A stretch of DNA of 38,314 nucleotides, taken from positions 1 through 38,314 of the forward strand of contig WJIL01000023.1 of NCBI GenBank assembly GCA_014730275.1, written 5' to 3'. The DNA is from Candidatus Lokiarchaeota archaeon. Its GTDB lineage: Archaea; Asgardarchaeota; Thorarchaeia; Thorarchaeales; Thorarchaeaceae. The notes under the pieces are model-generated. The model was given only the letters and a program-made list of their open reading frames with translations. It had not been told where the DNA came from and did no database searches. Positions 1-38,314 of this stretch are shown here, piece after piece. Numbering within the stretch: the first letter of the stretch is position 1; every line of letters starts with the position of its first letter. The position numbers were made by a program, and so were the translations under genes.

Positions 1-1
1 C

Positions 2-373
2 GAAAAGGAACCTCCTACAGTTGCTGCTAGTTATACCGGTCAGGTCATGGTTATCCAACATCCAACAGCAATTACTGTTGGCTATACGCCAGTTATTCAT
101 ACCCACACTGCTCAGGTTGCCTGTAGATTTGATGAACTCCTACAGAAGCTTGATCAGCGCTCTGGCCAAGTAACTGAAGAGAATCCTGACTACGTTAAAA
201 AGGGCGAATCGATGATTGCCAAGCTCGTACCACTCAAACCAATGGTTATCGAGCCGTACAAGGAGATTCCTCAACTCGGACGCTTTGCTGTACGTGACAT
301 GGGCATGACAGTTGCCGTCGGTGTTGTACAAAAAGTCGAGCCTCGAAAGCTTCCAGCTGAGAAGAAAGGCTAG
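2..373 (+). CDS. tef1: Elongation factor 1-alpha, C-terminal part (cut by window edge)
   Basis: The reading frame is open from base 2, so the gene begins left of the window and only about the last 123 residues are present. Motifs such as [20 protein letters not shown] and the following [20 protein letters not shown] match beta-barrel domain III of aEF1A/EF-Tu, the GTPase that delivers aminoacyl-tRNA to the ribosome. The GTPase domain lies outside the window. The protein ends in a short lysine-rich tail. The next gene on this strand starts about 165 bases later, behind a hairpin and T-tract, so this is probably the end of its transcript. The rps10 gene that often follows tef1 in archaea is absent here. 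Confidence 0.93.
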
Positions 374-394
374 AATGCGTGTAGTTTATAGAAC

Positions 395-430
395 CGGGCT
401 GCGAGGCCCGCGTTCCCACTCTATTTTTTT
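395..430 (+). terminator. Hairpin plus T-tract after EF-1alpha
   Basis: A 5-bp G/C stem (CGGGC at 395-399 with GCCCG at 406-410) is followed 13 bases later by seven consecutive T residues (424-430). It lies 20-60 bases past the EF-1alpha stop. Archaeal termination relies mainly on the T-tract, so the T-run is the stronger part of this call. The rest of 374-540 shows no coding potential that I recognise. Confidence 0.55.
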
Positions 431-540
431 CCCGTCTTCAGCCAATTTCTGACATAATCTAATGCTTTTGACATTGTTGTGATCGTCAATGTAGTAGTCA
501 CATTCTTAGGTGAAGACTGCGAGCTCACAAAACGAATAGT

Positions 541-939
541 ATGAACAACAAGCGGGATCAGAGCATAAAACACCTGTTGAAATCCAAGTTGAATCAGGTT
601 ATCTTTTTCGCCTTCCTGATTTTGAACATCCTTCTCGCTATCTTTTCTTGCTTCGCCCCTTCTCAGTATGCTCTACTTGTAATCATCCTAGTGTTCATAG
701 TTTCATTGGGTGGTTATTGTATCTGGCAGCTTGTTGGCTTCAGGAAGCAAGACCCGCAGAACAGTACTGAAAGCTCTCGTTCTTCACCCGATGTTTTTGA
801 AGCTATTTCGAATAATGAAGCAAGTATAACTTGCCCGGATTGTGGGATGTCCTTCCCCCTGTTGAATGCGACCCGTCTTAGCGAGAACGCTGTTCTCTGC
901 CCCGTATGTGGTGCAAGACTCCGCGTGGGAAAATCCTAG
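541..939 (+). CDS. Small membrane protein with C-terminal zinc ribbon (unknown function)
   Basis: This is a 132-residue protein that I cannot assign to a family. A basic N-terminus (MNNKRDQSIKH) leads into two hydrophobic segments at about residues 18-38 and 43-66, which look like a membrane hairpin. A polar serine-rich linker follows, then a zinc ribbon with CPDC near residue 99 and CPVC near residue 120. The likely topology puts the ribbon in the cytoplasm, tethered to the membrane. No strong ribosome-binding site precedes the ATG, so a leaderless start is possible. It stands alone between the EF-1alpha terminator and the minus-strand tRNA-Ser. Function is unknown. Confidence 0.7.
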   Translation: MNNKRDQSIKHLLKSKLNQVIFFAFLILNILLAIFSCFAPSQYALLVIILVFIVSLGGYCIWQLVGFRKQDPQNSTESSRSSPDVFEAISNNEASITCPDCGMSFPLLNATRLSENAVLCPVCGARLRVGKS

Positions 940-1021
940 GATATGTTATCCTACTATTTCCGGTATACTGCTCGTCTTATCGAGGTCGTAGCATTGAATA
1001 GTACTAGAGAAAAACGAAGTT

Positions 1022-1167
1022 TGGCGCTGGGAGGGGGATATTCGGGCCTACCAGAAGGTAAAGGCCTTTCGAACCCCCGCGTGCTTAGGCACACCAGCTA
1101 TCAGCCCGCCTGCTTAGTGCGATGGCAAGTAGCAGGCTGGCTCCATACCAGGCTAGGAGATCCCAGC
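1022..1167 (-). tRNA. tRNA-Ser(GCU) with two introns (anticodon loop and T-loop)
   Basis: Read on the minus strand, the acceptor stem is GCTGGGA (1161-1167) with TCCCAGC (1026-1032), discriminator G (1025) and an encoded CCA (1022-1024). A class II variable arm, GTGC-CTAA-GCAC (1081-1092), and discriminator G fit serine. The anticodon stem CCAGC/GCTGG (1136-1140 with 1094-1098) encloses CT-GCT-A, then a 30-nt insert (1100-1129), then A. This is the canonical intron position after base 37. The T-stem GGGGG/CCCCC (1074-1078 with 1033-1037) encloses TTCGA, a 29-nt insert (about 1040-1068), then AT. Removing the insert restores the standard loop TTCGAAT. Both inserts can pair internally, as expected for bulge-helix-bulge introns. 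Mature length with CCA would be 87 nt. The exact T-loop splice point is ambiguous by one base. Confidence 0.88.
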
Positions 1168-1286
1168 TTGTTCATGTAACGGAAGCCGTGGTACATCTTG
1201 TCTGGCTTATCGTGTTTCTCATAAACATTACTCTCTACCTATGATACAATCTAAGAAGGGAGTTGTCAATTCACGGCTTACACTAG

Positions 1287-1605
1287 TGGGTGCAGTGGCT
1301 CCCACCTTTCGGATGTCCCGTCGCAGATGACCCTTTCGCCGCGTTCCTCAAAGCAGCTACCTCCGGGGCTCCACCGCTCCCCCTTAGGGCTGTTCCCGCC
1401 AGGGCCTGACCCGTTTCGGGAGTCTAAGACAATCCCATCGATCCTACAATCGATGATATGCCCGTTGCAGACTCCGAAGACTGCTCATCAACGTCACACG
1501 ACGAACGTCAGCTGAAACGGGGTTCATCCTCATACATGGGTTACTGGCACCACTATAGCCTTGTGGTCATGGTCGCGGCTAACGACCTGCCCTACCCACT
1601 GCAAT
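1287..1605 (-). ncRNA. Signal recognition particle (7S) RNA
   Basis: The roughly 319-nt length fits archaeal SRP RNA. On the minus strand the ends pair as GCAGTGG (about 1596-1602) with CCACTGC (about 1292-1298), giving helix 1. Two small 5' hairpins, GGTCG/CGACC and CCAC/GTGG, carry loops with AGCC and GGCT, the complementary pair expected for the helix 3-helix 4 kissing interaction. Helix 6 is CATCGATT-GTAG-GATCGATG with a GNAR-type tetraloop, the SRP19 site. Helix 8 has GTCAGG-CCC-TGGC-GGG-AACAGCC, the SRP54-binding domain IV with a URRC-type tetraloop. It lies about 40 bases downstream of infB on the same strand and partners SRP54 and SRP19 in membrane targeting. The ends are approximate. 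Confidence 0.9.
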
Positions 1606-1624
1606 TCCTAGCTACTCGGGATTT

Positions 1625-1635
1625 GCCTAAAAAGA
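1625..1635 (-). promoter_or_regulatory. Candidate TATA box for SRP RNA
   Basis: The minus-strand sequence TCTTTTTAGGC is centred about 26 bases upstream of the inferred SRP RNA 5' end near 1605. That is the usual archaeal TATA-to-start spacing. It lies between the infB stop and the RNA, so SRP RNA can have its own promoter rather than depend on infB readthrough. The match to consensus is only moderate. Confidence 0.4.
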
Positions 1636-1646
1636 TTCAGGTATTC

Positions 1647-3428
1647 CTAGATAATGGCTCCAGCATCCCTCTTGACTTGGATTATTTCTTTCAGTACTTC
1701 TATTTCGGAGGGGTGCAAATCCTCGCGGAAGTCCTTCATTATGGCGTATATGTGCTTGATTGGCACATCAGTGTAGATTACGTCATCCTTTTTCACCTGG
1801 CGCCCGATTGTTGGCCCTCGGATGGAGACCGCAACCTCCATTCCATCGGTGGCTTCTTCTATGGTGACACTTCGATCCTGTATTTGGAGGACCTTTCCAA
1901 CACGGTTACCCCCCTCATCAATCAATCCAACCTTTGGTCTAAGCAATCCATGTACTGTTACACCCACGATTGCTGGATTGCTCATCCTGAAAACATAGTC
2001 GGGCATCAACTCAAGTTTGGCTGGTCTGATAATGGCCTCTAATGATTCAGCCTTGGCTTGTTCTTCTTTCAGAACAGTCCATGCATTGTATTCGTCATAC
2101 AGGCGATAAATTACATTATTTCTGAATACTTCAACTCCATACTCAGCGGCCAAGTCCTCAATTCCTGGCGCAAAGTCAACATTGAATCCAAGAATCACCG
2201 CATTCAACGGATCCTTTTCACCAGCTGCTCTTGCCTCTATCACATCTCGTTTGACTATTGGCCCAACATCAGCTATCCTTACAGATGTTTTACGTTCCTG
2301 AAGATACTGGGTCACAGCTTCCAATGAACCAAGAGTATCCGCCTTAAGTACTATTCCAGACTTATCGGTCTCGATTCTTATTTCTCCTATTTCTTCTCGT
2401 ACTTTCTTCTTAAGTTCGTCAATGTTTTCTTTTTCTTGAACACCGTAAACTGGCGCACCAGCTACTGCTTTTTCTACATCAGGAGCTACGATTTTCACAC
2501 CTGCTGCAGCATGGACTTCTGATACATGGGCAAACCTCTCTTTGGGATCTCGGATTTCATCCAGCTCCTTTGGTTGCAAGAGTGCTCGAATCTTAGCAAC
2601 CATCACGTCATCAAGACCTCCGACCACTATTGTATCCGAATTCTTCAAGACACCATCATATATTATCGTATCAAGGGTTAAGCCTAGACCTGTCTCTTCC
2701 CGTACTTCTAATATAGCTCCCTTTGCTGGCCCCTTGGTTACACGTAGACGCTCTTTCAAGTATTGTTGCGTCAATCCTGCTAAGACCATAAGTAGTTCAG
2801 GTATTCCCTCCCCCGTTTCAGCGCTTGTGGGCACTATTGCGACATTCTTCTGGAAATTCTTCACTCGATCAAACCGTTCCGAAAGGATATCATTAGCAGA
2901 AAGCGCACCAACTATTTCGTAGATCTGCCTATCGATTTGTGACTGTGTTGCTTTCCTCTGTGATTTGATTGCCTGCAAGAGGTTCATACCCGGCTTTGAT
3001 TCCCATCCTGGTATCTTGTCTAGTTTGTTTGCTGCTACCAAGAAAGGCGTTTTTCCCGAGCGAAGGATTCTGATTGATTCATACGTCTGCGTTAGGGGTC
3101 CTTCTGTTATGTCGATAACAAGAATTGCAATGTCTGCTATTGCTCCGCCTCTTCTTCGTAGGTTGAGATACGCTTCGTGACCTGGGGTATCAATAAAAAG
3201 CAGACCATCAATTGTGAGGCTTTTCTCTAGGCTCAGCAGTAAATCCCCACAGACTTCCTCAATGGTTTCTGTAGGGAAAAATGATGCGCCAATGTGCTGT
3301 GTAATCCCGGCAGCTTCCCTGCTCTGGACTGCTGTCCCCCGCATCTTGTCTAAAAGCGATGTCTTCCCGTGATCTATGTGCCCTAGTAAGGTGACTATGG
3401 GACTCCGTAATCTAGCATTCTCTGACAT
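1647..3428 (-). CDS. infB: Translation initiation factor aIF5B
   Basis: aIF5B is a GTPase that promotes subunit joining during translation initiation. From the chosen ATG the protein has 593 residues. The G1 motif GHIDHGKT is at residues 16-23, G3 DTPGHE at 80-85, G4 NKLD at 134-137 and G5 SAETGEG near 215. Beta-barrel domain II, domain III and C-terminal domain IV follow; the overall length matches archaeal aIF5B with no long eukaryotic N-terminal extension. No intein interrupts the G domain. The ATG at 3428 has GAGGTG about nine bases upstream, which I prefer to the in-frame GTG at 3443. It is usually last in an L7Ae-S28e-L24e-ndk-infB cluster; here ndk is inverted between it and L24e. Confidence 0.96.
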   Translation of the reverse strand: MSENARLRSPIVTLLGHIDHGKTSLLDKMRGTAVQSREAAGITQHIGASFFPTETIEEVCGDLLLSLEKSLTIDGLLFIDTPGHEAYLNLRRRGGAIADIAILVIDITEGPLTQTYESIRILRSGKTPFLVAANKLDKIPGWESKPGMNLLQAIKSQRKATQSQIDRQIYEIVGALSANDILSERFDRVKNFQKNVAIVPTSAETGEGIPELLMVLAGLTQQYLKERLRVTKGPAKGAILEVREETGLGLTLDTIIYDGVLKNSDTIVVGGLDDVMVAKIRALLQPKELDEIRDPKERFAHVSEVHAAAGVKIVAPDVEKAVAGAPVYGVQEKENIDELKKKVREEIGEIRIETDKSGIVLKADTLGSLEAVTQYLQERKTSVRIADVGPIVKRDVIEARAAGEKDPLNAVILGFNVDFAPGIEDLAAEYGVEVFRNNVIYRLYDEYNAWTVLKEEQAKAESLEAIIRPAKLELMPDYVFRMSNPAIVGVTVHGLLRPKVGLIDEGGNRVGKVLQIQDRSVTIEEATDGMEVAVSIRGPTIGRQVKKDDVIYTDVPIKHIYAIMKDFREDLHPSEIEVLKEIIQVKRDAGAII

Positions 3429-3582
3429 TGATGAGCACCTCACAACTAGCTAGAGAAAGGCTCTCCTGCTTACTTTATGAAATTGTCGTTACTCGTGAGT
3501 TGATATTAGATAATATGTGCGAGTCATAACCCTAAAATATGCTATGCTTGTCGCTGTCAAGTACCTAAGGTCAGGATTGAAA

Positions 3583-4245
3583 ATGAAAATGCAACAATCG
3601 TTGGTTCTAATCAAACCGGATGGAACTGTAAGACGGGCAACTGGCGCTGCGGTACTTGAGACATTACTCGATAAAGGATATGATATCAAAGCATTCAAGG
3701 AAATGAAAGTTCCTGAATCTTTGGCAAGGGCTCATTATGATGTACATAGTGAGAAACCATTCTTTCCGTGGCTTGTTGACTTCATTACATCAGCTCCCAT
3801 TTTGGCTATGATTGTTGAAGGTGACGATGCAATTCAGGGCATTCGGACTGCACTTGGGGCTACTTTTGTACAAGAAGCTGATTCAGATAGCTTACGCGGG
3901 AAATATGGAATCTGGGCTGGAATCAATTTGGCCCATGCTTCTGACAGTCCGAAAACAGCAGAAAAAGAAATCAAGTTATGGAAAGAACAAGGTGGATTAA
4001 CAGAATCGGAAGATGCTTACGAGAAAGCTCGAGATTACATCGAAAAATACGGATTTCTGGATGAGCATACAACAGAGCTGCGAAATGTGGTTAAAAAAGC
4101 AATTGAAAATGAATCTACATCAGACGAAATGAAAAAAATCGTTGAACACATTTTGGAAAAAGACGCCAAAGACATCGCTGAAAGCGATATTGAAGCTTTG
4201 AGCTCTACTATACATGATTTCATACTTGAGGAAGTAGAAGAATAA
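3583..4245 (+). CDS. ndk: Nucleoside diphosphate kinase with C-terminal extension
   Basis: NDP kinase transfers the gamma phosphate from ATP to other NDPs through a phosphohistidine. The protein is about 220 residues from the ATG at 3583, which has an AAGGTCAGG purine stretch upstream (ATG 3589 is also possible). KPDG is at 11-14, the nucleotide-binding region spans about 45-110, and the catalytic histidine is H118 in NLAHASDS. The usual family length is 135-160 residues. Here about 65 extra residues, rich in Glu, Lys and Asp and predicted helical by eye, follow the kinase domain and end in DFILEEVEE. The gene is transcribed opposite to the flanking L24e and infB, although these genes are commonly collinear in archaea. 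It converges with L24e across a hairpin. Confidence 0.93.
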   Translation: MKMQQSLVLIKPDGTVRRATGAAVLETLLDKGYDIKAFKEMKVPESLARAHYDVHSEKPFFPWLVDFITSAPILAMIVEGDDAIQGIRTALGATFVQEADSDSLRGKYGIWAGINLAHASDSPKTAEKEIKLWKEQGGLTESEDAYEKARDYIEKYGFLDEHTTELRNVVKKAIENESTSDEMKKIVEHILEKDAKDIAESDIEALSSTIHDFILEEVEE

Positions 4246-4248
4246 GAT

Positions 4249-4268
4249 GGAGTGACACCCGTCACTCC
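4249..4268. terminator. Perfect hairpin between convergent ndk and rpl24e
   Basis: GGAGTGAC (4249-4256) and GTCACTCC (4261-4268) form an 8-bp perfect stem with a 4-base loop. It begins 3 bases after the ndk stop and covers the L24e stop codon. The position suits a bidirectional transcription end or an mRNA 3'-end stabiliser. There is no long T-tract. Confidence 0.5.
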
Positions 4269-4462
4269 TCTGGCTTTTTGCCTTTTTCAAATTCATTAGT
4301 CCACTTAGTTACCCTGGGTTTCATACCCTTCTTCAACATACTAACCTTACATTTCTTTGAACAGAACCAAAGAAGGGCTCCATCCTTCGTTCTAACGTAT
4401 GCGGATCCTGTTCCAGGTTCAATATCTTCTCCACAGAAAACGCATTTCTTGGTACCAACCAA
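4262..4462 (-). CDS. rpl24e: 50S ribosomal protein L24e
   Basis: L24e is a small zinc-binding protein of the large subunit. The CVFCGEDIEPGTG motif and the later FCSKKC pair supply four cysteines for the zinc, and KPRVTKWTNEF matches the family C-terminus. The S28e gene ends ATGAGGAGGCGTTGA. A TTG start at 4468 would sit only two bases after AGGAGG, whereas the TTG at 4462 has about eight bases of spacing, so I favour 4462. Both are non-ATG starts. It is translationally coupled to S28e in the L7Ae-S28e-L24e operon. Confidence 0.93.
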   Translation of the reverse strand: MVGTKKCVFCGEDIEPGTGSAYVRTKDGALLWFCSKKCKVSMLKKGMKPRVTKWTNEFEKGKKPEE

Positions 4463-4464
4463 GC

Positions 4465-4692
4465 TCAACGCCTCCTCATTTTGCGAGCTTCACGCTCTGT
4501 CTCTCGAAGAATAAGTATATCTCCTTGTCTAACCGGTCCCTTAACGTTCCGTGTCAATACTCTTCCCTTATCGCGACCTTCAAGTATTTTTACGCGAACT
4601 TGAGTTATTTCCCCGGTGACTCCCGTCCGTCCCAGTAGCTGTATGACTTCAGCCGGTATGGCTGGAGTGCTGCTGTCATTGTCGTTGCTCAT
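4465..4692 (-). CDS. rps28e: 30S ribosomal protein S28e
   Basis: S28e is a 75-residue OB-fold protein of the small subunit near the mRNA exit. The segment [20 protein letters not shown], the following [13 protein letters not shown] and the C-terminal [15 protein letters not shown] are family hallmarks. An acidic, serine-rich stretch of about a dozen residues ([11 protein letters not shown]) precedes the core and is slightly longer than in the shortest homologues. It starts 27 bases after the L7Ae stop, and its stop region overlaps the upstream TTG candidate of L24e. Confidence 0.95.
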
Positions 4693-4719
4693 TTGAACTC
4701 ATCACCCGAAATAACTATC

Positions 4720-5091
4720 CTATTTACGGAGCGCATCTATTTTATCTACGACGTCGGATACTAAATCCTTCGCTTTTCCTTCTACAAGAATGGACGCGGC
4801 GGAAGTTGGCCTTTCGATACCAGCCGCTTCGCCGAGATTACTCTTGCTATTAACAAATATGTAAGGCACTTTCTTATCATCACATAGTCCTGGCAGAAAC
4901 ATGATGATTTCTGGCGGATCTACGTCTTCGGCAATTAGAACTAGCTTGGCTATTGCCCGTTCGACGGTCTTGGTCGTTTCATTGACACCTTTCTTTATTC
5001 GACCAGTTTCTCTAGCTATTTCTAGAGCTTCTAGTGCTCTCTTTTGAATCTCTTCAGTCGCTTCCCATTCAACAAAACTTGGTTTTGGCAT
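4720..5091 (-). CDS. rpl7ae: Ribosomal protein L7Ae (kink-turn binding protein)
   Basis: L7Ae is a 123-residue RNA-binding protein of the large subunit. In archaea it also binds kink-turns in C/D and H/ACA guide RNPs and in RNase P. Conserved segments include IKKGVNETTKTVERA (RNA-binding loop), AKLVLIAEDVDPPEI and PYIFVNSKSNLGEAAG. The ATG at 5091 follows GAGGTAG at good spacing. It is the first gene of the L7Ae-S28e-L24e operon, with a TATA-like element about 85 bases upstream. L7Ae transcripts of other archaea are autoregulated through leader kink-turns; I could not identify a convincing one here. Confidence 0.96.
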   Translation of the reverse strand: MPKPSFVEWEATEEIQKRALEALEIARETGRIKKGVNETTKTVERAIAKLVLIAEDVDPPEIIMFLPGLCDDKKVPYIFVNSKSNLGEAAGIERPTSAASILVEGKAKDLVSDVVDKIDALRK

Positions 5092-5171
5092 TATTCTCTA
5101 CCTCTGTTTTCACTTCATTGGCGGTGCGTGCTTAGTGACAGGTGGGTTCTAATTGGCCTGCTGCCAACTTC

Positions 5172-5183
5172 TTTTAAAAGTGT
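5172..5183 (-). promoter_or_regulatory. TATA box of the L7Ae operon
   Basis: The minus-strand ACTTTTAAAAGA is an A/T box. A start site about 26 bases downstream falls near 5150, giving a leader of about 60 nt before the L7Ae ATG. It is just past the end of the convergently placed-upstream G1P dehydrogenase gene (stop at 5197), so the operon has its own promoter. Confidence 0.5.
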
Positions 5184-5196
5184 CGAAGCATGACAG

Positions 5197-6192
5197 CTAG
5201 CAGTATGCTAGCTCGTTCAATGCATTTTTGATATCTGTATTTTGTATATTTAAGTGCTCTAATATCGAGTATCGGCCTCGCTTCTTCATAATTCGAAGTG
5301 CATGATGAATATCATCAAGAAGTAGAGCCATATTCAGTTCCATCTCTTCAAGGGTAGAAGGAATGCCATTTCCCTTCAGAAACTGTTGTACTTGCACAGC
5401 ATTGTATGTGGTGTATCCTGTTCTCTCAAGAAAATGGACACTCAATGGAGTTGCAAATGCTACTTGGAGCCCATGTAGCGTATGGTTTCGTCTGTCCATT
5501 GCATGAGAAATTGCATGCTCCGTTCCGGAGCATGGTCTTGAACTACCGAACATACTCATTGCCTTACCGCATTCTATTTCAGCTCTTACTAGGCTCTCTG
5601 TATCGTCGTTTTCCATAATTAATCGAAGCGCCTCGTCAACTATCATGTAGATTTCTTCATCGAGGGCTTCAATGTCTTCTTCACTTCCCAGTCTCCATTC
5701 GGGAAGACTAGAAGCCTTGCTGACAATATCTCCTAAACCCGCACGCTTGAGTTTTGCTGGTGCTTTATCTATGATCGAAGTATCTGCCACTACTATGCTA
5801 GGGGCTTTGCATTTTTTCGAGTATCGATATCCGTTTTGTACAATCGATGCTACATTGCTTGCAATCCCGTCATGTGAAGCAGCAGTTGGCACCGATATCC
5901 ACTCAAGACCGCTATCCTTGGCCATGAGTTTGGCTACATCAATACTCCTTCCCCCACCAAATCCGATGATAATATCGTGACCGGTGATATCTTTCTGTTT
6001 TCCCGCATGATAATCGCTTGCTAGCTGCCAACCCATATCCTTGCTTGTGCAGTTCAATAATTGGTCTTGGTACTGTGAGAAAATATGCTCATCTGTGGCC
6101 ACAATGGGATATTCATAATCGCTAAGGATGTCGCCCAAGCTGTCTAAGGCTCCTTCTGCAATTATGACCTTCTTGGGCACTATAGGCGACAT
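5197..6192 (-). CDS. egsA: sn-glycerol-1-phosphate dehydrogenase
   Basis: This enzyme reduces dihydroxyacetone phosphate to sn-glycerol-1-phosphate, setting the stereochemistry of archaeal ether lipids. The 331-residue protein has the NAD(P)-binding IIGFGGGRSIDVAK segment, the SVPTAASHDGIAS stretch and the GLGD segment. The metal-binding region SSRPCSGTEHAISHAMD and the later HTLHGLQVA supply zinc-ligand histidines typical of G1PDH in the iron-dependent alcohol dehydrogenase superfamily. The ATG at 6192 (GGGAG upstream) is preferred to a TTG at 6213. The related bacterial AraM family is the main alternative, but the archaeal lipid context (mevalonate operon, CarS) favours G1PDH. The gene is divergent from the Arf-like GTPase. 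Confidence 0.9.
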   Translation of the reverse strand: MSPIVPKKVIIAEGALDSLGDILSDYEYPIVATDEHIFSQYQDQLLNCTSKDMGWQLASDYHAGKQKDITGHDIIIGFGGGRSIDVAKLMAKDSGLEWISVPTAASHDGIASNVASIVQNGYRYSKKCKAPSIVVADTSIIDKAPAKLKRAGLGDIVSKASSLPEWRLGSEEDIEALDEEIYMIVDEALRLIMENDDTESLVRAEIECGKAMSMFGSSRPCSGTEHAISHAMDRRNHTLHGLQVAFATPLSVHFLERTGYTTYNAVQVQQFLKGNGIPSTLEEMELNMALLLDDIHHALRIMKKRGRYSILEHLNIQNTDIKNALNELAYC

Positions 6193-6391
6193 GATATCTG
6201 CTCCCGCTTTCAAACTTGTACCTGCTTGTTAAGCTCTTCTATGACGCGCGAAATCCAGTATCCACAATCTGTCTTTCCATCATTTTTAAGTACCGGCCAA
6301 TAACGGCCTATTCAACTACGGGTTAGTGTTATCTCTGAAACACATCAGCTGATATGCTTGCAGTCGGACATAGAAGATACGAGAGAGAGAT

Positions 6392-6889
6392 ATGAAGTAC
6401 GTTAAAGTCGCGCTCATGGGACCCGGGTATGCGGGTAAATCAACTCTCATTCGGCTTCTTACCGACAACAATTCTCAGAAGCTGGACTCTAACTACAAAC
6501 CAACAGCTGGCATGGACTGTGGCACGATTACTCTTGATAGTGCAACAAAGGTAACCTTGGTAGAAATGGGCGGTCAAAAACACTTCGAATTCATGTGGCC
6601 AGATTTTATGCAAGGTAGTGAAATGGTTGTCGTCGTCACGGAGAGTAACCCCAAAGCAGTACTGAAAACTAGGCAGCTGCTGCACAAGTACAGTGATTTA
6701 CTCAGCGACAAACAAGTTATAGCAATTGCAAACAAACAGGATCTTCCGGATGCGATGCGCCCAGAATCTGTACAGGATTTGCTTGATGTGCCTACTTATG
6801 GGATGGTAGCAATAGATCCCAAACAGAGGTTACACGGATACAAATTGTTAGTCAAGGGTCTTCAAGGCATGGTAAAAATAGCTGCCTAA
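6392..6889 (+). CDS. Arf-family small GTPase
   Basis: This is a 165-residue Ras-superfamily GTPase, likely a molecular switch. The P-loop GPGYAGKST is at about residues 10-18, the switch I threonine lies in YKPTAGMD, switch II is EMGGQ at 58-62, and G4 is NKQD at 114-117. GGQ followed by NKQD is the Arf/Arl/Sar signature. Unlike canonical Arf, the DxGGQ aspartate is glutamate, there is no clear SA(K/L) G5 motif, and no N-terminal amphipathic helix or myristoylation glycine is present. Membrane anchoring is therefore not evident. A purine-rich GAGAGAGAG lies upstream of the ATG. It is a single gene, divergent from G1PDH and upstream of the rpoD operon. Confidence 0.88.
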   Translation: MKYVKVALMGPGYAGKSTLIRLLTDNNSQKLDSNYKPTAGMDCGTITLDSATKVTLVEMGGQKHFEFMWPDFMQGSEMVVVVTESNPKAVLKTRQLLHKYSDLLSDKQVIAIANKQDLPDAMRPESVQDLLDVPTYGMVAIDPKQRLHGYKLLVKGLQGMVKIAA

Positions 6890-6936
6890 CCGTGGAAATA
6901 ATTACTGAGCAATTTTCAATTCGCCTTAGGACAAGC

Positions 6937-6945
6937 CTTTTATAC
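6937..6945 (+). promoter_or_regulatory. TATA box of the rpoD ribosomal operon
   Basis: CTTTTATAC is a good archaeal TATA box. Adding about 26 bases predicts transcription starting near 6966-6970 and a leader of roughly 105 nt before the rpoD ATG at 7072, unusually long for an archaeal mRNA. The predicted start coincides with the first arm of the leader structure. Confidence 0.6.
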
Positions 6946-6965
6946 ATTTCAATTCGAGGCAACAT

Positions 6966-7044
6966 TACCCAGGACACGGGCGAGTGAGCCGTTTCGTCAT
7001 TTGAGAACTACGGCGAGTCCGTCCGGGATGTTGTCTTTTGGGTA
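6966..7044 (+). promoter_or_regulatory. Structured 5' leader of rpoD operon
   Basis: Three nested pairings are visible: TACCCA (6966-6971) with TGGGTA (7039-7044), GGAC (6972-6975) with a GTCC at about 7017-7024, and GCCGT (6988-6992) with ACGGC (7010-7014). The motif GGCGAGT occurs twice. It could be an autoregulatory RNA bound by an operon product (L13, S9, S2) or a stabilising 5' structure. No known riboswitch or leader family is recognised, so function is inferred from position only. Confidence 0.4.
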
Positions 7045-7071
7045 GCAATTTCACCACGGCAAGGTGTAATA

Positions 7072-7872
7072 ATGGAACTCACGATAATCGACAAGCAGCC
7101 GGATAAGATTCAGTTCCTAGTTGAAGGTATAAGTGCTGCATTCGCCAACGCGCTGCGACGAACTATGCTTATGAGAGTCCCAGCTATGGCAATAGACGAA
7201 GTGCTTATTCTCGAAAATACAAGTGTAATGTATGATGAGATGCTTGCGCATCGTTTAGGCCTTATCCCCTTAGTCACAGACTTAGAGGCCTATAATCTTC
7301 CCGAGGAATGTGATTGTGAAGGGAAGGGTTGTAGTCTTTGTCAATGTACGCTGACTCTTGAGAAAGAAGCTATTGACGAAGAGACAATGGTCTATTCTGG
7401 TGATCTTTCTTCTCAGGATCCAGAAGTGGTTCCTGCATCAGATGATATACCGCTTGTAAAAATCGCACCAAACCAAAGACTGATCATTGAAGCTTATGCC
7501 CGACTTGGCACAGGTCAAGAAAATGCGAAATTTCAACCTGTTGCTACTGTTGCGTACAAATACGTTCCTGTAGTTAGTGTTGACAAATCGAAGTGTGAAA
7601 TGTGCGGCGATTGCGTAGACATTTGTCCAAAGGACATTCTTGTCATTGAAGATGATACAATTACCATGCAAAATACACTTGAATGCAGTCTTTGTGAAGC
7701 TTGCATGAAAGTCTGTGAACCTGATGCAATACGAATTGAATCGAAAAGCGGCAGCTTCCTCTTTACGGTTGAATCATCGGGCGCTTTACCGCCCGAGAAG
7801 ATTATCGAAGTTGCGACTGATATAATGAAAGAGAGAATAGGTGTTGCTCTTGACTACGCCAATTCATTGTGA
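7072..7872 (+). CDS. rpoD: RNA polymerase subunit D with two [4Fe-4S] cluster motifs
   Basis: Rpo3 (RpoD) dimerises with Rpo11 to nucleate polymerase assembly, like Rpb3/Rpb11. The N-terminal half carries the alpha-like dimerisation segment FANALRRTMLMRVPAMAIDE and an insert rich in cysteines (CDCEGKGCSLCQC). A ferredoxin-like domain follows with C175, C178, C181, C185 (CEMCGDCVDICP) and C205, C208, C211, C215 (CSLCEACMKVCE). These are two complete 4Fe-4S motifs, whereas many archaeal RpoD proteins have lost one or both. The C-terminal DIMKERIGVALDYA helix completes the dimerisation domain. It is first in the operon and its stop lies 12 bases before the L18e ATG. Confidence 0.96.
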   Translation: MELTIIDKQPDKIQFLVEGISAAFANALRRTMLMRVPAMAIDEVLILENTSVMYDEMLAHRLGLIPLVTDLEAYNLPEECDCEGKGCSLCQCTLTLEKEAIDEETMVYSGDLSSQDPEVVPASDDIPLVKIAPNQRLIIEAYARLGTGQENAKFQPVATVAYKYVPVVSVDKSKCEMCGDCVDICPKDILVIEDDTITMQNTLECSLCEACMKVCEPDAIRIESKSGSFLFTVESSGALPPEKIIEVATDIMKERIGVALDYANSL

Positions 7873-7883
7873 GGCGATTCTTT

Positions 7884-8246
7884 ATGGTAAGAACAGGACC
7901 AAGTAATCCAAACACACGTGCACTCATCAATTCACTGAAGAAGACTTCGACAAAGCATGATGTCGGGATATGGAGCAGAGTAGCAGAATTAGTATCTCGC
8001 CCGGCAAGGAAACGTCCAGTAGTTAATATTGGCAAAATAAATCGACATACTGAAGAAGGCGATACTGTCGTTATCCCGGGCAAGGTATTAGGATCTGGTG
8101 TACTCCGTCACAAGGTAACTATAGCGGCTCTCAATACTTCAAAGAGTGCTGCATCCCATATAGCGGGGGCGGGAGCATCACTCATTACAATTCAAGAGCT
8201 GCTGGAGAAAAATCCGAACGGTTCCGACATTATTGTATTGACATAG
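7884..8246 (+). CDS. rpl18e: 50S ribosomal protein L18e
   Basis: This is a large-subunit protein of the L15/L18e family, 120 residues from the ATG at 7884. GAGGCGA sits about eight bases before this ATG, so I prefer it to the in-frame GTG at 7869 that overlaps the rpoD stop. TGPSNPNTRALINSLKK, RKRPVVNIGKINR and VVIPGKVLGSG are family-typical. The order rpoD-rpl18e-rpl13-rps9-rpoN is widely conserved in archaea, which supports the assignment. Confidence 0.95.
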   Translation: MVRTGPSNPNTRALINSLKKTSTKHDVGIWSRVAELVSRPARKRPVVNIGKINRHTEEGDTVVIPGKVLGSGVLRHKVTIAALNTSKSAASHIAGAGASLITIQELLEKNPNGSDIIVLT

Positions 8247-8259
8247 GAGGTTAATGATT

Positions 8260-8706
8260 ATGAATTCAGTCAAAATTTACGACGCGGATCACATGGTTGT
8301 CGGGAGATTAGCTTCAAAGGTGGCAAAAGCTGCTCTGATGGGCGATGAGGTAGTTATTGTGAATGCCGAGAAAGCAATAATAACAGGAAATAGAGAATCT
8401 GTTATTCGATCTTTCAAGGAGAAACATCAAATCAAAACCTCATATAATCCAAGAAGAGGTCCATTTCACCATCGGCGACCCGACAAATTGGTACGCCGGG
8501 TTATTCGAGGTATGCTGCCATGGCCAAAGCCACGAGGAAAGAAAGCTTTCAAACGAATCAAAGTCTATATTGGTGTACCACGAAAATACGAAGACAAGGA
8601 GAAGATTGTACTGGAAAGCTCACGCTATGACAGCCTCAGAAGGCGGTACGTAACAGTTGCAGATTTGAGCCAAGAATTAGGCTGGCACAAGATGGAGGTT
8701 GCATAG
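8260..8706 (+). CDS. rpl13: 50S ribosomal protein L13
   Basis: L13 is an early-assembly large-subunit protein. The VVGRLASKVAKAALMGDEVV start, VNAEKAIITGN and RGPFHHRRPDKLVRRVIRGM are diagnostic of archaeal/eukaryotic L13/L13a. GGAGGT at about 8247-8252 is two bases from the ATG at 8254 but eight from the ATG at 8260, so the latter start is chosen (148 residues). The gene ends one base before the S9 start. Confidence 0.96.
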   Translation: MNSVKIYDADHMVVGRLASKVAKAALMGDEVVIVNAEKAIITGNRESVIRSFKEKHQIKTSYNPRRGPFHHRRPDKLVRRVIRGMLPWPKPRGKKAFKRIKVYIGVPRKYEDKEKIVLESSRYDSLRRRYVTVADLSQELGWHKMEVA

Positions 8707-8707
8707 A

Positions 8708-9106
8708 ATGCGTGTTGTTGTTACTGCTGGTAAACGAAAAACAGCTATTGCAAAAGCAACAGTCAAAGATGGTAAAGGCAGAATCCGAATCAATGGGCAT
8801 CCTTTACCTATTTACGAGCCAGAAGTTGCTAGGCTTAGGATGATGGAACCATTGCTTCTGTTCGGCGATGGTTGGAGAGATTATGATATCCGGGTACGCG
8901 TTAGCGGGGGTGGCTTCATGGGTCAGGCTGACGCTGTACGGATGGCTATTGCCACCGGACTGGTACGAATGAGTCAGAATTTTGAAGCTCGTTCTCGGAT
9001 GATTGAACATGACAGAACAATGATTGTAGGTGATCCTCGACGAACTGAACCAAAGAAGTTTGGTGGCCCATCAGCTCGGAGCAGGTATCAGAAATCATAC
9101 AGGTGA
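8708..9106 (+). CDS. rps9: 30S ribosomal protein S9
   Basis: S9 contacts the P-site tRNA through its basic tail. [15 protein letters not shown] at the N-terminus, [21 protein letters not shown] in the middle and the terminal [14 protein letters not shown] match the family, including the conserved C-terminal SRYQKSYR. The ATG at 8708 is one base after the L13 stop, and GGAGGT inside the end of L13 sits eight bases upstream, suggesting translational coupling. Length (132 residues) is normal. Confidence 0.96.
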
Positions 9107-9113
9107 TATTGCG

Positions 9114-9326
9114 ATGATTATTCCCGTACGTTGCTTTACATGTGGAAAAGTAGTGGCTGACAAATACGAGGAGTTCAGGCGCAGAGTTAGGCAAGGTGAC
9201 GACCCTGCCCAAGTGCTGGATGACCTAGGCCTTGAAAGATATTGTTGCCGCCGAATGCTTCTCTCACATATTGATGTGATTGACAGCTTCATGGCTTTTG
9301 CTACCACCGAAGCGGAGAGTGCATAA
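9114..9326 (+). CDS. rpoN: RNA polymerase subunit N (Rpb10 homologue)
   Basis: Rpo10 is a 70-residue zinc-bundle subunit that helps assemble the D-L platform. The N-terminal [21 protein letters not shown] and the later ERYCCRRM supply the atypical CX2C...CC zinc site of the Rpb10 family. The ATG is seven bases after the S9 stop, and the gene ends one base before the S2 start. Length is slightly above the usual 55-70 residues because of a short C-terminal tail. Confidence 0.95.
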
Positions 9327-9327
9327 C

Positions 9328-9984
9328 ATGAGCGAGGAAGATGTAGCTTCCATTGATGTAACTGAAGTAGATTTGCTAACCTCCATGGACAAGTACCTAG
9401 CTGCGGGCTGTCACATTGGAACACAGGTCAAAACACAAGATATGGAGCCATTTGTTTACAGGCAGCGTCCCATAGGCCTGTTCGTTCTTGACGTCCGTAA
9501 AACTGACGAGAGAATCAGAACCGCAGCCAAGTTTCTGTCTCGCTTTGATGCTGAAAAAATCGCTATCGTTTCTGGCCGTGTCTACGGTAAACAACCAGTA
9601 GAAACATTCAGCTATTATATCGGTTCCCGCGAATTTACTGATAGGTTCGTCCCTGGTACTTTTACGAATCCAAACATTAGCGGCCCGAAATCCTACGTAG
9701 AACCAGAGGCTGTCCTTCTTACTGACCCCAGAACAGATAGACAGGCACTTACTGAGGCTGCTAGGATTGGTGTGCCTGTTATTGCACTCTGCGACACTGA
9801 CAATCATACCCGTAACGTCGACTATGTTATACCCTGCAACAATCGTGGACGGAAGTCGCTTGCGCTGGTGTATTTCTTACTTACGCGACAAATACTCCGA
9901 GAGCGCGGGGATATCCCGCGAGATGAGGAAGTTATTTTCTCACCAGAGGACTTCGAGCCAGAGATTCGTACGGCTTTCCTCTAG
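9328..9984 (+). CDS. rps2: 30S ribosomal protein S2
   Basis: S2 (uS2) is a small-subunit protein, here 218 residues. DKYLAAGCHIGTQVKT, LDVRKTDERIRTAAKFLSRF, EPEAVLLTDPRTDRQALTEA and IPCNNRGRKSLALVYFLLTRQ are conserved archaeal/eukaryotic (Sa-type) motifs. The ATG at 9328 follows the rpoN stop almost immediately. It is the last gene of the operon; rpoK and enolase, which often lie between rpoN and rps2 in other archaea, are missing here. The transcript probably ends at the hairpin about 45 bases downstream. Confidence 0.95.
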   Translation: MSEEDVASIDVTEVDLLTSMDKYLAAGCHIGTQVKTQDMEPFVYRQRPIGLFVLDVRKTDERIRTAAKFLSRFDAEKIAIVSGRVYGKQPVETFSYYIGSREFTDRFVPGTFTNPNISGPKSYVEPEAVLLTDPRTDRQALTEAARIGVPVIALCDTDNHTRNVDYVIPCNNRGRKSLALVYFLLTRQILRERGDIPRDEEVIFSPEDFEPEIRTAFL

Positions 9985-10028
9985 TGGAAGAATCGGTATG
10001 TATTGTTAAGTACAATAAGAAAAGATGA

Positions 10029-10055
10029 TTGGTGTCAGGTTCTTTCTGACACCAA
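10029..10055. terminator. Perfect 10-bp hairpin between rps2 and the mevalonate operon
   Basis: TTGGTGTCAG (10029-10038) and CTGACACCAA (10046-10055) form a perfect 10-bp stem with a 7-base loop (GTTCTTT). It sits between two convergent operons, 45 bases from the S2 stop and 47 from the PMDh small-subunit stop. It probably marks a bidirectional transcript end. Confidence 0.6.
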
Positions 10056-10101
10056 CTCTTGCTAGTTTCTTCTGATATTCCCATATCGTAGAATTGGTTT
10101 A

Positions 10102-10494
10102 CTATTCTGAGATTGAAATAGTGCCGTTATCGGCATCGACTTCTAGTTCTTGTCCAGTTTCGATGGAATCCAATTCTATTTGATCGACAGCAGGAATTTC
10201 TGAGATGATACATCCCACGGCCACAACCGGGTCTGTTGATTCATTGATTATGGCTCGAGGTGCCATGTCTGCTTTCTTCAGTGAATAGAGTACATACGAT
10301 CCTACAGTAGAGCCTTTTCCTGTTGGGAATACAAGCACCTTTCCAGCAACTGATTTGCCTTCTAGTTCGTGTCCCTTTTCGACTACGACTCCTGTATCAG
10401 GATCGACTCCGCCGTAGAAACTGATATCGTCACTAGTTACGAGTGCTTCCCCCGCAGCTTTTCCTTTGAATATCTTTCTTCCTTGTAGTTTCAT
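10102..10494 (-). CDS. Phosphomevalonate dehydratase small subunit (aconitase X swivel domain, DUF126)
   Basis: This 130-residue protein is the small (swivelling) subunit of the aconitase X family. With the large subunit it should dehydrate mevalonate 5-phosphate to trans-anhydromevalonate 5-phosphate. Features are the GRKIFKGKAAGEALVTSDDISFYGGVDP start, the GKVLVFPTGKGSTVGSYVLY loop containing the conserved serine segment, and INESTDPVVAVGCIISEIP. Its ATG overlaps the large-subunit TGA (ATGA), so the subunits are translationally coupled. The archaeal split arrangement and the neighbouring mevalonate kinase separate it from bacterial hydroxyproline-pathway AcnX. It is the last gene of the operon. 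Confidence 0.9.
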   Translation of the reverse strand: MKLQGRKIFKGKAAGEALVTSDDISFYGGVDPDTGVVVEKGHELEGKSVAGKVLVFPTGKGSTVGSYVLYSLKKADMAPRAIINESTDPVVAVGCIISEIPAVDQIELDSIETGQELEVDADNGTISISE

Positions 10495-11678
10495 TCTACC
10501 GCCTCCTCGATGCATTCTTCTAGTTTTCTGATTTCCGTCTTGAAGTTGTTCTTTCCTCTGGCATAGAAACAGGCCTTCGCTGAATTTGTCATTAAGCCCG
10601 TGAATCGTCCTTTTAATGGTGCAACTGCACAGCAAGCATCACTAACAAGAAACGCTCCTGCATTCTCTATGGTATCATAGTATCCCATTTTCGTGGCAAG
10701 ATCCTTAGTTGGTTTCGCGGTGGTAATCCAAACCGTTTTTCCATCTGCAACTCTTTTCCCGTCAAGTAATTCAGCAACTTTCTCAATTTCCTTGATACTG
10801 GCATGTGGACAGCCGATGCTAATGAAGTCGATTTCAGCGTCCTCATCATCGAGCTGTGCTCTGGCTTCTGTCATATCCTCTTCCGTTACAATCTCTGTAC
10901 GGGATGGGATTTGTGTTCTATTCGGCGTAATTCCCTCCATATGGAACAGTGCTATCCCGCCAAAAGTAGCGATTGATGCGCAGAAGGATTTGAGCTGGTC
11001 AGTCGTTGCATCGTTTATTCCAGTAATATACGGTATTTCCTTCCGTGTTCGTTTTCCTATTACTTCACCAAGAAGGCCAAAATCATCTGTATTCTCAATT
11101 TGGGCTTGGACGTCGTATTTAACTTCTGCCTGCCTATTTTCCTCCAGATGGAACCCATATTCAGCTGTTCTACCGGTAAGGGCAGCAGCTAGGGCACTAG
11201 GCCCGCCTTCCCTGTTTGTTCGAGCCCCAATTACAGAATTTGCAAAACACACGGCCGAAGATTCGGCCCATGCAATGTGTTCTCCATAGTGGGGTAAGTT
11301 TCCTATCAGGTAGGGTGTACATGTGCATGTAGTAATCACACCCATTCGTGAGAATGCTTCTACAACTCGTTGCTGATTCTCAGCAAAGTCGGGGGGAATG
11401 CCGTGTTTTTTCCATTCGTCAAGATCCATCCCTGCGGGGTTTAGTGTTGTAAGAACCCGTGTCTGTCCGTCCTCCGCCATTTCTGCCAAGTATTCTAAAC
11501 CGGCTTCTCCCAAGTTGTGGTATGAAACACCAGCTATTTGCACACTGGATACTGGGATGAGCCGCTCAGATCCATATATTTCACCAAGCGTAGTAATGAT
11601 TTGCATGGCTTTTTGTGTCGCATTCCCATATTCTCCAGCAATCATGGCTTCTTCTTGTTCAGTTAATTCTAGTCCCAT
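10491..11678 (-). CDS. Phosphomevalonate dehydratase large subunit (aconitase X catalytic)
   Basis: This 395-residue catalytic subunit of archaeal aconitase X is expected to bind an Fe-S cluster and act on mevalonate 5-phosphate. Conserved stretches include LTEQEEAMIAGEYG at the N-terminus, SSVQIAGVSYHNLGEAGLE and TLNPAGMDL. CTCTPYLIG, FISIGCPHASIKEIEK and LVSDACCAVAPL carry the cysteines expected for cluster binding. The ATG at 11678 begins two bases after the decarboxylase stop, and GAGGG lies upstream. Genomic linkage to mevalonate kinase and a UbiD-type decarboxylase makes the phosphomevalonate substrate much more likely than the alternatives known for the AcnX family. Confidence 0.92.
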   Translation of the reverse strand: MGLELTEQEEAMIAGEYGNATQKAMQIITTLGEIYGSERLIPVSSVQIAGVSYHNLGEAGLEYLAEMAEDGQTRVLTTLNPAGMDLDEWKKHGIPPDFAENQQRVVEAFSRMGVITTCTCTPYLIGNLPHYGEHIAWAESSAVCFANSVIGARTNREGGPSALAAALTGRTAEYGFHLEENRQAEVKYDVQAQIENTDDFGLLGEVIGKRTRKEIPYITGINDATTDQLKSFCASIATFGGIALFHMEGITPNRTQIPSRTEIVTEEDMTEARAQLDDEDAEIDFISIGCPHASIKEIEKVAELLDGKRVADGKTVWITTAKPTKDLATKMGYYDTIENAGAFLVSDACCAVAPLKGRFTGLMTNSAKACFYARGKNNFKTEIRKLEECIEEAVE

Positions 11679-11680
11679 TA

Positions 11681-12988
11681 CTAATCCCTCAGGAATTTAT
11701 TAAGGTCAACGTCAGGAAACCTCGCTTTCTTGAAGCTTTTTCCTTTTGTCTCCAATGGCTTTGTACAATCAAAACCAATCTTTGTTGTAATCTTAGTACC
11801 TGGTTTTGCACTAGGATCCAACGAGCTGCCCGGCTCTGGATCCTTAATCAACATGTCCGTGTCTCCTTGGAATCTTAGGGCAAATGCCCACTCACGTTCC
11901 TGTTCATTGTAGATGTCAATGTCTTTATCATATACCCAGACATGCTTACCACTGCTATGCCCAGCGAAAGCACCTTGAATTGCTTTGATGCCATCATCTT
12001 CATTTTGCTTGTTTATACTAACTGCGATGTGTAACCAACTTGAGCCTCCCGGCGTCAGGTTTACATCACGAACATCTACTCCACGCTTCTTTATTTCTCG
12101 ATATACTGTTGGTTCGCGAGGCATCCCCATCAGCACTTTATGTTCAGCTCTTCCAGGCAGGAGAGCTTGCCAGATTCCGTTCTTCCTGTGAGTAATTTTC
12201 TTGACTTTGAAGACCGGCTCTTGCCGTACAACATCAACAGTCTCAGTCAAATCTATGAACGGGCCTTCGTCTGCTTTTTCGTCGAGTATAACTGTCCCCT
12301 CTAAAACGAACTGGGAGTCAGCCGGAATCATCAAATCCACAGTCTCAGCTTTCGTAATTCTAATTGGGCTAAGTGCATTAGCGATTTCCAGCTCATTCAC
12401 ACCAGTTTCTACTGATGTTGCAGCAGCAACGAGAATTTCAGGTGTGTTTCCGATACAATATGCTACATCAACTTCACCATTTCTTTCTAGGAACGTATGA
12501 AAGTCTCTTCCCCTGACAACCCGTGTCACCATTTCATCATTGTCAATTTGCATTGCTCTATGGAAATCGAGATTCTGTCCGTATTCTGGATCCGCCGCAA
12601 CAACAACTCCAGATGATATATACGGTCCTCCATCTACCTCATTATGCTTGAGTATCGGCAACTCATCCAAATTAACTGTATCACGAACGACTTCCTGACA
12701 TGGAGCATTATCTATCTCTTCAGGTGGCGATTTCTCCTCAATTGCTTTCGTCAACGTTGGAATGAGCTTCTCCACACCAATGCCGAAGTAGTCTGCTATC
12801 TGATTCTTGGTGCAGAATAGGTTGCCTGCTACTTGAAATGATGAATCTGACACATTCTCAAACAATGCAGGTCTAGGCTCAAGAGCTTTGAGTATCCCAG
12901 CAATTTCCAGTTTCTTTGAGGCGGGCTCAGCTACAACTTCAATTTTGCCCTGTTTCCTTAATCCTTCAATGTGGTCTTCAAGTGCCAT
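11681..12988 (-). CDS. UbiD-family anhydromevalonate phosphate decarboxylase
   Basis: This is a 435-residue UbiD-type decarboxylase, a family that uses prenylated FMN made by a UbiX partner (not in this window). The expected reaction is trans-anhydromevalonate 5-phosphate to isopentenyl phosphate plus CO2. Visible family features are DELPILKHNEVDGGPYISSG near the N-terminus, the VTRVVRGRDFHTF segment, GNTPEILVAAATSVETGVNE, EGPFIDLTET (conserved acidic active-site region) and GMPREPTVYREIKKRG. GGAGG precedes the ATG at good spacing. The gene lies 15 bases after mevalonate kinase and two before the dehydratase large subunit. Other UbiD substrates are possible, but this operon defines the role strongly. 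Confidence 0.92.
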   Translation of the reverse strand: MALEDHIEGLRKQGKIEVVAEPASKKLEIAGILKALEPRPALFENVSDSSFQVAGNLFCTKNQIADYFGIGVEKLIPTLTKAIEEKSPPEEIDNAPCQEVVRDTVNLDELPILKHNEVDGGPYISSGVVVAADPEYGQNLDFHRAMQIDNDEMVTRVVRGRDFHTFLERNGEVDVAYCIGNTPEILVAAATSVETGVNELEIANALSPIRITKAETVDLMIPADSQFVLEGTVILDEKADEGPFIDLTETVDVVRQEPVFKVKKITHRKNGIWQALLPGRAEHKVLMGMPREPTVYREIKKRGVDVRDVNLTPGGSSWLHIAVSINKQNEDDGIKAIQGAFAGHSSGKHVWVYDKDIDIYNEQEREWAFALRFQGDTDMLIKDPEPGSSLDPSAKPGTKITTKIGFDCTKPLETKGKSFKKARFPDVDLNKFLRD

Positions 12989-13003
12989 TCTTCAGCCTCC
13001 TGT

Positions 13004-13945
13004 TTAAAGTCCAAATGCAGTTATCCATACCCCCGCCGCACCTGCTTCTTCAAGCGATGATGCGATTTCTTCAGCCGTTTCTTCATTTTCGGCCAAAGCT
13101 ATCATATTCCCTCCTCTTCCTGTTCCGGTAAGCTTTGCTCCCAAAGCACCTGATTCTCTGGCGACTGCTGTTAAATCATCGAGTTCTTTGCAAGATACAG
13201 TCAAATCTTTCAAGAGTTCATGATTCTTGTTCATATACTCCCCTACTTTCTTGGTTTCAAGGTTGACAAGTGCTTCTCGTGCATCATGAACCAACTGCTC
13301 ATACTCTTCTGCTATCTTATCGAACCAAGAAGGATTTTCCTCTTTCTTTGAGCGAACATCTCCTACGACTTCGACAGTACTAGCTGTTAAACCTGTGGAT
13401 CCAATCACGAGGTTCACTGCTTCGTCCAATTTTATCTTCTCGAAAGTTGGGGGTCCACCATCCAAATCTCTTTCGTACCAAACCAAACCTCCGAAGGTTG
13501 AAGCTGTGTTGTCTATCCCTGATGGAGTACCATGGTATGCTTTTTCACCTTCATAAGCTGCCTCATTGATTTGTTCATCATTCATTCCAAGTTCAAATTC
13601 ATCATTCAGTGCTCGTGCTAGAGAAACACAACTTGCTGCACTTGCACCGACACCAGAGGCACACACTAAATCCCCACCAAATTCGATACGGATTCCTTCA
13701 TCAGAAAGATCCACACCACAGAAATCAATCACGTTTTCGATTGAATCCTTCTGCTGGTCCAGTTTCTTCTTTTTGTATCCCGGTACGGCTGGCCGATTAT
13801 CATCAAGAGTCCAGCCAGGAGATTCTTTTCTTCTGACTTTAGCAACTGTTTCGGACTCGATACCGGCAGCCAAAGCCGGGAGACCGTACACAACGAAATG
13901 TTCTCCAAACAATATTGACTTGCCTTTTCCGGAGCCTGTTCCCAT
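13004..13945 (-). CDS. mvk: Mevalonate kinase
   Basis: This GHMP-family kinase phosphorylates mevalonate at the 5-OH with ATP. The protein has 313 residues from the ATG at 13945 (a GTG two codons earlier is possible). Key segments are GKSILFGEHFVVYGLPALA (motif 1), ASGVGASAASCVSLARALN (glycine/serine-rich ATP loop), GTPSGIDNTASTFGGLVWYE (with the catalytic Asp) and KLTGTGRGGNMIALA (motif 3). It is the first gene of a four-gene minus-strand operon that continues with the decarboxylase and dehydratase. No phosphomevalonate kinase or diphosphomevalonate decarboxylase is nearby, which is consistent with the modified archaeal pathway. Confidence 0.95.
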   Translation of the reverse strand: MGTGSGKGKSILFGEHFVVYGLPALAAGIESETVAKVRRKESPGWTLDDNRPAVPGYKKKKLDQQKDSIENVIDFCGVDLSDEGIRIEFGGDLVCASGVGASAASCVSLARALNDEFELGMNDEQINEAAYEGEKAYHGTPSGIDNTASTFGGLVWYERDLDGGPPTFEKIKLDEAVNLVIGSTGLTASTVEVVGDVRSKKEENPSWFDKIAEEYEQLVHDAREALVNLETKKVGEYMNKNHELLKDLTVSCKELDDLTAVARESGALGAKLTGTGRGGNMIALAENEETAEEIASSLEEAGAAGVWITAFGL

Positions 13946-14099
13946 CTTCACACACTTTCTTCTATAGACTTGTTATGAGCTGGTACTTTATCGCTACTTT
14001 TGAAAATTTCCATCGACAAATTTGCAAGTCTGAGTGACTTTGCGGTTTGAGTTGTCCCAAATTAGCTCTTACCTTCTAGGAGATGAACCACTATAAGTA

Positions 14100-15386
14100 T
14101 CATATGATAGATGGGGTTTCGGCCTTTGATCCATGGATTTTGCCAAGTATCAGTGCTTTCAATGCAATCCATTTCGATGGGACCAAATCGAGTGGGCTGA
14201 TACTCATTAGTTTGCAGAGAGCAGACATAGTTCGGGCCAATGAATTGCATGAGGGGCTTAGTAGTACATTCGATTTTCCAACCTTTGATGCAAGGTAATC
14301 TTTGGTTTCTTTTATTGCACAGTCTCCAACAATCAATACGGGGCCATGAATTGTGTCTAACGTTTCTATATCATGTCCTTCCCCCATGACGATATCAAAA
14401 CCCCCTTTGCCTCCATAGTCATAGTATAGCAGCTGGACGAGCATACGCGTATTAAGCTCGCACCCCTCTGGGCACAGTTTCTTTGTACCTTTGAGAACTC
14501 TAACATCATCAGGGAATACATCCAAGGTGCGAGATGGATATCTTTTTGTGAACCGTGACACCTCGCCTTTCAAGCCATCAAGAACTGAGCTGATGTCCTG
14601 TGCTTTGGCAGCGAGTGCAAGGTGTTTCACTTCTTTAATTTCATATCCCAGAACTTTTGCTCCGACTGCATCGACATGGAGCGTATTTGTTCCTCCTATG
14701 AGAATATCCAATTGTTCGATGCATTCGTCTAGGAATTGCTGAAGAGGATAGTGACCATGAAATACAGCGTGTGTTCCATCGATGATGGTGTAATCGGGTT
14801 TGAATAGAGAATATAGATCTGCTAGAACCTGATGCAAGCCTTCATCATGATTCCGGGATCTATCGGTATGGCTTAAGAATGCCATCTGGTTTTTGATTCC
14901 AAGAGTCACCGTTGTCATTGGATGCGTTTTCAGCTTTGGTACAGATATGTACAACGAATCCCTTTCCCCAGAAGTGAAATTCCTTGCAATCAACTCAGGG
15001 ATTTTCACCTCTTCGCCTACTGTTGGGAGAACAACCGTTGTATGTGATTTCTCATCCAGATAGACTGCCTTTGCCCCTGTGTCATCAAGTACTTCTTTGT
15101 ATCCTGTACATTCGAAAACAAGTCTGGTCATGTTGCCCTGTGTGGAATTCTCCATAAGGTATACCTGTTCTGCCCCATTTTCATAGAAGAAATTGATTAC
15201 CGCTCGGAGCAGCTTGGGATGCGTATATGAATATGGCTTGAAGTCTACGCCATTTGGTTTGATATAGACTTGTTCCCTTTCTTTCATTAAAGGTTGGTTC
15301 TTTCCAATCTTCTGGAACAAATCCTCAACTGCTTGTCGAAGACCGTTTTTTACATCTTGGATGATTACATTGCTCAACTCTACCAT
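14100..15386 (-). CDS. DUF362 family protein
   Basis: This 428-residue protein resembles the DUF362 family, known from the segments YIKPNGVDFK, THPKLLRAVINFFYENGA, ISVPKLKTHPMTTVTLGIKNQ and FKPDYTIIDGTHAVFHGH. Some relatives are fused to ferredoxin domains, but no Fe-S motif is present here; the C-terminal part (cysteines in LCPEGCELN and CKLM) is less conserved. The biochemical role is unknown. An in-frame GTG at 15401 is an alternative start. The upstream tRNA-Pro ends only 15-30 bases before the start, leaving no room for a separate promoter outside the tRNA, so the mRNA may be processed from a tRNA-mRNA transcript. Confidence 0.85.
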   Translation of the reverse strand: MVELSNVIIQDVKNGLRQAVEDLFQKIGKNQPLMKEREQVYIKPNGVDFKPYSYTHPKLLRAVINFFYENGAEQVYLMENSTQGNMTRLVFECTGYKEVLDDTGAKAVYLDEKSHTTVVLPTVGEEVKIPELIARNFTSGERDSLYISVPKLKTHPMTTVTLGIKNQMAFLSHTDRSRNHDEGLHQVLADLYSLFKPDYTIIDGTHAVFHGHYPLQQFLDECIEQLDILIGGTNTLHVDAVGAKVLGYEIKEVKHLALAAKAQDISSVLDGLKGEVSRFTKRYPSRTLDVFPDDVRVLKGTKKLCPEGCELNTRMLVQLLYYDYGGKGGFDIVMGEGHDIETLDTIHGPVLIVGDCAIKETKDYLASKVGKSNVLLSPSCNSLARTMSALCKLMSISPLDLVPSKWIALKALILGKIHGSKAETPSII

Positions 15387-15416
15387 CCTACTATCATTCA
15401 CGTCACAAGAAAAAGC

Positions 15417-15525
15417 TGGTGGGCCGGGTGAGATTTGAACTCACGACCACGCGGACCCGAACCGCGAATCCACGCCACTCTAGCTCCAGCACGAAAATGT
15501 GGTAGAGTAGCTAGACCACCGACCC
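15417..15525 (-). tRNA. tRNA-Pro(CGG) with a D-loop intron
   Basis: On the minus strand the acceptor stem is GGGTCGG (15519-15525) with CCGGCCC (15421-15427), discriminator A and encoded CCA (15417-15419). The anticodon stem CGCGG/CCGCG (15462-15466 with 15450-15454) holds loop TTCGGGT, anticodon CGG. The T-arm is GTGAG-TTCAAAT-CTCAC. The D-arm contains a 31-nt insert (about 15480-15510) between GTCTAG and AGTGGCG. Removing it gives a normal proline D-arm and a mature length of about 78 nt with CCA. The insert is bounded by CTAG direct repeats and can pair through CTAGCT/AGCTAG, so its exact ends are ambiguous by a few bases. Position and size suit an archaeal bulge-helix-bulge intron at a noncanonical site. 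Confidence 0.88.
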
Positions 15526-15555
15526 AATTGCTTAAGGCACTGAGGTTCTTGGTTA

Positions 15556-16386
15556 TCATTTAATCATTTCGACCAATCGGTTTCGCAAGAACCGCACAGT
15601 CCCCAAATATGTGCCCTGCGTGCTGAATACTTTAGATTTTATCAAATTGGCACAGCCGTTGTCGAAGATTGGCCCTCTGAACGTGGATTCTGGGCTATCA
15701 ACGGGGATGCCTGACACAAGCTTGTTGAAACTCGGTAGGGTGACAAGAATCCCCTGATTCAGGTTCTCATCAATAGATAAATCAAGATTCTTCTGAACAC
15801 ATGTTCTATTCAATCTTGAACTAAGAGTAACGGGTATTGATTTCGACCGTCTTCTAATCGTTCTATGTAGAGCACTTGAAGAAACAGCTTTCAGATTACT
15901 CAATGCTGGGTGATTGTGTCCCGCAAGTATCAAATCGGCACTAAGCACCTCTGGGGACGGCCACGCATGACCGTGGATTAATCCTACTGATGAATCGCCC
16001 TCCCATATCAACTTCCCTTTGCTTCCATGTAATGCAACATCTCTAGGCATGAGAGCTTCTAAATCCCCATCGTGATTGCCTAGTACAACAGCGACTTCAG
16101 TCTTCTCAGTCAAGCCCTCCATGAACTTCGGTATTCTCTGCCAATTAAAAGATACGTCCGCACCGAGAGAATGCTTGACATCACCAATGAGATAGAGTTC
16201 CGTTACGTTGTATTTCTCTATCAAGGTGTGTATCTCTTCTAACATTAACTCATCTTGGGGTGGGAACTCTGCTCCTGTCGACTCGGATAGTTTAATGTGC
16301 CAGCCAAGGTGAAGGTCCGCAATTACGAGATAGCAATTCTCATCCCCCGTTAGAACCACTGCCTTTCCATCAATTGTATTTTTCAT
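15556..16386 (-). CDS. Calcineurin-like metallophosphoesterase (PdeM/COG1407 type)
   Basis: This 276-residue protein carries the binuclear metal motifs of the calcineurin-like fold: IADLHLGW (D-x-H), LIGDVKH (GD), VVLGNHDGD (GNHD), LIHGHAWP and LAGHNHPAL (GHxH). Length and motifs fit the archaeal ICC-like phosphoesterase group related to bacterial PdeM, which often lies next to Lhr-type helicases and is linked to DNA repair. An Lhr-type helicase is 2.3 kb away on the same strand. Substrate cannot be read from sequence. ATG 16386 with AGGAAAC upstream is preferred to TTG 16392. It is divergent from the SWIM gene. Confidence 0.82.
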   Translation of the reverse strand: MKNTIDGKAVVLTGDENCYLVIADLHLGWHIKLSESTGAEFPPQDELMLEEIHTLIEKYNVTELYLIGDVKHSLGADVSFNWQRIPKFMEGLTEKTEVAVVLGNHDGDLEALMPRDVALHGSKGKLIWEGDSSVGLIHGHAWPSPEVLSADLILAGHNHPALSNLKAVSSSALHRTIRRRSKSIPVTLSSRLNRTCVQKNLDLSIDENLNQGILVTLPSFNKLVSGIPVDSPESTFRGPIFDNGCANLIKSKVFSTQGTYLGTVRFLRNRLVEMIK

Positions 16387-16447
16387 TATCAATCTATGTT
16401 TCCTATAACAATTTTAACATCATCATATGTAGAACTAGTTGAGTCAC

Positions 16448-16834
16448 ATGCCACTTAGTGCCTATGAAACAAAGCGCCTCTCTCAGAAAGTGTTGGAACA
16501 ACACGATATCGAGTATTTCAAGCAGAAATATGGCAAACGTTTCATAAGAGCCCTGAGAGCAGTTGAAGAAGGCCGTGTTCATAAATACCTCTTCAATGAG
16601 GGTGAAGCCGTTCGATGGATTGTAGAAGGCAGTGAAGGAGATTACTTGGTGTTCCCCGATACATTTTGCACGTGTACGGATTTCTATCAATCTGTTGTGA
16701 TAGATCGTGCTGTTGACATGTGTTATCATCTGTTGGCACAGAGAATTGCTGAGCTACGTGGTGAATACACGACCATAACTGGCACCGAGGTCGAAAGAAG
16801 AAAGTTCAGTAATATATGGAGAGGATCGGGTTGA
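16448..16834 (+). CDS. Small SWIM zinc-finger protein
   Basis: This 128-residue protein has a SWIM-type motif, C74-x-C76 (FCTCTDF) and C92-x-H94 (MCYHLL). That matches the CxCx(n)CxH pattern thought to bind nucleic acid or mediate protein contacts. The N-terminal half contains a basic helix (YGKRFIRALRAVEEGRVHKYLF). Archaeal and eukaryotic SWIM proteins such as the Sws1 group act in recombination with RecA-family paralogues, but I cannot assign this copy to that group. The ATG at 16448 is used; a TTG lies three codons upstream. It is divergent from the metallophosphoesterase with only about 60 bases between. Confidence 0.8.
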   Translation: MPLSAYETKRLSQKVLEQHDIEYFKQKYGKRFIRALRAVEEGRVHKYLFNEGEAVRWIVEGSEGDYLVFPDTFCTCTDFYQSVVIDRAVDMCYHLLAQRIAELRGEYTTITGTEVERRKFSNIWRGSG

Positions 16835-16950
16835 TCGGTCTCCACGAATGTTGGATATTCGTCTTCCCAAAATGTATGCCCTGTTGAGAAAGCCTTAAAA
16901 CTTTCACTAGATTTTGCACGCTGTCTGAGTAAGACGGCAGGTATCGGAAT

Positions 16951-18060
16951 ATGTCATATTTTAGAACGGATTCGCGGATAGTTTTAGCATTGGTAGCTGT
17001 ACTACTTGTGTCAACAGCGCTACAGACTCCGGCAAAAGCTCAGACGGAGAACCTAGACCCTGTTGTCGTTATGTATGATGAGAGTCATTTACAACAGTTT
17101 TCTGCCAATGATGAGGAAGACGGAATCAAGCTGATGTTGGACTTGGTAAATGATTCGAGCAGATACATTGTAAGAATCAACGAGGAACAACCACTCAATT
17201 CGACCACACTTAGTGGTGTTGATATTCTAATACTCGCCGACCCGGATAATTCTGAGCCTTTTGAGAACGAGGAGATTTCAGGAATATCTGATCTGCTTTC
17301 CAATGGTAGTTCACTTCTTGCTCTGGGTGATCCGAAGATTGCGCAGAATTCTACCTACTGGAGTGAAACACCATTCAGAGACTTAGGTGAAAACAATGCA
17401 TTGAACGAATTGTTCTCTTCCATAAATATGACCGGCGTCAGATTTAGTGTTAACGAAACCGAGTCAGGTGTTATACGCCCCGATTCGCTTTTCGATTATG
17501 AACATGCGTTGAACGAAACATTTCCCCAAGTGGTTGAGCTGGATGCTACAACATGGGATACGCAACACCCTATTTTCAACGACATCAATCGTCTGGTTAC
17601 AATGACTGCAACTTTGAAACCAATAGATGCACCAAGTGCTATAGCAACTGGCTATGAGACATCATTTGCACAGTACCGAAAGGGCCCGAACACCTTTGGA
17701 AATATCACATTTCCAAATATGACCCTCTCCGAATACGAGGAAAAGCCGCTATCCTATTCTGCCATCAACGGAACCTTTCCACCGTGGCTATCTGCCTTTC
17801 AATTCAACGATAGCCGAGTTGTGGTTGGTGGATCAACAATAATGTTCTCTGGGAGAGTGCTTGATTTGCCTGAAAGCGATGACAGGTCAAACGAACAATG
17901 GTTCTATCAAGCAGATAACTCACGCCTTTTCATGAATATACTGAACTGGCTTTCAGAGGATTTCGTTAGTGCTCCGGGAGCAATGTATCCTCTTCTTGTA
18001 ATTTCTTCGGTGATATTGTTGATTGGAGTAGCATTCTACGTCTTCAAGAAGGTCCGGTAA
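16951..18060 (+). CDS. Type I membrane protein, GATase-like ectodomain; possible OST48/Wbp1 relative
   Basis: The 369-residue protein has a signal peptide (residues 1-30, ending near AKA-Q), a large extracytoplasmic domain and one C-terminal membrane helix (about 343-364) followed by a KKVR tail. The ectodomain has an alternating strand-helix pattern like a glutamine-amidotransferase-like fold (VVVMYDESHL, DILILADPDN, LSNGSSLLALGD, DSRVVVGGSTIMFSG). It contains about eleven N-x-S/T sequons. Layout and several segments resemble eukaryotic OST48/Wbp1 of oligosaccharyltransferase: a GG/SSLLA-type turn, RVVV-x-GS-x-x-x-FS, a late N-x-LNW segment and a C-terminal anchor. DUF4350/GldG-like proteins are the main alternative. 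The gene converges on EngB. Confidence 0.7.
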   Translation: MSYFRTDSRIVLALVAVLLVSTALQTPAKAQTENLDPVVVMYDESHLQQFSANDEEDGIKLMLDLVNDSSRYIVRINEEQPLNSTTLSGVDILILADPDNSEPFENEEISGISDLLSNGSSLLALGDPKIAQNSTYWSETPFRDLGENNALNELFSSINMTGVRFSVNETESGVIRPDSLFDYEHALNETFPQVVELDATTWDTQHPIFNDINRLVTMTATLKPIDAPSAIATGYETSFAQYRKGPNTFGNITFPNMTLSEYEEKPLSYSAINGTFPPWLSAFQFNDSRVVVGGSTIMFSGRVLDLPESDDRSNEQWFYQADNSRLFMNILNWLSEDFVSAPGAMYPLLVISSVILLIGVAFYVFKKVR

Positions 18061-18066
18061 GGTCGT

Positions 18067-18657
18067 TTACGGCCAATCTGGACTCCTCACTCCAGATTGT
18101 ACAATGATTTGTTCAACAGTATGCCGCAAACGTCCGATATTCTTCCCCTCCTTGGCTGAAATAGGCACGATAATTGGTTCCCGGCTCGGCATATATTCAA
18201 GTAATCTTCTCCTTAGATAATCCAGTTCAGCCCCCCTTTCCCTCTTCTTGAGTTTGTCCATTTTGTTTGCAACGACAATTACGTTAGATGCTATCTCAGA
18301 GAGGAATGTGTAGAATTCAACATCAATGGGTATTTCCCCTCTGGAACTCCAACGCTCATACAATTCTCTAAATAACGATATGTCAATAATCAATACCGCA
18401 AGAAGGATGTCTTCGCCCCATTCTTCCAGCTTCCTTATAATCGATGTCTTGGTTTGTTCGATTCTCTTCTTGCTTCTCCCTGCCATGAAGCCAAAACCTG
18501 GGATATCTACCATCAACACGGAACCCATATCTATCTTGATTTCCTTTCTCGTGCTACCTGGCTTCTTTCCAACTGTTACATCTCTACCAGTCAAATGTCT
18601 TATTACACTGCTTTTTCCAACGTTGCTTCTACCTGCAAACACAACGAGCGGTTTCAT
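18067..18657 (-). CDS. engB: EngB-family GTPase
   Basis: This is a 196-residue TRAFAC GTPase. G1 is GRSNVGKSS at 9-17, the G2 region includes PGSTRKEI, G3 is DIPGFG near residue 51, G4 is NKMD near 133 and G5 is ISAKEG. The pattern matches EngB/YihA, which in bacteria assists 50S assembly; archaeal members are presumed to have a ribosome-related role. It starts one base after the Lhr-type helicase ends, so it is probably co-transcribed with it. A perfect hairpin lies within its last codons. Confidence 0.9.
   Translation of the reverse strand: MKPLVVFAGRSNVGKSSVIRHLTGRDVTVGKKPGSTRKEIKIDMGSVLMVDIPGFGFMAGRSKKRIEQTKTSIIRKLEEWGEDILLAVLIIDISLFRELYERWSSRGEIPIDVEFYTFLSEIASNVIVVANKMDKLKKRERGAELDYLRRRLLEYMPSREPIIVPISAKEGKNIGRLRHTVEQIIVQSGVRSPDWP
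18074..18099. terminator. Perfect 9-bp hairpin at the convergent membrane protein/EngB junction
   Basis: CAATCTGGA (18074-18082) and TCCAGATTG (18091-18099) form a 9-bp perfect stem with an 8-base loop. It overlaps the last codons of engB and lies just after the plus-strand membrane protein stop (18060). The position suits a shared 3' end for both transcripts. Confidence 0.5.
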
Positions 18658-18658
18658 A

Positions 18659-21490
18659 TTAATCCCAAAATTGACGAGTTCTTGCGTATTGCCTTTCAGC
18701 TTTGGATATCTCTCTGAGTAAGGATATTCTATCTTTTGTGTTGGGCCCTAATATTCTGGCTGCAGTAGTTGGACCAATTCCCCTGCCCGCAAGCGTAAAT
18801 AGAGCCTTCTTTCCATAACTGGCTACCAGGCTGGAAGTGAGATTCGCCTTTTCTAGGACCTTCTTGTCCTTTTCTGTCAGTTCTTCGCCACGATGCGCTT
18901 TTTCCAAGGTCTTCTCCAATCTAGTAGATGCTGCTCTTTCAGTTGCAATCATCTTTGAACCACAAGCGGGGCATCTTATATTCGATTCCAGTGTCGAAAT
19001 AGTTCTTACCGTATGCCATACACAATTGGTACAGACCAGCTTCACCCTTTGGGATTCTAGACGTCCCTGCATCACGTTCAAGATTTCTCGCTCTTCTGTG
19101 ACCTCGCCAATAACTTCAAATCGAGTACGAGTCTCAACAATAAGATTAGCAAGACAAGATGGCTGTTGCCTATCCACACATAGAATCTCAATCTTCCCAT
19201 GTTGAACCTGTTGGAAGATGCTGGCTGCCTTTTCTTCGTTTAGTTTATCCTCCAGAACTTCTGCTACCGCAGTAGCGAATACTGGTGAATTCTCGAAGCT
19301 CTCCATGAGACGATTTACTGGGAGCGAGATAACTTGAGCATCGCGTTGAATGACGCCCATTCTTCTAGCAACATGAATGAATCTGGATTCAAGTGTTCGT
19401 GTTTTCTTAAGTGCCATTCTCAAAATAGCAGACACTTGCTCTGGTGTGTATTCTTGGAATGAATCATAGACTAATTGCCCATCGAGAGTTTCGTCAGAGG
19501 TTAGCAGTATCCTGTACGGATCACTTTCAGCCGCAATATCGGCTCCCACTCTTGTTCCGATTAGTGCGGAGAGAATTGTCGAAAGAGTATCATTCGTTTT
19601 GGTACCGAAAGGAGTGTGGAGGACAAGCCCACCTGGGAAAGTCTCTACAATGAGTAGATTAGGCTTGGGGAGCATACCAAGCTCATTGACTGCTTGTTGA
19701 ATCGTCTCAGTGACATACTCCACAGCATTTCTTTCAAGTCCATACGAAGATGTAAGCCAGTTACTGGATTTCTTCTTGCCCCTCCGAATTATGTCATTCA
19801 TCACCTGGGACACCTCGGATGCTACATTGTATGGCACAGGAATATTTTCGCCAATCCAATGTGGAGCTTCTGATTGTCTTCCTCCCGCCGGGGCACAGAT
19901 GATTTCCTCGTCTTCAACGGCTATTATTTCCCATGGCTTACCTCGAATCACAAAAACATGACCCGGCTCAAGACTACTAACATAGTCCTCATCCAATACT
20001 CCAACGGGTGCCCTTGTTGCAGCATCAACAACTACAGACTGTTGAACATCTGGTATTGTTGAGAGATGTGTATAGTAGAAAGTAAGCACTTTCCAGCCGC
20101 GAGATAGGATTTCGTCATGAAGGCGAATATACCTTCTTCTTTCCATGAAATGGAGTAACTCTACTAGTTGATTCTTGTCTACGTCCTCGAATGCATAGGA
20201 ACGCGTTACGATATTGAGTAGGTTTTCTATGGAAATCTCTTCTTTGTCAAGCAATATCCCACATATTTGGTGGCATAATACATCCCACGCATGACTTGGA
20301 ACCTGTGCTTCTTCTACTCTGTTCAGTCTAGCGCGTCTGAGTATTACTCCTGCCTCCAATACATCGTCGATATTTACAGTAGCAAGGATTATTCCCTTTG
20401 CGATGCCCTTCAGGGTATGCCCCGATCTCCCTATTCGCTGCAACCCTCTGGATACCTGCCGAGGGCTAGAGTATTGTACCACCAAATCTGCTTCTCCTAT
20501 GTCAATTCCAAGTTCTAGACTCGATGTTGCTATGATGCCCTTGGAGATCCCATCCTTCAATTTCTGTTCTGCTTCTACTCTTGCTCCCTTTGCTAGAGAG
20601 CCGTGATGGACATCAAATTCAAAACCTGGTTCAAGCATTCTCATTTTGGAACCGAGAACCTCTGTGAATGACCTCGTATTGGTGAAAACTAGAGTCGAAT
20701 TGTGGCTATCAATAAGATCTATTATTCGCCGAAGACGTGCCATCGAATGAGATGGGTAGTATATTTTTCTTCCAAGTTTACGATCCTCCGATGTGGGGGT
20801 TGGCATTTCAACCTTCAAATCCATTCTTCTAGCGTTATAGCCCGCCCAGATTATCTTTGATTTCCCATCACGGGTCTCTAGCAAATCAGCAACTTCTTCC
20901 GGGTTTCCTACTGTGGCTGATAACCCAATCCGCTGTACTTCTGATTCAGTGAGAGCATCTAACCTTTCAAGACCCAAGCTCAGTTGAACTCCTCGTTTTG
21001 TACCTGCGAGCTCATGAACTTCATCAATAACGACAGCGAAAACTGTCTTCAAATGATACCTCAGTCGTTTTCCAGGAAGGATTGCTTGCAGTGTCTCTGG
21101 AGTCGTTATTAACAGATTAGGTGGTTTGATTGCTTGTTTTCTTCTTTGGTACTGTGTGGTGTCACCATGCCTCACATCAACAGTAATTCCGAGATCCTCG
21201 CAGAGATGCTGGATTCGATGAAATACATCCCTATTTAACGCTCGAAGAGGGGTAATGTATAGAACATAGAATCCGAATAAATCCTGCTTCAAGCTTTTTG
21301 TGTACAGAATATTCAATAAAGGTAAAAGCGCGGCTTCTGTTTTTCCGCTTCCTGTTGGTGATAATAGAAGGGCGTTCTCTCCATCGAGAATAGTCGGTAT
21401 GGCTTCACCTTGAATTGGCGTTGGCTCTCTTATCCCCTGATCGTATAACCGCTGAGTGAGCTCTCCCGATAGAGAGTCGAAGGTGTTCAT
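18659..21490 (-). CDS. lhr: Lhr-type DEAD/DEAH helicase
   Basis: This 943-residue superfamily 2 helicase acts on DNA or RNA, probably in repair or RNA metabolism. A Q-like motif (TPIQGEAIP) precedes Walker A SPTGSGKT at 44-51. Motif II is DEVH at 156-159, motif III is SAT, and motif VI is QRIGRSGH near 356. A winged-helix and Lhr-specific beta region follow. The C-terminus has a zinc ribbon (CTNC, then CPAC near 840) and a helix-hairpin-helix stretch GRGIGPTTAARILG near 905, a layout typical of archaeal Lhr proteins. Its ATG overlaps the upstream 77-residue gene (ATGA) and engB follows after one base, suggesting an operon. Confidence 0.92.
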   Translation of the reverse strand: MNTFDSLSGELTQRLYDQGIREPTPIQGEAIPTILDGENALLLSPTGSGKTEAALLPLLNILYTKSLKQDLFGFYVLYITPLRALNRDVFHRIQHLCEDLGITVDVRHGDTTQYQRRKQAIKPPNLLITTPETLQAILPGKRLRYHLKTVFAVVIDEVHELAGTKRGVQLSLGLERLDALTESEVQRIGLSATVGNPEEVADLLETRDGKSKIIWAGYNARRMDLKVEMPTPTSEDRKLGRKIYYPSHSMARLRRIIDLIDSHNSTLVFTNTRSFTEVLGSKMRMLEPGFEFDVHHGSLAKGARVEAEQKLKDGISKGIIATSSLELGIDIGEADLVVQYSSPRQVSRGLQRIGRSGHTLKGIAKGIILATVNIDDVLEAGVILRRARLNRVEEAQVPSHAWDVLCHQICGILLDKEEISIENLLNIVTRSYAFEDVDKNQLVELLHFMERRRYIRLHDEILSRGWKVLTFYYTHLSTIPDVQQSVVVDAATRAPVGVLDEDYVSSLEPGHVFVIRGKPWEIIAVEDEEIICAPAGGRQSEAPHWIGENIPVPYNVASEVSQVMNDIIRRGKKKSSNWLTSSYGLERNAVEYVTETIQQAVNELGMLPKPNLLIVETFPGGLVLHTPFGTKTNDTLSTILSALIGTRVGADIAAESDPYRILLTSDETLDGQLVYDSFQEYTPEQVSAILRMALKKTRTLESRFIHVARRMGVIQRDAQVISLPVNRLMESFENSPVFATAVAEVLEDKLNEEKAASIFQQVQHGKIEILCVDRQQPSCLANLIVETRTRFEVIGEVTEEREILNVMQGRLESQRVKLVCTNCVWHTVRTISTLESNIRCPACGSKMIATERAASTRLEKTLEKAHRGEELTEKDKKVLEKANLTSSLVASYGKKALFTLAGRGIGPTTAARILGPNTKDRISLLREISKAERQYARTRQFWD

Positions 21491-21720
21491 GGGGAAGGCT
21501 TCCGAGATTCCAAATCGCGCAGTTTGTTTATTAGAATGCGTATATCAGTTGAAAATGTGACATCAGCTGTTTCTTTCTTCGCTAATAGGAACTCTCGGGC
21601 TTCAGAAAGTGTCTTCGTTTCTCGAATTGCCCTCTCTACCAACTCTCTAATCTCGCGCAAATGCGAGATATATGGTCCGGCCAGCTCAAAAGATTCTTGG
21701 AGCATTTCTCTATGGGTCAA
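21487..21720 (-). CDS. Small helical protein upstream of Lhr (unknown)
   Basis: This 77-residue, charged, probably all-helical protein contains LREIRELVERAIRETKTL and ILINKLRDLESRK and has no cysteine or obvious motif. Start is TTG at 21720 with a GAGAGAG stretch upstream; an ATG at 21705 is the alternative. It overlaps the helicase start by four bases, so co-translation and a helicase-partner role are plausible but only inferred. Its function is unknown. Confidence 0.65.
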   Translation of the reverse strand: MTHREMLQESFELAGPYISHLREIRELVERAIRETKTLSEAREFLLAKKETADVTFSTDIRILINKLRDLESRKPSP

Positions 21721-21724
21721 AATC

Positions 21725-21741
21725 AGACTCTCTCAGAGTCT
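21725..21741 (-). terminator. Short perfect hairpin after the 33-residue gene
   Basis: AGACTCT (21725-21731) and AGAGTCT (21735-21741) form a 7-bp stem with a 3-base loop. It overlaps the stop codon of the 33-residue gene and ends five bases before the next start. It could attenuate readthrough into the helicase operon or protect an mRNA end. Confidence 0.35.
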
Positions 21742-21841
21742 ACTCTTCTTGCTCCTCTCCATATACTGAATAAGCTAGAATAATCAGTAATGCAGCTATG
21801 GCCATGGCGTTTATGATAATTCCTACAATCTCGGTTTGCAT
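21740..21841 (-). CDS. 33-residue single-pass membrane microprotein
   Basis: A 102-base ORF encodes 33 residues: a short polar start (MQTE), a hydrophobic helix at about residues 5-24 (IVGIIINAMAIAALLIILAY) and an acidic tail (GEEQEE). AAGGAGGC lies about 12 bases before the ATG, and a TATAAG-like box lies about 30 bases further upstream. The combination of ribosome-binding site, promoter and a clean membrane helix with charged end argues for a real gene. No family is recognised. It begins the minus-strand run leading to the Lhr-type helicase, separated from the next gene by a small hairpin. Confidence 0.6.
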   Translation of the reverse strand: MQTEIVGIIINAMAIAALLIILAYSVYGEEQEE

Positions 21842-21926
21842 GATACTCAAGTTGCCTCCTTGAATTTTACTTATAATCGTTCTCAATAGCCATCTATTAA
21901 AACTACATGAAATCTACTAGGGAGAT

Positions 21927-22148
21927 TCATTCATAGTATTGGTCGATGAACTCACCATAGATGTCTACTGCCTCGGTCAGTGGGTTTACCTCGTCGATTT
22001 TCATTTCCAAACCACAGGAACCACACTTGACACTTGCTATATGTTCATCCTTGAATACATCAATTTTGATGGCAGTCTTTCCGCAGGCTGGACACGGATA
22101 TACCGTGGGAAGTCTTCTTCTTGAGCGGCTACTGGATCTTCTACCCAT
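21927..22148 (-). CDS. elf1: Elf1-type transcription elongation factor
   Basis: This 73-residue zinc protein strongly resembles eukaryotic Elf1/ELOF1. It has a basic N-terminal tail (MGRRSSSRSRRRLPT), a CPAC...CGSC zinc ribbon at about residues 18-43 and the C-terminal ending PLTEAVDIYGEFIDQYYE. That ending is equivalent to the Elf1 motif LSEPVDVYSDWID. Eukaryotic Elf1 binds RNA polymerase II near the downstream DNA and aids elongation through chromatin. The ATG at 22148 follows AGGGGTG, so the longer in-frame extension is not used. It is a single gene, divergent from the small CxxC protein. Confidence 0.87.
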   Translation of the reverse strand: MGRRSSSRSRRRLPTVYPCPACGKTAIKIDVFKDEHIASVKCGSCGLEMKIDEVNPLTEAVDIYGEFIDQYYE

Positions 22149-22313
22149 ACTATTCACCCCTAATTCTCTTAGAACTGGACAAGATAGGCTCTGAGAGAAA
22201 TCGAGCATGTTGAGCCGCAAAATTGAGAATTTAAGGATTTTGTTAAGGGGTTTCATTTCCAAAGCTCTGTCTGATGAAAGCTTTAATATCGGACTGTCTG
22301 GTGCATCTCTGTG

Positions 22314-22547
22314 ATGAACGATTTATCGCCGAATGAACAATGTGTACTCGAAATACTAGAGCATGAAGGGCCGTTAAGTACTGCGGAACTCATCAAAACA
22401 TCTCGTTCTAGCGAGTACTCCCATCTTTGTTCTGGTTGTGCAGGTGGAGACGCAATTCTTACCGCCGCCAAGAGCCTCCTTCATAGTGGTTCTATCACGC
22501 GGAATCTTGACAAAGATGGTTACCGCTGGGATATGAAGGTTGAATGA
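22314..22547 (+). CDS. Small winged-helix-like protein with HxCxxC motif
   Basis: This 77-residue protein begins with a winged-helix-like pattern (SPNEQCVLEILEHEGPLSTAELIKTSRSS), followed by HLCSGCAGG, then a second helix and the wing-like ITRNLDKDGYRWDMK. The CxxC pair with a nearby histidine could bind metal or sense redox state. The gene ends five bases before the cysteine desulfurase start, so the two are probably co-transcribed. Regulation of or partnership with Fe-S metabolism is an inference from this linkage. I do not recognise the family. Confidence 0.7.
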   Translation: MNDLSPNEQCVLEILEHEGPLSTAELIKTSRSSEYSHLCSGCAGGDAILTAAKSLLHSGSITRNLDKDGYRWDMKVE

Positions 22548-22552
22548 TGTGA

Positions 22553-23800
22553 ATGACTGACAAGGAATGGAAAGAGGTTAGGAATGAATTTCCAGTTCTA
22601 AATCGGAAGATCAACGGCCGTGGGATTGTTTACCTAGATAGCGCCTGCATGGCTTTGAAACCCAGAATCGTCATAGACACTATGAACGAATACTATGAAC
22701 GATTTCCCGCTTGTGGGGGGCGCAGTGTTCACAAACTTGCTGAGGAAGTTTCCAATGCCTTCTCTCAAGCTAGAGAAGACTTTGCTCGTTTCATAGGTGC
22801 ATCCCGTCCCGAGGAATGTATCTGGACTAGAAACGCTACAGAATCCATGAATATGGTGGCTCGCGCACTTCGCATTCCACGTGGTTCTAAAATTGTGACT
22901 ACTAGTCTGGAACACCATAGTGGTTCCCTTCCCTTTGTCGAACGAGCCAAAAGAGATAATCTTGAAGTTGAGGTTGTCAAACCTAATAACGACGGTATCT
23001 TCGACATTGAAGACTGGAAGAGTGCTATCGACTCGAGAACCAGAATAGTCTCTATCGTACACTCATCAAATGTTACTGGGACAATAGCACCCATCAAAGA
23101 AATCGTCGAAATCGCTCACGATTGTGAAGCACTTGTACTTTCTGATGATGCTCAGTATGCTCCACATCATCCACTTGATGTTAGGAAGAACGGTGTTGAT
23201 TTCTCAGCAATTTCTGTTCACAAAATGTGTGGTCCAACGGGAATGGGTGTACTTTATGGTAGATATGAACTACTAGAAGAGATGAACATGTTTCTTCATG
23301 GCGGTGATACGGTACGCGATGTACGTTTTGACGATGAGAAAATAGAACCTGAATATTTGCCCCCTCCCGAGAAATTTGAGGCTGGTTTACAGAATTATGC
23401 TGGAGCTATTGGTGCAGCAGCTGCAGCGAATTATCTGGATTCAATAGGAATGGACCGGATTGAGAGACACGAAAAAGCACTTCTCGATGTTCTTCTATCC
23501 GAACTTGGGTCCATGGAACATGTACGTATTGTCGGTCCAAAGTCCGTAGACAAAAGAACCGGACTCGTTACTTTCAGCATAGATACTGTTGGCTCCGCTC
23601 ATGATGTGGCAACATACCTTAGCTCTGAGCGAAATGTATTCATTCGCTCGGGTGCTCACTGTGCGAATCCTTTCCATTACCAAATTGGGATTCCACCAGA
23701 GAAAGGCACCAACAGGGCAAGTGTCTATCTTTACAATAACAAGGAAGATGTCAAGACTCTATTGAATGGCATTGCTGATTTCATTGAAATTACCTCCTAA
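22553..23800 (+). CDS. sufS: SufS-type cysteine desulfurase
   Basis: This is a 415-residue class V aminotransferase. It should use PLP to release sulfane sulfur from cysteine for Fe-S cluster or thio-cofactor synthesis. The PLP-binding lysine is K224 in SVHKMCGPTGMG, the histidine-containing SLEHHS is near 118-123 and the aspartate lies in LSDDAQ. The catalytic cysteine is C370 in RSGAHCANP, equivalent to the SufS RxGHHCA motif. A scaffold protein such as SufU/IscU or SufBCD is not in the window. Isopenicillin-epimerase-like members of this family are less likely because the catalytic Cys is present. Its end overlaps RPA by four bases on the opposite strand. Confidence 0.9.
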   Translation: MTDKEWKEVRNEFPVLNRKINGRGIVYLDSACMALKPRIVIDTMNEYYERFPACGGRSVHKLAEEVSNAFSQAREDFARFIGASRPEECIWTRNATESMNMVARALRIPRGSKIVTTSLEHHSGSLPFVERAKRDNLEVEVVKPNNDGIFDIEDWKSAIDSRTRIVSIVHSSNVTGTIAPIKEIVEIAHDCEALVLSDDAQYAPHHPLDVRKNGVDFSAISVHKMCGPTGMGVLYGRYELLEEMNMFLHGGDTVRDVRFDDEKIEPEYLPPPEKFEAGLQNYAGAIGAAAAANYLDSIGMDRIERHEKALLDVLLSELGSMEHVRIVGPKSVDKRTGLVTFSIDTVGSAHDVATYLSSERNVFIRSGAHCANPFHYQIGIPPEKGTNRASVYLYNNKEDVKTLLNGIADFIEITS

Positions 23801-25563
23801 CTCAAAAGACCCGAGATGCTTCTCTTCAACCGCTTAATCTCGTCTACTGGATCTGCGAAATCTAGGTTAGAAGCGGATAGATTAATGGAATCTCTGTATT
23901 TTTTGACTCTTCCTTGTACCACAACATACTTTCCAAGAATCTTGTCTGAATGTTTATCCAATGGTTCTGTTTGATTTCCTGACTCGGATATCATCTTATT
24001 TGCTTCTGCAGCAGTCAGACCAAGCAACTTCTCCCCGGTTTGACCGAAGAGGGTTGTTCTGATTGATCCCGAACCATCATCAATGGTGATATTAAAAAGC
24101 ATTCTAGGTTCTGGTTCTTTTATCTCTCCACATACCCTGCAACTGTAGTTTCCATCTTGTTCCTGTACTTTCTTGTTACACTCAGGACATGCCAAATAGA
24201 TGGGACTTGTTTGCCCGATTGAGACTATTATTCCACAGACCTCAACATACTTTCGTTCGTCGTCTTCGTCAATATCATCAATGATTACTCTACCTGCACG
24301 GACAGGTCCAGTGGTCGTTATTGTAGATGTGTCCAGCTGGTCGAGATTGGAATCTCCGGGATTCCGTTCTACTTCTGCTCTTTGTCCAAGATGAAATTCT
24401 ACATCATCTCGGAAACCCTCCTTAACGTAACCGTGCTGCACCCGAATGATATCTCCTTCCTTCAGTTCTTCTAGCTGGTCTACACGTTCGTCCCAGATTG
24501 TTACACGGATATTGCCTGACTCATCAGCGACAACGAAATTCTGAACTTTGCCGTCCGTACCATTCTTTTTCTCAAAAGATTTCGGGGGCATTACTTGTAC
24601 TACTTTTGCCTCTATGTCAACGTCCCACATACCCAATTCTAATTCGGAAATAGGTTTCTTACCTAAACTCTCTCTGATTTCTCCAAGCTCCTCTGATACT
24701 TCGATTTCCTTGTCTAATCCTCTTTCAATTTTCGAAGTTCTCCCTGCGTGTAATTCGATTTCACCATTTCTTCCCTCTCTTGTGTAGCCCCCTGTCACTC
24801 GAATTACCTCGCCCTCGGATACATCCTTCATTTTTTCCGCATTATCGTCCCAGAATACGACCCTAATGCTTCCCGTTCCATCGGCTCCCTTCAGGCTTAT
24901 CACCTTACCCTCCTTTCCATCCGATTTTCTAGTAAAGGTTGTAAATCTGAAGACTCGGATAACTCGTACAGTTAGCGTAACGTCATAAACGCCATCCTTC
25001 AAATCCTCTACCTTGATTTGCTTTGCGTCTGGCACCTCTAAATCAAACTCTTCCATTTCGTACTCGTCAAGTGGAACTATTCTTCCCATTCGCCCGATAT
25101 TCAATTCCAAAGAATCTCCCAAACCTCTTTTGACATAGCCCCCCCTAATCTGAACCACGTCATTTACATTGATTTTTCTCTCCGAGACAATCTTCGTTTG
25201 TTCATCCCATAGAACAACTCTCAACCTTCCTGTATCATCTCCTACTGTGATACTTGTTACTCTTCCTTTGGTACCATCATTTCGATCAAAAGTTCTGACT
25301 GTCCCCACGCTCACAACCTTCGCTGTCAAGTTTACATTCCTGTTTCCCTCTGCTATATCCTCAATCTTCAATCGCGTCTTTGGGGATACTTGACGGAGGT
25401 CAATACCAAGATCTCTTGCCACAATCATAGCTGCAGATTCTTCGTTTACTATTTCAGCACCTAGTTCCTGCCTTTTTTCTTTAATCAAGTCAATTATGTC
25501 TTTTCGTTCATATTCTGGAAGGTGTTTCAGTATGAGTTCGATTATCTCTTCAAGTGAATGCAA
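23797..25563 (-). CDS. rpa: Replication protein A, multi-OB single-stranded DNA-binding protein
   Basis: This 588-residue protein binds single-stranded DNA during replication and repair. An N-terminal helical domain (residues 1-65) precedes repeated OB folds at about 75-165, 190-275 and 310-400. Each has the pattern (R/K)VVxVxxxRTFxRxDGTxGRV...GDxTGxIRVVxWDE. A further OB region from about 430 carries the zinc site CPEC...CRVC, like euryarchaeal RPA and the eukaryotic RPA70 C-terminal domain. The start is TTG at 25563; no ATG occurs nearby. It is divergent from PolD large subunit across 281 bases, so the two replication genes may share a control region. Confidence 0.93.
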   Translation of the reverse strand: MHSLEEIIELILKHLPEYERKDIIDLIKEKRQELGAEIVNEESAAMIVARDLGIDLRQVSPKTRLKIEDIAEGNRNVNLTAKVVSVGTVRTFDRNDGTKGRVTSITVGDDTGRLRVVLWDEQTKIVSERKINVNDVVQIRGGYVKRGLGDSLELNIGRMGRIVPLDEYEMEEFDLEVPDAKQIKVEDLKDGVYDVTLTVRVIRVFRFTTFTRKSDGKEGKVISLKGADGTGSIRVVFWDDNAEKMKDVSEGEVIRVTGGYTREGRNGEIELHAGRTSKIERGLDKEIEVSEELGEIRESLGKKPISELELGMWDVDIEAKVVQVMPPKSFEKKNGTDGKVQNFVVADESGNIRVTIWDERVDQLEELKEGDIIRVQHGYVKEGFRDDVEFHLGQRAEVERNPGDSNLDQLDTSTITTTGPVRAGRVIIDDIDEDDERKYVEVCGIIVSIGQTSPIYLACPECNKKVQEQDGNYSCRVCGEIKEPEPRMLFNITIDDGSGSIRTTLFGQTGEKLLGLTAAEANKMISESGNQTEPLDKHSDKILGKYVVVQGRVKKYRDSINLSASNLDFADPVDEIKRLKRSISGLLS

Positions 25564-25625
25564 TTCTTACCACTAACCGTATTATGATTCTGGGCGATTC
25601 CCTAATCATCATTCAGGGGGGTAGG

Positions 25626-25633
25626 CTATAAAG
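25626..25633 (+). promoter_or_regulatory. TATA box for PolD large subunit
   Basis: CTATAAAG predicts a transcription start near 25652-25658, giving a leader of about 190 nt before the DP2 ATG. The inverted repeat at 25647-25696 lies at the predicted 5' end of this leader. Confidence 0.5.
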
Positions 25634-25646
25634 TGATATGCTCGCC

Positions 25647-25696
25647 GCTACAGAGTAATCTATTATCCTTCGATGGTATGTCCATTACTCTGAAGC
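25647..25696 (+). repeat. Long inverted repeat at predicted 5' end of polC leader
   Basis: GCTACAGAGTAAT (25647-25659) and ATTACTCTGAAGC (25684-25696) pair over 13 positions with one A-A mismatch around a 24-base loop. It may fold as an RNA stem-loop at the start of the transcript or act in DNA as an operator for a dimeric regulator. The remainder of 25564-25844 holds the TATA box, a possible small ORF and no other recognised element. Confidence 0.5.
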
Positions 25697-25709
25697 TTGG
25701 GATTGAATC

Positions 25710-25838
25710 ATGATAACCAAAACAGAAAAAGCCAAAACACGCTATATCAGTCAAGAAAGACCGCCTTCCCCAAATACACGAAATCGAGAATTTCGTTGCA
25801 GGAAAAAAATACTAGAGGGATTTCGCAGAGGTTTGTGA
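25710..25838 (+). CDS. Possible basic 42-residue ORF in polC leader
   Basis: An ATG-started ORF encodes 42 very basic residues (MITKTEKAKTRYISQERPPS, then further Arg and Lys) and stops six bases before the DP2 ATG. No good ribosome-binding site or family match is seen. It could be an upstream ORF coupled to DP2 translation or a chance frame. The evidence is weak. Confidence 0.22.
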   Translation: MITKTEKAKTRYISQERPPSPNTRNREFRCRKKILEGFRRGL

Positions 25839-25844
25839 TAGCAG

Positions 25845-28800
25845 ATGGACCATGCTGAACCTGAACTACCCGAACATACAATCTACTATGATGACTATTT
25901 TGAATCACTAAAACAACGCATTCAACAAATCTACGATATTGCTGACGAAGCTCGGGAACTCGGTTACGATCCCAAACCCTTTGTGGAAATACCTCCTGCA
26001 CATGATGTAGCAGCTCGAGTGGAAGCTACCCTTGGTGGCCCAAAAGGAGTTGAGCATCGTATTCGTGAGCTCCAAGAAGAAATGTCTCGGGAAGAAGTAG
26101 CCTTTACCGTTGCAGGTGAAATTGCTACTGGGGATTTGGGCAATATTGAAGATTCTGAGAAAGCCGCGGATAAAGCTGTCCGAGTTGGTTTAGCTATTCT
26201 AACGGAGAGCATCACTGCTGCACCATTAGAGGGTATTGCCAAAGTGAGGATTGGAGGATCTGATCCTGAACGGTACCTAGCATTGTATCTGGCTGGTCCA
26301 ATTCGTGCCGCAGGTGGAACCGAAGCTGCTATGACAGTCTTGGTTGCAGATTATGTTCGTCAGAAACTAGGCCTTCCCCCGTTCCGTGCATCTAATGATG
26401 AAATCGAACGTGCAGTTGAAGAGGTGGAGCTGTACTCGAAATCAGTTCATTTGCAGTATCCCGTTCATTCGGATTTGGTTCGATTCGCCGCCTCTAAGCT
26501 CCCAATTATGCTGACCGGTGAACCAACTGAATCATTTGAGGTGTCCGGCACTAGAGATCTTAAACGAATAGAAACAAATCGCGTTAGAGGGGGTTCCGTT
26601 CTAGTACTGAACGATGGAGTGGTTGGAAGGGCTTCTAAGCTGGCAAAGATAGTTAATAGCATGGAGATTGAAGGTTGGAACTGGCTAAATGAGCTCGCAG
26701 GAAGAATAAGAAAAGAGACCGAGGGAGAAGATGAAGAGACTAGCGAAAAACTATCCCCGAAATCTGACTACTTGGCCGACGTGATTGGTGGCCGTCCAGT
26801 ATTCTCTCATCCCTCAAGAAAGGCTGGTTTTCGCTTGCGATATGGTCGTTCTAGAAACACAGGTCTTGCTGGTGTAGGCGCCCATCCCGCCACTATGTAT
26901 CTCGTTGACTCATTCCTCGCACCTGGCACCCACATTCGAACTGAGAGACCTGGAAAAGGCTCCATTGTTACACCTGTCGATTCAATAGAAGGGCCTATAG
27001 TTCTTCTCAAAAATGGTACTGTTAAACAAATCGATAATGCAAATGAGGCACGTGAACTCCAGGATAACATTGAACGCATTCTCTATCTGGGGGATATAAT
27101 GATTGCATTGGGAGAATTCCTTGAGAACAATCATCCACTTATTCCTCCTGGATATTGCGAAGAATGGTGGTCTCATGATTTAGAACAAGCTTGTTCCCAG
27201 CTAAGTGTCCACGAGCTGGAATCGAAGCTTGCTGAATGCAATATTAGCTTGGAACGTGTGAATGCTTTCATCGAATATCCCCTCTCTGAGTTTCCTACTG
27301 CTAGTGAAGCCTTGGTTCTTGCGAAGGTTCTTAGAATTCCCTTGCATCCGAGCTATACTTATCGCTGGTTAGCACTATTGCGAGATGAGTTTCAGACCAT
27401 TCGTGAATGGCTTCTGAAGAACTATGAAATCAAGAAAGTCCGTGGGACTAACAGAATTGTCTTACCTTATGACTCTACTCAGAAAGAGATTCTTTGCAAG
27501 GCAGGAATCCCCCACACTCTTTCTTCCGACAGTTCGGTAATTCAGCTATCTGATGCACCCGAAACGATACTTTCTCAGTTTGGCGATATATCCAATAGTT
27601 GTAAAGGCGCTGACGCACTCGAGATGGTCAATTCAGCTTCAGACATATCTATTCGCGACAAGATTGGTTTCTCCATTGGGGCAAGAATGGGACGGCCGGA
27701 GAAAGCTGAAGAGCGGAAAATGCGTCCGCCGGTACACGTTCTTTTTCCTGTGGGTCGATCCCTATCAACTGAACGCGAAATTCAGAAAGTGGCTGAAGCC
27801 TCGAAGACCATTCAAACCTTGGACTCGTTTGAGAACACATCAAATATGAACGATGACTTGGGAAATTCTGGCATTCCCCTTGAGATGGTCACAAGGATCT
27901 GCACATCTTGTAACGCATCGGCCTTTGAGTCCCGACCCCCAGATTCGTACAAGGTGACGACTTTTGAATCCCGTTGCCCGGATTGCGGTTCTCATACAAA
28001 ATTGGTTCAATGGTGTTCAGAAGAAGACTGTGGTCGTCTAGTCAAGGCCGAGGACGATCGAACAGCTCCTCAATGTTCTCTTCGACATAATTTCAACTCG
28101 GTCAAATCAACAAGGAAGTATTACGTTAACCTAGAACGCTTATTGGAACGTGTAAAATCAGAAATTGGCGAGTCTCAAACCCATGGTGTTAGAGGTGTTC
28201 TGGGTCTGACCAGCGAGTTGAAAATTCCTGAATATCTGGGTAAAGGGATTCTGCGGGCTAAGCACGAGGTTTATTGTTATCGAGATGGTACAGCACGGTT
28301 TGATGCCACGGACGCTCCCCTTACTCATTTCCGCCCATCCGAAATTGGAGTTTCTATAGGACGCCTCCGTGAATTAGGCTATACTTGCGATTATCAAGGG
28401 AATGCTTTGACATCCAGTAGCCAGATTGTAGAACTAAAAGTACAGGATTTGGTGGTCCCACGAAACTGCGCGGAGTATCTTCTGAGAGTGGGAGCTTTTG
28501 TAGATGATTGTTTGGAGAGAATATACAATCTAGAGCCCCATTATCAGTTCAGGAATACAGACGATTTGGTTGGGCAGCTTGTGATTGGACTTGCTCCCCA
28601 CACTTCCTCTGGCATCATTGGAAGGATTATTGGCTTCACCGATGCTAGTCTGTGTTATGCCCATCCATACTGGCATGCGGCTAAAAGACGGAACTGTGAT
28701 GGTGACGAGGACGCACTAATTCTCGTATTAGATGCACTTCTGAATTTCTCCAAATCATATCTGCCTGCAGGCCGAGGTGGTTTCATGGATGCCCCCCTTG

Positions 28801-29438
28801 TTCTCTCGGTGATTCTAGATCCCAGCGAGGTTGACGATGAAAGCCACAATATTGAAATCTGCAGTAGATATCCCGCTGCATTCTACGAAATGGCGGCACG
28901 AGGTAAACATCCGAAAAATGTTGAAGGGCTAGTCGACATTATCGCTTCAAGATTGGGCTCCTCAGCTCAATACGAAGGTTTCTCATTCACGCATGATACC
29001 TCTTCAATCGATGAAGGCCCACGAAACACACGCTACAAGACACTTGGTTCAATGGTTGAGAAGCTTCAGGCTCAACTTCGATTGGCTGACCTTATCGATG
29101 CTGTGGATGTTAAAGATGTTGCTGAAAGAGTCCTATCCCATCATTTCATACGCGATATAATGGGCAATCTCCGTGCTTTCTCAACACAGAAAATTCAATG
29201 CCTCAAATGTCGACGTGTTTATCGGCGCATTCCGCTATCTGGAGAATGTGAATGCGGGAATAATCTTTCTTTGACAGTTCGGCAGAAGAATATATCAAAA
29301 TACTTGGATATCGCACAGAAGATGATTGAAAACCACGAGCTTGGTCTGTATCTTCAGCAGCGACTTAACCTGATTAGTAGTGCTATTGACTCACTATTCT
29401 TCTCTGAACAGACTACACTAACCGATTTTCTGGGATGA
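25845..29438 (+). CDS. polC: DNA polymerase D large subunit DP2
   Basis: DP2 is the 1197-residue catalytic subunit of the archaeal family D replicative polymerase; it needs the exonuclease subunit DP1, not seen here. The N-terminal KVRIGGSDPERYLALYLAGP with PIRAAGGTEAA, the central FRLRYGRSRNTGLAGVGAHP and the catalytic double-psi barrel motif NCDGDEDA (N950, D952, D954) followed by LNFSKSYLPAGRGGFMDAPLVL are diagnostic. Zinc sites are at CTSC/CPDC and CSEEDC (about 686-730) and at CLKC/CECG (about 1118-1134). No intein interrupts the active-site region, a common insertion point in other archaea. It lies divergent from rpa. Confidence 0.97.
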   Translation: MDHAEPELPEHTIYYDDYFESLKQRIQQIYDIADEARELGYDPKPFVEIPPAHDVAARVEATLGGPKGVEHRIRELQEEMSREEVAFTVAGEIATGDLGNIEDSEKAADKAVRVGLAILTESITAAPLEGIAKVRIGGSDPERYLALYLAGPIRAAGGTEAAMTVLVADYVRQKLGLPPFRASNDEIERAVEEVELYSKSVHLQYPVHSDLVRFAASKLPIMLTGEPTESFEVSGTRDLKRIETNRVRGGSVLVLNDGVVGRASKLAKIVNSMEIEGWNWLNELAGRIRKETEGEDEETSEKLSPKSDYLADVIGGRPVFSHPSRKAGFRLRYGRSRNTGLAGVGAHPATMYLVDSFLAPGTHIRTERPGKGSIVTPVDSIEGPIVLLKNGTVKQIDNANEARELQDNIERILYLGDIMIALGEFLENNHPLIPPGYCEEWWSHDLEQACSQLSVHELESKLAECNISLERVNAFIEYPLSEFPTASEALVLAKVLRIPLHPSYTYRWLALLRDEFQTIREWLLKNYEIKKVRGTNRIVLPYDSTQKEILCKAGIPHTLSSDSSVIQLSDAPETILSQFGDISNSCKGADALEMVNSASDISIRDKIGFSIGARMGRPEKAEERKMRPPVHVLFPVGRSLSTEREIQKVAEASKTIQTLDSFENTSNMNDDLGNSGIPLEMVTRICTSCNASAFESRPPDSYKVTTFESRCPDCGSHTKLVQWCSEEDCGRLVKAEDDRTAPQCSLRHNFNSVKSTRKYYVNLERLLERVKSEIGESQTHGVRGVLGLTSELKIPEYLGKGILRAKHEVYCYRDGTARFDATDAPLTHFRPSEIGVSIGRLRELGYTCDYQGNALTSSSQIVELKVQDLVVPRNCAEYLLRVGAFVDDCLERIYNLEPHYQFRNTDDLVGQLVIGLAPHTSSGIIGRIIGFTDASLCYAHPYWHAAKRRNCDGDEDALILVLDALLNFSKSYLPAGRGGFMDAPLVLSVILDPSEVDDESHNIEICSRYPAAFYEMAARGKHPKNVEGLVDIIASRLGSSAQYEGFSFTHDTSSIDEGPRNTRYKTLGSMVEKLQAQLRLADLIDAVDVKDVAERVLSHHFIRDIMGNLRAFSTQKIQCLKCRRVYRRIPLSGECECGNNLSLTVRQKNISKYLDIAQKMIENHELGLYLQQRLNLISSAIDSLFFSEQTTLTDFLG

Positions 29439-29442
29439 TATG

Positions 29443-30288
29443 TTATTCAATTGTCAGCTTCAGCAAATCCCTATCTTCAATCATACCGATGAGGGCATTC
29501 TTTGCAGATAGCACGGGTGCTTGATCTATGTTGTTTCTCCTGAGCGTTCTTACACATTCAGCAACAGTTGTAACTTCACTCAATGAAATAATCTTCTTGG
29601 TCATGACCTCGCTCACAGGTACATGTGGTAATCTCAATAGCTTCTTGGTTACAACAAGGAAGTCTTTGGAAGTCCAACCCCATTCCACCCCGGTTTCGTT
29701 TCCGCTGTAAGTCTTCGATACATTGTCTTCTATAGCAACTTCTGAGAGTCGGATATAGTCACTGACAGAAATCAGTCCAGTCACTCCTCCACTCTCATTC
29801 ATTGCGACGAGGGCGCTCTCTTGAGCCATTTCCATTATCATATAGGATAAAGGTAGTGGAGTTTCCTCCCAGATAGCTATAACTCTCTCATTGATATAAT
29901 CGCCAATACTCTCATTTTGGTATTTCTCGCTGGGCTCAAGCACTGCTCCCAATATGTCGGGAACTGTAACTAAGCCTACTAGCTCATCACCTTCGACAAC
30001 CGGCAATCTCCGGAAATTCTCCTCAACCATTATCTCTGCTGCTTCATGAATATCCGTATCCGGTGATACTGTGATTGGATCTCGCACCATGAGCATTGCA
30101 AGCTGATTCTCATCTGGTTTGCGGAGCAGATCACTTCTTGTTACTATGCCTACTAGTTGTTTCGTTCCCTTCTTGCAAACAGGAAAACCGTTAATCTCCT
30201 TCTCTGCCATAATTGTCAGTACATCTTCCCGAGTACCTGGTACAGAGACGTAAACTACATCTTTTTGCATGCAGTCTGATACCTTCAT
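29443..30288 (-). CDS. Four-CBS-domain protein
   Basis: The 281-residue protein consists of four CBS domains (about residues 1-57, 66-122, 130-190 and 220-281), forming two Bateman modules that usually bind adenosine nucleotides and act as energy sensors. Repeated patterns include SDCMQKDVVYVSVPGTREDVL, MVRDPITVSPDTDIHEAAEIM and VSEVMTKKIISLSEVTTVAEC with GLVTVPDIL and GMIEDRDLL ends. No enzymatic domain is attached, so it probably regulates a partner in trans. It converges with polC with only four bases between stops. Confidence 0.88.
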   Translation of the reverse strand: MKVSDCMQKDVVYVSVPGTREDVLTIMAEKEINGFPVCKKGTKQLVGIVTRSDLLRKPDENQLAMLMVRDPITVSPDTDIHEAAEIMVEENFRRLPVVEGDELVGLVTVPDILGAVLEPSEKYQNESIGDYINERVIAIWEETPLPLSYMIMEMAQESALVAMNESGGVTGLISVSDYIRLSEVAIEDNVSKTYSGNETGVEWGWTSKDFLVVTKKLLRLPHVPVSEVMTKKIISLSEVTTVAECVRTLRRNNIDQAPVLSAKNALIGMIEDRDLLKLTIE

Positions 30289-30428
30289 TGCTTCAAACCT
30301 ACTCCGGTATTATTCATCAAAATCTGTTTAAGAGATCCCACAAATATTTCGTCTATTCTATTCCGTGTACCCCTTTGTGAGAATATGAATAGACACTTCT
30401 GCAAACATAAAAGGTTGTCGAAATGCTT

Positions 30429-30989
30429 CTACCAGGGCTTATCCTTCAACCCGAGGATATAGCCGGTGATATTGGTTATCCAGTGAATGCCCAATGTCAT
30501 CATTATGAGAATTGAAACATACTCCCGTCCTGGCCATATGAGTGGCGAAGAAAACAACAATGCCATGATTATGAATCCGAGCTGATCGAGTACAGGTGCA
30601 GGATTACCACTACGAACATCGGCCCGTCTCTTTACAAATGAACCAATCATATCTCCCGTAAGCGCTCCTGTTGATTGTAGAAATGAAATTGGTATTGTCA
30701 AATGGAAAATTGAAAGCATTTCTGGAGTTACAGAAACATACTGGGTGACTTCAGCTACCAAAAAAGGTGCAACAATGGATTGAGCTGTTCCCACAAGTGT
30801 CCCGAATAACACGCCTGTGATAAATCCCCGTATTGTCTTTCCGTTTCCTAGGATTCTCTTTCCATCGATGAAATTTTTCCCTAGGTCTATGGGTAGCCCG
30901 CCGCCAAGAATAACCGGTATAGCATTTGCTATCCAAGCTGGCAGACCAAGCCAAATGGAGAGGCCTATCAGGGTCAATATTTCATACAT
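30429..30989 (-). CDS. carS: CDP-archaeol synthase
   Basis: CarS transfers CMP from CTP to unsaturated archaetidic acid, giving CDP-archaeol, the activated precursor of archaeal phospholipids. The 186-residue membrane protein has about five hydrophobic segments. Family motifs are PAWIANAIPVILGGGLPIDLG, DGKRILGNGKTIRGFITG and TGALTGDMIGSFVKRRADVRSG, followed by LDQLGF. The Asp/Lys/Arg-rich loops match the CDP-alcohol-forming active site. Together with G1PDH and the mevalonate operon in this window, it supports an ether-lipid membrane. RadB lies 23 bases upstream on the same strand. Confidence 0.93.
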   Translation of the reverse strand: MYEILTLIGLSIWLGLPAWIANAIPVILGGGLPIDLGKNFIDGKRILGNGKTIRGFITGVLFGTLVGTAQSIVAPFLVAEVTQYVSVTPEMLSIFHLTIPISFLQSTGALTGDMIGSFVKRRADVRSGNPAPVLDQLGFIIMALLFSSPLIWPGREYVSILIMMTLGIHWITNITGYILGLKDKPW

Positions 30990-31012
30990 GTTTGCATCCG
31001 TGTCCTCTACTA

Positions 31013-31717
31013 TTATTTTTCTATTTCTTTGCTGTGAACCTTGAGCCCTTGGTCAGTTAGATATAATCTTCGCGTAGTTGGTTTATTATCATTCTTCTGA
31101 TATTCGATTATCCGTTCCCTAGGTTTATTCCCGATACCCATTCTAAAGGTTCGATCAGCCCAGTATTCCATTATATTCTTCGCAACCGGCTCAAAATCAG
31201 TATCAGTATTGAAACTGCCTCTCGCTTGATTCAATATGAGCAAAGCGATATCGTGCTGTTTGATGATTCCTTTCAGTATGCCTGTTTGCGTGTTTAGCTG
31301 ACGATGAGCAGCGTAGTTTTGCCTTTTATTGCTCAACACGCTTCGATATAACTTGGTCATAGTGTCTACTACGACAAGCTTGGTACCCTCTCTTGCATAT
31401 GATTCAAGGTCAATAACCATCTCTCCTTGTTGCTGAAAACTCACTGGTGACACTAACGTTACTCTCTCTTTTAGTTTCTCGAATTGCCGATTGGCTATCT
31501 GTTCCAATCTTGGAATTGGAGATGTTGACTCCGAATTGATGTACAAACTGAAGATGCCGATTCTGTAAGCGGATTGCACAAACTGCAATGCGAGCGTTGT
31601 CTTGCCTGCGGCGGCCTCTCCATAGATATGAGTAAGTTCACCGGTATGTAACCCTCCTTCCAGTAGTGTATCAATTAGGCGATTCCCCGACGGAAGAATC
31701 AATAATGAGTTCACCAA
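31013..31717 (-). CDS. radB: RadB-like RecA-family recombinase paralogue
   Basis: This is a 234-residue RecA-core ATPase without the N-terminal HhH domain of RadA, typical of archaeal RadB, which assists recombination. Walker A is GEAAAGKTTL near residue 33, Walker B includes KLVVVDTMTKLY near 113, and L2-like NQARGS is near 162. The start is TTG at 31717 or GTG at 31714; no nearby ATG suits the N-terminus. It is divergent from an RNase-H-fold protein and upstream of carS. KaiC-like ATPases are an alternative, but length and single-core structure favour RadB. Confidence 0.87.
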   Translation of the reverse strand: MVNSLLILPSGNRLIDTLLEGGLHTGELTHIYGEAAAGKTTLALQFVQSAYRIGIFSLYINSESTSPIPRLEQIANRQFEKLKERVTLVSPVSFQQQGEMVIDLESYAREGTKLVVVDTMTKLYRSVLSNKRQNYAAHRQLNTQTGILKGIIKQHDIALLILNQARGSFNTDTDFEPVAKNIMEYWADRTFRMGIGNKPRERIIEYQKNDNKPTTRRLYLTDQGLKVHSKEIEK

Positions 31718-31785
31718 TCTGAGGACTAATTAATTTGCTACATAAAGCTACTCTTAGATATGATAAAGACAGAAGGTACTACCAA

Positions 31786-32541
31786 ATGGAGAAATTTCAG
31801 GTTGCCGTAGCAACGAGGAATCCCAAGACGCTATATCTGAGTGTCCAGTTACTTGAGGAGCTAGGCTTATCTTTTGTTATCTGTCCACCGAATGACATTC
31901 GTTGTGCATCGGCAGAAGTTGTAATTACCGATACCGATGATCCTCCTTGTACTTTCAATCCTGGACGTCAGGTTGTTGTTTCCGGGTGTTTTGATAGCGA
32001 TATTGCTGCAATTGAGATAATGATGAATCTATTTGAAATTGATGCGCCTCAGTCTCTAGCTATTGGTGTCGACCCCGGCTTGAGATTCGGATTAGCCCTT
32101 GTAGCTGATGGTACTGCTGTCTACGCAAAAACCCTTTGTTCCCCGGCCGAGGCGGCGAAGAATACTGAGTACTGGGTTTCTGAACTCGCCTCACATACTG
32201 AATTTCCTCATCCAATAGTGAGAGTCGGAACTGGTTCTCAATTATATGCTGCTCTATATCTTCGAGAATTGTCTTTCTCAGAGAATACTACTGTTGAAAT
32301 GGTTGACGAAAGTCATACAACACTATCCGGTGCTTCCGATGAGTCGTCCGCTGTTCTAATTGCCTCACGTCGTGGTAGAGATTGTTTACAATCAGACTCC
32401 CATCTTGAGCCTAAACGAGGGTACATTCGTTCCTTGAAACATCTAGTTAGAAGTCTTAGTCAAGGAAGGGTCAATCTTACGGTAAGCCAAGCTCGTGCGG
32501 TTCTACTCGGTAGGGCAAGACTTTCACCATTTTTGGAGTAG
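31786..32541 (+). CDS. RNase H-fold/RuvC-like protein (unknown)
   Basis: The 251-residue protein has an N-terminal alpha/beta part (VAVATRNPKTLYLSVQLL) and then a segment resembling the first strand of RuvC/YqgF-like nucleases: LAIGVDPGLRFGLALVADG, with D96 as possible catalytic Asp. VRVGTGSQLYAALYLREL and a late EMVDESHTT...SDESSAVLIASR provide further acidic residues, and the C-terminus is basic. A nuclease or resolvase role is inferred. The ATG at 31786 with AAGGT upstream is preferred to a TTG at 31735. It sits between radB and an XPD-type helicase, consistent with a repair function. Confidence 0.65.
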   Translation: MEKFQVAVATRNPKTLYLSVQLLEELGLSFVICPPNDIRCASAEVVITDTDDPPCTFNPGRQVVVSGCFDSDIAAIEIMMNLFEIDAPQSLAIGVDPGLRFGLALVADGTAVYAKTLCSPAEAAKNTEYWVSELASHTEFPHPIVRVGTGSQLYAALYLRELSFSENTTVEMVDESHTTLSGASDESSAVLIASRRGRDCLQSDSHLEPKRGYIRSLKHLVRSLSQGRVNLTVSQARAVLLGRARLSPFLE

Positions 32542-32564
32542 AGGCGTTTATTGAAAGAACGCCT
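32542..32564. terminator. Hairpin at the convergent RuvC-like/XPD junction
   Basis: AGGCGTT (32542-32548) and AACGCCT (32558-32564) form a perfect 7-bp stem with a 9-base loop, starting right after the RuvC-like stop (32541) and covering the XPD stop (32548-32550). Confidence 0.45.
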
Positions 32565-34473
32565 GCACTTCCTCTTCTACCAAATTGGGATTATCTGGGA
32601 GTGTATGAGTGACTTCGATTAGCCAATTTGGCATGAATCTCTTCAGATAGCCGGTTGCGAATCGCTGATCTAGAAATACTATTACTCCTTTATCATCAAG
32701 CTTTCTTACTGGCCTTCCAGCTGCCTGTATTGCCCTAGTCATAGCTGGTAAAACATAGGCATAATCTCGGCCTTTACCGTCAAATCGCTTGTCATAATAG
32801 TTGATGAGAGATTCGATTCTAGGGGTGGGTCTAGCATAAGGTACCCCTACAACCACAACGCTTTCCATGGTGGAGCCCGGGAAATTCCCCCCCTCCGAAT
32901 TGCGCCCCCCTTGCACTCCAAGCAATACTGCCCCCCCGTTTTCAGCTCTCTTTTTGAAATCTTCCACTAGTCTGTCATTCTCGGATCCTCTAAGACCCCG
33001 CTTTTCAATGAACATTTTTTTCTCGATTTTTTTCTCCAGCCCCGCTGACATCAGCTCTCTAATCAGTCCATAACTGGTTGTGAAGATGCCTATGTTCGTG
33101 GGCGTAGCACGTACGATGGCAGCGCAGTGTGCTACTATTCTTTCAAACATTTTGTTTGTTCTTGACCGGTATGAAGTCTCTACGCCTTTAACAACTATTC
33201 CTTTTCTGTTCTCCTTAGCGAAGGGATTGTAATAAGTCAGATTCTTGGAATGCGAACCAAACCCAAGCATTTCTGAATATGCATCAATAGGTGAAAGAGT
33301 TCCAGATATAGCTACAGAACTCCCCACTAATCGCAGAATGGGGGACGTAACAGCTGTAGGGTCTAATGCAACAAGCTCCAGTGAAATTTTTCTGCTCTTG
33401 CTCCTAGTTATCTCAGATTCCATTAAGAATGCGTAGTCATCGTGCTTAATGTATTTCAGCCAGTTCATCATGAATGTTGCTACTCTGTGGATAGTTGATC
33501 GTGGGAATTTCCCTGCCTTGAGCAAACCTCTTCGGATATTATTCCCCATGTCTTCCATATGCATGAGAATCTGTTCTCTCTCTCCCAAACCGGATTTTTC
33601 TATAGCTGTTTCATAAATTGCTTCAGGGTTGACACTTATCTCATCATAGTCCTTCATCCCTGTTGACAAATCCAGAATGGTTCCTGCCAAGCCTTTACAG
33701 AACTTCTTGCTCTTCTTGTCATTGTAAGTTGAGGCTTCTCTAATTGCCTGTCTAACGATTCCAACTGTTAGTGAATCGCTTGCCGAATCGAGTGCAGTAC
33801 TTGGAACATTGTGTGCCTCATCCTGTATCAATACCATTTTCGACATTGGTTTTTCTAGTTCGGGAAAAAAAGCTTCTCGAACAAATGGGCTGAAAACATA
33901 CAGATATGAGAGTGATATTACATCAACTACCTTTGCAAGTCGTTTTGCCAATTCATAGGGACAGAGGTCATGTTTGGCCGCGAACTTCACAATCTCTGGA
34001 GCTTTCAGTACGGAAGAAGGCATTCTCTCAAGCAGTGCCCTTGTTCCCCCGCTTTCTTTTAGATTCTCGTAATAAGCACACCTTTTGCTAGCTTTAAGCT
34101 GCCCACATACATCCCCTAAGGATGAAACATAATCTGTATTTTCTAAGACAAAAGGGTTCACGCACATATGGCTTCGCCCTCTAAATGACACTCCGCTTAC
34201 CGTTTCCCTTGCTTCTATCTCCTTGAGTTCTTCCATCACTCGATCCAATTGCCGATGAGTGCGAGCACAATACAGAATGGTTCCATCATTCTCCTTCACC
34301 CACGGCAGTGTACCTGCCAATGTAACTGCTGTTTTTCCAAACCCGTTTGGAGCTTCCACACAGATATTCTTGCCCTTTCTTACTCCCTCCTCAATGCGAT
34401 TCATCATCTCGCTTTGTCCTGATCTTTGTTGTTTGTAGGGGAAGAAATCATTTGAAGCGAATTCAGTTTTCAT
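32548..34473 (-). CDS. xpd: XPD/Rad3-type Fe-S helicase
   Basis: This 641-residue 5'-3' superfamily 2 helicase of the XPD/Rad3/DinG group acts in DNA repair. Walker A is APNGFGKT at 41-48. Four cysteines of the Fe-S domain are C104, C123, C132 and C171, and the DEAH box is at 219-222. ARCH and C-terminal helicase motifs follow, including AISGTLSPIDAYSE and the motif VI segment TRAIQAAGRPVRKLDDKG. All key residues are present. Archaeal XPD has single-subunit helicase activity; eukaryotic XPD sits in TFIIH. It is divergent from the PAC-like gene. Confidence 0.92.
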   Translation of the reverse strand: MKTEFASNDFFPYKQQRSGQSEMMNRIEEGVRKGKNICVEAPNGFGKTAVTLAGTLPWVKENDGTILYCARTHRQLDRVMEELKEIEARETVSGVSFRGRSHMCVNPFVLENTDYVSSLGDVCGQLKASKRCAYYENLKESGGTRALLERMPSSVLKAPEIVKFAAKHDLCPYELAKRLAKVVDVISLSYLYVFSPFVREAFFPELEKPMSKMVLIQDEAHNVPSTALDSASDSLTVGIVRQAIREASTYNDKKSKKFCKGLAGTILDLSTGMKDYDEISVNPEAIYETAIEKSGLGEREQILMHMEDMGNNIRRGLLKAGKFPRSTIHRVATFMMNWLKYIKHDDYAFLMESEITRSKSRKISLELVALDPTAVTSPILRLVGSSVAISGTLSPIDAYSEMLGFGSHSKNLTYYNPFAKENRKGIVVKGVETSYRSRTNKMFERIVAHCAAIVRATPTNIGIFTTSYGLIRELMSAGLEKKIEKKMFIEKRGLRGSENDRLVEDFKKRAENGGAVLLGVQGGRNSEGGNFPGSTMESVVVVGVPYARPTPRIESLINYYDKRFDGKGRDYAYVLPAMTRAIQAAGRPVRKLDDKGVIVFLDQRFATGYLKRFMPNWLIEVTHTLPDNPNLVEEEVQAFFQ

Positions 34474-34555
34474 TGGCTTATCATACTAGTGCAACTTCAT
34501 TGCCCTGATAATGCTGTTGTTGTCCGACCCGTCAATGATTTAATAGGTATCTTCT

Positions 34556-34924
34556 ATGGGAAACAACGTGGATTGCATGGACGCTAAGAATATCAATGAT
34601 TTCGACGTTGAGACAAAGACAGGATCACTTAGAGTGCGGGTAATGTATCTCGAAAACGGGCTTATTATCTTACTTTCCGATTCAAGTGAGTTCAGATTGG
34701 GAAATACTGCTGTCAGTATACCTGAAGGAAGAGGTAGAAATGAGCCAGCGTCCACAACCCTCTTTTCGAAAGCCATGGATTCAACATTGGCAAGAACACT
34801 GGCGGAACGTATTTCTAGCTGGACGGAAAAATCTTGTATATTGGTCGTTTCCGTGAAGGATTTCGATAGAGCTTCTACCATGGGCGTTATGAGGGCGCTG
34901 AAACAACATCTCCAGCAAGAATAG
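34556..34924 (+). CDS. Small protein resembling proteasome assembly chaperones PAC3/PAC4
   Basis: The 122-residue protein looks like an alpha/beta fold: an antiparallel beta half (LRVRVMYLENGLIILLSDSS, then LGNTAVSIPEG) followed by TTLFSKAMDSTLARTLAERIS, a strand CILVVSVKD and a final helix MGVMRALKQHLQQE. The order and wording resemble eukaryotic PSMG3/PSMG4, where a strand, LFxxxxxxxAxxLAxxI helix, VLLAVxVKD strand and ALRE helix recur. This is a by-eye comparison and not a database result. If right, it may assist 20S proteasome alpha-ring assembly. Its last 38 bases overlap the convergent zinc-protein gene. Confidence 0.6.
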   Translation: MGNNVDCMDAKNINDFDVETKTGSLRVRVMYLENGLIILLSDSSEFRLGNTAVSIPEGRGRNEPASTTLFSKAMDSTLARTLAERISSWTEKSCILVVSVKDFDRASTMGVMRALKQHLQQE

Positions 34925-35120
34925 CATCAACAACATCCTTGATCCAGCGCCCCGTTTCCTCATTTTCACGCAATTCTTGCAAATACTCTTCATAGGGAAT
35001 GTCAAGAGCCTGTTTCCAACGCTCATATCCTCTCTCAATGTTCTTCTTTGCCATCCAATGGTATTCACAAAGATCGCTCCTTTCCGATAACTCGCGCCCA
35101 CAGATTGTACAGCTACTCAT
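34887..35120 (-). CDS. Small zinc-finger protein coupled to TopA (unknown)
   Basis: This 77-residue protein has a zinc motif CTICGRELSERSDLCEYH (C-x2-C...C-x2-H) at residues 4-21, then charged helices (KNIERGYERWKQAL, YEEYLQELRENEE). Its ATG overlaps the topoisomerase stop (ATGA), so translation is coupled. A role as a TopA accessory factor is only a guess from this arrangement. The 3' end overlaps the plus-strand PAC-like gene by 38 bases. Confidence 0.7.
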   Translation of the reverse strand: MSSCTICGRELSERSDLCEYHWMAKKNIERGYERWKQALDIPYEEYLQELRENEETGRWIKDVVDAILAGDVVSAPS

Positions 35121-37222
35121 TTCTCCCCCTCCTCTCTTCTGTTTTTCAGATTCTTCAATTCTTCTTGTCTTCCTGGACAATCGGCCCAATTAACACAGGT
35201 CTTCCAGGGGCGTCTACCTGAGTGCACCCGTATCATCTGATGTCCACAATGTGGGCATTTCTCATCTAAGGGTTGAATCTCTCCTTTTTGCGGTAGCGGA
35301 TAGGTTTGGTCGCATCCGGTCTCTTTGTAGTTTGAACACCCCACAAATCGCTTCCCGGTTTTCTTTGAGCGTACTATGACTAGATTGCCATTGCCACATT
35401 TTGGGCAGGGTCCTAATTCCCTTTTATTCTTCCAATATCTTCTCAGTCCATGAACCAGAGCATTTCCTATCTCTTCTTCTCGTTCTTTGAAGGTCTTCAA
35501 TAGCTTTGAAAGCGAGTTTTTGGTGTTTCTCAGCACCTCTTCGAGATTCCGCTCCCCATCCTGTATTCCGTTCATTTTGTCCTCAAGCTCTCTTGTCATC
35601 TCAACAGAGAGAATCTCTGGAACATAGTGATTCAGGGTTTCGTAGATAGCATAGCCAAGCTTTGACAGTTCGAATCGATCTCCGGTCGTATACCCCCTTG
35701 CCTTCAATGAATCTACTATTCCGGCTCGGGTCGCCTTTGTTCCCAGTCCAACTTTTTCTAATTTCTTCACCATACTTGATGGATTGTATCTGGGGGATGA
35801 TGAGGTATATCTTTCATCAACATCGACCGCTGTGATGTCTATGGTGCTTCCTACTTCAAAGGCTGGTATCGCTTTCTCTTCTTGTGAAGCGTATTCGCCA
35901 TAGTATATCATCCAACCTGCATCGATGGTTCTAATTCCTCTCGCGTGTAGTACATGCTTCTTGCAATGAATATCTGCTCGTATACTCTCTCTTACAGCGT
36001 TCTTTCCGAATACGGAAAAGAAACGCCGAACCACGAGATCGTAGATTTTCGCTTCACTAGCTGGAAGTGCTTTTTCTGGTTTTTTTCCCGTAGGGTGAAT
36101 AGCTGGATGTGCGGGGTCCTCCTTTTTTCCTTCTCTAGGTGTAAGCTTATTGTTTCTCAAAACCTTTTGTGCTAACGTGTTATACTTTTTCTGTTCTTTG
36201 AGTTGTTCAAGGATTTCCTTAGTGTCGATGCTTTCAGGTAATTTCTGACTGCTTGTTCGAGGATATGAAATCAGTGCACGAAGATAGAGCGATTGTGCGA
36301 TGGCCAAAGTCCGGCTTGGTTTAAACCCGAAGTGCCTATATGCCTCTGATTGAAGTCCGCTGAGATTGAAAGGAACTGGAGGTTTTCTCTCAAATGTTCT
36401 TCGCTTAATGTCATCTACCTTACCTTCGTTATTGAGTAATTCTCTCCTGATTTCACTCGCATGCAGCTTCTGTCCAATTCTATTCTTGGAGTATTCTAGT
36501 TCAAACTCATCTCCACCGAATTTTCCCTTTGGAAGTATTACCCAAAAAGGCTCTGGAACAAAGAGATTCACTTCTCTATCTCTATCTGCCGCAAAAGACA
36601 ATGTGGGTCCTTGAACTCTTCCAGTACTAACGATTTTGAACCATCCAGCTACTTCTTTGATTGCGAGGGTCAATGCTCGAGTAAGATTGATTCCATAAAG
36701 CCAATCAATTTCATGTCTGGCGATACCTGCATCTATCATGGAGAAATCAAGGTGTTCGGATGGGTTTTCATACGCACGGCGCAATTCCTTTTCTGTGAGC
36801 GTAGAGAAACGCATTCGCTGAGCCTTTTGCGGATCCGCCCGACAGGCATACTTGAGTACATGATATCCTATTAGGTTCCCCTCAATATCTAAATCGGTAG
36901 CGATTATGAAATTCTGTGATCCCTCTGCTACTTCCTGAATTAGTTCAATCAACCCCTTGCTTCTCTTGTCTTTCTTCTCTACCTCATACTTGGGAACCCA
37001 CTCTGTTTCAAGTCTAGGATATGTCCATCCCTTTTTTGCCTGCTTGAGCTCATATAGATGTCCTAATGCATAGACAACACATACCTTTTGCCCCTCACGC
37101 TCAAATTCAAAGTAGGAAGCTTTTCCCTTCTTCTTCTCCGTGAAAACTCCATCCTTCGCAAGAGCTTTGGATATGCGTCTTGCTGCTTGAGGCTTCTCAG
37201 CTATTATTGTCGTTCTTTTCAG
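35117..37222 (-). CDS. topA: DNA topoisomerase I (type IA), apparent CTG start
   Basis: This type IA topoisomerase relaxes negatively supercoiled DNA. The frame is open upstream of the first ATG/GTG/TTG candidate (36952) through the essential Toprim start TTIIAEKPQAARRISKAL. Before the upstream TAG there is no ATG, GTG or TTG. A CTG at 37220-37222 is preceded six bases earlier by GAGGT and would give 701 residues. With that numbering the Toprim acids are D110, D112 and E114 and the active-site tyrosine is Y320 in LISYPRTSS, almost the same as E. coli TopA (D111, D113, E115, Y319). Two C-terminal zinc ribbons follow (CPKC...CSNYKETGC and CPHC...CVNWADC). It is divergent from the OST3/6-like gene. 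Confidence 0.93.
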   Translation of the reverse strand: MKRTTIIAEKPQAARRISKALAKDGVFTEKKKGKASYFEFEREGQKVCVVYALGHLYELKQAKKGWTYPRLETEWVPKYEVEKKDKRSKGLIELIQEVAEGSQNFIIATDLDIEGNLIGYHVLKYACRADPQKAQRMRFSTLTEKELRRAYENPSEHLDFSMIDAGIARHEIDWLYGINLTRALTLAIKEVAGWFKIVSTGRVQGPTLSFAADRDREVNLFVPEPFWVILPKGKFGGDEFELEYSKNRIGQKLHASEIRRELLNNEGKVDDIKRRTFERKPPVPFNLSGLQSEAYRHFGFKPSRTLAIAQSLYLRALISYPRTSSQKLPESIDTKEILEQLKEQKKYNTLAQKVLRNNKLTPREGKKEDPAHPAIHPTGKKPEKALPASEAKIYDLVVRRFFSVFGKNAVRESIRADIHCKKHVLHARGIRTIDAGWMIYYGEYASQEEKAIPAFEVGSTIDITAVDVDERYTSSSPRYNPSSMVKKLEKVGLGTKATRAGIVDSLKARGYTTGDRFELSKLGYAIYETLNHYVPEILSVEMTRELEDKMNGIQDGERNLEEVLRNTKNSLSKLLKTFKEREEEIGNALVHGLRRYWKNKRELGPCPKCGNGNLVIVRSKKTGKRFVGCSNYKETGCDQTYPLPQKGEIQPLDEKCPHCGHQMIRVHSGRRPWKTCVNWADCPGRQEELKNLKNRREEGEK

Positions 37223-37270
37223 AGTAAGACCTCTACTAATTTTAGTTAACTAGTGTTTTTCTTAGTTCGA

Positions 37271-37282
37271 GCTTAAATATCG
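37271..37282 (+). promoter_or_regulatory. Candidate TATA box for the OST3/6-like gene
   Basis: GCTTAAATATCG lies about 28 bases before the TTG start at 37307, so the transcript may be leaderless or nearly so. The divergent topA start is only about 50 bases on the other side. Confidence 0.4.
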
Positions 37283-37306
37283 AACGATGAAACCGATGGT
37301 ACGGTT

Positions 37307-37789
37307 TTGTATCCCACGATACTCTTAAAAGAGGACCCTGAAAGCAATCGATTTGAGGTAACACTGTTGAAGCCTTGGTGGCCAAAATTCATTGTCAAAC
37401 CGAGATTAAGACTTGGCAGGCCGCGGTTTGGGATGCCTAGTCGACCTCCTGACATCGTAGTCTTTGGTATAATGTTCCTAGGTGTTCTTTTCGTTCTTGG
37501 AGGGAACATTTACACACTTGTGAAGACTCCTCCATCTATTGCTGGTGGTTCAAATAATCAGCCAATCTTGGTTGCACCAGGCACTAATCAACAGCTAGGT
37601 ATGGAAGGTATTGTAGCATCTGTTGTTGTACTGATGGGTACGGTTGGATTAGGTCTCATATATTATGCATCAAAGTATGTTTTCAATCCTGGATATGCAA
37701 CCCGGCTGCTGGTACTTGGAAGCATTCTAGCAGGCCTCGCTTTCCTGATATTTGCCTATCTATACGGAGTCAAAACCGGCCAGTTCTAG
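37307..37789 (+). CDS. OST3/OST6/OSTC-like membrane protein
   Basis: The 160-residue protein has a basic cytoplasmic-type N-terminus, then three membrane segments at about 50-72, 100-120 and 133-154. It resembles the eukaryotic oligosaccharyltransferase subunit OSTC and the membrane domain of OST3/OST6. Shared features are a PPWL/WWP-like start, MPS before the first helix, GGxIYxLVxxPPS at its end, QxxMEGxxAS entering the second helix and MGxxGLxxI in it. It lacks a thioredoxin domain, so it is closer to OSTC. Start is a TTG at 37307; no ATG occurs between this and the upstream stop. A role in N-glycosylation with STT3 (absent here) is inferred. Confidence 0.8.
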   Translation: MYPTILLKEDPESNRFEVTLLKPWWPKFIVKPRLRLGRPRFGMPSRPPDIVVFGIMFLGVLFVLGGNIYTLVKTPPSIAGGSNNQPILVAPGTNQQLGMEGIVASVVVLMGTVGLGLIYYASKYVFNPGYATRLLVLGSILAGLAFLIFAYLYGVKTGQF

Positions 37790-37803
37790 AGGGTGCTCTT
37801 CAA

Positions 37804-37817
37804 GAGAGTAGCCTCTC
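37804..37817. terminator. Short hairpin between OST3/6-like and MptE-like genes
   Basis: GAGAG (37804-37808) and CTCTC (37813-37817) form a 5-bp stem with a 4-base loop, followed on the plus strand by GGTTTTTAATT. It is the weakest of the convergent-junction hairpins in this window. Confidence 0.35.
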
Positions 37818-37830
37818 AATATTACGGTTT

Positions 37831-38313
37831 TTAATTGAGTAGCATATACTCCATATTGCTCTGTTGCTGTAGGTTAGTAATCAGCTGCTTTGCAATGGTC
37901 AATTTAGCTTGTTTCACTGCGTCTGCTGCGAAATGCTGATGTTTGTCTGGTTTAGACCATCTACCGACAAGGCTTCCGAAATCCATTCCAGCTAGGATGA
38001 TTCTTCGGGGGCTATAGTGTGACACAAGAAAACATGCCCTGTCCCCATCGGTGAATCCACCCCAGAGAAATACTCTACTTGTTGGCTTAACCTGTGTACT
38101 ACCCAACACCGGGAGTACTTCTGGAACATAAGCTTCCAACGTAGGTATATTATCACCGTGTGCATGGACTATCGCCAAGGCCCCTTCTTGTATCATCTCA
38201 CCTATATCGTTTCTATCGCCATCGAGATCAGTGACAATAATATCACAAGTCTTTCGAATTTCAAGAAATGCAGAAGCAGCCCCATCTGCAGCGACAAAAA
38301 CGGCTTGAGACAT
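37831..38313 (-). CDS. mptE: MptE-like 6-hydroxymethyl-dihydropterin diphosphokinase, C-terminal part
   Basis: The frame runs to the right window edge, so only the C-terminal 160 residues are visible; the ATG at 38313 is probably internal. VFVAADGAASAFLE, DIIVTDLDGD, IVHAHGDNIPTLE, VFLWGGFTDGDRACFL and IILAGMDFGSLVGRWS match the archaeal DUF115/MptE family. MptE transfers pyrophosphate from ATP to 6-hydroxymethyl-7,8-dihydropterin in (methano)pterin or folate-type cofactor synthesis. About 70 N-terminal residues are missing compared with full-length members. Confidence 0.82.
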   Translation of the reverse strand: MSQAVFVAADGAASAFLEIRKTCDIIVTDLDGDRNDIGEMIQEGALAIVHAHGDNIPTLEAYVPEVLPVLGSTQVKPTSRVFLWGGFTDGDRACFLVSHYSPRRIILAGMDFGSLVGRWSKPDKHQHFAADAVKQAKLTIAKQLITNLQQQSNMEYMLLN

Positions 38314-38314
38314 C

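Follow-up and report, generated by a model that had tools for sequence, protein, structure and literature searches.

A single-copy tRNA-Ser(GCU) gene of Thorarchaeota with two predicted bulge-helix-bulge introns, one of them in the T-loop

A gene for tRNA-Ser(GCU) that is interrupted in its T-loop raises the question whether a functional tRNA can be made from it, and by which machinery the inserts might be removed. The gene lies in a window of 38,314 nt, the whole stretch of DNA analysed (contig WJIL01000023.1, to whose positions the unlabelled coordinates below refer), of a Thorarchaeota genome of 3.64 Mb (151 contigs; estimated 99.5% complete, 3% contamination). Its 146 bases are read on the minus strand, with the 5' end at 1167 and the encoded CCA at 1022-1024 (Table 1). 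Direct reading and folding gave an acceptor stem GCTGGGA/TCCCAGC, a D-stem of 3 bp, an anticodon stem CCAGC/GCTGG carrying the anticodon GCT with U33 and A37, a variable arm GTGC-loop-GCAC, a T-stem GGGGG/CCCCC and the discriminator G73. Excision of both inserts leaves a complete class II tRNA, whose anticodon loop reads CTGCTAA. In addition, the gene is the best match in the genome (C23:1025-1167, minus strand, E 3.6e-12) to model R2, which was built from mature Ser(GCU) sequences. The original prediction had the extent of the gene exactly right, and the insert lengths (30 and 29 nt), their junctions, the encoded CCA and the Ser(GCU) identity that it gave agree with this reading. Judged from its sequence, the locus is almost certainly functional: a tRNA-Ser(GCU) gene of Thorarchaeota, present in a single copy, whose two bulge-helix-bulge (BHB) introns would both be removed by splicing.

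Table 1. Positions of the features described in the text.
Feature	Position	Strand	Evidence or remark
tRNA-Ser(GCU) gene including encoded CCA	1022..1167	minus	direct reading, fold and match to model R2
Intron 1, 30 nt, position 37/38: CTTGCCATCGCACTAAGCAGGCGGGCTGAT	1100..1129	minus	relaxed BHB
Intron 2, 29 nt, position 59/60 in the T-loop: AGGCCTTTACCTTCTGGTAGGCCCGAATA	1039..1067	minus	unconstrained fold, covariation, empty-site relatives
TATA-like box TTTATG	1220..1225	minus	at -58 relative to the mature 5' end
Archaeal SRP RNA gene, in synteny with tRNA-Ser(GCU)	1292..1602	minus	Rfam RF01857, 103.5 bits
tRNA-Pro(CGG), 31-nt D-loop intron at 15478-15508	15417..15525	minus	strict BHB, second noncanonical intron in the window
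EndA alpha	L001:1201-1782	plus	catalytic triad
EndA beta	L002:1450-2049	minus	catalytic His absent

Both exon-intron junctions were examined for a BHB, the check proposed with the original prediction; folding gave a strict one in the T-loop, and a relaxed one can be drawn by hand in the anticodon loop. The T-loop intron shows the strict 3-4-3 motif when the whole precursor is folded to minimum energy without constraints: TTCG of the T-loop exon pairs with CGAA near the intron end, the 3-nt bulges AAA and TAT lie on opposite strands, and this helix is enclosed between the outer stem GGGGG/CCCCC and an inner helix of 5 bp. A cut after the second nucleotide of each bulge yields a mature 7-nt loop TTCGAAT, the same loop that had been predicted. 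When 29-nt inserts were shuffled 200,000 times with the T-loop exon kept fixed, only 0.05% formed a 4-bp exon-intron helix together with an inner helix of at least 4 bp.

The BHB of the anticodon intron consists of the helices CCAGC/GCTGG and TTGCC/GGCGG, the bulges TAC and ATA, and a central helix CTGC/GCTG with one U-U mismatch, by which it departs from the strict 3-4-3 form. The isolated anticodon arm favours another hairpin by 3.5 kcal/mol (-23.0 vs -19.5 with the anticodon stem forced). Position 37/38 is occupied in many Thorarchaeota, and perfect central helices (e.g. TTGC/GCAA) occur there in other members. The T-loop intron had been linked with splicing endonucleases of broad specificity, and this holds in part. 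Because its BHB is strict, the T-loop intron alone does not demand such an enzyme; the need for one arises rather from the anticodon intron with its relaxed BHB.

The serine gene is not the only interrupted tRNA gene of this genome. The T-loop site 59/60 is also split in at least four further tRNAs, namely Lys(UUU), Thr(CGU), Ser(CGA) and Ser(UGA), the last one with a relaxed junction. The first three, together with the gene in the window, are the four strong matches in this genome to model R1, which was built from five intron-bearing T-arms. The noncanonical intron that had been predicted for tRNA-Pro is real as well, since it forms a strict BHB in the D-loop (CTAG/CTAG, bulges CTA and AGT); ARAGORN finds this tRNA-Pro(CGG) gene but misplaces its 5' end at 15492. 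D-loop introns were also detected in Pro(GGG) and Arg(GCG) of the host genome. The tRNA-Arg(UCU) of the same genome (L225, C68:45748-45876) seemingly has an intron in the anticodon loop and, in the T-loop, an insert at another site, about 56/57.

Beyond this genome, model R1 gave matches with E 0.01 or better in 112 of 228 Asgard genomes and in 10 of 200 genomes in the phylum of a Bathyarchaeota centre; these frequencies are biased, as the small model favours introns of about 30 nt. Among 40 non-Asgard archaeal and bacterial control genomes, one showed a marginal match. BHB and a 7-bp acceptor stem were present in 32 of the 34 R1 loci checked, and ARAGORN, which called none of the 34 loci as they stood, called 29 after the insert had been excised. 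At locus L140 a BHB is present, and a search at the locus for the acceptor partner found none. The R1 match at C68:164812 (L117, E 0.03) gave no tRNA and was rejected. Two Asgard pre-tRNAs of about 180 nt (L132 and L136, probably Leu) are apparently interrupted by inserts at three sites, one being near positions 7-9.

The pairing of exon and intron is also visible in the covariation of the relatives. In an alignment of 43 distinct sequences, which was fitted to the model and thereby favours structure, 96.4% of the cells were paired, with 134 two-sided changes in comparison to 38 in shuffles; no shuffle reached 134, and every slid register was paired to 64% or less. At position 57 the exon-intron pair is A-U in some sequences and G-C in others.

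Model R2 was used to score the introns of Ser(GCU) across 38 genomes of the host's family. Six genes have no intron, four a T-loop intron only, 13 an anticodon intron only and three a D-loop intron only; T-loop and anticodon introns occur together in ten genomes, among them the host genome and G219 of the same genus, and D-loop and anticodon introns in two. In this lineage, one and the same tRNA gains and loses introns at the D-loop, at 37/38 and at the T-loop. Within genus g2, Ser(GCU) is intronless in G181, G182 and G183, and G184 has a 30-nt T-loop intron, the exons of G182 and G184 differing by one base. This pair is a natural empty site, and nothing else speaks as strongly for the mature sequence; the intronless orthologues in general support the mature form predicted for the gene in the window. 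In G185, the T-loop insert of Ser(GCU) (L232) seemingly lies near 55/56 instead of 59/60. The T-loop introns of Thr(UGU) in G221 (L122) and Thr(CGU) in G188 (L123) come from two different genera and match at all 30 nt, pointing to a transfer of introns between tRNA genes.

In Thorarchaeia, almost all T-loop introns are 29-30 nt long. A bias of model R1 was considered as the cause of this uniformity and rejected, as model R2, which contains no introns, also gave 29-30 nt in all 14 serine genes listed, a list that leaves out G185 and G201, where the junction of the T-loop intron is shifted or unclear. The T-loop introns of Thorarchaeia (L113-L146, L189-L236) usually fold into a hairpin whose stem reaches up to 9 bp and whose loop has about 5 nt.

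Other explanations of the interrupted gene have to be weighed against this background. It might be degenerate or silent, a copy in which a random insertion disrupted the T-loop, with another tRNA reading the codons AGC and AGU. Neither ARAGORN nor the Rfam tRNA model calls the gene, which was anticipated by the original prediction and fits such a view; however, ARAGORN does recognise Ser(GCT) when the T-loop insert is cut out, none of the stems is damaged, the insert shows both a BHB and covariation, and G219 has retained both introns. An intact second Ser(GCU), which the original prediction had named as a point against itself, was sought with model R2 in the whole genome and was not found, so that the gene in the window is the only one found. 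An assembly in 151 contigs could miss another copy, but at the estimated completeness given above a silent copy is very improbable. It is just as improbable that the insert is retained as an extended T-arm in a tRNA-like RNA with a non-ribosomal function. The very uniform intron length might suggest a structural role, yet the contact between T-loop and D-loop would be lost in the only Ser(GCU) found, sister species possess Ser(GCU) without the insert, and the BHB cut yields exactly the 7-nt consensus loop.

Still less probable is an artefact of assembly or binning, by which a contig of another archaeon, e.g. of the Thermoproteota, would have entered the genome. The multi-contig assembly and the estimated contamination leave some room for it; against this stand the IF2 encoded on the contig, which is 72-75% identical to that of three Thorarchaeota and about 50% to that of the next archaea, and the presence of the same gene in G219. 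Moreover, the order IF2, SRP RNA, tRNA-Ser is kept in Thorarchaeota Yap200.bin7.15 (genome G205), whose tRNA-Ser has both introns (this gene, found as L034, L119 and L229, was counted once). In many Thorarchaeota, the SRP RNA gene lies directly upstream of tRNA-Ser(GCU), and the tRNA promoter starts just past the SRP RNA 3' end. A conserved TATA-like box upstream also supports the gene: of the 21 Thorarchaeota Ser(GCU) genes examined, 18 have TTTAAG or TTTATG at -32 to -37. Two observations count against the preferred reading of a functional, spliced gene: the box of the gene in the window, at -58, is farther upstream than in most relatives, and the isolated anticodon arm favours the other hairpin mentioned above.

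Two EndA genes are present in the host genome, an alpha subunit with the catalytic residues Tyr/His/Lys and a beta subunit that lacks the catalytic His. The best PDB match of the alpha subunit is EndA of A. pernix (3p1z_B, E 3.6e-53), and at the site of the residues K44-P45-R46 in the so-called Crenarchaea-specific loop of that enzyme, it has K-P-K. This agrees with the rule described for the loop, i.e. Lys, then Pro or Val, then a basic residue (PMC12397907). Hence, the heterotetramer-type endonuclease suspected for this lineage is predicted to be encoded, to judge from the two genes, the loop lysine and a partner without His. A gene for RtcB was also identified (E 1.6e-181). Each of the 30 alpha subunits inspected from Asgard archaea (L001 and L147-L175) has the K-P-K/R loop; these were the best-scoring loci and not a random draw. 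A pair of EndA genes occurs in most to nearly all Asgard genomes.

Based on these genes and folds, the following course of events is proposed. Transcription would start near the upstream TATA-like box. In the pre-tRNA, TTCG of the T-loop exon would pair with CGAA at the intron end, as folded, and CTGC of the anticodon loop with GCTG, a relaxed site written by hand, which would place a 3-nt bulge on either side of each 4-bp helix. Each bulge would then be cut after its second nucleotide by an (alpha-beta)2 splicing endonuclease, as is expected from the family of this enzyme, and RtcB would probably join the exons. The product would be a tRNA with the 7-nt T-loop and the anticodon loop CTGCTAA given above.

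Introns in the T-loop and D-loop, and several BHB introns per tRNA, are established in Thermoproteota (PMC4033280, PMC8450103, PMC6379350). The introns of Thermoproteota, including Thermoproteales, share with those of Ser(GCU) the BHB geometry, the cut sites, the T-loop position and the occurrence of several per tRNA; however, the host is a member of the Asgard archaea here, and R1 matches are shorter in Thermoproteota (31-45 nt matched vs 46-47 nt), where just 10 of 200 genomes gave any. The original prediction was right that the T-loop intron is genuine, but the organism does not belong to the Thermoproteota with which it had mainly connected such introns, and noncanonical introns had already been published for other Asgard classes. 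According to the main text of PMC11291895 (2024), introns are present in 92-95% of the tRNA genes of Atabeyarchaeia and Freyarchaeia, often noncanonical and often several per gene; that main text contains no T-loop case, no introns of Thorarchaeia and no analysis of the endonuclease. No report on tRNA introns of Thorarchaeia was found in the open-access literature searched, outside of which most subscription papers lie. The T-loop permuted tRNAs of Thermofilum and Cyanidioschyzon are joined at the same 59/60 junction (PMC3218864), but Ser(GCU) has the normal gene order. With the (alpha-beta)2 EndA of A. pernix, the predicted enzyme shares the catalytic triad, the loop of Lys, Pro and a basic residue and the separate structural partner; it differs in its Asgard host.

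The tRNA-Ser(GCU) gene itself is a further case of an already known kind of noncanonical intron in Asgard archaea. The less expected features are the near-fixed intron length of 29-30 nt and the phylum-wide loop of the endonuclease. That Asgard archaea as a whole combine an endonuclease with a Crenarchaea-type loop and hairpin introns of 29-30 nt recurring at the T-loop of many tRNAs is a tentative proposal, somewhat more likely to fail than to hold. In PMC6379350 and PMC12397907 the EndA loop is described as crenarchaeal, Asgard archaea being unmentioned, and the loops of eukaryotic TSEN2 and of Crenarchaea are proposed to be convergent (PMC12397907). A loop shared by Asgard archaea as a whole would make a common descent with that of TSEN2 worth testing.

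These observations extend T-loop introns and a loop-bearing endonuclease of the heterotetramer type to Thorarchaeia and to much of the Asgard phylum. In genomes of this kind, essential tRNAs are missed by the tRNA callers tried here, and orthologues with and without introns in one genus make gain and loss of introns directly testable. Among known prokaryotes, Asgard archaea are most closely related to eukaryotes, and the findings bear on the origin of eukaryotic tRNA splicing, which is now confined to 37/38, from an archaeal system. If the loop is indeed Asgard-wide, the archaeal ancestor of the eukaryotic TSEN would have had it, and the TSEN2 loop may descend from an Asgard-type loop instead of being convergent, contrary to PMC12397907; a system of broad specificity would then have been narrowed by eukaryotes.
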